From Solirubrobacterales bacterium (GTDB lineage: Bacteria; Actinomycetota; Thermoleophilia; Solirubrobacterales; 70-9): DNA of 39,590 nucleotides. Position 1 is the first letter of the stretch, and the number at the start of each line of letters is the position of its first letter. The position numbers were made by a program, and so were the translations under genes. Under the pieces are notes generated by a model. The model was not told the origin of the DNA. It saw nothing but the letters and a program-made list of their open reading frames with translations, and ran no database searches. Positions 1-39,590 of this stretch are shown here, piece by piece. The DNA is taken from contig JAGQUR010000071.1 in the NCBI GenBank assembly GCA_020438395.1, positions 1 to 39,590 on the forward strand, read 5' to 3'.

Positions 1-276
1 GCCGACACCAAGTTCGAGTTCGGCAGCTACGCCGGGGCCGAGATCGTGCTCGGCGACGAGGTCCTCACCCCCGACTCCTCCCGCTACTGGCCGGCCGACC
101 AGTACGAGCCCGGCAAGTCGCAGCCTTCCTTCGACAAGCAGTACGTGCGCGACTGGGCCAACGCGGCCGGCTGGGATCACAACCCGCCCGCGCCGGAGCT
201 GCCGGAAGACGTCGTCGCCCAGACCCAGGCCAAGTACCGCGAGGCCTACGAACGGATCACCGGGAGGGAACTTTGA
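1..276 (+). CDS. purC: Phosphoribosylaminoimidazole-succinocarboxamide (SAICAR) synthase, C-terminal end
   Basis: The open frame enters from the left edge and gives the last 91 residues of a SAICAR synthase, which ligates aspartate to CAIR in de novo purine synthesis using ATP. The segments FEFG near the start, [12 protein letters not shown] and the conserved [10 protein letters not shown] near the C-terminus are typical of the family. The N-terminal ATP-binding part lies outside the window. The stop codon overlaps the TTG start of purS (TTGA), so the two genes are probably translationally coupled. It heads a purC-purS-purQ-purL run, and the neighbours support the call strongly. Confidence 0.93.
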
Positions 277-503
277 TCCAGGCCCGGGTTCTGATCCGGC
301 CCAAGGAGGGCATCCTCGACGCCCAGGGCAAGGCGGTTGAAGGTGCCCTGCCCGCCCTCGGTTTCTCGGGGATCGAACATGTCCGGATCGGCCGGATCGT
401 CGAACTCCAGGCCGACAGCACCGATCAGCTCGAGGAGCTCTGCGAGAAGCTGCTCGCCAATCCGCTGATCGAGGACTACGAGATCGAGACCATCAGCGGA
501 TGA
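273..503 (+). CDS. purS: FGAM synthase subunit PurS
   Basis: A 76-residue protein of the size and pattern of PurS, the small subunit that bridges PurL and PurQ in the three-part formylglycinamidine ribonucleotide synthase. The N-terminus ([20 protein letters not shown]) matches the family, and residues 35-60 contain the usual RIGRIVEL strand. The start is TTG inside the purC stop (TTGA). Its end overlaps purQ as ATGA. The size, order and overlaps leave little doubt. Confidence 0.95.
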
Positions 504-1258
504 AGTGGGGCGTCCTCCAGTTCCCGGGGTCCTGCGACGAGCGGGACGCCCTCAACGCCTGCCAGATCGCCATGACGGCCTTGAGCTTCGGAGGCGGGTC
601 CGGCGAGGCCCCCTCCTCGGCCCGAAACGTCGTCGGGGACCTCACCGGACCCGCCTCTCTACCGCGGCTGGTCTGGCATGAAGAGACTGACCTTTCGGAC
701 CTGGATGGAGTCGTCGTGCCCGGTGGATTCTCCTATGGGGATTACCTGCGGGCCGGGGCCATTGCCCGTTTCTCTCCCGCGATGACTGCGGTGGCTGAAT
801 TCGCGGCCGCCGGTGGTCCGGTGCTGGGGATCTGCAACGGCTTTCAGGTCCTCTGCGAGAGCGGCCTGCTCCCCGGGGCTCTCCTGACCAACGAGAGGAC
901 GCGGTTCATCTGCCGGCAGGGTGACCTCATTGTCGGTGAAGCCGACTCGCCCTTCCTGAGCGGGTACGAGGCGGGCCAGACGATCTCGATTCCCTTCAAG
1001 CATCAGTCCGGCCGTTTCTTCGCCCCGCCCGATCTGCTCGATCAGATCGAGTCGAACAATCAAGTCGCTTTCCGTTACGCCCCTGGCCAGAACCCGAACG
1101 GGTCGCTCAATGACATCGCCGGGGTGACCAACGAGGCAGGCAACGTGATCGGCCTCATGCCCCACCCGGAGCATGCGGTCGAAGGGTTCAGCGGCTCGAC
1201 CGACGGGCTCGGGCTCTTTCAGGGACCTGCGATCGCCGCAGCCGGAGCCGGCTCATGA
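500..1258 (+). CDS. purQ: FGAM synthase glutaminase subunit PurQ, with an unusual internal insertion
   Basis: Class I glutamine amidotransferase that supplies ammonia to PurL. The N-terminal strand is WGVLQFPGSCDERDAL. The nucleophile Cys lies in GICNGFQVL, and the His/Glu pair is in PHPEHAVE near the C-terminus. At 252 residues it is longer than the usual 220-230. Extra residues sit at about 28-56, between the first helix and the strand LVWHEETDL, where relatives run on directly. Most of the insertion is encoded by a near-perfect inverted repeat at 591-657 that keeps the frame. Because both catalytic regions are intact, the enzyme is probably active with a surface loop. ATGA overlaps join it to purS and purL. 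Confidence 0.95.
   Translation: MKWGVLQFPGSCDERDALNACQIAMTALSFGGGSGEAPSSARNVVGDLTGPASLPRLVWHEETDLSDLDGVVVPGGFSYGDYLRAGAIARFSPAMTAVAEFAAAGGPVLGICNGFQVLCESGLLPGALLTNERTRFICRQGDLIVGEADSPFLSGYEAGQTISIPFKHQSGRFFAPPDLLDQIESNNQVAFRYAPGQNPNGSLNDIAGVTNEAGNVIGLMPHPEHAVEGFSGSTDGLGLFQGPAIAAAGAGS
591..657 (-). repeat. Long inverted repeat inside purQ (palindromic element)
   Basis: The arms 591-613 and 635-657 are 23 nt each, complementary at 21 of 23 positions, with a 21-nt loop. The outer 13 pairs are perfect. Both mismatches (604/644 and 609/639) are C-A on the plus strand but become G-U pairs in a minus-strand RNA, which would then form an uninterrupted 23-bp stem. The repeat codes for PurQ residues 31-53, the core of an insertion absent from ordinary PurQ. 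It resembles an in-frame palindromic element. I saw no second copy in this window. Confidence 0.8.
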
Positions 1259-3468
1259 GCGAGCAGAGCGGCCATCGTGCCCTCGGTCTGACCGACCACG
1301 AATTCGACCTGATCTGCGAGAAGGTGGGCCGCGAGCCGAACGGCGTGGAACTCGCCATGTTCTCGCTGCTCTGGTCCGAGCACTGCGCCTACAAGCACTC
1401 CCGCAAGCTGCTGAAGAACCTGCCGACCGAAGGCCCCCGGGTCGTGATGGGGCCGGGCGAGAACGCCGGCGCGGTGGACATCGGCAACGGCTTCTCGGTC
1501 GCCTTCAAGGTCGAATCCCACAACCATCCCTCCGCGGTCGAGCCCTTCCAGGGGGCAGCGACCGGGGTCGGGGGAATCCTCCGCGACGTGATCGCCCTCG
1601 GCGCCCGTCCGATCGCGATTCTCGATTCGCTTCGTTTCGGCGAGCCCGACACCGAACGCACCCACTATCTGGTCGACGGCGTGGTCCGCGGAATCGGTCA
1701 CTACGGGAACTCGATGGGCATCCCGACCGTCGGCGGCGAGATCTACTTCGATCCGCCCTACGAGCAGAACCCGCTGGTCAACGCGATGTGCGTCGGCCTG
1801 GCCCGCACCGACGAGATGGTCCGGGCCGCCGCGGCCGGGGCCGGCAACAAGGTCGTGCTCTTCGGATCACTGACCGGGCGCGACGGAATCGGCGGCGCTT
1901 CGGTGCTCGCCTCGGCCGAACTCGACGAGGGCGACGACGCGAAGCGGCCGACCGTCCAGATCGGCGACCCCTTCGAGGAGTCGAAGCTGCTCGAGTGCTG
2001 CCAGGAGCTGCTGGCCGAGGAGCTCCTGGTCTCGCTGCAGGACCTCGGCGCCGCCGGGCTCACCTCCTCCGCCGGAGAGATGGCCTCGGCCGGCGGCACG
2101 GGTATCGACATCGACGTCGGTCTGGTCCCTCTGCGCGAGGCCGACATGGAGCCGTTCGAAATCATGGTTTCGGAATCGCAGGAGCGGATGCTGGCCGTGG
2201 TCGAGCCCTCGAAGGTCGATGAGGTGCTGGCCCTCTGTACCAAGTGGCAGACCGCTTCCGCGGTTATCGGCGAGGTCACCGACAGCGGAACCTTCCGCAT
2301 CCTGAAGAACGGCGAGACGGTCGGCGAGATCCGGGTCGATGACCTGGTTGACGGCTGCCCGCTCTACGACCTCGATCCCGAGGAACCCGCCGAGTGGACC
2401 TACCCGAACCGCGAGACTCTGCCGGTGGATGCCTCGGCCAGCGACATCGCGCTGGCCCTGCTCGCCGCGCCTTCGATCGCCTCGAAGCGCTGGGCCTTCG
2501 AGCAGTACGACTCGATAGTCGGCTCCCGCACCGCCCATCGGGCCGGCGCCGCCGACGCCGCGGTTTTGAACATTCCGGAATCGAACCGCGCGATCGCGGT
2601 AGCGATCGACGGCAACGGCCGCCGGGTCGCCTGCGACCCCTTCCAGGGAACGATCGAGGCCACGCTCGAATGCGCCGCCAACCTCGCCGTGGTCGGGGCC
2701 GAGCCGCTGGGCGTGACCAACTGCCTCAACTTCGGAAACCCCGAGAAGCCTGGCGTCGCCTGGCAGCTCGGGCGCTCGATCGACGGGCTGGCCGAAGCCT
2801 GCCGCGCGCTGGACGCACCGGTGGTCGGCGGCAACGTCTCGCTCTACAACGAGACCCCGCAGGGTCCGATCTACCCCACCCCGGTGGTCGGCATGGTCGG
2901 AGAGCTGCCCGATCCGGCCCACGCCGCCGGGGAGAACTGGCGCGAAGGCGACTCGATCGCCCTGGTCGGGCCGTTCGATCCGTCACTCGCCGGCTCCGAA
3001 CTCGAGAAGCAGCGCGGCCAGCTCGGCAAGGGGCTGCCCCAGATCGAGATCGCGCCGGTCCGGGAGGCAATCGAACTGGTCCGCGAGGCGGTCCGCTCCG
3101 GCCGGGTCCGCACCGCCACCGATGTGTCTGACGGCGGCATCACGACCGCATTGGCCGAGCTGGCGATCGGCTCCGGCCTCGGCTGCGACGTTCACCTGAC
3201 CGCGGTTCTCGCCAAGCGGGACTGCTCGGCCGAGGACGCCCTCTTCGGCGAGGGCCCGGGAGGTTTCATCCTGGCCGGTGACGAAGCCGAGCTGGAGAAG
3301 CTCGGCGGCCAGGGAGTCGAGTTCGAGGTGATCGGCGAGGTCCGCGGGAACGAGCTGATCGTCACCGCCGCCGACCGCCGGGTCGAGATCCTGGTCGAGG
3401 AAGCCGAAGCGGCATTCGAATCCCTCGAAGACCGCATCGAGTCAGACCAGGCCGGCCTGACGCATTAG
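1255..3468 (+). CDS. purL: FGAM synthase large subunit PurL
   Basis: A 737-residue small-type PurL, the ATP-dependent subunit that converts FGAR to FGAM with ammonia from PurQ. The conserved N-terminal region SEHCAYKHSRKLLK carries the catalytic His. The motifs VESHNHPSAVEPFQGAATG and GARPIA follow, and the second half repeats the AIRS-like fold (DPFQGTIEATLECAANLAVV, VVGGNVSLYNET). The C-terminus includes TDVSDGGI and FGEGPGGFI. The length is normal. It begins in an ATGA overlap with purQ and closes the operon; the next gene starts 38 nt later. Confidence 0.97.
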   Translation: MSEQSGHRALGLTDHEFDLICEKVGREPNGVELAMFSLLWSEHCAYKHSRKLLKNLPTEGPRVVMGPGENAGAVDIGNGFSVAFKVESHNHPSAVEPFQGAATGVGGILRDVIALGARPIAILDSLRFGEPDTERTHYLVDGVVRGIGHYGNSMGIPTVGGEIYFDPPYEQNPLVNAMCVGLARTDEMVRAAAAGAGNKVVLFGSLTGRDGIGGASVLASAELDEGDDAKRPTVQIGDPFEESKLLECCQELLAEELLVSLQDLGAAGLTSSAGEMASAGGTGIDIDVGLVPLREADMEPFEIMVSESQERMLAVVEPSKVDEVLALCTKWQTASAVIGEVTDSGTFRILKNGETVGEIRVDDLVDGCPLYDLDPEEPAEWTYPNRETLPVDASASDIALALLAAPSIASKRWAFEQYDSIVGSRTAHRAGAADAAVLNIPESNRAIAVAIDGNGRRVACDPFQGTIEATLECAANLAVVGAEPLGVTNCLNFGNPEKPGVAWQLGRSIDGLAEACRALDAPVVGGNVSLYNETPQGPIYPTPVVGMVGELPDPAHAAGENWREGDSIALVGPFDPSLAGSELEKQRGQLGKGLPQIEIAPVREAIELVREAVRSGRVRTATDVSDGGITTALAELAIGSGLGCDVHLTAVLAKRDCSAEDALFGEGPGGFILAGDEAELEKLGGQGVEFEVIGEVRGNELIVTAADRRVEILVEEAEAAFESLEDRIESDQAGLTH

Positions 3469-3506
3469 GGGCCGGACAGGGTCAACCCGATAGCTTTGCT
3501 GGGGAC

Positions 3507-5378
3507 TTGGCCCGGCCTCCGCACGATCCCGACACAACCGAGAGCAGACGTGATCTTGCGGCGCAGGTCGCGAAGCCGATGCGCCAGTTTCTGGCGACCG
3601 AATCGGGTAGCGCCGGACTTCTGCTCCTCGCCGCCGTGGCAGCACTGGTCTGGTCGAACGCCCCCTTCGCCGACACCTACGACAGCTTCTGGGGCACCTC
3701 CGTCTCGATCAACATCGGTGACTTCTCGATCGCCCACGACCTGAGGTTCTGGATCGACGAGGGGCTGATGGCGTTGTTCTTCTTCGTGATCGGCATGGAG
3801 GTCAGGCGCGAGATGGCGATGGGCGAGCTGACCGACCGCAAACGGGTTCTGGCCGCTCTGCTCGGCGGGATCGGGGGCATGGTCGCGCCGGCCCTGATCT
3901 ACCTCGCGATCAACTCCGGCTCCGGTCACGAGCACGGATGGGGCGTGGTCATTGCCACCGACACGGCCTTCGTGCTCGGGGCCCTGGCCCTGGTCGGCCC
4001 GAGATTCCCGACCCAGCTCCGGGTCTTCCTGCTTACCCTCGCAATCGTCGATGACATCGTCGCGATCACCGTCCTCGGCCTCTTCTACTCGGAGTCGCTC
4101 GACTCCACCGCGCTCGCCATCTGCGTGGCGGCGCTGGTGCTGATCTGGCTGTTCCCCCGGATCAAGGTCTGGCGTTCGGGCGCGTACCTGGTCGCCGGCA
4201 CGGTCGCGGTGGTGGCGGCGATGGAATCCGGCTTCCACGCCACCCTGGCCGGGATGATCGCCGGGCTCCTCGTCGCCGCCTACCCGCCGCAGCCCAAGAA
4301 AGTCGAAAAGGCGGCCAGCCGGGTCCGCGCCTTTCGCCAGTCACCGCTGCCGGAGGTCGCCCGGTCGGCGAACCTCAGCGTGGCTCAGGCCCTCTCCCCG
4401 AACGAACGGTTCCAGACGGTCCTGCACCCGATCACCAGCTTCATGGTCGTCCCGCTCTTCGCCCTCGCGAACGCCGGCGTGGACCTCCGGGGAGGTGTGC
4501 TCGGGGACGCACTCGGTTCGACGCTGACCTGGGGAGTGGTCGCGGGACTCGTCGTGGGCAAGTGCCTGGGCATCACCACCGGGGTGGTCACTGCGCTCAG
4601 GACCGGGGTCGGTCACCTGCCCACCGGGATCGGCAAGGGCCAGACGGTCGGCGGCGCCGCACTTTCCGGCATCGGCTTCACCGTCTCGCTCCTGATCGCG
4701 CGACTGGCCTTCGATGACGTGGAGACCCAGGACCACGCCGTGGTCGGCATCTTCCTGGCCTCGATCATCGCCGTCGGCCTGGCCTGGGCGATCTTCAAGC
4801 TGGCCGCAGTCTTCCGCGGGGAGGTCAGCGCCGGACTGCCGACCAAACTCGACCATCCGGTCGATCTTGAAAGGGACCACTACCTCGGACCCACGGATGC
4901 TCCCTTCGTGCTGGTCGAATACGGCGACTACGAATGCCCCTTCTGCGGCAAGGCGACCGGGATGATCCGCGAACTGCGCGAACGGATGGGCGACCAGCTT
5001 CTCTACGTTTACCGGCACCTTGCCCTGGTCGATGTTCACCCGCATGCCGAACTGGCCGCCGAGTCAGCCGAGGCCGCCGGCGAGCAGGGAAAGTTCTGGG
5101 AGATGCACGTCGAGCTCTACGACCATCAGGGCGACCTCGACATCGAAGACCTGATCGGTTACGCGGCGAAGCTCGGGCTCGACGTGGACCGGTTCGTCGA
5201 GGATGTCCAGGCCGGCAAGCTGTCCCGACGGGTGCAGGAGGATGCCGCCTCGGGAGACGCTTCAGGGGCTCACGGAACCCCGACCTTCTTCGTCAACGGC
5301 GTCCGGCACACCGGGGCCTACGACGCGGTCAGCCTGGCCGAAGAACTCCGCAGCGGCCTGCTCTCCGCCACCCCCTAG
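3507..5378 (+). CDS. nhaA: Na+/H+ antiporter NhaA fused to a C-terminal DsbA-like thioredoxin domain
   Basis: Residues about 25-440 are an NhaA-type antiporter with about a dozen membrane segments. The two adjacent aspartates of the transport site are Asp182-Asp183 (AIVDDIVAI), and FFFVIGMEVRREMA is typical. Residues about 450-620 form a DsbA-family domain: GPTDAPFVLVEYGDYECPFC carries the redox pair Cys477/Cys480, and GTPTFFVNG the cis-proline loop. Such fusions are known in actinobacteria; the redox domain may act on cell-envelope proteins or on the transporter, which is inference. The start used is TTG with a weak GGGGAC upstream; an in-frame ATG at 3579 (MRQFLATESG) is an alternative. A possible -10 (TAGCTT) is at 3491-3496. 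Confidence 0.93.
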   Translation: MARPPHDPDTTESRRDLAAQVAKPMRQFLATESGSAGLLLLAAVAALVWSNAPFADTYDSFWGTSVSINIGDFSIAHDLRFWIDEGLMALFFFVIGMEVRREMAMGELTDRKRVLAALLGGIGGMVAPALIYLAINSGSGHEHGWGVVIATDTAFVLGALALVGPRFPTQLRVFLLTLAIVDDIVAITVLGLFYSESLDSTALAICVAALVLIWLFPRIKVWRSGAYLVAGTVAVVAAMESGFHATLAGMIAGLLVAAYPPQPKKVEKAASRVRAFRQSPLPEVARSANLSVAQALSPNERFQTVLHPITSFMVVPLFALANAGVDLRGGVLGDALGSTLTWGVVAGLVVGKCLGITTGVVTALRTGVGHLPTGIGKGQTVGGAALSGIGFTVSLLIARLAFDDVETQDHAVVGIFLASIIAVGLAWAIFKLAAVFRGEVSAGLPTKLDHPVDLERDHYLGPTDAPFVLVEYGDYECPFCGKATGMIRELRERMGDQLLYVYRHLALVDVHPHAELAAESAEAAGEQGKFWEMHVELYDHQGDLDIEDLIGYAAKLGLDVDRFVEDVQAGKLSRRVQEDAASGDASGAHGTPTFFVNGVRHTGAYDAVSLAEELRSGLLSATP

Positions 5379-5447
5379 CCACAGCCCCCCGGATGTGTTA
5401 GGTCTAGGTAGTCCAGGAGGGTTCCGCTAGGCCGGAGGGCAGCCGTC

Positions 5448-7355
5448 GTGAATTACAGAATTCGTTTCTTTCTTCGTCTCATCCCGATCGCCGCATCGTT
5501 GATGCTGCTCGGGCCTGCCGGCCAGGCGCTCGCCGCGCCGGCCAATGACAATTTCGCGAACGCCCAGGCGCTGACCGGCACATTGCCGATCACGGTCACC
5601 GGCAACAACATCGGCGCCACCGCCGAACCGGGTGAGCCGGACACCTACTCGATCCCGCCCTTGTCATCGGTCTGGTTCAAGTGGGTCGCACCGGCCGAAA
5701 CCGACGCCGTGCTTGATTTCTGCCACGCGAACTTCAGTGGTGGCAACGAGAATGACTCACCGGTCATGGCCATCCGCAGCGGCGTGACCCTGGGCACCCT
5801 CGTCTCCGTCAAGGAGACCAACGGACCCTGCTCCCTGAGATTCCACGCAAACGCGGGGGTCACCTACAACTTTCAGATCGACTGGTACGACAAGGAGGGC
5901 ACGTTTGACCTGACCCTGCGGAAACTCACTCCGCCCGCCAACGACAACTTCGCCACCCCGACCAACATCGGCCCGGCCTTGCCGATCGAGGCGAACGGGA
6001 CCACGGTCGATTCGAACTGGGAGGCGGGTGAACCGGGGACGCTCGGTGGATCAAGCAATTCACGATCGGTCTGGTTTCGCTGGACCGCGCCTGCCACCGA
6101 GCGGGTGCGGCTGGAAGCATGCGAGGCGGAACTGGTCGACGGATCGCTGAACGAGGTCGCTGCCATCTACACAGGGGCAACCCTGGGCACTCTGGTGGAA
6201 GTCGCCAAGAACACCTCCAACGACTGTGCGGTCGACTTCCCGGTAGTCGCTGGAACCACTTACAGGATCGCGGTGAGCGGCCACTTCGGGGGCGAATTCA
6301 CATTCGTATTGCGCCTGAAATCGGCACCGCCTCCGACCAACGACAACTTCGCCAACGCCCAGGTAGTCGGGCCGAACCTGCCGGTCAAGGTCTCTGGCAA
6401 CAACGATTTCGCCACCGAGGAAATCGGAGAACCGAACCACGGGGGTTACCCCGACACCAGCAGGTCGGTCTGGTACAGCTGGACTGCTCCGGTCAGCGGA
6501 AGGATCAGGGTCAAGGCCTGCAGCCCCGACGCCTCCTTCTTCGTCGGGGTTTACACCGGAAACACATTCGGAACCCTGACCGACACGAGCGAGTATTTCT
6601 ACTACGCGCAATGCAGCCGCTTCTTTGATGCGGTGGCCGGAACCACCTACCGGTTCGCCGTGGCAGGGGCTCCGTTCGCCGGCACGCACGGCCCGTTCAC
6701 CTTCGAACTCCGGCAGGTGGCGATCCCCGGCAACGATGCCTTCACCTCGGCGATCGACCTGGGCAACGGCGTTTCCATCACGAGAACCGGGACGACCGTC
6801 GACGCCACGACCGAGGACTACGAGCCCAACCACACCGGCGGCTACGGCGGGGGCTTCGGCGGCTCGGTCTGGTATCGCTGGAAGGCCCCGAACGACAAGC
6901 CGGTGATCCTCCAGGCCTGCTCACAGACCGAGGCGAACATCATCGCCGTCTACCGGAACAACCCCGAGAGCGACCAGACCGCGCCGGGGAACCTGTCCCT
7001 GCTCGACAGCGACTCGACCGACTGCCTGGGCGGAACCAAGGGCGGCCGGCTGGCGATCGCCCCCGTCAAGGGGACCCTCTACTTCATTGCCGTAGTGGCT
7101 GCCTTGTCTGATTACGAGTCGGACTTCAACCTGAAGATCCAGGGGATCCCGACCAGCACCAAGTCGGCCTTCAACCTGAAGAAGGCGATCGCCAAGTGCA
7201 GGAAGATCAAGGGCAAGAACGCCAAGGCGAAGCGCAAGCGCGCCAACTGCATCAAGGCCGCCCGCAAGAAGGCCGCGATCATCAAGTGCAAGAAGATCAA
7301 GAACGCAAAGTCGCGGAACAAATGCATCAAGAAGGCCCGTAAGCGGTACCGCTAG
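5448..7355 (+). CDS. Secreted protein with four tandem repeats and a Lys/Cys-rich tail
   Basis: Predicted 635-residue exported protein of unknown function. It has an N-terminal signal peptide (cleavage likely near QALAAP, residues 26-31) and four repeats of about 130 residues starting near 31, 162, 295 and 426. Each repeat opens with a version of ANDNFANAQ and contains SVWFKWVAPA or similar, then a Cys pair and a strand-rich end, suggesting beta-sandwich modules. The last 60 residues are very rich in Lys and Arg with regularly placed Cys (for example KCRKIKGKNAKAKRKRANC), which could bind anionic wall polymers. The start is GTG with GGAGGG about 9 nt upstream. It converges on the collagen-like gene. 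Confidence 0.85.
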   Translation: MNYRIRFFLRLIPIAASLMLLGPAGQALAAPANDNFANAQALTGTLPITVTGNNIGATAEPGEPDTYSIPPLSSVWFKWVAPAETDAVLDFCHANFSGGNENDSPVMAIRSGVTLGTLVSVKETNGPCSLRFHANAGVTYNFQIDWYDKEGTFDLTLRKLTPPANDNFATPTNIGPALPIEANGTTVDSNWEAGEPGTLGGSSNSRSVWFRWTAPATERVRLEACEAELVDGSLNEVAAIYTGATLGTLVEVAKNTSNDCAVDFPVVAGTTYRIAVSGHFGGEFTFVLRLKSAPPPTNDNFANAQVVGPNLPVKVSGNNDFATEEIGEPNHGGYPDTSRSVWYSWTAPVSGRIRVKACSPDASFFVGVYTGNTFGTLTDTSEYFYYAQCSRFFDAVAGTTYRFAVAGAPFAGTHGPFTFELRQVAIPGNDAFTSAIDLGNGVSITRTGTTVDATTEDYEPNHTGGYGGGFGGSVWYRWKAPNDKPVILQACSQTEANIIAVYRNNPESDQTAPGNLSLLDSDSTDCLGGTKGGRLAIAPVKGTLYFIAVVAALSDYESDFNLKIQGIPTSTKSAFNLKKAIAKCRKIKGKNAKAKRKRANCIKAARKKAAIIKCKKIKNAKSRNKCIKKARKRYR

Positions 7356-7399
7356 AAGACAGAACGGACCAGAGATCAGGTTTCCAGGCGAATCGGGCC

Positions 7400-8371
7400 C
7401 TAGGGGGCCGGAAGCTCGGTGATCTTCAGATCACCGTAAGTGTCGTAATCGATGCCATCCTGCTTGATGACCTGAATCACGACCTCGTCGTCACTGCTCA
7501 GTTGCTGGAGGGATTCACCCGACACCTGTGCCGTCTGGAGCGGAACCAGCATGGTGAGCAGGGTGAGATCCGTGTTGAAGAGGGGGAAGTCCTGAATGTC
7601 CTCACCAAGGCCGTTCACTTCGGTGATCAGAACGGGTGGCTGGCCACCGGTCGCGGTCACCGCCGAGGCCGGCCCGGTGGTGATTTCGGGCTCGATCAGG
7701 TAATAGCCGGAGTGCGGGGCCGTGAAGGTTCCGGACGACGCATCGAAGGTACCCGAGGGGTCGTACTCGTCGGTCCAGCCGGTCACCGTGTTGACCGAGT
7801 CGTTCATCACCTGGGGAGAACTCGAGGGAATCGACGCGAAGACCATGGGCAGGGCTCCCGTGAGCCCGGTGGCTCCGGTCGGACCGATCAGTCCCGTGAG
7901 CCCGGTCGGCCCCGTCGGTCCGATCTCGCCGATCAGTCCTGTGACACCCGTCGGTCCGGTTATCCCGATCGGGCCGGTCGGGCCGATCAGGCCCTGAATT
8001 CCCGTGGCACCGGTTGGTCCCGGGACGCCCGGCAGGCCGATCGCCCCTGTCGCACCAGTGGTCCCCGTCGGGCCGATCGGGCCGGTTGACCCAAGGGGTC
8101 CGATTGGTCCGGTCGTTCCCTTCGCTCCGGTCGCACCCTTCGGACCGGTCTTGCCGATGGTCATGGTCTGGCAGATGATCCTGACCGCCTTCTTGCGCTT
8201 CCTCTTCGGAACTCGCTTCTTGAAGGTGAAGACCGAGGTGATGGCCCGCTGGCACTGCCGCTGCTTCTTGGTGGCCGCACCGGAATCCGCCGGCATGGCG
8301 AGCAGCGCCACGGCCAGCAGAGCCGTCAAGGCGATGAATCCCGATCCCCTGATTCCCCTGGACTTGACCAC
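7400..8371 (-). CDS. Secreted collagen-like protein with C1q/BclA-like C-terminal domain
   Basis: A 323-residue surface protein of unknown role. A signal peptide ([20 protein letters not shown]) is followed by a basic segment with two Cys (KKQRQC and RIICQ), then 34 uninterrupted Gly-X-Y triplets starting at [10 protein letters not shown], rich in Thr and Pro as in bacterial collagens. The last 150 residues (from VFASIPSSS, with [15 protein letters not shown]) resemble the C1q/TNF-like trimer head of BclA-type filaments. It is likely a trimeric extracellular fibre. The start is GTG; a -10 box six bases upstream suggests a leaderless mRNA. Confidence 0.87.
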
Positions 8372-8377
8372 GGGGCA

Positions 8378-8383
8378 ACTCTA
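8378..8383 (-). promoter_or_regulatory. Putative -10 box (TAGAGT) of the collagen-like gene
   Basis: TAGAGT fits the actinobacterial TAnnnT pattern and ends six bases before the GTG start. Transcription would begin at or next to the start codon. No clear -35 hexamer was seen. Confidence 0.45.
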
Positions 8384-8528
8384 CTGCGGATCGCCTGACG
8401 GATGTGAACCTCGCGATTTGCGGCCATTTTTCGCCGAAATTGGCGGCTCGCGGGGGTGCGCTGCTACTCTGCCAATGCAGGCAGACCGCCTGCGAATTTG
8501 TCCTTTTCCATCCTTGGTGGCCTGACCT

Positions 8529-9974
8529 GTGACTGAGCGGATCGACCTTGACCGCGAGGGACCGCGCGACGAGTGCGGTGTCTTCGGCGTGTACGCCCCC
8601 GGACACGACGTGTCCCGCTTGGCGTACTTCAGTCTCTACGCGCTCCAGCACCGCGGCCAGGAGTCGGCCGGCATCGCCACCTGCGAGGGCGGCCACATCA
8701 CGACCATGCGTGACGGCGGCCTGGTCTCCCAGGTCTTCGATGAGGACAAGCTGCGAGCCCTTACCGGTGACATGGCGATCGGGCATGTCCGCTACTCGAC
8801 CACCGGCGGCGGCTCATGGGAGAACGCCCAGCCGATCTGGCGCGACGACGGCCGCGAACTGGCCCTCGCCCACAACGGCAACCTGACCAACGCGGTCGGG
8901 ATCTACAACCGGCTGCGCCGCAAGGGCCTCGAATTCCGCGGTACCACCGACTCCGAGATCATCGCCGCGCTGATCTCCAGCGACTACGGCCGCCACGTCG
9001 AGGATGCGGTCGCCAACGTGATGCCGCAGCTCGAGGGCGCCTACTCGACCGTGGTGATGACCAAGCATGCGATCGTCGCCTTCCGCGATCCCTACGGGAT
9101 CCGCCCGCTTTCGCTCGGCCAGCTTCCCGACGGCAGCTATGTCTTCGCCTCCGAGAGCTGCGCCTTCGACATCATCGGCGCCAAGCTGGTCCGTGAGGTC
9201 AGCCCCGGCGAGATGATCTCGCTGAGCGAACGCGGCCTCGAGTCCAGGCAGGTGATCAAGAGCGAGCGCACCGCGATGTGTGTCTTCGAGCACATCTACT
9301 TCTCCCGCCCGGACACCAAGCTCGAAGGCAAGCGCCTGCAGGAGGTCCGCGGGCAGATGGGCGAGATCCTCTGGCGCGAAGCCCCGGCCGACGCCGACCT
9401 GGTCATCTCGGTCCCCGACTCCGGCACCCCGGCCGCCCGTGGTTACGCCCGCGCTTCCGGCCTCCCGCAGGATGACGGACTGATCAAGAACCGTTACGTG
9501 GCCCGGACCTTCATCCAGCCCGGCCAGGAGCTCCGAAAGCACGGCCTGCGGATGAAGTTCAACCCGCTGCCGGAGATCATCTCCGGCAAGCGCGTGGTCG
9601 TGGTCGACGACTCGATCGTCCGCGGCAACACGACCCGCCAGATCGTCGGCATGCTCCGCGACGCCGGGGCCAAGGAGGTTCACCTGAGGATCTCCGCTCC
9701 GCCGATCCGCTTCGGCTGCAACTACGGCGTCGACATGTCGGCCCGTGACGAGATGGTCGCCCACGAAAGGACGATCGAGGAGATCGCCGAACACATCGGC
9801 GCCGACTCGCTCGCCTACCTCTCGATGGAAGGCGTCTACGAAGCGGTCGGCACTCCGGCCGAAGTCCACTGCGACGCCTGCTTCACCGGCAACTACCCGC
9901 TCGGCGACGATCCCGACGAGGCCGACGGCAAGTTCGACCTCGAACAGATCGCCGTCATCCCCGCCACCCGCTGA
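8529..9974 (+). CDS. purF: Amidophosphoribosyltransferase (glutamine PRPP amidotransferase)
   Basis: Catalyses the first step of purine synthesis, PRPP + glutamine to phosphoribosylamine. It is 481 residues long. The N-terminal Ntn glutaminase nucleophile is Cys16 in DECGVFG, implying removal of a 15-residue propeptide. The phosphoribosyltransferase PRPP loop is VVVVDDSIVRGNTTRQ near residue 360. Cysteines at 251, 397, 448 and 451 match the pattern of the 4Fe-4S ligands of Bacillus-type PurF; in mature numbering the first two are 236 and 382. The start is GTG with weak GGTGG upstream. A TACTCT box at 8465-8470 may be the promoter, giving a leader of about 50 nt. It is separated from purL by the antiporter and surface-protein genes. 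Confidence 0.97.
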   Translation: MTERIDLDREGPRDECGVFGVYAPGHDVSRLAYFSLYALQHRGQESAGIATCEGGHITTMRDGGLVSQVFDEDKLRALTGDMAIGHVRYSTTGGGSWENAQPIWRDDGRELALAHNGNLTNAVGIYNRLRRKGLEFRGTTDSEIIAALISSDYGRHVEDAVANVMPQLEGAYSTVVMTKHAIVAFRDPYGIRPLSLGQLPDGSYVFASESCAFDIIGAKLVREVSPGEMISLSERGLESRQVIKSERTAMCVFEHIYFSRPDTKLEGKRLQEVRGQMGEILWREAPADADLVISVPDSGTPAARGYARASGLPQDDGLIKNRYVARTFIQPGQELRKHGLRMKFNPLPEIISGKRVVVVDDSIVRGNTTRQIVGMLRDAGAKEVHLRISAPPIRFGCNYGVDMSARDEMVAHERTIEEIAEHIGADSLAYLSMEGVYEAVGTPAEVHCDACFTGNYPLGDDPDEADGKFDLEQIAVIPATR

Positions 9975-10026
9975 TCCTTCGTAGAACGCGCTGGCCCGGC
10001 ATCGCTCCAAACTGCCTTTTCGATTT

Positions 10027-10242
10027 TCAGCTGATCGATATCAGGGCACCATTGACGTTAACGGTGCCCGAGCCGGATTCGCTTTCCAGGACCGATGAGA
10101 CACCTTCCTCGAGAGAGTCGAACAATTCGTCGAGAGTGTCCCCGGTTGCGAACACTCCCGGCAAATCAGGAATGTCGGCCCAGTAGGCGCCGTTCTCGCG
10201 GTGAATCTGTGCGGTCAGCGTCATCATGTTCCAGTTACTCAT
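10027..10242 (-). CDS. hicB: HicB-family antitoxin
   Basis: A 71-residue protein with the HicB partial RNase-H-like fold (LTAQIHRENGAYWADIPDLP, then GVFATGDTLDELFDSLEEGV). It should neutralise the adjacent HicA toxin. It is short and has no C-terminal ribbon-helix-helix or HTH DNA-binding part, so autoregulation, if present, must work differently. The start overlaps the hicA stop by four bases (ATGA); a start at one of the internal Met codons (residues 6-7) is also possible. The pair sits opposite to the pur genes on both sides. Confidence 0.85.
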   Translation of the reverse strand: MSNWNMMTLTAQIHRENGAYWADIPDLPGVFATGDTLDELFDSLEEGVSSVLESESGSGTVNVNGALISIS

Positions 10243-10433
10243 CTTAGCCCCGCCTGTTTGAGAATCGCCATGGTCAATCCGGTCGGGTAATCCCTCCTGT
10301 GGTTATCCGGAAGGGTGATCGGTCGTCGCCCCGGTTTGGTCATCTTGACCTGATGCTTACCGCCAGTTGTACGCGTCCACCCATTTGATTCGAGCAACCT
10401 GATTGCCTGCTTCTGGTTGAGAGTGCCTCTCAT
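10239..10433 (-). CDS. hicA: HicA-family mRNA interferase toxin
   Basis: A 64-residue protein with the dsRBD-like HicA layout: an N-terminal helix with a Leu-rich end (KQAIRLLESNGW), the catalytic His in GGKHQVKM, the strand RRPITLPDN, and the family's ending LTMAILKQAGLR. HicA cleaves mRNA when not bound by HicB. The toxin-first order matches the classic hicAB operon. The DNA of the pair is visibly less GC-rich than its neighbours, consistent with recent acquisition. Confidence 0.87.
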   Translation of the reverse strand: MRGTLNQKQAIRLLESNGWTRTTGGKHQVKMTKPGRRPITLPDNHRRDYPTGLTMAILKQAGLR

Positions 10434-10492
10434 GCCCGGTCAAGTGATCAGCCTTCAGGACTCTCCCCCGGCGGATTCGGGAAGATGGCGGG

Positions 10493-11131
10493 GTGAGTTC
10501 GTCCCCTTCCTTTCCCGTCGTGGTTCTTGCCTCCGGCGGTGGCACCAACCTGCAGGCGATCCTTGACCAGCTTCACGGGCAGGGTGAAGTCGAAGTCGTG
10601 GGTGTCGGCTCGGACAAGCCCGGGGCCTATGCGCTCGAACGAGCGGTGGCGGCGAAGGTTCCGACTGCGGTCTTTCCCCGGGACGAGTTCGATGACCGGG
10701 AGGCGCGTGACTCTGCGATGGCCGACTGGATTCAGTCGACCGGGGCCGAACTGGTCGCCCTGGCCGGATACATGCAGCTCGTCTCGCCCTTGTTCGTCGA
10801 GCGGTTCCGCGGGCGGATCATCAACGTCCACCCGGCCCTGCTGCCGTCCTTCCCCGGTCTCGATGCGATCGGGCAGGCGCTGGAACACGGCGTGAAGGTG
10901 ACCGGGGTGACGGTTCACTTCGTCGACGAGGGGACCGACACCGGGCCGGTGATCATCCAGCGTGCGGTGGAAATTCCCGCAAATTGGGACCGTGACGAAC
11001 TCGAAACCGCGATCCACGCGGTGGAGCATCAGATCTACCCGGAGGCGATCGGCATGATTGCCCGTGGCGAGGTTAGGATCGCCGAGGACGAGCCGCGCAA
11101 GGTGATCGTCGAGCAACGCTTTGGGAAGTGA
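10493..11131 (+). CDS. purN: Phosphoribosylglycinamide formyltransferase
   Basis: A 212-residue GAR transformylase that uses 10-formyl-THF. The N-terminal loop is VVLASGGGTNLQAILDQ. The catalytic Asn/His region is RIINVHPALLPSFPG, and the conserved GVTVHFVDEGTDTGPVI holds the active-site Asp. The start is GTG with GGGAAG eight bases upstream. It overlaps or nearly abuts purH, and hicA diverges from it 59 bp upstream. Confidence 0.96.
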   Translation: MSSSPSFPVVVLASGGGTNLQAILDQLHGQGEVEVVGVGSDKPGAYALERAVAAKVPTAVFPRDEFDDREARDSAMADWIQSTGAELVALAGYMQLVSPLFVERFRGRIINVHPALLPSFPGLDAIGQALEHGVKVTGVTVHFVDEGTDTGPVIIQRAVEIPANWDRDELETAIHAVEHQIYPEAIGMIARGEVRIAEDEPRKVIVEQRFGK

Positions 11132-11174
11132 ACCGGCCGTCCCCGGGCGCTTCGAAACCGACAAGAGGGCTGAT

Positions 11175-12770
<1,596 letters not shown>

Positions 12771-12790
12771 CGTCCGCGGTCGGGCGCGAC

Positions 12791-15052
12791 TCAGTTCTGA
12801 AGTGGCGCCGGTGACATGGCCACGCGTTCCGGCGCCCGCGCCTCTCCGGCGAGAAAGCTGATCAGCAGTTCCTCGACCTTTCGCGGGGCGTCGATGAACG
12901 GCCAGTGGCCGCAGCCCCGGAGTACGTGGACCGCCGCCCCGGGAAGAGCGCGCCGCTGTTCCGGAGCGAGGCTCGATGGCAGGTAGGGATCGCCCTCCCC
13001 CCAGACCACCAGCGCCGGGATGCGCTCCTGGGCCAGCGCGGAAACCGGCTCCCGGCCGAACTCCGCAGGGTCGTCGACGCTCCGGTACAGATCGAGGACG
13101 GCCCGCCGGGTCACGGCGTCGTAGTCCGCGTACATACGGTCGACGAACGGGCCGGGCAGCGGCTTCGGGTTGGCCTTCTGGATCAGCCGGTGGAACCCCC
13201 TCCTGCTTGTCGCCCGCATGAACAATTCGCCCGCAACGGGAGTCCGCCACAGCCGGGCCAGGCGGTGCCAGCGGTAACCGGGAAGGACGCCCGTGTTGAT
13301 CAGGGTGATCGAAGCGACCCTTCCGGGATTGGCGGCTGCCCAGAGCAATCCCCATATCCCGCCGAAGTCATGCATCACGAGATCGACCCGCTCGACCCCG
13401 AGTTGCCCGATGCTCGCATCCAGCAAGGCGGCATGGCTTTCCGGCGACTGTTCGAAGTTGGCCGGGGGCTCGCTCTCGCCGAAGCCGGGAGCGTCCCAGG
13501 CAAGCGCCGGCCCCAACCGTCCGGCCGCTGCCACCAGCGGCTCGAAGTCTGCGCTCGAGCCCGGATTCCCATGCAGAAATACGGTTGCCCGCTCGCCATG
13601 CTCGGGCCCGGCGCTCCGGAGCTTCGTCGGAATGCCACCGAGCTCGACCCGCCTCCGCCGGACGTCGCTCGCCAGCGCTTCACCCGGCCAGAGCGCCATC
13701 CCCCCGGCGTCACGGGGACGGAGCACCCGACGGAGGGTGGTCGGCCGCAGGACCGACGACGACGGCTCGCGCAGGGCACCCACCGACATGAACGCGGCGG
13801 CAACCTCCGGATCGTCGGCAGCGACGCGCTGGAGCCGTTGCATGTACAGGCCGATCAGGCGGGCCGGCGCGGGCGCCGCCACCTCTACCTGCGGGAGCGC
13901 GAGATCGGCTCCGGAAGAAACCTCCCACGCCGGCGCCAGGACCTTCGCCGCGCGGCGCAGCCAGCGCTTCCCCGGGTCAGTGCCGTGTTCGTCGATCACC
14001 TCGCGGAGCGCGACCGCCTCGAGGGCGGCGACGCTCATCCCCTGCCCGAAGAGCGGATTGAAGCTGCAGAGGGTGTCACCGATCGGCACGAGTCCGGCGG
14101 GAAATCGCCGCAGCTTCTCGTAGTGGCGTCGCACGCTCGCCTTGTAACCGAACGTCTGGATCTCACTGAGCGGCTCCGCCGCACGCACCGCCGCCAGCAC
14201 GTCCGGGGCCGCGACCGACGCGAGATATTCATCGTAGGCCTCGGGATCCTTGCCGGGCCGATCGGCCCCATAGCCGCAGATGGCGAGGGTGTGCGCGCCA
14301 TCCTCCTGGGCGAACAGGAACATCCCCCGCGGGCGATCGGCATGCGGGGCGACAATCACGAGCTTGTCGTGAAGAGAATCCGCGGGCAGTCGCAGGAGCC
14401 GGCGCGCGTAGCCCACGTTCACCTCGATCCGTTCCTCGGGCGCGGACTCGTAGCCGTTGGCGGAAAGCCATGCCCCGAGTTTGCCGGCACGACCAGTGGC
14501 AACGGCGACGAGATCGGCGCCGAGCCTCGACTCCAGGCGGGTGTCACGGTCAAGGATGCCGACGCCGGTCACCCGCTTGCCGGCGGGATCGAAGAGCAGT
14601 TCGCTGACCTCAACACCCTCGACCACATCGACGTTCCCGCGATTCAGGACGAGCTGGCGGATGGTCGTCTCCACAAGTGGCCGGCTGGCGGTCACCGAGC
14701 TAATGCCGAGGGCCGCCCGGGGAAGATCACGACCCAGCAGGTTGAAGCGGACATCTCCGAGCGCCGAATAGCTCGGAGCGCCCGCCGCACCGAGTTCCTC
14801 CCTGAGGTCGGGAAGGAGTGTCTCCATGGCGGTGAGCCCGGCGGGAAGCAGGGTATGAGGGAACTCGCCCTGCGGCACGGCCTTGCGGGGTTCGGCTTCG
14901 GCGGGAAGGCGGTCGCGTTCGATGAGCAGGACGCGGTCGAACCGTTCGCTCAGCACCCGCGCAGCCAGCAATCCGGCCACTCCGGCGCCGATCACGACGG
15001 CACGGCCTGCGCCATTCTCGTTGTTGTCCAGTCCAGCTTTCTGCTTGCTCAT
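12791..15052 (-). CDS. Fusion of FAD-dependent monooxygenase-like and alpha/beta-hydrolase (Asp-nucleophile) domains
   Basis: A 753-residue two-domain protein. Residues about 17-430 are a flavin-dependent oxidoreductase: the dinucleotide fold VVIGAGVAGLLAARVL (19-34) ends in IERD, and GDTLCSFNPLFGQGM near 321 is the second FAD motif. Residues about 460-745 are an alpha/beta hydrolase: oxyanion region FLHGNPGSS, nucleophile elbow VMHDFGGIWG with Asp near 560, acid in WGEGDPYLP, His in GCGHWPFID. Asp instead of Ser is the pattern of haloalkane dehalogenases and epoxide hydrolases. The substrate is unknown; oxidation followed by hydrolysis of one molecule is a reasonable inference. The ATG has a strong AGGAGG. 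It lies 105 bp from, and downstream of, the STAND regulator. Confidence 0.85.
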   Translation of the reverse strand: MSKQKAGLDNNENGAGRAVVIGAGVAGLLAARVLSERFDRVLLIERDRLPAEAEPRKAVPQGEFPHTLLPAGLTAMETLLPDLREELGAAGAPSYSALGDVRFNLLGRDLPRAALGISSVTASRPLVETTIRQLVLNRGNVDVVEGVEVSELLFDPAGKRVTGVGILDRDTRLESRLGADLVAVATGRAGKLGAWLSANGYESAPEERIEVNVGYARRLLRLPADSLHDKLVIVAPHADRPRGMFLFAQEDGAHTLAICGYGADRPGKDPEAYDEYLASVAAPDVLAAVRAAEPLSEIQTFGYKASVRRHYEKLRRFPAGLVPIGDTLCSFNPLFGQGMSVAALEAVALREVIDEHGTDPGKRWLRRAAKVLAPAWEVSSGADLALPQVEVAAPAPARLIGLYMQRLQRVAADDPEVAAAFMSVGALREPSSSVLRPTTLRRVLRPRDAGGMALWPGEALASDVRRRRVELGGIPTKLRSAGPEHGERATVFLHGNPGSSADFEPLVAAAGRLGPALAWDAPGFGESEPPANFEQSPESHAALLDASIGQLGVERVDLVMHDFGGIWGLLWAAANPGRVASITLINTGVLPGYRWHRLARLWRTPVAGELFMRATSRRGFHRLIQKANPKPLPGPFVDRMYADYDAVTRRAVLDLYRSVDDPAEFGREPVSALAQERIPALVVWGEGDPYLPSSLAPEQRRALPGAAVHVLRGCGHWPFIDAPRKVEELLISFLAGEARAPERVAMSPAPLQN

Positions 15053-15108
15053 CGTGGCCTCCTGGCGACCTTCGTTTGGCTGATGAGTGCGAAGCTAGGC
15101 GCAAGGGG

Positions 15109-15141
15109 TGCTCACTTTCCAGACCGAAACCTGCTCACTTT
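15109..15141 (-). promoter_or_regulatory. Direct-repeat operator candidate upstream of the monooxygenase-hydrolase gene
   Basis: AAAGTGAGCA occurs twice on the minus strand (15132-15141 and 15109-15118), 23 bp apart, about two helical turns. A -10-like TAGCTT lies at 15092-15097, so the nearer copy covers the -35 region, where no -35 consensus is visible. This is the layout of an activator-dependent promoter. The adjacent STAND regulator is the obvious candidate to bind it (inference). Confidence 0.5.
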
Positions 15142-15157
15142 TCGGGCGAGGTAATGG

Positions 15158-17230
15158 TCAGGCTGTGATCTCGAGCTGCCAGAGGCGCTCGGTGAGGCGC
15201 TGGATGCCCTGGGCGAGGTGCCGCCGATAGGTGCTGAAGGGGAGATCCAGGGCTTCCGCAGCTGCCTCTCTCGTCGCCGCCGGCCTGAGGAATGTCCTGT
15301 CCAGTGCGCGTTGCGGCTTTTCTCCGCGCGGCTCCCCGGCCAGGGCCGCAATCTCGGTCTCGATAAGGGCGCCGAGGGCATCGGGCCTTTCCTTTGCCGG
15401 GAAGGAAGCCACAAGCCGACCGGCCAGAAGGGGGTTCCGGGCCAGCCGCTCCGGGCGGTGGAGATCAGCGAGAGCGCCCTTGACAGCGATTTCGAAATCC
15501 TCGCGCGCAAGCGCCAACGGCTGAGTATCCACCTGTAACTCGAGCGTTCGGGACCCGAAATCTCGGGCCCGGGCACCGGTCACCCGGAGCCATTCCCCGA
15601 GGTCACTCTGCCGCCAGTCGTGAACCAGAGGGCAGTAGCGGATCCCTCCGATCTCGTAGTTGGCCTCGGGCGCAGGACGAAAACCGAAAGCGGTCATTGC
15701 GTCGAGATTCGCCTGATCGGGTTCGGCGAATGCCGCGACCAGTTCGATCGCCGTCTCCGGGGCGCGCGTCAAAATGCGCTGAGTGTTGATCACGGTGGTG
15801 AGGTTGAGGGTCGGTGAACGACCCTGGCCCAGTTGCGAGTCAAGGAGGTGGCGCCACACGATGAGCTTCTCGCCGGGCTGCAAGCCCCGCCGTTGCGCGT
15901 ACTCCAGACAAGCGGCCGTCCCCGGGTCCGCCGCCACCGCTTCGGATGGTGCGACATCGAGCATCAACTCCGAGTGGAAACCGCGGACGGGTTCTTCGAT
16001 CGTCCTCATCACCCGAAAAGCCCCGGGCTGGACTTCGAGCCAGCGCTCCAGATGCTCTGCCGCCTCGCTGCCTTGCTGGCTTTCGGTCATCGCCAGCAGC
16101 GCCGGACCATCCTCAGTCGTGAATGGCTCCGCGTAGGCCCGGTCGAACTCGTCCCACGCCCAGAATTCCCTGAGCGCCGGGTTGCCCCGGAGGAGGAAGA
16201 TCATGCTCCCTGCCATGTTGAGTTGCTCGGTCCCGGTGGTGCGTAGCGCCCGGATCGTCAGATACCGGGACGAATCCCGGAGCAGCCTTTCGTTCCGGTC
16301 CGGGTCCCGGCGCCTGAGGTCGGAGGAAATGACGTCGCGTGCCAGGTCGTGCGGGAAGAGGCCGCGGGAGCTTTCCCCGATGATGCTTAGTGAGCGGAGC
16401 CACTCGAACAACGCCTCGGCATCGTTGCCGCCGAGGACCTCTCTCAGCAGGGATTCGGTGGTGAACTGGGACAGCGCGCAGAGTGCCAGGGTCTCGGCCT
16501 GACGTTCGGACGGCGCCGCGCTGACCAGGCGTTCGAGCAGGACACCCAGCAGGTCGGGCACCTCGGTCAGGTCGGACCGCACATCCGCGGAAGGGTCCAC
16601 CGAGAGCTGATCGGCCAGCAGAGCGAGCGCCAACGGGTGGCCACGAGTGAGCGCGATCGCAGCCTCTCCGCGGGTTTCGTCGACCCCCGCTCGCCTGACC
16701 AGCGCACGCGATGCTTCAAGGTCGAGGTTTCGGAGCGAGATCACGCGCAGGAGCCCGCTCCAGCCCGGGTCTGTTCGCCAACCCGGACCAGGTGGCCGGC
16801 GTCCGGCGATCAGGACCGCGGCGTCCGCATCCAGCTTCGGCAGGAATTTCCCCCGCAACCATTCTTCGAGCTGGGCAGCAGCCTCGAAAGTGTCGATCAC
16901 CAGCAGCAGCTTCTGCGCTCCCTTGCCGCCGGCCGCTTCGAATGCCTGCTCGAACGCGACAGGAGAGGGGTCGATCGTGCGCATGTCCACCTCGACGACA
17001 GTCCGGCCGCTCTCGCGGGCGAGCTGCGTCGCTTCGGAAAGAAGGGAACTCTTGCCTACGCCCCCGGGCCCGTGGAAGAACACGACGCGGATCGCCGAGT
17101 CCGGCGCCAGCAGTTCGGTCGCAATCAGATCGAGCTCCCCCTCCCGTCCGACGAATCGCTCGCGGCGATTCTCGGCAAGCACGGATGCGAGCGTCTCGGT
17201 CTTTTCCTGCCTGGCACCCGATGCCCCCAT
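15158..17230 (-). CDS. STAND-type ATPase transcriptional regulator (putative)
   Basis: A 690-residue protein. FVGRE (26-30) precedes a P-loop GPGGVGKS (54-61), then a Walker B-like LLLVIDTFEAA and GHPLALALLADQL, the GxP-like motif of STAND/NB-ARC ATPases. The middle is helical with no repeat that I could name. The last 50 residues (REAAAEALDLPFSTYRRHLA) look like a sigma-type helix-turn-helix, so a MalT/LuxR-like signal-dependent activator is likely. The ATG at 17230 is preferred because a -10 box ends six bases before it; a TTG at 17314 would add 28 residues. It probably controls the monooxygenase-hydrolase gene downstream. Confidence 0.75.
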   Translation of the reverse strand: MGASGARQEKTETLASVLAENRRERFVGREGELDLIATELLAPDSAIRVVFFHGPGGVGKSSLLSEATQLARESGRTVVEVDMRTIDPSPVAFEQAFEAAGGKGAQKLLLVIDTFEAAAQLEEWLRGKFLPKLDADAAVLIAGRRPPGPGWRTDPGWSGLLRVISLRNLDLEASRALVRRAGVDETRGEAAIALTRGHPLALALLADQLSVDPSADVRSDLTEVPDLLGVLLERLVSAAPSERQAETLALCALSQFTTESLLREVLGGNDAEALFEWLRSLSIIGESSRGLFPHDLARDVISSDLRRRDPDRNERLLRDSSRYLTIRALRTTGTEQLNMAGSMIFLLRGNPALREFWAWDEFDRAYAEPFTTEDGPALLAMTESQQGSEAAEHLERWLEVQPGAFRVMRTIEEPVRGFHSELMLDVAPSEAVAADPGTAACLEYAQRRGLQPGEKLIVWRHLLDSQLGQGRSPTLNLTTVINTQRILTRAPETAIELVAAFAEPDQANLDAMTAFGFRPAPEANYEIGGIRYCPLVHDWRQSDLGEWLRVTGARARDFGSRTLELQVDTQPLALAREDFEIAVKGALADLHRPERLARNPLLAGRLVASFPAKERPDALGALIETEIAALAGEPRGEKPQRALDRTFLRPAATREAAAEALDLPFSTYRRHLAQGIQRLTERLWQLEITA

Positions 17231-17236
17231 GCAATG

Positions 17237-17242
17237 AGCGTA
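17237..17242 (-). promoter_or_regulatory. Putative -10 box (TACGCT) of the STAND regulator
   Basis: TACGCT on the minus strand is followed by six bases and then the ATG at 17230. The spacing predicts a leaderless transcript and supports the shorter start. There is no Shine-Dalgarno sequence. Confidence 0.4.
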
Positions 17243-17330
17243 GTGGACCCGGATGGACCAATAGATGGATTCCGGCCGAGCGGTGTTAGCTCCCGTTTGG
17301 CCCTTCACACCCAAGACCGGAACGCATCCT

Positions 17331-17336
17331 TAAGAT
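17331..17336 (+). promoter_or_regulatory. Putative -10 box (TAAGAT) of tRNA-Lys
   Basis: TAAGAT ends six bases before the mature 5' end of the tRNA, so the primary transcript would begin at, or within a base or two of, the mature end. Confidence 0.5.
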
Positions 17337-17342
17337 GACCGG

Positions 17343-17416
17343 GCCCCCTTAGCTCAGTTGGTTAGAGCTGCAGGCTTTTAACCTGTGAGTCCTGGGTTCG
17401 AATCCCAGAGGGGGCA
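17343..17416 (+). tRNA. tRNA-Lys (anticodon UUU)
   Basis: A complete 74-nt cloverleaf. Acceptor GCCCCCT (17343-17349) pairs with AGGGGGC (17409-17415), discriminator A at 17416. The D stem is GCTC/GAGC. Anticodon stem GCAGG/CCTGT encloses loop CTTTTAA with anticodon TTT at 17377-17379. T stem CTGGG/CCCAG has loop TTCGAAT. CCA is not encoded. Confidence 0.97.
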
Positions 17417-17483
17417 CTCTTACTTGCGAGGTTGGGTCGGAGGCGTGGCGCATCCGACCACCCCGAAACTTCGTGCTCGAGGG

Positions 17484-18482
<999 letters not shown>

Positions 18483-19643
18483 CTACCTTTCTCCCCCTCC
18501 GACGGCCTGGTTCTCAAACCGGGCCGGGCTCGCCGCCGTCAGGCCTTCCGGTTGCCTGCCCTGGACGAAATCCACAACGGCCTCGGCGGTGACCGGGGCG
18601 AGCAGGATGCCGTTCCGGTAGTGGCCGGTCGCGAGGATCAGCCCTTCGATTCCGGCGGGACCAATCACCGGCACGTTGTCCGGGGTGCCCGGACGAAGGC
18701 CGGCGATCGCGCCGATGAATTCCATCTCGGCGACATCCGGCAGCAGCCGGTAGGCCTCCCGAAGCAGTTCGTGAACTCCGCCACCGGTCACCCGTCTGTC
18801 GAAACCCATCTCTTCGACCGTCGCCCCGAGGATCAGCCGGCCGTCCGGCCTTGGCGCGATGTACACCCTCTCCGAGCCGAGGATCCGCTCGCAGGCGGGG
18901 GCATCGGTGTCGCCGCGGAGTTCGACCACCTGGCCCTTGACCGGCCTGACCGGAGGGCGTACTTCTTCCGGCAGCCATTCGGCAACACCGGCCTCGGCAC
19001 CGGGCGCGGCGACCACGACCCGGGCGGTGAACTCGCCGTCGCCGGTCAGGACACCGGTGACCTTTCCGGAGGAGTCGCGGAGGAGACCGGAAACCTCTGC
19101 GGGCACGATCCGCGTTCCCCGCGCTTCCAGCCCTGATCTGAGCGCTTCGACCAGCGCCCGCGGGTCAACCACGGCATCGTCCTCGACCAGCACCGCTCCG
19201 GCCAGGGACGGGCTGACCCCGGGTTCCAGGTCCCTTGCCGCCATCGGCCCCAACCACTTCGAATCCAGGCCGTGACTCTGCTGCAGCTCCATGATTCGCC
19301 TCAGCTCGCCTGCCTCGTCGCGGTCCAGCGCGACATGGAGCGCCCCGGTGTGCCGGTAGCCGGTGTCCATTCCGGTTTCGGCTTCGACCCCAGCGACGAA
19401 GTCCGGGTAGAGCCGCCGCGAGCGCAGGTTCAGCTCCAGCAGTTCGGGCTCGCCGAAGTCGAGCTCGCCGATCGGGGCGAGCATTCCGGCGGCGACGCCA
19501 GTCGCGCCCGCACCTGGTTTCTCGCGTTCAAGCAGCGTGACCGACGCACCATCGAGGGCGAGCTTCCAGGCAACGGACAGACCGATCAGGCCGGCCCCGA
19601 CCACGATCACATCGCTTCTGTCTTTCGCTTCGGCTCGCGTCAT
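18483..19643 (-). CDS. thiO: Glycine oxidase ThiO
   Basis: A 386-residue FAD-dependent amine oxidase of the DAO family that oxidises glycine to the imine used by ThiG. The FAD fold is VIVVGAGLIGLSVAWKLA with ERE at the end of the second strand, followed by GATGVAAGMLAP. The C-terminal region GLRPGTPDNVPVIGP and GHYRNGILLAP is characteristic. AGGGAAG precedes the ATG. The stop abuts the thiSG start, and a TPP riboswitch occupies the leader. Confidence 0.94.
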   Translation of the reverse strand: MTRAEAKDRSDVIVVGAGLIGLSVAWKLALDGASVTLLEREKPGAGATGVAAGMLAPIGELDFGEPELLELNLRSRRLYPDFVAGVEAETGMDTGYRHTGALHVALDRDEAGELRRIMELQQSHGLDSKWLGPMAARDLEPGVSPSLAGAVLVEDDAVVDPRALVEALRSGLEARGTRIVPAEVSGLLRDSSGKVTGVLTGDGEFTARVVVAAPGAEAGVAEWLPEEVRPPVRPVKGQVVELRGDTDAPACERILGSERVYIAPRPDGRLILGATVEEMGFDRRVTGGGVHELLREAYRLLPDVAEMEFIGAIAGLRPGTPDNVPVIGPAGIEGLILATGHYRNGILLAPVTAEAVVDFVQGRQPEGLTAASPARFENQAVGGGER

Positions 19644-19669
19644 TTCTTCCCTGTGGAGCCGTTGCCCTT

Positions 19670-19760
19670 TCCCTGCCGCCGGAATTACCCGGATCAGGTT
19701 CAGGCGGTCGGCGGCTTCGTCGCCACCCTCTCAGCCCGGAACAACGGGCTCCCGCAGGTA
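19670..19760 (-). promoter_or_regulatory. TPP riboswitch (THI element)
   Basis: On the minus strand the leader contains the conserved GGGCTGAGAGG, then CTGAACCTGATCCGGGTAAT and the closing CCGGCGGCAGG. P1 forms between CCTGC (5' end) and GCAGG (3' end). It lies 26 nt before thiO, so control of thiO-thiSG is probably translational. CAACGGCTCC at 19655-19664 could pair with the aptamer segment 19742-19752 in the ligand-free state. Confidence 0.95.
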
Positions 19761-19780
19761 TTCCTGATCTTACCTGCCTC

Positions 19781-19786
19781 TATCCT
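19781..19786 (+). promoter_or_regulatory. Putative -10 box (TATCCT) of thiE
   Basis: TATCCT ends six bases before the thiE ATG. No Shine-Dalgarno sequence is visible, consistent with leaderless translation. The box lies just beyond the 5' end of the opposed riboswitch. Confidence 0.42.
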
Positions 19787-19792
19787 CCGGAC

Positions 19793-20497
19793 ATGGCCTT
19801 TCAACCCAGCGAAGGTGCCGGCGGTCTCCGGCGGGAGCGGTTGCGCACGGCGCGGCTCTACTTCGTCTGCGATGCAGCCCCCGGCGGCAACGACCCGGAA
19901 CCGCTGCTCCGGGCGGCCCTAGACGGCGGGGTCGACATCGTCCAGCTCCGCGAGAAGGAGGCGGGAACCCGGGTGATCGAACGGGCCGCAGACACCTTCC
20001 GGCGGGTTTGCGACACCTACGGGGTGCCTTTCATCCTGAACGACGATCCGGAACTGGCGATGGCGGTGCGCGCCGACGGGGTTCACATCGGCCAGGACGA
20101 CATGCCCGTGGCCGAGGCCCGCGAGATGATCGGGCCGGACCACCTGCTCGGGCTTTCGACCCACTCGGAGGAACAGATCGCCGCCGCCCACCAGACGGTG
20201 AAGGACGGTGTGCCGATCGACCACATCAGCGTCGGGCCGATCAGCGAAACGCCCACCAAGCCGGGAAGGCCCGCGGTCGGACTCGAACTCATCCACCATG
20301 CCGCCACGACGGCAACGATTCCGTTCTTCGCGATCGGCGGGATCAACCCCGACAACGTGCTCGAGGTGCTTCAGGCCGGGGCCCGCAGGATCTGCGTGGT
20401 CCGGGCGCTTCGCGACGCTTCCGACCCGACGGCGGTCGCAGCCAGTCTGCGACGGGCCTTCGCCGCGGTCGGCTCCGAGGTGGCGCCCGGTGGCTGA
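19793..20497 (+). CDS. thiE: Thiamine-phosphate synthase
   Basis: A 234-residue TIM-barrel enzyme that joins HMP-PP and thiazole phosphate into thiamine phosphate. Typical motifs are VDIVQLREKEAGTRVI, FILNDDPELA, ADGVHIGQDDMPVAEAR, GLSTHSEEQI, ISVGPISETPTKPG and FFAIGGINPDNV. It is divergent from thiO. Its stop is overlapped by eight bases by the next gene, so the pair is probably co-transcribed. Confidence 0.96.
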   Translation: MAFQPSEGAGGLRRERLRTARLYFVCDAAPGGNDPEPLLRAALDGGVDIVQLREKEAGTRVIERAADTFRRVCDTYGVPFILNDDPELAMAVRADGVHIGQDDMPVAEAREMIGPDHLLGLSTHSEEQIAAAHQTVKDGVPIDHISVGPISETPTKPGRPAVGLELIHHAATTATIPFFAIGGINPDNVLEVLQAGARRICVVRALRDASDPTAVAASLRRAFAAVGSEVAPGG

Positions 20498-21068
20498 GCG
20501 GGAACCCGGACAACCCGCACGCCGGAAGAAGCGAGGTACGCGACGGCCGGTGGACCCCGCCGCGGCCGAAATGAACGGAAACGGACGGCCGGGGACGGAG
20601 TCGGGGGCCGACGCGATGAAGGCCGGATACGCCAAGGCCGAGGTCAAGAACCAGGCCGCGAGGGAGGCACTCGATCCGCTCGAAGAGGGCGAGCGACCGC
20701 CGGTGGTCACCGTCGGCGCCATCCTCTCGGCCGTTGTCGCGGTGATTCTCTGGGGTTCCTGCATCTACGCCCTGGCCACCGGGGCGGAGGCCGGAGGCCG
20801 CGACGTGAACGTCTTCCAGTGGGCCTTCTTCGCGCTGGTCATCACCGCGATGGCCTGGGGCATGTGGAAGGCGAAGTACTGGGCGGTGCTCGGATTCCAG
20901 ATGCTGCTTGTGCTGCTGATCCTGGCCGGGGTGCTGGGCATGGTCACCGCCCCGACCCTGATCCAGATCGTCGCCACCCTTGCCCTGACGGTCGGACTTT
21001 CGGTGCTTTTCTGGTTCATGGTCAAGGCGATGGCACGGATCCAGATGCCGGAACGCCCGGGGTCGTAA
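20490..21068 (+). CDS. Four-helix integral membrane protein of unknown function
   Basis: A 192-residue protein starting at a GTG eight bases inside thiE, the only start that leaves the hydrophilic N-terminus in place. The first 75 residues are charged (ARRKKRGTRRPVDPAA). Four membrane segments follow, starting near VVTVGAILSAVVAVILW, VFQWAFFALVITAMAW, YWAVLGFQMLLVLLIL and IVATLALTVGLSVLFWF. I recognise no family. The overlap with thiE suggests co-expression, but a role in thiamine uptake is only a guess. Confidence 0.75.
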   Translation: MAEREPGQPARRKKRGTRRPVDPAAAEMNGNGRPGTESGADAMKAGYAKAEVKNQAAREALDPLEEGERPPVVTVGAILSAVVAVILWGSCIYALATGAEAGGRDVNVFQWAFFALVITAMAWGMWKAKYWAVLGFQMLLVLLILAGVLGMVTAPTLIQIVATLALTVGLSVLFWFMVKAMARIQMPERPGS

Positions 21069-21091
21069 GCCGAAACTTTTGGCTTCCCAAG

Positions 21092-21097
21092 TAGTTT
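21092..21097 (+). promoter_or_regulatory. Putative -10 box (TAGTTT) of the HAD phosphatase gene
   Basis: TAGTTT ends seven bases before the ATG at 21105, with no Shine-Dalgarno sequence between. It fits the leaderless pattern seen at several genes here. Confidence 0.42.
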
Positions 21098-21104
21098 TCA
21101 TGGC

Positions 21105-22103
21105 ATGGAGAATTCAAGGACCGGAATCCGGTCGGTCATCGCTGCCCTAATCGCTTTCCTCGCTCTCAGCTTCGCCCTGGCCCCTTCCGCCTCGGCCGCT
21201 GACTACACGCCACAGCAGCGCAAGGAGTACTTCGACTCGGGCAAGTACTCGAATGACCTCGCGACCGTCGCGCAAGCCGCCCGCAACTGGATCATCAGAA
21301 GGACCCAGCCGACACTCGGCAAGGTTCGTGCCTGCCGCAAAGCCGGCTACCGGATCGGCAAGAAGGATCCGGGCAAGAACCCGAACGCCGACTACCGCGT
21401 GCCGGTCAATGTTCCGAAGAACCAGCAGCCCGACCGGATCGTGTCGGCTCCAGACCCAGGCCCCGACGGGCAGCCCACGACCCTGCTTCCGAACAACACC
21501 GTCCTCAAGCCAGCGAAGAAGGTGAAGAAGATCACCCGCAGCGCCTGCGCCAAGATGAGGCGCCTCGCGATCGCGATGGACATGGACGAGACCGCGATGT
21601 CGAGCTTCCGCTATGGCTCGCCGCAGCCGAACTACGACACCTACTCCATGTACCGCAACGAGATCCTCGGCTCGCAGACCGCCCTGAAGCCGATGCTCAA
21701 CCTTTACAAGCTGGCCCAGAAGCGGGGCATGGCGACCTTCGTGATCACCGCCCGCTACGAGCCGCTCTCGGCGGACCCGCTGGTCGGCACGATCCTCGGC
21801 AACGCCGACCTCTGTGATCCGGGCTTCTCGTGGGCGGGAGCCTGCGGACTGGACGTGAACAACTTCAACTTCACGAAGGTCACCCGGGCGAACCTGAAGA
21901 ACGAGGGCTACACCGGCCTGACCGACCTCTACATGCGTCCCCCGGACAGCCCCTCGAAGGGTGAGGTCAAGAACTCGGAGCGGGCCGAGATCTCGCTGCG
22001 CCGCGGCTACAGGATCATCGCCATGTTCGGTGACCAGAGCAGCGATCTGGAGAAGGGCTTCTACGAGCGCGGCTTCAAGTACCAGAGCCCCGTCGGCGAC
22101 TAG
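21105..22103 (+). CDS. Secreted HAD-superfamily acid phosphatase (class B/IIIB-like)
   Basis: A 332-residue exported protein. A signal peptide (ALIAFLALSFALAPSASA) is followed by a 110-residue basic region with Cys (LKPAKKVKKITRSACAK). The HAD phosphatase core then has motif I MDMDETAMSS (Asp nucleophile), motif II FVITARYEPL, and motifs III/IV with a Lys and MFGDQSSDL. This pattern matches the acid phosphatase family that acts outside the cytoplasm on phosphomonoesters or nucleotides. The exact substrate is not visible. It stands alone between a membrane-protein gene and lpdA. Confidence 0.85.
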   Translation: MENSRTGIRSVIAALIAFLALSFALAPSASAADYTPQQRKEYFDSGKYSNDLATVAQAARNWIIRRTQPTLGKVRACRKAGYRIGKKDPGKNPNADYRVPVNVPKNQQPDRIVSAPDPGPDGQPTTLLPNNTVLKPAKKVKKITRSACAKMRRLAIAMDMDETAMSSFRYGSPQPNYDTYSMYRNEILGSQTALKPMLNLYKLAQKRGMATFVITARYEPLSADPLVGTILGNADLCDPGFSWAGACGLDVNNFNFTKVTRANLKNEGYTGLTDLYMRPPDSPSKGEVKNSERAEISLRRGYRIIAMFGDQSSDLEKGFYERGFKYQSPVGD

Positions 22104-22124
22104 GACGGGCTCACAACATCAGCC

Positions 22125-22174
22125 GGTGAAGGCGGGCTGCCGGGGCACCTGACTCCGGTAGTCTCGCCTTCACC
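22125..22174 (+). repeat. Perfect 10-bp inverted repeat ending at the lpdA start codon
   Basis: GGTGAAGGCG at 22125-22134 and CGCCTTCACC at 22165-22174 are exact complements separated by 30 nt, which also contain CCGG palindromes. It could be a terminator for the phosphatase gene (no T-run), an operator, or a structure that hides the lpdA start. A -10-like TAGTCT at 22159-22164 lies inside it. Confidence 0.5.
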
Positions 22175-23545
22175 ATGGCTGATGAAAACTTTGACCTAAT
22201 CGTTGTTGGCGCCGGACCGGGCGGGTATGTGGCCGCGATCCGCGCCGCCCAGCTCGGCAAGACCACCGCTGTGGTCGAGTCGGACAAGGCCGGTGGCCGT
22301 TGCCTGAACTATGCGTGCATTCCGGCCAAGACGATGCTCCATACCGCCGAGGTGTTCGACGAGGCGAAGAACAGCGCCTACATCGGGGTCAAGGTGGAGG
22401 GTGCGGAACTGGACTGGGAGGCCCTCGGCCAGCGACGCACCGACGTTTCGGCAAGCCTCTCCGGCGGTGTCAAGGGTCTTTTCGACCGGAACAAGATCAA
22501 GTTCATCGAAGGCGAAGGTAGTCTCACCGCCGAGGGCGAGGTCAAGGTCGGCGACGCCACCTACGGCGCCGAAAAAATCATCCTCGCGACCGGTTCGACC
22601 GCCCAGGCGATCCCGGGCGTTGAGTTCTCCGACCGGGTGCTTGACACTTGGGCGGCCTGGTCTTTGCCTGAGCAGCCGAAGAAGATCGCCGTGGTCGGGG
22701 CCGGTGCCTCCGGTTCCGAGATCGCTTCCGCCTACATACGCTTCGGCACCGAGGTGATCCTGGTCGAGATGCTGGACCAGATCCTGCCGGCCGAAGACAA
22801 GGACGTCGTCCGGGTGGTTGAACGCACTTTCAAGAAGCAGGGCATCGAGATCTCGACGGGCACCCCGGTCGAGAACGTCGAGGTCGGTAGTGACTCGGTC
22901 AAGTTCACCTACGGTGAGAACTCGGCCGAGGTTGACTACCTCGTGATCGCAGGGGGCCGCAAGCCCGACATCGACGGACTCGGGCTCGACGCCGCGGGCG
23001 TGAAGCTGGACGAGAACGGCCGGGTTCAGGTTGACGAGTTCCAGAAGACCTCGAACGAGAAGATCTACGCGATCGGCGACCTGACCCGTGGGGCAGCGCT
23101 CGCCCACAAGGCGATGGAAGAAGGGATCGTCGCGGCCGAGTCGGCCGCCGGCGCAGACACCCACCCGGTCGATCTCGACCTGGTCCCGGGCGCCACCTTC
23201 TGCCAGCCGCAGGTCGCCAGCGTCGGCCTTACCGAGGCGCAGGCGAAGGAGAAAGGCCTCGACATCAAGACCGGCAAGCTGAAGCTCGGCGGAGTCGGGG
23301 CCGGCACCGTCTATGACGACAAGGACGGCATGGTCAAGCTGGTGGTGGAGAAGGAATACGGCGAAATCGTCGGTGCCCACATCGTCGGTGACCGGGCCTG
23401 CGACATGATCGCCGAGCTGGTTGCCGTGATGGCCCTTGAAGGCGGCATCCAGGAACTCCAGCGGATCATGCACCCCCACCCCACCATCTCCGAAGCCGTC
23501 CTCGACGCCGCCCGGGCCGTCGACAAGTGGGCCACCCACGCGTAA
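22175..23545 (+). CDS. lpdA: Dihydrolipoamide dehydrogenase (E3)
   Basis: A 456-residue FAD/NAD disulfide oxidoreductase that reoxidises dihydrolipoyl groups of 2-oxoacid dehydrogenases. The FAD fold is LIVVGAGPGGYVAAIRAAQL, the redox pair is in CLNYACIP, the NAD fold is AVVGAGASGSEIASAYIRFG, the second FAD motif is YAIGDLTRG, and the catalytic His-Glu is HPHPTISE at the C-terminal interface. It probably serves the E1/E2 genes at 28604-31985, 5 kb away. No Shine-Dalgarno precedes the ATG. Confidence 0.95.
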   Translation: MADENFDLIVVGAGPGGYVAAIRAAQLGKTTAVVESDKAGGRCLNYACIPAKTMLHTAEVFDEAKNSAYIGVKVEGAELDWEALGQRRTDVSASLSGGVKGLFDRNKIKFIEGEGSLTAEGEVKVGDATYGAEKIILATGSTAQAIPGVEFSDRVLDTWAAWSLPEQPKKIAVVGAGASGSEIASAYIRFGTEVILVEMLDQILPAEDKDVVRVVERTFKKQGIEISTGTPVENVEVGSDSVKFTYGENSAEVDYLVIAGGRKPDIDGLGLDAAGVKLDENGRVQVDEFQKTSNEKIYAIGDLTRGAALAHKAMEEGIVAAESAAGADTHPVDLDLVPGATFCQPQVASVGLTEAQAKEKGLDIKTGKLKLGGVGAGTVYDDKDGMVKLVVEKEYGEIVGAHIVGDRACDMIAELVAVMALEGGIQELQRIMHPHPTISEAVLDAARAVDKWATHA

Positions 23546-24132
23546 CAGGCCCGGCCGAGTTCTTCTTCGACCTCGGCTCTCCATACGCCTGGCTTTCGGC
23601 CGAGCGGATTGACTCGCTCTTCGAGGAGGCCGGGCTGGAGTTGCCGCTCTGGACGCCGGTTCTGCTCGGCGGACTCTTCCAGCGGTTTGATCGCGGGTCC
23701 TGGGCGAAGACGGAGCTGAGAGAAGGCGGGATCTCCGAGATTGAACGCCGGGCCCGGGAGTACGGGCTGCCGGAGCCCATCTGGCCCGATCCCTGGCCGG
23801 ACAGCTACCTCTTCGCGATGCGGGTCGCCACCTGGGCTGAACGGGAAGGGCGGCTCAGGGAATTCACCCTGGCCTCCTTCCGCCGGGCCTTCACCGAAGG
23901 AATCGACCAGGCGGTACCCGACCATGTGCTCGACTCGGCCGAGGCCGCCGGTCTCGACCGGGCTGCCACCGAGCGGGGCGCAGCGGACCCGGAAGTCAAG
24001 GGCGCGCTGAGGTCAGCCACCGAACGAGCCGGTGACCTCGGGGTCACCGGCATCCCGTCGGTGGTGGTCGGCGAGACGGTCTTCTGGGGTGATGACCGCC
24101 TCGCCGATGCTGTGTCGGCAGCTAGGCCTTGA
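23527..24132 (+). CDS. DsbA-fold oxidoreductase/isomerase (2-hydroxychromene-2-carboxylate isomerase family)
   Basis: A 201-residue protein with the DsbA/kappa-GST fold. The N-terminus FFFDLGSPYAWLSAERID has SPYAW where DsbA has CPxC, as in HCCA isomerases, so a glutathione- or thiol-dependent isomerase rather than a disulfide oxidase. The C-terminal GVTGIPSVVVGETVFWGDDR is the cis-Pro loop and family end. The GTG start lies 19 bases inside lpdA, suggesting co-translation. Its stop overlaps the stop end of the opposed beta-propeller gene by 11 bases. The substrate is unknown. Confidence 0.82.
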   Translation: MGHPRVTGPAEFFFDLGSPYAWLSAERIDSLFEEAGLELPLWTPVLLGGLFQRFDRGSWAKTELREGGISEIERRAREYGLPEPIWPDPWPDSYLFAMRVATWAEREGRLREFTLASFRRAFTEGIDQAVPDHVLDSAEAAGLDRAATERGAADPEVKGALRSATERAGDLGVTGIPSVVVGETVFWGDDRLADAVSAARP

Positions 24133-25147
24133 CCCGGTAGACCTGACCGGTCAGGTCACCCATGTACAGGTAACCGCCCTGGTAGTGGGCGAGCACGAGC
24201 GGCGCCACGAACCCGGTGACGAAGTCCCGGATGACCGAGCCCTTCACGTTCGTGGTGATGACCTCCGGCCCGACCGGTCCCGTCTTCGCGGTCATCCCGT
24301 TGAATAGCGCCACAAACAGCTTGCCGCCCTTATGTGTGATCCCCATCGGTGAAGGCGACGGGTCCGCCGGACCAAGGGTCAGGACGGGATCCTTGAAGCC
24401 CATCTTCCGGCAGCTCTTGAAATTGGACCAGTTGCAGCTCGGGAAACCGAAGTCTGCGCCCGGAGTCGCCTTGACGATCAGGTCCGGAGCCTGGGTGTTT
24501 TTCGGCTGGTCCTGGCCGAGAACCGTGACCAGCGGAGAACTCATGCCCTTTAGGAAGGTGAGCATCCAGGGCTGTCGGAGGCCGGTCGAAACGGTCCTGA
24601 TCTTCCCGCTGCGCGGGTTGATTGCCACGACCGAATTCGAGTACGGCCGCTTGCTGGCCTTGTGGTCGAACTGCAGGCCCACGCCGGTATAGAGCTTGCC
24701 GTTCGGGCCGAACTCGAGACCGGTGAAGTAGTTGAAGTTCTTCGGGTTGAAGGAGACCAGCGTCCGTGAATGCCGGAACTTCTTTCCGGTCCAGCCGCGA
24801 AGCACCCTGATCTCGGTACCGAGATTGACGTACAACCGATGGGCGTGCCAGACGACGCCGAAAGCCACGGGCGGTGTGCCCGGGACACGCTTGGCCTTGG
24901 AAGAACCAGGTGACACGTAGTAGAGGCCTCCCTTGATCTTGTCCTCGGCTCCGCCGGAGATGAAGGCGGTCTTGCGCCTGAAGGTGATCTGGGTCGGCAC
25001 CGCCACACCCGTGGCGAACACCTTGACCTTGTTTCCGTTCTTGGCGACCGGGAGGGGCGGTCCCGCGGCGCTCGCCGTCTGGGCGATCCCTGCGACTCCG
25101 ATCAGGGCGACCGTCAAAGCCGCCAGCAAACCCTTGAAGTTCCTCAA
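24122..25147 (-). CDS. Secreted beta-propeller protein (ScyD/ScyE or sugar-dehydrogenase-like)
   Basis: A 341-residue exported protein. With the TTG at 25147 it begins RNFKGLLAALTVALIGVAG, a good signal peptide with cleavage near ASAAG. The body contains repeated propeller-type strands (LEFGPNGKLYTGVG, PMGITHKGGKLFVALF, GYLYMGDLTGQVYRV), as in the ScyD/ScyE and PQQ-dehydrogenase-like families. A Cys pair is in SCNWSNFKSC. An in-frame GTG at 25186 would add 13 polar residues; the TTG, with GGGAAAG upstream, suits the signal peptide better. The function is not assigned. Confidence 0.75.
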   Translation of the reverse strand: MRNFKGLLAALTVALIGVAGIAQTASAAGPPLPVAKNGNKVKVFATGVAVPTQITFRRKTAFISGGAEDKIKGGLYYVSPGSSKAKRVPGTPPVAFGVVWHAHRLYVNLGTEIRVLRGWTGKKFRHSRTLVSFNPKNFNYFTGLEFGPNGKLYTGVGLQFDHKASKRPYSNSVVAINPRSGKIRTVSTGLRQPWMLTFLKGMSSPLVTVLGQDQPKNTQAPDLIVKATPGADFGFPSCNWSNFKSCRKMGFKDPVLTLGPADPSPSPMGITHKGGKLFVALFNGMTAKTGPVGPEVITTNVKGSVIRDFVTGFVAPLVLAHYQGGYLYMGDLTGQVYRVKA

Positions 25148-25220
25148 TTGATTCTCACTTTCCCTGGTTGGCTGCAACCAGTCCACCTTACTCGCCGGGA
25201 CAGCCCGGCATTACAAATTT

Positions 25221-25263
25221 CCGGGGTCGGACACCCGCCAGCTCGGCGGGCGCCCGACCCCGG
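25221..25263 (-). terminator. Hairpin terminator of the secreted-protein gene at 25272-26822
   Basis: In minus-strand RNA, 25245-25263 pairs with 25221-25239 as a 19-bp stem (two G-U pairs, loop of five) starting eight bases after the stop codon. On the plus strand those two G-U pairs would be mismatches, so the hairpin belongs to the minus-strand transcript. The following AAATTTGT is only a weak U-tract. Confidence 0.65.
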
Positions 25264-25271
25264 CTCCGGTT

Positions 25272-26822
25272 TCAGGCCTTGACCTTGAACCGGAGCGACG
25301 CCTTGCCGGTGTTTCCGGCGGCATCCTTCAGACCGGCCTTGGCGACCAGGTTGAAGAAACGAGGCTCCGCACCGCGACGGCCGCGCATGGCCAGCCGGTT
25401 CAGCTTGCGACGGACCTTCGCGGTCGGTCGCAGCTTCAGCTTCGCGACACCGGCGCCGTTCAGCACGACCCGGCCGCCAAAGCGGATCCCGCCGGCACCC
25501 GTGACCGTGACCTTTCCGGAGCAGGCTTCGTCGCAGCGGACCTTCAGCCGCAGCGCCTTGCGGGCGGACCTCAGCGTCTGCCTGGGAGCGACGATCTTGA
25601 CCACCGGAGCGGTGCGATCGGACGTGTCAGGATCCGGGTCGGGATCGGTCGTGTCGCCGTCCTTCTTCGCGGTGACGCTCCTGGAGATCGAGGTCGAGTT
25701 GCCGGCCTCGTCGGAGACCGTCACCTTGAAGCTGTGGGTTCCGGCGGCAAGTCCGCGGGAAGCCGAGCCGTCGCAGGCGACTTCCTCGCCGTTGTCCCAG
25801 GAGCAGACCTGGGAGACAGGCAGACCGTCGCTGACATTCCACTCGTAGGCGACGTTGCCGACCTTGATCACTGAACCATCGGCAGGTCCCGAAGTGAACT
25901 GCGCGTCCGGGGCGGTCCGGTCGACGACGAAATCGTGGACCACCTGGGTGATGTTGCCGACGTTGTCGGTCGCCCGGATCGCGAACTGCCAGTCCCCTTC
26001 GTCGGGGGTGTCAGCGGCGAACCACTGGTTCGGACTACAGGGGCTGTAGTCGGCGTCATCGCCCTTCCTGACGATCAGGCAACCGATGGTCTTGACGTCC
26101 GTGGATGTGGTGTCGAAAGAGAACTGCGGATGGGTTGCGTTGGTGGCGGTTACCGGCGAGGTGAGCGAGATCGCGGGACCGGAGTGATCCACGACGAAGT
26201 TGCGGACGGCGGTGATGCCGTTGTTGCCGGTCGGGTCGAAGGCCCGGGCCTGGAACTGGTGTGCACCTTCGCTGACTCCACTGGTGTCGATGTTCAGGTC
26301 GAAGGGGCCCGTGGTCGAAGTCGCAACCACCTGGCCGTCGATCAGGTATTCGACCCTGGCCACCCGGTCGTTGTCACCGGTTTCCGCGCCGGCATACATG
26401 CTGCTGCCGACAACCTGGTCGCTGGCCGGGTAATGGAGATAGACGCTCGGGGCCATCACGTCATAGAAGGCGGCGATGATCGGCTCGCTGCCGAATTCGG
26501 AGTAACTGGCGTCGCACTTGTTCGACTGACCGTTGACCGAAGTGCAGCCCTGCCAGCCGCCGAATGCCCAGCCCGTTCCGGGGGTGGCAGTGAGCCGGTT
26601 CGTCGGCGGCACCTCATCGTCGTACCAGGACCTGGAGTCGTAGCAGTCGATGCCGCAGTTGATGCCGGTTCCGGTGACGGTGCCGCCAGCGTGGACCTCG
26701 ACGGTGATCTCGCCGGTGACGAGTTCACGCTGGGGCTCGGCCTGGGCCGCCCCGGCGGTGATGCCGACGGCAACCAGGGCGATGAGGGTCGCAACGGTTG
26801 ACAGGAGGTTTCTCGGGTTCAT
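25272..26822 (-). CDS. Secreted multidomain Ig-like protein, paralogue A
   Basis: A 516-residue exported protein of unknown function. A signal peptide (LLSTVATLIALVAVGITAGA) precedes a Cys-containing module with GINCGIDC and GWAFGGWQGC, then several Ig/Big-like strands with DRTAPDAQFTSGP and GTHSFKVTVSDEAGN. A Pro/Asp linker (DPDPDPDTSD) leads to a C-terminal basic domain (APRQTLRSARKALRLKVRC onward). The whole layout and the C-terminal domain are shared with the next gene, so they are tandem duplicates. The ATG at 26822 has AAAGGA upstream. The proteins are probably surface-anchored or adhesive (inference). Confidence 0.82.
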   Translation of the reverse strand: MNPRNLLSTVATLIALVAVGITAGAAQAEPQRELVTGEITVEVHAGGTVTGTGINCGIDCYDSRSWYDDEVPPTNRLTATPGTGWAFGGWQGCTSVNGQSNKCDASYSEFGSEPIIAAFYDVMAPSVYLHYPASDQVVGSSMYAGAETGDNDRVARVEYLIDGQVVATSTTGPFDLNIDTSGVSEGAHQFQARAFDPTGNNGITAVRNFVVDHSGPAISLTSPVTATNATHPQFSFDTTSTDVKTIGCLIVRKGDDADYSPCSPNQWFAADTPDEGDWQFAIRATDNVGNITQVVHDFVVDRTAPDAQFTSGPADGSVIKVGNVAYEWNVSDGLPVSQVCSWDNGEEVACDGSASRGLAAGTHSFKVTVSDEAGNSTSISRSVTAKKDGDTTDPDPDPDTSDRTAPVVKIVAPRQTLRSARKALRLKVRCDEACSGKVTVTGAGGIRFGGRVVLNGAGVAKLKLRPTAKVRRKLNRLAMRGRRGAEPRFFNLVAKAGLKDAAGNTGKASLRFKVKA

Positions 26823-26844
26823 GGTTTTCCTTTCAGGGAGTGGC

Positions 26845-26874
26845 GCCGCCCCGCTGGAGGGGGAGCGGGACGGC
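26845..26874 (-). terminator. Hairpin between the two tandem secreted-protein genes
   Basis: Minus-strand RNA forms an 11-bp stem (26864-26874 with 26845-26855, one G-U) and an eight-base loop, 33 nt after the stop codon of the upstream gene. The same pair is a mismatch on the plus strand. It lacks a U-run, so it could be a weak terminator or an mRNA-stabilising stem rather than a full stop. Confidence 0.42.
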
Positions 26875-26906
26875 ACCTGTTGGAGGAGACGGAGGTGGTG
26901 CCTTGC

Positions 26907-28424
26907 TCAGGCACCGAGCCTGAATCGGAGCGAGGCCCTGCCGGTGTTTCCGGCGGCGTCACTCAGACTTGCGGTGGCGATCAGCTTCACTCGCCGTGGC
27001 ACGACGTGACTGCGGTTGCGAATCGAGATCAGATTCAGCTTGCGGCGGACCTTCGCGGTCGGCTTCAGCTTCAGCTTCGCCACCCCGGCGCCGGTCAGGA
27101 CCATCCGGCCGCTGAACCGGATCCCGCCCGCACCCTTGACGACCACCTTGCCGGAGCAGGCCTCGTTGCAGCGGACCCTCAGGCGCAGCGCCTTACGAGC
27201 CGACCTCAGGGTCTGCTTCGGGGCGACCATCTTCACCACCGGGGCGGTGCGATCGGAACTGTCCGGATCCGGGTCGGGATCCGGGTCCGGTGCCGGCTGG
27301 CTGACCGTGACCGACCGGGTCAGGGTGGTTTCGTTGCCGGCCGCGTCAGTGATCACGACCTTGAAGCTGTGGCTGCCCGGGGAGAGCACGAAGGCGTCGC
27401 TGCCGTCGCAGCTGACCGCATCCTCCTCGTCCCAGGAGCAGAGCTGGGTGACCGGCAGATCGTCGGCTGCGCTCCAGGCGTAGCCGACCTCTCCCGGGGC
27501 GACCTCGGCACCGTCTTCGGGGCCGGAGGTGAACTCCGCCTCGGGGGCGGTGCGATCGACGACGAAAGGATGGCTGATCCGGCGAATGTTGCCGACGAGG
27601 TCTTCCACCTCCACGACGAACTCCCACGTTCCTTCGGTCGGGACCTCTTCCTCGTAGATCTCGTCGATTTCACAGGAAGTCAGCTCTTCTTCCTGACCCT
27701 GCATCTGGATGCCGCATCGCGGCGAGATGTAGTCCGGCTCGGTCGAAGCGAAGGCGAAGGAGGCTGTCTCCCCGTTGGTCGCGTCGACCGGATCGACGAA
27801 ATGCACATCAGGGGCGGTGTGGTCGACCGTGATCGTGTAACTGAGGCTCTCGCCCGTGTTGCGGTTGCCATCAGTGGCGCGAACCTGAACGACGTGGTCT
27901 CCTTCGGGCACCTGGGTGGTGTCGAATTCCGCGTGAGAGAAGTCGCTGGTCTTGGTGAGCACCACCTCCCCGTCGAGCAGGACCTCGATCTTCTTTACGG
28001 CGACATTGTCGGAAGACTCGATATCCAGGTGGATGCTCTCACCGGCCGGGTTGCCGTAACCGGAGATCCTGACCGTCGGGGGCTGGACGTCAAAGAAGTA
28101 GATGGTGACGTTCTTGACCTTGCCCGCCTCCAGGTTCATCAGGCACTTGCCGTTCTGGGGCAGCGAGGAGCATCCGGAGTAGCTCGTCGCGACCCAGCCT
28201 TCAGCCGTGCCGGCCGCGCTAAGAAGGACTGATGGAGCGCTCTGCTCGTCATTCCAGCTGTAGGTCTCGACACAATCGCTTCCGCAGTCGATGCCGTCGC
28301 CGGTGACCTTGCCCATGCCGTAGGTGGTGACCTTGATGCCACCGTCGACGACAAGCGCCTGGGCGCTGCTGGTTGCCAGCAGGAAGCCGGTGAGGGCCAG
28401 GGCGATGATCAGGATCTTTTTCAT
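26907..28424 (-). CDS. Secreted multidomain Ig-like protein, paralogue B
   Basis: A 505-residue relative of the next gene downstream. The signal peptide is MKKILIIALALTGFLLATSS. A Cys module (DGIDCGSDC, then SGCSSLPQNGKC) is followed by Ig-like repeats (DRTAPEAEFTSGP, GSHSFKVVITDAAGN), a DPDPDPDPD linker and the shared basic C-terminal domain (APKQTLRSARKALRLRVRC). The middle contains an acidic stretch (EIDEIYEEEVPTEG). The ATG at 28424 has GAGGAG eight bases upstream; a longer reading frame upstream lacks a signal peptide and was not used. It is divergent from pdhA across 179 bp. Confidence 0.83.
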   Translation of the reverse strand: MKKILIIALALTGFLLATSSAQALVVDGGIKVTTYGMGKVTGDGIDCGSDCVETYSWNDEQSAPSVLLSAAGTAEGWVATSYSGCSSLPQNGKCLMNLEAGKVKNVTIYFFDVQPPTVRISGYGNPAGESIHLDIESSDNVAVKKIEVLLDGEVVLTKTSDFSHAEFDTTQVPEGDHVVQVRATDGNRNTGESLSYTITVDHTAPDVHFVDPVDATNGETASFAFASTEPDYISPRCGIQMQGQEEELTSCEIDEIYEEEVPTEGTWEFVVEVEDLVGNIRRISHPFVVDRTAPEAEFTSGPEDGAEVAPGEVGYAWSAADDLPVTQLCSWDEEDAVSCDGSDAFVLSPGSHSFKVVITDAAGNETTLTRSVTVSQPAPDPDPDPDPDSSDRTAPVVKMVAPKQTLRSARKALRLRVRCNEACSGKVVVKGAGGIRFSGRMVLTGAGVAKLKLKPTAKVRRKLNLISIRNRSHVVPRRVKLIATASLSDAAGNTGRASLRFRLGA

Positions 28425-28591
28425 TTCGGGACTCCTCGGGAAAGTTCGGGGAAGGGCGAATCGAATGTGGCGGCAGCTTTCCGGGAGCAGCTTTCGGTCT
28501 TCTTGCGGAAACTTTGCGGGGTTCGCAAGGTCCGTCGGCTGGAACAACAAATTCAAGTAGGCAAGCCAAAAACCCGACCCCGGCAAATCGC

Positions 28592-28597
28592 TAGGGT
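28592..28597 (+). promoter_or_regulatory. Putative -10 box (TAGGGT) of the pdh-lip operon
   Basis: TAGGGT ends six bases before the ATG of the E1-alpha gene, with no Shine-Dalgarno sequence, so the operon's first gene may be leaderless. It lies in the 179-bp gap between divergent genes; no other strong motif was seen there. Confidence 0.42.
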
Positions 28598-28603
28598 CTA
28601 TGC

Positions 28604-29731
28604 ATGGCCCAGGTTCCCGATCGTGATACCTGTCTTGAACTGCTCGGCCGGATGTGCCTGATCCGGCGCTTCGAGGAGGAAGCGGGCCGCCAGTACCAAC
28701 GGGCCAAGGCGGGAGGGTTCCTCCACCTGGCGATCGGCGAGGAGGCCACCATCGTCGGCACCACTTCGGTGATGCGTGAGGACGACTACCTGATCGGTAC
28801 CTACCGCACCCACGGCCACGCCCTCGCCCGGGGCACCCCCGCAGACGCGATCATGGCCGAGCTTTTCGGCCGGGAGACGGGTACCAGCGGCGGCCGCGGC
28901 GGGTCGATGCATATCTTCGACGCGGAGCGGCGCTTCATGGGCGGCTACGGCATCGTCGGCGGCAACCTCCCCCTCGCGGCCGGTCTTGCGTTCGCCTCGA
29001 AGTACCGGGACGAGGACACGGTCACGGTCTGCATGTTCGGGGACGGCGCCTCGAACACCGGCAACTTTGGCGAGACCATGAACCTCGCGGCCCTCTGGGA
29101 GCTGCCGGTGGTGTTCCTGGTCGAGAACAACCTCTACGGGATGGGCACCTCGATCGAACGCCACTCGGCCGTCACCAACCTCTCGCACAAGGCCGAGGGT
29201 TACGGGATTGAAGGGGAGCGAATCGACGGCATGGACGTGCTCGAGGTCCGCGACCGCGTCTCCGCCCACCTCGAGGAGGTCAGGACCAAGGGCCGGCCCA
29301 GCCTGGTCGAGGCCTTCACCTACCGCTACCGCGGCCACTCCGCGGCCGACCCCGAGATCTATCGCGACAAGTCCGAGGTCGAGGAGTGGCGCCAGAAGGA
29401 CCCGATCGAGAACTTCATCAAGGTCTGCGTTGAGGACGGCGTTCTGAGCGAAGAGGACGTCCAGTCCGCGAGAGACGAAGCTGACGAGACGGTTGAAGCG
29501 GCCGTGGAGTTCGCCGACCGTTCCCCCGAGCCCCCGCTCGAATCCCTGTACGAACAGCTCTATGTGGTCGGCGAGACGATGGGCTGGTACGCGGTCGACG
29601 AACGCTCGCCCGAACCACACCGCGGCGAGCTCGGCGAGGACGCACCGGAGAAGGCCCGCGACCTGGCCGAAACCGTGGCCGACCGGGAAAGCGAGATCGA
29701 GCGCCAGCACCGTCCGGGAGTGAGGGAATGA
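28604..29731 (+). CDS. pdhA: 2-oxoacid (pyruvate) dehydrogenase E1 component, alpha subunit
   Basis: A 375-residue TPP-binding subunit of a two-subunit E1. RRFEEEAGRQYQRAKAGGFL and TYRTHGHALARG open the fold. The TPP/Mg motif is GDGASNTGNFGETMNLAALW continuing to VENN (GDG to NN), and the regulatory-loop region is YRYRGHSAADPEIYR. Pyruvate is the most likely substrate; acetoin or branched-chain oxoacids are alternatives. About 55 residues after LYEQLYV are rich in Glu/Asp and longer than usual E1-alpha. Its stop overlaps pdhB (ATGA). Confidence 0.9.
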   Translation: MAQVPDRDTCLELLGRMCLIRRFEEEAGRQYQRAKAGGFLHLAIGEEATIVGTTSVMREDDYLIGTYRTHGHALARGTPADAIMAELFGRETGTSGGRGGSMHIFDAERRFMGGYGIVGGNLPLAAGLAFASKYRDEDTVTVCMFGDGASNTGNFGETMNLAALWELPVVFLVENNLYGMGTSIERHSAVTNLSHKAEGYGIEGERIDGMDVLEVRDRVSAHLEEVRTKGRPSLVEAFTYRYRGHSAADPEIYRDKSEVEEWRQKDPIENFIKVCVEDGVLSEEDVQSARDEADETVEAAVEFADRSPEPPLESLYEQLYVVGETMGWYAVDERSPEPHRGELGEDAPEKARDLAETVADRESEIERQHRPGVRE

Positions 29732-30741
29732 TGGCCGAGATCCGCATGCGCGAAGCGCTTCGGGATGCGATGGCCGAGGAGATGCGCCGCGACGGGAACG
29801 TCTTCGTGATGGGCGAAGACGTCGCCGTCTTCCAGGGGGCCTTCAAGGTGACCGAGGGCCTGATGGAGGAATTCGGCGAGAAGAGGGTCCGTGACACCCC
29901 GATCTCCGAGAACACGATCGTCGGGATCGGGGTCGGGGCGGCGATGGCCGGGCTCCGCCCGATCGTCGAGCTGATGACCGTGAACTTCTCCCTGCTGGCA
30001 CTCGACCAGATCGTCAATCACGCCGCCGCGATCCCCTACATGTTCAACGGCAACGCCCGGGTGCCGATGGTGATCCGCATGCCCGGCGGCGGTGGCCATC
30101 AGCTGGGCCCGACCCACTCCCACTCCTTCGAGGCGCTCTACCTGCAGGTGCCGGGCCTCCTGGTCGCCTGCCCCTCGACCCCGGCCGACGCAAAGGGACT
30201 GCTCAAGGCGGCAATCCGGGATGAGAACCCGGTCATCTTCATCGAGCACGAGAGCCTCTACGGGATCAAGGGCGAAGTGTCGGACGACGAAGACGAGATC
30301 GTCCGTTTCGGCGAGGCGGCCGTCCGCAGGGAAGGCGAGGACGTGACGATCGTCGGCATCCTCAAGATGGCCCATGTCGCGGAGCAGGCCGCCGCAGAGC
30401 TGGAAGAGAAGCACGGGATATCGGCCGAGGTGATCGACCCCCGGACGCTTCGTCCGCTCGATCTCGACACCATTCTCGCGTCGGTCAGGAAGACCAACCG
30501 GGCCGTGATCGTCGAGGAAGGATGGCCGCATGGCGGGGTCGGGGCGAACCTCTCCACCCTGATCACCGAACAGGCCTTCGACTGGCTGGATGCGCCGGTC
30601 CAGCGAGTCACCGGCGCAGACGTGCCGATGCCCTACTCGCGCCGGATGGAACAGGCTGCGATCCCCCATGAGGAAAACGTGATCGAGGCGGTGCTGGCCG
30701 CGACCGAAGGCGCAATTGGGCCGGGAAAGGGCGGGAGCTGA
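29728..30741 (+). CDS. pdhB: 2-oxoacid (pyruvate) dehydrogenase E1 component, beta subunit
   Basis: A 337-residue E1-beta. The N-terminus MREALRDAMAEEMRRDGNVF and the motif VFVMGEDVAVFQGAFKVTEG are typical, with PISENTIVGIGVGAAMAGLR, RMPGGGGHQLGPTHS and the C-terminal EEGWPHGGVGANL. It pairs with the alpha subunit to decarboxylate the 2-oxoacid and reduce the E2 lipoyl arm. It is joined to the alpha gene by ATGA and to the E2 gene by a one-base overlap. Confidence 0.93.
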   Translation: MMAEIRMREALRDAMAEEMRRDGNVFVMGEDVAVFQGAFKVTEGLMEEFGEKRVRDTPISENTIVGIGVGAAMAGLRPIVELMTVNFSLLALDQIVNHAAAIPYMFNGNARVPMVIRMPGGGGHQLGPTHSHSFEALYLQVPGLLVACPSTPADAKGLLKAAIRDENPVIFIEHESLYGIKGEVSDDEDEIVRFGEAAVRREGEDVTIVGILKMAHVAEQAAAELEEKHGISAEVIDPRTLRPLDLDTILASVRKTNRAVIVEEGWPHGGVGANLSTLITEQAFDWLDAPVQRVTGADVPMPYSRRMEQAAIPHEENVIEAVLAATEGAIGPGKGGS

Positions 30742-31985
30742 TGTCCGAGATCGTCATGCCCCGCCTGACCGACTCGATGGAGGAGGGAGTGATCCTCTCC
30801 TGGCTCAAGGCTGACGGGGACGAAATCGCAGTTGGGGACGAACTGGTCGAGATCGAGACCGACAAGGCCTCGATGGTCTACGAGTCCGACCTCGCCGGCA
30901 CCCTGGAGATCCTCGTGCCCGAAGGCGAGACCCGTCCGATCGGCGAGCCGATCGCCAGGATTGGCGAGGCTTCACCTGCTGACGCTGGCGAGGCGGTGGC
31001 CGATGGGGATCCTGTCGGCCGGACTTCGCCGGGAGTTCCATCGGGAACCCCAACGGCGCCCGCTCAGGCCCCGGTGCAGGACCATGATCACGCTGAGCAC
31101 ATCAAGGTCTCCCCGCTGGCCCGACGTATCGCAAAGGAGAAGGGTGTTGATCTCTCCGGTCTCACCGGATCCGGGCCCGGGGGGCGGATCATCAAGGTTG
31201 ATGTGGAAGCCGCTTCCGGGTCCGACCCGGCCACCGCGGCTGAACCTGCCTCACCCGCTCAGTCAGCTGCCGCCTCCCCGCCGGCCGACTCGGCCAAGGG
31301 CCCGCCGGAGACCGTCGAGCTGAACCGGACCCAGTCGCTGATCGCCCGACGCATGTCGGAGTCGAAGGCGACGATCCCTCACTTCTACCTGCGGACTGTG
31401 GTCGACATGGACCGGGCGGTCGAGGTCCGGGCCGCCTTCAAGGAGGAGGCCACCGAAGGCGAGACCGTGCCCTCGCTCAACGACTTCGTGGTCAAGGCGG
31501 CCGCAATCGCCCTTCGCCGCCATCCGATCGCCAACGCCGCCTTCCGGGACGGTCACTTCGAGCTCTACCCGAAGGTCAACGTCGGGATCGCCGTCGCGAC
31601 CGAGGGTTCGCTGATCGTGCCGGTGATCAAGGATGCCGATCACCTGTCCCTGGCCGAGATCAGCGAGGAGACCCGCCGCCTCGCCGGCCGGGTCCGCTCG
31701 GCCGAGATAACCCCGCCGGAGCTGGCGGGCGGAACCTTCACCGTCTCCAACCTCGGCATGTTCGGCGTGACCGGATTCGACGCCGTGATCAACCCGGGAC
31801 AGGCCGGCATCCTCTCGGTCGGCGAGGTCGCCGAAAAGCCGGTCGTGACCGACGGGAAGATCGGCTCCGCCCACCTGATGGAGATCACCCTGGCCTGCGA
31901 CCACCGCATCCTTTACGGGGCCGACGGCGCCGAGTTCCTCGCTTCGGTCAAGGCCAACCTCGAGGAACCCGGCCTGCTGGCCTGA
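30741..31985 (+). CDS. pdhC: Dihydrolipoamide acyltransferase (E2) of the 2-oxoacid dehydrogenase complex
   Basis: A 414-residue E2. One lipoyl domain at the N-terminus has the lipoylated Lys in EIETDKASMVYES. An Ala/Pro linker follows, then the peripheral subunit-binding domain (SPLARRIAKEKGVDLSGLTG) and the catalytic domain from about residue 195. The catalytic His is in CDHRILYGADGAEFL; where most E2 enzymes read HxxxDG, this one has Tyr instead of Asp. The product is acyl-CoA. It is followed 13 bases later by a second, shorter E2-like gene. Confidence 0.92.
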   Translation: MSEIVMPRLTDSMEEGVILSWLKADGDEIAVGDELVEIETDKASMVYESDLAGTLEILVPEGETRPIGEPIARIGEASPADAGEAVADGDPVGRTSPGVPSGTPTAPAQAPVQDHDHAEHIKVSPLARRIAKEKGVDLSGLTGSGPGGRIIKVDVEAASGSDPATAAEPASPAQSAAASPPADSAKGPPETVELNRTQSLIARRMSESKATIPHFYLRTVVDMDRAVEVRAAFKEEATEGETVPSLNDFVVKAAAIALRRHPIANAAFRDGHFELYPKVNVGIAVATEGSLIVPVIKDADHLSLAEISEETRRLAGRVRSAEITPPELAGGTFTVSNLGMFGVTGFDAVINPGQAGILSVGEVAEKPVVTDGKIGSAHLMEITLACDHRILYGADGAEFLASVKANLEEPGLLA

Positions 31986-31998
31986 CACCGGAGGCCCT

Positions 31999-32739
31999 TT
32001 GCCCATATCGTCAGTTCCAATGAGCGAAGAGGTCCAGACACCGTCCAGTCCCGTCGGCAGCAAGGGCGAGAGCGAGTTCGTCGAGTATTCGCGGGCCCGG
32101 CAGTCGATGTCGCGGCGGATCGCCGAGTCGAAGGCGACCATTCCCCACATCTACCTTCAGGTCGAGGCGGATGTCACCGCGCTGGTGCGTCGCCGGGCGG
32201 CGCTCCGCGCCGAGGGCGAGGCCCCGACCGTGAACGACCTGGTGATCAAGGCCACCGCCCTGGCCCTGCGAGACCACGGGCGGGTCAACAGCACCTACCG
32301 CGACGGCGGCATCGAAATCCACTCCCGGATCAACATCGGGGTCGCAGTGGACACCCCCGACGGTTCGGTCACGCCGGTCATCACCGACGCCGACAGCAAG
32401 GACCTGAACGAGATCGCGGCCGAGGTGCGCAGCCTCTCCACGCGGGCACGGTCCGGCGAGATAACCCCTCCCGAGCAAGCCGGCGCGACCTTCGCGATCT
32501 CCAACCTGGGCATGCTCGGAGTCACCAGTTCCGAGCCGGTCGTGAATCCCGGACAGGCGGCGAAGCTGGCGGTCGGCGTGGTCACCGAACGGCCGGTCGT
32601 CCGGGGTGGCGAAGTGGTCCCGGGCGATGTGATGACCCTGGATCTTTCCTGCGACCACCGTGTCCTTCACGGCGCCGAAGCCGCCCGTTTCCTGAACGAG
32701 GTCAAGGCGAACCTCGAGAATCCGGGACTGCTCGGATGA
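31999..32739 (+). CDS. E2-like acyltransferase catalytic domain without lipoyl domain
   Basis: A 246-residue paralogue of the E2 catalytic domain only; it lacks lipoyl and E1/E3-binding domains. The opening RQSMSRRIAESKATIPHIYL parallels the E2 (SLIARRMSESKATIPHFYL), and the end has CDHRVLHGAEAARFL with His in place of the usual Asp after the catalytic His. It may form mixed trimers or cores with the full E2. The TTG at 31999 has GGAGG four bases upstream; an ATG at 32020 is the alternative. Its stop overlaps the next start as ATGA. Confidence 0.83.
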   Translation: MPISSVPMSEEVQTPSSPVGSKGESEFVEYSRARQSMSRRIAESKATIPHIYLQVEADVTALVRRRAALRAEGEAPTVNDLVIKATALALRDHGRVNSTYRDGGIEIHSRINIGVAVDTPDGSVTPVITDADSKDLNEIAAEVRSLSTRARSGEITPPEQAGATFAISNLGMLGVTSSEPVVNPGQAAKLAVGVVTERPVVRGGEVVPGDVMTLDLSCDHRVLHGAEAARFLNEVKANLENPGLLG

Positions 32740-33170
32740 GCGACGGGCCCGCGACAGCCGATCCCGGCGCGGGCCCGAAGTGCGTGAAAAGTAGCGCCGG
32801 GGTTTCCGGGGGTCGCCGGGTCTTTCGGTCGGCCGGCGTCGCCGGCAGCGTGGGCGTAACCCATAGCGCCGGAGTTGCCGGCAGTGCCGGGGCCGGGTTC
32901 AGTGCCGGGGTCGCCGGCAGCGCCATCGTCCTTTTCAGCTCGGCGGTCACCTTCAGCTTCGCGGTGCTCGGCTCCACCCTGATGGCCTTCTGCGCCTTCT
33001 GCGTCGGATGCGCCCGGTGCCGGCGCTGCGCCTTCTGCGTCGGCTGCCGTGACTGCGTCGACTGTGTCGGTTGTGTCGGCTGTTCCGGGCTGGTCGGTGC
33101 ACGAGGGGTGGTCGGCAAGTCAGCCAGGAAGAACCGTTCGGGACTGTGCCGATGGCTGCCCTCACGGTGA
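32736..33170 (+). CDS. Unusual three-residue-periodic Cys-repeat protein (putative)
   Basis: A 144-residue frame of no family I know. From residue 20 to 116, every third residue follows one register: Ser and Val alternate (S20, V23 ... S80) with three exceptions (G26, A53, M83), then Cys at 86, 89, 92 and on to 116, eleven in a row at spacing three (for example CAFCVGCARCRRCAFC). The intervening residues are mostly Ala and Gly at first. Support for it being real: ATGA overlap with the E2-like gene, 19-bp overlap with lipB, and GC-rich third positions like its neighbours. Against: the DNA repeat alone could give such patterns. Solenoid folding or metal/thiol binding is inference. Confidence 0.5.
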   Translation: MSDGPATADPGAGPKCVKSSAGVSGGRRVFRSAGVAGSVGVTHSAGVAGSAGAGFSAGVAGSAIVLFSSAVTFSFAVLGSTLMAFCAFCVGCARCRRCAFCVGCRDCVDCVGCVGCSGLVGARGVVGKSARKNRSGLCRWLPSR

Positions 33171-33955
33171 TCGATCTCGGCCGCCGCGAGTACGCGGAGA
33201 TGGTGGCTCTCCAGGAGCGACTGGCCGAGCTTCGCCTGGAAGGTTCGGTCGGGGACCTGCTGCTGTTGCTCGAGCACCCGCCCACCTACACGCTGGGCCG
33301 CCGCTCCGAGCCCTCCGACCTCCTCCACGATTCCGGCTGGTACGAGGAGCGCGGGATCGCGATCTGTGAGACCCCCCGTGGCGGCAAAGTGACCTACCAC
33401 GGGCCGGGCCAACTGGTCGCCTACCCGATCGTCGATCTGCGGGGAGTCGGCGCCCAGCCGTCCGGCGCCGACCGGGTCGACGTCGCCGGCTTCGTCGCCG
33501 CCCTGGAGCAGTCGATGTCGGGGGCACTCGCCGAGTGGGGCCTCGCGACCGGCCGGATCGAGGGCCTGACCGGTCTCTGGGTAGACGACGACCGCCCGGA
33601 CCGCGCCGACTTCGAGGGGGCCGATGCCGCGTCGGCCGCACCGGGCCTCGCCCGGGGAAGCATCCGCAAGATCGGTTCGATCGGCCTGAAGATCCGCCGC
33701 GGGGTCAGCACCCACGGGCTCTCGATCAATGTTTCCTGCAACCTTGACCCCTTCGACTGGATCAACTCCTGCGGCATCGAGGCCTGTCGCGCCACCTCGA
33801 TCGCGGCCGAGCTCGGCGAGGAAGGCCCGTCGGTGGCCGCGGTCGGCGCTGCCGTCGCCGGGCGGCTGGCCGACGGGTTGGGACTCAAAACGACCGAGGG
33901 CAGGGCCGCGGAGATCGATCTCACCGAAGCGCAGCGGGTCGATTCCGTAGCCTAG
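33152..33955 (+). CDS. lipB: Octanoyltransferase LipB
   Basis: A 267-residue enzyme that moves octanoate from acyl-carrier protein to lipoyl domains. LLLLEHPPTYTLGRRSEP, GGKVTYHGPGQLVAYPIVD and KIGSIGLKIRRGVSTHGLSI are family motifs, and the catalytic Cys is in NSCGIEA. About 25 extra Asp/Ala-rich residues lie before the KIGSIG motif (coded near 33585-33660). The start at 33152 gives a normal N-terminus (AALTVIDLGRREYAEM); a GTG six bases earlier is possible. It is followed seven bases later by lipA, so both act on the E2 of this operon. Confidence 0.93.
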   Translation: MAALTVIDLGRREYAEMVALQERLAELRLEGSVGDLLLLLEHPPTYTLGRRSEPSDLLHDSGWYEERGIAICETPRGGKVTYHGPGQLVAYPIVDLRGVGAQPSGADRVDVAGFVAALEQSMSGALAEWGLATGRIEGLTGLWVDDDRPDRADFEGADAASAAPGLARGSIRKIGSIGLKIRRGVSTHGLSINVSCNLDPFDWINSCGIEACRATSIAAELGEEGPSVAAVGAAVAGRLADGLGLKTTEGRAAEIDLTEAQRVDSVA

Positions 33956-33962
33956 GAGACCG

Positions 33963-34916
33963 GTGGACACCGCAGACCGCATTCACGTCACCCGTTCCCG
34001 CGCCAATCCCGGCGGCGGTGACGTCCAGCTTGACGACGCTATCCCGTTCCGTTCCCGCAAGCCTTCCTGGCTGAAGGTCCCCCCGCCCGGCGGCCCGGTC
34101 TACCGCGAGATCAAGCAGATGATCGACGGCGAGAGCCTGAACACCGTCTGCGAGGAGGCAAACTGCCCGAACATCGGTGAGTGCTGGGAGCGCGGGACCG
34201 CCACCTTCATGATCCTCGGCGACGTCTGCACCCGGCGCTGCGGCTTCTGCAACGTCCAGACCGGCAAGCCGACCCACAACGACCCGCTGGAGCCGGCCCG
34301 GGTCGCGATGCAGGTCAAGCGGCTCGGCCTCTCCCACGCGGTGATCACCTCGGTCGACCGCGACGACCTGCCCGATTACGGAGCCTCCGCCTTCGTCGGG
34401 GTGATCCGCTCGATCCGCGCCCAGGCCCCGGGCTGCAAGGTCGAAATCCTGACTCCCGACTTCCGCGGCCAGGAGATGCCGCTTGCCCGGGTCGTCCACG
34501 AGCGGCCCGACGTGTTCAACCACAACGTCGAGACCGTGCCGCGGCTCTACCCGAAGGCCAGGCGTGGCTCGAAGTTTCTGCGCTCGGCCCGGGTGCTCCG
34601 CCTGGCCCGCGAGATGGGCGAAGGCGAGGTGATCACCAAGTCGGGACTGATGGTCGGCCTCGGCGAGGAGTTCGACGAGATGGTCGAGACCTTCGGCATC
34701 CTCCGCGAGCACGGGGTCCAGATCCTCACGGTCGGCCAGTACCTTCGCCCGACCGTCAATCACCTGCCGGTGGTGCGCTACTGGCATCCCGAGGAATTCG
34801 AAGCCCTGGAGAAGGCGGCATACGAGATCGGCTTCGAGTCGGTTGCCGCCGGACCGCTGGTCCGCAGCTCCTACCACGCGGACGAAAGCGCCCGCAAGGC
34901 CGCCGAAGCTGCCTGA
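33963..34916 (+). CDS. lipA: Lipoyl synthase LipA
   Basis: A 317-residue radical-SAM enzyme that inserts two sulfurs into the octanoyl group. The auxiliary cluster ligands are in CEEANCPNIGECW, the radical-SAM cluster in CTRRCGFC, and the conserved Ser ligand in RSSYHA near the C-terminus. The start is GTG with TAGGAG upstream. It ends the pdh-lip gene run; the next gene is separated by 119 bp. Confidence 0.97.
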   Translation: MDTADRIHVTRSRANPGGGDVQLDDAIPFRSRKPSWLKVPPPGGPVYREIKQMIDGESLNTVCEEANCPNIGECWERGTATFMILGDVCTRRCGFCNVQTGKPTHNDPLEPARVAMQVKRLGLSHAVITSVDRDDLPDYGASAFVGVIRSIRAQAPGCKVEILTPDFRGQEMPLARVVHERPDVFNHNVETVPRLYPKARRGSKFLRSARVLRLAREMGEGEVITKSGLMVGLGEEFDEMVETFGILREHGVQILTVGQYLRPTVNHLPVVRYWHPEEFEALEKAAYEIGFESVAAGPLVRSSYHADESARKAAEAA

Positions 34917-35035
34917 TCCCGGGGCTGCCCACCCCGCCGATCCCGCAAAGCGGCCCGGTCCCTTTCAGCGATACCCTCGCAGGCTCACCCTGGCCCTCGC
35001 GGCCCGTTGATCTTGCCCAACGAAAGCCCTATCCG

Positions 35036-35479
35036 ATGATCCCGTTTCGCGACAACATGGACCTGCGCGGTCCCGTCTGGGGCACGCTCGCCTTCCTTCT
35101 GATCTATTTCGTCCTGGCCCTGGTCGGCGACATCCCGCACATGAACGCCTGGCAGGTGCTGGTTGGACTGTTCGGACTCTGGCTGTTCGCCCCCTATGTG
35201 GAACGCAGGACCGGCACCCCGCTGTTCGTGGTCGGTTTCCTCTTTGTGGCCGGCGTCACCGGCTTCCTGGTCGGCGCGGTTGACGAAGCGACCGGCCCAT
35301 ACGCGATCAGCTTCTTCCTCCCCGTGCTCGCCACGGCCGGCGTCCACATCGCCCTTGCTCCCCGCTCGAAGATCCTCTGCCTGATCCCGGTGCCTTTCGC
35401 GATGACCTTCGTCGAGGTACCGACGATCGCCATGACGATCATCTGGCTGGCCCTCGAGATGCTCCTCACCGCCGCCTGA
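35036..35479 (+). CDS. Small rhomboid-like membrane protein without protease motifs
   Basis: A 147-residue polytopic membrane protein. The N-terminus MIPFRDNMDLRGPVW matches the start of many rhomboid proteases, and WLFAPYVERRTGTPLFVVGF parallels their helix with the VExxxG motif. However, GxSG and the catalytic His are absent, so it would be an inactive pseudo-rhomboid or a distant relative. A longer frame upstream overlaps lipA and was not used. There is a possible TACCCT -10 at 34972-34977. Function unknown. Confidence 0.7.
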   Translation: MIPFRDNMDLRGPVWGTLAFLLIYFVLALVGDIPHMNAWQVLVGLFGLWLFAPYVERRTGTPLFVVGFLFVAGVTGFLVGAVDEATGPYAISFFLPVLATAGVHIALAPRSKILCLIPVPFAMTFVEVPTIAMTIIWLALEMLLTAA

Positions 35480-35623
35480 CCCCCACCTGACCTGGCCCGG
35501 GATCGCTTCACCGCCCTAGTCTGGGAACGAGAGCCGGCTCGGTGTGGATCACCGCTCCATATCGGGGGTAATTCGAACCGAGTGGCTGGCATCGGGTGGC
35601 CGACCGGGACCAGAACCAGCTTG

Positions 35624-35662
35624 GGTTCAATCTGCTCGGATATAGCCCCATTGAATTGAACC
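35624..35662. repeat. 8-bp inverted repeat in the gap before the small membrane-protein genes
   Basis: GGTTCAAT (35624-35631) and ATTGAACC (35655-35662) are exact complements 23 nt apart. The sequence AATTCGAACCGAG around 35570 resembles the right arm AATTGAACCGAG. The 225-bp gap at 35480-35704 is less GC-rich than its surroundings and holds no gene that I can see; it is probably a promoter or operator region. Confidence 0.4.
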
Positions 35663-35704
35663 GAGCTTCGGTAACCGCTCGAAACATCCGGGGTACTCAG
35701 GACC

Positions 35705-36097
35705 GTGACGGAACGACTCCAGAGCCAGGGAATTCCTTGTCGTGGCAGCAGGATCCTCGCCGGGACCGGTCTGGGGATACTCCTGATCGGCCTGCTGATC
35801 GCAGTCACCGGCCTCGCCAACGTCATCTTGGCGCTGACCGACGGCGGCCCAGGCGTGAAAGGCGCGGTCTGGGGTGTGGCCAACGGCGTATTCATCATCG
35901 CCCTGGGCGGTGGTTTCGCGCTGCTCGGCCTGAGCCTGTTTCGGCGGAACGCTCCCCGGACGAGGGGCCGGATTCCCGGAACCGCCCGGTCGAACGCACG
36001 AAGCGGATTCCTGCTCGCCCTGACAGCGCTCCTCGGGACCGGCCTGATGATCGTTCTTCTGATCTGGCTCGCGAACGGGATAGCTCAAACGACATGA
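35705..36097 (+). CDS. Small membrane protein 1 of a four-gene set
   Basis: A 130-residue protein with three predicted membrane segments (ILAGTGLGILLIGLLIAVTG, GVFIIALGGGFALLGLSLF, LALTALLGTGLMIVLLIWL) and a basic loop before the last (RRNAPRTRGRIPG). It starts with GTG, with weak GGAC next to it. It is linked by ATGA to the next gene. Members 3 and 4 of the set have the same three-helix layout with a basic loop ending in a Pro, suggesting a tandem family. I recognise no domain. Confidence 0.65.
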   Translation: MTERLQSQGIPCRGSRILAGTGLGILLIGLLIAVTGLANVILALTDGGPGVKGAVWGVANGVFIIALGGGFALLGLSLFRRNAPRTRGRIPGTARSNARSGFLLALTALLGTGLMIVLLIWLANGIAQTT

Positions 36098-36600
36098 GGG
36101 ACATCCAGGTCGCGACAGAGGATTCCCCCGGGAAGCGCCGGGCCGCGTGGCTGGCCATCGGCGCGGTCACGATGTCGATCGGTCTGGGGATGGTCGCTTT
36201 CCCCCTCGCCGCGGTGGAAAGCCTGGACGGGTTGGCGGCTTCGATGATCCTCGTGGTCCCCGGCCTTCTTTGGCTCGCCACCGGCATCAAAGTGATCCTG
36301 CGCGTTACCGGGAGAAAAGCGGATGTGCTGATTGGCAGCACCGGGGTCGTCGCTTTCACGATCAGCGCCATGGTCGGTGTGCTGGGCACCTTCGTGATGC
36401 TTGCTTTCTGGGCCCTTTCGCATTCGGTCTGGGTGAATGAAGGGGGCACCCCGGAGACCGCCCCGAACGACGGTCTGATCTACGCGGGCGCCTGCTTCCT
36501 GTACGCAACCATCTGTCTGCTCCTCGCTTTCGCATCCAGCCGGATCGAAGACCCTCCCGTTTCCGGGTTGAGGCGGGAGCAAGGGAGTCGGGGCGCATGA
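36094..36600 (+). CDS. Small membrane protein 2 of a four-gene set
   Basis: A 168-residue protein with about four membrane segments (AWLAIGAVTMSIGLGMVAF, MILVVPGLLWLATGIKVIL, VVAFTISAMVGVLGTFVMLA, YAGACFLYATICLLLAF). It starts in an ATGA overlap with gene 1 and ends in one with gene 3. A longer frame upstream is out of context. Function unknown. Confidence 0.65.
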   Translation: MRDIQVATEDSPGKRRAAWLAIGAVTMSIGLGMVAFPLAAVESLDGLAASMILVVPGLLWLATGIKVILRVTGRKADVLIGSTGVVAFTISAMVGVLGTFVMLAFWALSHSVWVNEGGTPETAPNDGLIYAGACFLYATICLLLAFASSRIEDPPVSGLRREQGSRGA

Positions 36601-36977
36601 GCGACAACGCCTTCGCCAAGGGGGTGGTCCACCCTGCATTGTTCGTTGGAGGCTGCATTTTCTCTGGCCTGTTCCTCCTTGTCGTTGCCTTCCTCGCCCT
36701 GTCCCTGGTTGGCACGCTGTTTGGCCAGAGCACCGAGTCCGACCTGTTCGGTGATCCGGCAGCCAACCTTGCTGCTTACACGCTCTGTCTGTTTTCAACA
36801 GGCGGTCTCGGCCTGGCAATGCTCCGGGGCAGCGGTGTCAAGTGGGTAAGTCAAGTTCCCGTGCTGCGGGATGTGCCCACTTGGGCTCTTGTAGCCGTCG
36901 GCGTGGCCGCGAGCCTGCCGATCCTCCTGTTCGTCGCCCTGATCATTTCGATCATTGCCGGTGGCGGTCTCGACTAG
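36597..36977 (+). CDS. Small membrane protein 3 of a four-gene set
   Basis: A 126-residue protein with three membrane segments (IFSGLFLLVVAFLALSLVG, LCLFSTGGLGLAML, LVAVGVAASLPILLFVAL). The loop before the last helix reads LRGSGVKWVSQVPVLRDVPT, similar to the loop of gene 4 (MRSSGAGFMTRIPLIGRASP), which supports common ancestry. It overlaps gene 2 by ATGA. Function unknown. Confidence 0.65.
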   Translation: MSDNAFAKGVVHPALFVGGCIFSGLFLLVVAFLALSLVGTLFGQSTESDLFGDPAANLAAYTLCLFSTGGLGLAMLRGSGVKWVSQVPVLRDVPTWALVAVGVAASLPILLFVALIISIIAGGGLD

Positions 36978-36988
36978 CCCCGGATGAA

Positions 36989-37354
36989 ATGCCCGGCAGC
37001 CTGAAGAAAGCGCCACTCCTCCTGTCGGGAATTGCTCTCTTCCTCGTGGGGCTGACCGGCTTCGCCGCCGGTTTCTGGGTCGTCGGGTCCGAGATCATCA
37101 ACCCGGATCCCGAAGCCGACGGGTGCGGCGGGCTCATGGTCGCCGTGCTCTTGTACCTGTTGACCGGCTGTGCTTTCGCTGGACTCGGAGCAGTTCTCAT
37201 GCGTTCCAGCGGAGCGGGTTTCATGACCAGGATTCCCCTCATAGGAAGGGCCTCCCCAACCGGGTTGGGGATAACGGCGGGCGTCGCGGGATTCACGCTC
37301 CTCGCGATAGCTCTCTTTCTCGACTACATAGTCTCCGCCGGCTCCGGGTCCTAG
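36989..37354 (+). CDS. Small membrane protein 4 of a four-gene set
   Basis: A 121-residue protein with three membrane segments (APLLLSGIALFLVGLTGFAA, LMVAVLLYLLTGCAFAGLGA, GITAGVAGFTLLAIALFLDY) and the basic loop described for gene 3. The ATG at 36989 lies 12 bases after the gene 3 stop. It converges on uppP, 25 bp away. Function unknown. Confidence 0.63.
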   Translation: MPGSLKKAPLLLSGIALFLVGLTGFAAGFWVVGSEIINPDPEADGCGGLMVAVLLYLLTGCAFAGLGAVLMRSSGAGFMTRIPLIGRASPTGLGITAGVAGFTLLAIALFLDYIVSAGSGS

Positions 37355-37379
37355 AAGGTCCGGGCAGGCCGACCGGGGT

Positions 37380-38207
37380 TCAGACCGAGATCAGGCCGGC
37401 GGCGGTGAGGGTGAGGATTCCGGCGCCGACGATCAGGCGGTACCAGACGAAGAGCGACATCGAATGGCTGGTCAGGTACCGGAGGAACCAGGCGATCACC
37501 GCGTAACCGACCACGAAGGCGAAGGCGGTGGCGATCGCGATGTTGATCATCGGCTCGCCGAAATGCTCCTTGCCGGAGAGCAGCTTGTAGAGCTCGTAGA
37601 AGCCGGAGAGGACCACCGCCGGAATGGCAAGGAGGAAGGCGAAGCGGGCGGCGGCCTCGCGGTTCAGGTTGAGGAAGAGTCCGGCGCTGATCGTCGCTCC
37701 CGAACGGGACACCCCGGGGATCAGGGCCAGGGACTGGGCCAGGCCGATGATCACGCCGTCCTTGAACGAGAGCTCACCCACCTCCCTTTCCTGGGAGCCG
37801 ACCCGGTCGGCCCGGCCGAGGACCAGGCCGAAGATGATCAGCATCGAGCCGACCAGCCAGAGGTTGCGGGCCGCGGTTTCGATCTGGTTCTGGAAGGTGA
37901 GACCGAGGATCGAGATCGGGATCGTCGCGATGATCAGGTACCAGCCCATGCGGGGGTTGAGCTCGCCCCGCATCTCCGGCTTGAAGATCGACTCGGTCCA
38001 GTCCCGGGCGATGTTCCAGAGGTCCTTGCGGAAGTAGATAAGCACGGCCGCCTCGGTCCCGAGCTGGATCACCGCGGTGAAGGCGGCTCCGGGGTCATCC
38101 CAGCCGAGGAGCGCCGGCACGAACAGGAGATGTCCGCTGGAGGAAATCGGCAGGAACTCGGTCAGACCCTGAAGGATCCCGAGGAAGATGCTCTGAATGA
38201 GGTTCAC
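37380..38207 (-). CDS. uppP: Undecaprenyl-diphosphatase
   Basis: A 275-residue membrane phosphatase (BacA/UppP) that recycles the undecaprenyl-PP carrier of cell-wall synthesis. The N-terminal active-site region is GILQGLTEFLPISSSGHLLF and the second motif is PGVSRSGATISAGLFL. There are about eight membrane segments. The start is GTG. No partner gene is adjacent. Confidence 0.96.
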   Translation of the reverse strand: MNLIQSIFLGILQGLTEFLPISSSGHLLFVPALLGWDDPGAAFTAVIQLGTEAAVLIYFRKDLWNIARDWTESIFKPEMRGELNPRMGWYLIIATIPISILGLTFQNQIETAARNLWLVGSMLIIFGLVLGRADRVGSQEREVGELSFKDGVIIGLAQSLALIPGVSRSGATISAGLFLNLNREAAARFAFLLAIPAVVLSGFYELYKLLSGKEHFGEPMINIAIATAFAFVVGYAVIAWFLRYLTSHSMSLFVWYRLIVGAGILTLTAAGLISV

Positions 38208-38294
38208 GGGGGGTTCAGGAAATGCTACTCCCGTGGCCGGTGGGCCGGATCGGCTGCAGATGCCTGCGCAATCCGGACCACCGCCAGGGGGCGA

Positions 38295-39065
38295 TTACTT
38301 CGGGGCCATGCGCAAGGCGCCGTCCAGGCGGATCACTTCCCCGTTCAGCATCACGTTGTCCACGATCTGGAGGGCGAGGGAGGCGAACTCCTCCGGGAAG
38401 CCGAGGCGCGACGGGAACGGGATCGTTTCGCCGAGTGCCTGGCGGGCCGGTTCGGGCAGCAGGGCCAGCAGCGGAGTGTCGAAGAGTCCGGGGGCGATCG
38501 TCATCACCCGCACCCCGTCCCGGGAAAGGTCACGGGCCGCCGGCAGGGTCAGCCCGACCACGCCGCCCTTCGAGGCCGCGTAGGCCGTCTGGCCGATCTG
38601 GCCGTCATAGGCGGCGATCGAGGCGGTGTTGATGCAGACGCCGCGCTGGCCGTCGCTGTCGGGATCGTTGCCAACCATCGCCGCGGCAGCCTGGCTCAGG
38701 ACGTTGATCGTGCCGATCAGGTTGATCTCGATTACCCATTTGTAGCCGTCGAGTGATGCGGGCTCGCCCTTCTGGACGATCCTCCCGGCCGCCCCGACGC
38801 CGGCGCAGTTCACGCAGATCCGCAGGCCGCCGCTGGCACCGCCAACACCCGGGCCTGCCGCCGCGGCGATCGCCTCATGGACCGACTCCTCGTCGGTCAC
38901 GTCGGCCTTGACGAAGGTGCCACCGATCTTGCCGACCAGCTCGACTCCCTTCTCCTCGTTCAGGTCCGCGACCATCACCTTGTGGCCGGCCTCGGCCAGG
39001 CGGCGGGCGGTCGCCTCGCCCAATCCGGAGGCACCTCCAAAGACGATCGCGCTTTCAGATTCCAT
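38295..39065 (-). CDS. Short-chain dehydrogenase (3-hydroxyacyl-CoA dehydrogenase type 2-like)
   Basis: A 256-residue SDR. The NAD-binding motif is FGGASGLGEATARRLAEAGH, the acidic DLNEEKG follows strand 2, and the catalytic residues are the Ser in INTASIAAYDG and the YAASKGG motif. The sequence pattern (APGLFDTPLLALLP) resembles type 2 hydroxyacyl-CoA dehydrogenases. The ATG at 39065 has AGGAG/GGAC upstream; a longer frame adds 14 unlikely residues. It is divergent from an acyl-CoA dehydrogenase 40 bp away, consistent with fatty-acid beta-oxidation. Confidence 0.87.
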   Translation of the reverse strand: MESESAIVFGGASGLGEATARRLAEAGHKVMVADLNEEKGVELVGKIGGTFVKADVTDEESVHEAIAAAAGPGVGGASGGLRICVNCAGVGAAGRIVQKGEPASLDGYKWVIEINLIGTINVLSQAAAAMVGNDPDSDGQRGVCINTASIAAYDGQIGQTAYAASKGGVVGLTLPAARDLSRDGVRVMTIAPGLFDTPLLALLPEPARQALGETIPFPSRLGFPEEFASLALQIVDNVMLNGEVIRLDGALRMAPK

Positions 39066-39092
39066 CTGTCCTGCTCCTCGCTGTTGTTGCCA

Positions 39093-39098
39093 TAGAGT
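39093..39098 (+). promoter_or_regulatory. Putative -10 box (TAGAGT) of the acyl-CoA dehydrogenase gene
   Basis: TAGAGT ends seven bases before the ATG at 39106; there is no Shine-Dalgarno sequence between. It has the same layout as the other leaderless candidates in this window. Confidence 0.42.
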
Positions 39099-39105
39099 TG
39101 GGCGC

Positions 39106-39590
39106 ATGAAACGAGCGAACTTCGAACCCGAACATCAGGACTTCCGTGAGACCGTCGGCCGCTTCGTCACCGACGAGATCATGCCGAATTTCGAGCAGTG
39201 GGAGGCGGACGCCATCGTTCCCCGCGAGCTGTTCCAGAAGGCCGGGGAGAAGAACATGCTGGCGATGTCGGTTTCGGAGGAGTACGGCGGGCTCGGCCTC
39301 AAGGACTTTCGCTTCAACCAGATCGTCGGCGAGGAGGGCTACTACCAGGGCGCGACCGGCGCGATGCTCGGCATCACCCTCCACAACGATGTCTGCCTCC
39401 CCTACTTCGAGGAGTACTGCACCGACGAGCAGAAGGAACGCTGGCTTCCCGGGATCGTCGACGGCAGCCTGATCACCGCGGTCGCGATGACCGAGCCCGG
39501 GATCGGCTCCGATTTGGCGAGTATGTCAACCAAGGCGATCCGCAACGACGACCACTACGTCGTCGACGGCTCGAAGACCTTCATCACCAA
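39106..39590 (+). CDS. Acyl-CoA dehydrogenase, N-terminal part
   Basis: The first 161 residues of an acyl-CoA dehydrogenase, cut by the right edge. The N-terminal helical domain (FEPEHQDFRETVGRFVTDEI, VSEEYGGLGLKDF) and the FAD-binding motif AVAMTEPGIGSDLASM are clear, followed by VVDGSKTFIT. It oxidises acyl-CoA to enoyl-CoA and passes electrons to ETF. The chain-length specificity cannot be judged from this part. Confidence 0.95.
   Translation, partial: MKRANFEPEHQDFRETVGRFVTDEIMPNFEQWEADAIVPRELFQKAGEKNMLAMSVSEEYGGLGLKDFRFNQIVGEEGYYQGATGAMLGITLHNDVCLPYFEEYCTDEQKERWLPGIVDGSLITAVAMTEPGIGSDLASMSTKAIRNDDHYVVDGSKTFIT

What the first reader, a model, noticed from the sequence alone, without database searches (positions are those of the whole stretch)
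32736..33170. A strict three-residue repeat ORF with eleven Cys at every third position, between the E2 paralogue and lipB
From residue 20 to 116, 33 consecutive third positions keep one register. Ser and Val alternate for about 60 residues (exceptions G26, A53 and M83), then Cys occupies residues 86 to 116 without a miss. It is embedded in a lipoylation operon by ATGA and 19-bp overlaps. I know no family for it. It could be a solenoid with a Cys ladder that binds metal or takes part in lipoyl/thiol chemistry, or a repeat-expanded DNA tract translated by chance.
Basis: partly seen in the sequence, partly recalled or inferred. Interest (0 to 1): 0.8.

Follow-up and report, generated by a model that had tools for sequence, protein, structure and literature searches.

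The report
Bacterial solenoid protein with cysteine core
The odd repeat is a real, conserved and unnamed bacterial protein family in which every third residue (first serine, valine or threonine, then 8 to 12 cysteines in a row) probably points into a thin coil, making a column of sulfur atoms whose job, perhaps metal or thiol handling, is not known.

Summary
In the window's genus 16 of 18 genomes have a match, 15 of them strong, and nearly all the readable ones lie between E2 or the E2 paralogue and lipB, in frame. dN/dS is about 0.2-0.3 and the other five frames have stops. Outside the genus, 61 further loci (Pseudonocardia, Actinomycetospora, Geodermatophilus, Solirubrobacter, Acidimicrobiia and others) share the design: a 12-residue unit with Ser, Val, Ser, Thr at every third position, then usually 8-12 Cys at every third position, then an invariant C-terminus. 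No Pfam or NCBIfam model covers it. Repeat identity peaks at lag 12, not 18. AlphaFold2 gives all-strand solenoids of modest confidence; the best solved match for a sister protein is beetle antifreeze protein, a 12-residue right-handed beta-helix whose inward residues are every third. The most likely anatomy is a beta-solenoid with a Ser/Val/Thr core and an all-Cys end. It lacks the ice-binding TxT motif and a signal peptide, so the Cys are probably cytosolic thiols: a metal or redox sink is my best guess (about 0.35). A lipoylation role is poorly supported, because outside this genus the neighbours are unrelated. Similar Cys ladders occur in Campylobacter phages.

The parts
32736..33170 (+). 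Period-3 repeat protein with Cys ladder, 144 aa (the finding)
   Evidence: Intact ORF; in-frame orthologues in 14 loci of the genus at the same place; purifying selection; 61 more loci outside the genus
32736..32739 (+). ATGA start/stop overlap with the E2 paralogue
   Evidence: kept as ATGA or GTGA in the closest relatives, directly behind the E2 stop in the others
32793..32990 (+). Residues 20-85: repeat of 12 residues with S and V (T in relatives) at every third position
   Evidence: Lag-12 identity 0.56 in the window, 0.62 over the family
32991..33083 (+). Residues 86-116: eleven Cys at every third position
   Evidence: the last seven register positions are Cys in all 55 aligned members
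33084..33122 (+). Residues 117-129: conserved C-terminal motif x-G-L-x-G-A-R-G-V-V-G-K-S (family: C-V-G-L-R-G-A-V-G-x-x-G-V)
   Evidence: G118 and L119 invariant, G121, A122, G124 and G127 nearly invariant in 55 members
31999..32739 (+). E2 paralogue, catalytic domain only, directly upstream
   Evidence: PF00198 only, 4.2e-73
33152..33955 (+). lipB (lipoyl(octanoyl) transferase), directly downstream, overlapping by 19 bp
   Evidence: LplA-B_cat 7.4e-36
30741..31985 (+). E2 (lipoyl domain, E3-binding domain, catalytic domain)
33963..34916 (+). lipA (lipoyl synthase)
   Evidence: Radical_SAM and LIAS_N

Best explanation
A real, unnamed actinobacterial protein family (shown; about 0.98). Its chain most likely winds into a narrow beta-solenoid of 12 residues per coil in which every third residue points inward, as in the beetle antifreeze protein TmAFP (inferred from period, models and fold match; about 0.65). 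The N-terminal coils have a Ser/Val/Ser/Thr core; the last two to three coils have a core made almost wholly of Cys, closed by an invariant C-terminal G-L-x-G-A-x-G-x-x-G segment. With no signal peptide the Cys are probably in the reducing cytosol, so the all-Cys end would be a column of thiolates that acts as a reversible sink for soft metal ions or for oxidising/thiol stress (inferred; about 0.35). In the window's genus the gene was placed in the E2-lipB-lipA operon and inherited vertically; a role specific to lipoylation is unlikely (about 0.1).
For: Real gene: same frame and place in 14 loci of the genus, 16 of 18 genomes with a match; pN/pS 0.33, identity by codon position 0.78/0.82/0.51, no stops in frame against 2-28 in the other five frames. 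Family: 75 loci with the same register and C-terminus. 12-residue coil: family identity 0.62 at lag 12 against 0.42 at lags 6 and 18; register residues 0.78 against 0.50 and 0.49. Internal repeat kept at protein level: lag-36-nt identity 0.58/0.60/0.44 by codon position, composition expects 0.33/0.32/0.40. Fold: both AlphaFold2 models contain strands and no helix; in the L051 model the strand bridges fall at every third residue through the ladder, with block-mean pLDDT of 73-79 over residues 111-150; VIA-align best match TmAFP 1l1i, Z 7.1, rmsd 3.4, all 84 target residues aligned. In TmAFP-type repeats the published in/out pattern is inward at residues 2, 5, 8 and 11 of 12, and the modelled beetle protein has Cys 15, 18 and 21, i.e. 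three successive inward positions (PMC8038014). Cys conserved: the last seven register Cys are invariant in 55 members. No N-terminal hydrophobic signal in any of 55. Phage proteins with long Cys ladders and polar outer residues show the same every-third arrangement.
Against: The models are of modest confidence (mean pLDDT 62.5 and 63.4; pTM 0.41 and 0.52), the window model is poor over its own Cys ladder (about 50), and its best matches are left-handed beta-helix proteins at rmsd about 9-12. Z 7.1 is within the range that the tool calls common for models without a clear match, and Foldseek gave the same TmAFP hit only E 5.1. No metal ligand other than Cys and no metal-homeostasis gene nearby supports the sink. 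The outward residues are strikingly hydrophobic (A, V, I, G), which fits an assembly or membrane contact as well as a soluble sink.
Confidence: 0.4

Rival explanations
1. Structural or assembly protein: the same solenoid, but the Cys column is a disulfide- or packing-stabilised end cap and the hydrophobic outer faces drive dimer, fibre or membrane-surface assembly; no metal is involved.
For: A, G, V and S make up 63% of the 55 aligned proteins, with few charges; V or I at the first outer position of nearly every Cys triplet; the most hydrophobic 19-residue stretch has a median Kyte-Doolittle mean of 2.06. TmAFP-type helices are held by disulfides between inward Cys six residues apart (PMC8038014).
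Against: No export signal in 55 members, and disulfides are unlikely in the cytosol. Nothing shows assembly.
Confidence: 0.3
2. Lipoylation or pyruvate dehydrogenase accessory protein: the thiol column serves as a sulfur or lipoyl/thiol-exchange partner for LipA, LipB or E2.
For: Translationally coupled to the E2 paralogue and overlapping lipB in the window; 14 loci of the genus keep the place between E2 and lipB.
Against: Outside the genus none of 61 loci has E2, lipB or lipA among the nearest genes; neighbours are AMP-binding enzymes, MFS, APH, cyclases, MiaB-like and others. Of the genus, G014 keeps E2 and lipB with only 82 bp between them, and L019 (G005) keeps 112 bp with no ladder ORF, so the operon works without it.
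Confidence: 0.1
3. Membrane protein: the hydrophobic stretch before and into the Cys ladder is a transmembrane segment and the Cys lie at the membrane face.
For: Hydrophobicity of that stretch exceeds usual thresholds in all members.
Against: Neither AlphaFold2 model has a helix; the strict period of 3 and 12 runs through the stretch, which fits no alpha-helix.
Confidence: 0.12
4. Repeat-expanded DNA tract translated by chance, or an antisense gene.
For: A tandem-repeat finder sees an 18-bp array at 32990-33047, and one antisense frame is open in the window.
Against: Conservation of frame, register and Cys; synonymous-biased change; third codon positions do not repeat; stops in the other five frames of relatives.
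Confidence: 0.01

Closest known systems
Tenebrio molitor antifreeze protein (TmAFP, PDB 1l1i / 1EZG) and beetle relatives
   Same: 12-residue repeat; inward residue every third position, with Ser and Cys among them (PMC8038014); best solved match of the L051 model
   Different: No TxT ice-binding array, no signal peptide; here Cys fills all four inward positions in the last coils and none in the first; no detectable sequence kinship
PHROG 15341 and related Cys-ladder proteins of Campylobacter phages (hypothetical proteins, e.g. YP_009169166.1)
   Same: Cys at every third position over ten or more triplets
   Different: Polar outer residues (N, K, D, E, S), a different N-terminal segment, no Ser/Val/Thr repeat; the profile match to the window ORF is weak (2.4e-4, residues 86-117)
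Cytosolic copper storage protein Csp3 and bacterial metallothioneins (functional analogy only)
   Same: Small protein, no export signal, many Cys (review PMC7558416)
   Different: Csp is a four-helix bundle; the models here have no helix. No metal data
Collagen triple-helix repeat (PF01391)
   Same: Period 3 with Gly or Ala common at one position
   Different: All scores below Pfam's cut-off (best 27.0 against 27.2), no G-X-Y with Pro; the conserved residue is S/V/T/C, not Gly
Left-handed beta-helix, hexapeptide repeats (GlmU, gamma-carbonic anhydrase)
   Same: Hexapeptide sub-period; listed among fold matches of the window model
   Different: Those coils are 18 residues; here identity peaks at lag 12

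Membership tests
Beetle (TmAFP-type) antifreeze proteins | Tandem 12-residue repeat | tested here: met
   Lag-12 identity 0.62 over 55 members
Beetle (TmAFP-type) antifreeze proteins | Inward residues at every third position, including Cys at 2 and 8 | tested here: inconclusive
   Period-3 register met; side-chain direction known only from modest models
Beetle (TmAFP-type) antifreeze proteins | T-x-T ice-binding array | tested here: not met
   11 TxT in 55 proteins, one protein with three or more
Beetle (TmAFP-type) antifreeze proteins | Signal peptide, secretion | tested here: not met
   No hydrophobic N-terminal stretch in 55 members by a simple hydropathy screen
Right-handed 12-residue beta-helix fold | Backbone fold | tested here: inconclusive
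   TmAFP best by VIA-align, Z 7.1, rmsd 3.4 over 84 residues, but Foldseek E 5.1
Hexapeptide left-handed beta-helix | 18-residue coil | tested here: not met
   Identity 0.42 at lag 18, 0.62 at lag 12; no Pfam hexapeptide hit
Collagen triple helix (PF01391) | Pfam gathering score | tested here: not met
   Best 27.0 bits, cut-off 27.2; window ORF 10.6 bits
PHROG 15341 (phage Cys-ladder proteins) | Cys at every third position | tested here: met
PHROG 15341 (phage Cys-ladder proteins) | Significant match over the whole profile | tested here: inconclusive
   Only residues 86-117 match, E 2.4e-4, driven by Cys spacing
Csp copper storage proteins | Four-helix bundle with Cys core | tested here: not met
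   No helix in either model; no Pfam match
Csp copper storage proteins / metallothioneins | Binds several Cu(I) or Zn ions | not testable with these tools
   Needs purified protein

The most novel reading that the evidence does not exclude
A protein solenoid whose core is a continuous column of cysteine thiolates, about four per 12-residue coil over two to three coils, that holds a linear metal-thiolate or redox-active sulfur stack inside the cytosol: a cysteine-core scaffold with no described precedent, found by convergence or kinship in actinobacteria and phages.
Probability: 0.3. Interest if true: 0.85.

Novelty: new variant of a known kind. Interest (0 to 1): 0.62.

Why it matters
A conserved family with no Pfam or NCBIfam model, present in cultured genera such as Pseudonocardia, keeps an all-cysteine register in a repeat of fixed geometry. 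If the Cys do line a solenoid core, it would be a genetically simple scaffold for stacked metal-thiolate sites or stored thiols, and would make the recurring 'Cys at every third position' proteins of phages and bacteria testable as one structural class.

Tried and rejected
Chance ORF, DNA repeat expansion or antisense gene: rejected. A second copy in the window's own genome (L002, E 0.08): chance, its open frame holds no ladder. Rfam on the locus: nothing. PDB sequence search with the profile: only low-complexity matches. Plasmid collection: no match. Phage records: no match for the family member L051; only the separate phage ladder proteins were found. RiPP precursor (Ser/Thr/Cys-rich core): considered; the Pfam tally of 110 nearest neighbours shows no recurrent family (top count 6) and no modification enzyme among the 25 families listed. 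More distant genome-search hits (L118, L120, L125) are Val-Gly-rich or other-frame repeats without a Cys ladder. A search for one guessed HTH family in relatives was uninformative, since its controls did not ring either. Literature searches for a three-residue or cysteine-ladder solenoid of this kind found none. Window-model fold matches to GlmU and carbonic anhydrases have rmsd about 9-12 and were not trusted.

Full report
Observation. The ORF at 32736-33170 (+) encodes 144 residues. It starts in an ATGA overlap with the E2 paralogue and overlaps lipB by 19 bp. The neighbours are E1 beta, E2, a catalytic-domain-only E2 paralogue, lipB and lipA.

Is it a gene? Yes. The window's genome is a 2.6-Mb assembly, 86% complete; its relatives are named Solirubrobacterales MAGs. 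Fourteen genus loci carry the ORF at the same place and in the same frame, with the start in ATGA or GTGA overlap with the E2 stop or directly behind it. A profile search finds a match in 16 of 18 genomes of the genus, one of them (G005) weak and at another place. G014 has only 82 bp, and L019 (G005) 112 bp, between E2 and lipB, without the ladder ORF. Among the eight closest loci, pN/pS averages 0.33, identity by codon position is 0.78, 0.82 and 0.51, the reading frame has no stops and the other five frames have 2 to 28. The internal 36-nt repeat is strong at codon positions 1 and 2 (0.58, 0.60; expected 0.33, 0.32) but near composition at position 3 (0.44; expected 0.40). So the repeat is kept by selection on the protein, not by recent DNA expansion.

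How wide is the family? A scan of 84,980 species genomes returned 75 loci. Fourteen belong to the window's clade, which is supported 100/99 in a tree. The other 61 are mostly Pseudonocardia and Actinomycetospora, with Geodermatophilus, Blastococcus, Solirubrobacter, Acidimicrobiia and a few MAGs labelled Dormibacterota, Chloroflexi, Acidobacteria and Polyangiaceae (the last kinds could be binning errors). About half of 98 genomes of the genus that holds G098 have it (47); over a spread of the phylum it is rare (11 of 396). All full-length members share one plan: a 12-residue unit such as S-V-A-V-A-G-S-V-A-T-A-G (register S, V, S, T), a run of usually 8-12 Cys at every third position, then C-V-G-L-R-G-A-V-G-x-x-G-V near the C-terminus. 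The last seven register Cys and the G-L pair are invariant in 55 aligned members. No Pfam or NCBIfam model claims it; collagen scores stay below the cut-off.

Context. Outside the genus no locus has E2, lipB or lipA next to the gene. Neighbours differ from genus to genus: AMP-binding enzymes, MFS, APH, adenylate cyclase, GntR, MiaB-like, EAL/GGDEF and so on; of 110 nearest neighbours no Pfam family occurs more than six times. In six genus loci (L012-L016, L021) the gene follows a full-length E2 directly, so its place there does not depend on the E2 paralogue. The lipoylation link is thus a feature of one lineage, and I judge a lipoylation-specific role unlikely.

Anatomy. Over the family, identity is 0.62 at lag 12 against 0.42 at lags 6 and 18; for register residues alone 0.78 against 0.50 and 0.49. 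In a solenoid, like residues stack at the length of one coil, so this argues for 12 residues per coil and against the 18 of hexapeptide left-handed helices (inference). AlphaFold2 models, made from alignments of 55 and 31 members, are all strand and turn with no helix, at modest confidence (mean pLDDT 63.4 for the window, 62.5 for L051). The L051 model has bridges at every third residue through the Cys ladder. Its best solved match is beetle antifreeze protein 1l1i (Z 7.1, rmsd 3.4, all 84 residues); Foldseek ranked it third without significance. [quoted passage not shown] the modelled beetle protein has Cys at 15, 18 and 21, i.e. three successive inward positions (PMC8038014). That is the same spacing as here. 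The window's own model is poor over the ladder and matches left-handed helices badly, so handedness is not settled.

What it does. Shown: the sequence, its conservation and its distribution. Inferred: the solenoid. Guessed: function. There is no signal peptide by a simple screen, no TxT ice-binding array and no metal-related partner. Because the Cys would be reduced in the cytosol, a thiol or soft-metal sink is the most economical idea; by analogy, cytosolic Csp3 proteins line a helical core with Cys and bind up to 20 Cu(I) per monomer (PMC7558416). The strongly hydrophobic outer faces keep an assembly role open as the main rival.

Relatives by design. Viral contigs and Campylobacter phages encode other proteins with Cys at every third position (for example CP220 YP_009169166.1) but with polar outer residues; PHROG 15341, of unknown function, also touches the window's ladder weakly. 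Two predicted viral proteins, from a mimivirus and a Campylobacter phage, are the best fold matches in the viral library (E 0.011 and 0.022, probability 1.00). Whether these are kin or convergent cannot be told from Cys spacing alone.

Verdict. A real, undescribed protein family with a likely beta-solenoid fold and a probable all-cysteine core; function open. New variant of a known kind (12-residue beta-solenoid).

Noticed in passing
L127:4935-5276, L128:4926-5294, L130:407-616, L131:392-763: Phage proteins with Cys at every third position and polar outer residues (PHROG 15341 matches the first two; the last two are Campylobacter phage hypothetical proteins), a second class of Cys-ladder protein.
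   Followed up: partly
window:31999-32739: E2 paralogue with the catalytic domain only (no lipoyl or E3-binding domain); its motif reads DHRVLHG and that of the E2 reads DHRILYG, where acyltransferases usually have DHRxxDG (the usual motif is from general knowledge).
   Followed up: partly
window:7400-8371 (-): Collagen-like protein with a likely signal peptide and G-P-T-G repeats, the source of the tandem repeats at 7853-8150.
   Followed up: no
L006 (G012:C39) and L121 (G012:C235): One genus MAG holds two different copies of E2 paralogue plus Cys-ladder gene, perhaps two strains in one bin.
   Followed up: no
L081: A contig titled Bifidobacterium breve MAG groups with Svornostia (Solirubrobacterales) in the family tree; the title is probably wrong.
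   Followed up: no
L126:4917-5627, L129:11-1105: Viral contigs with (C-V-G-C-A-G)n repeats before a DUF4326 domain (L126) or a long charged protein (L129); the repeat may be out of frame with the real gene.
   Followed up: no
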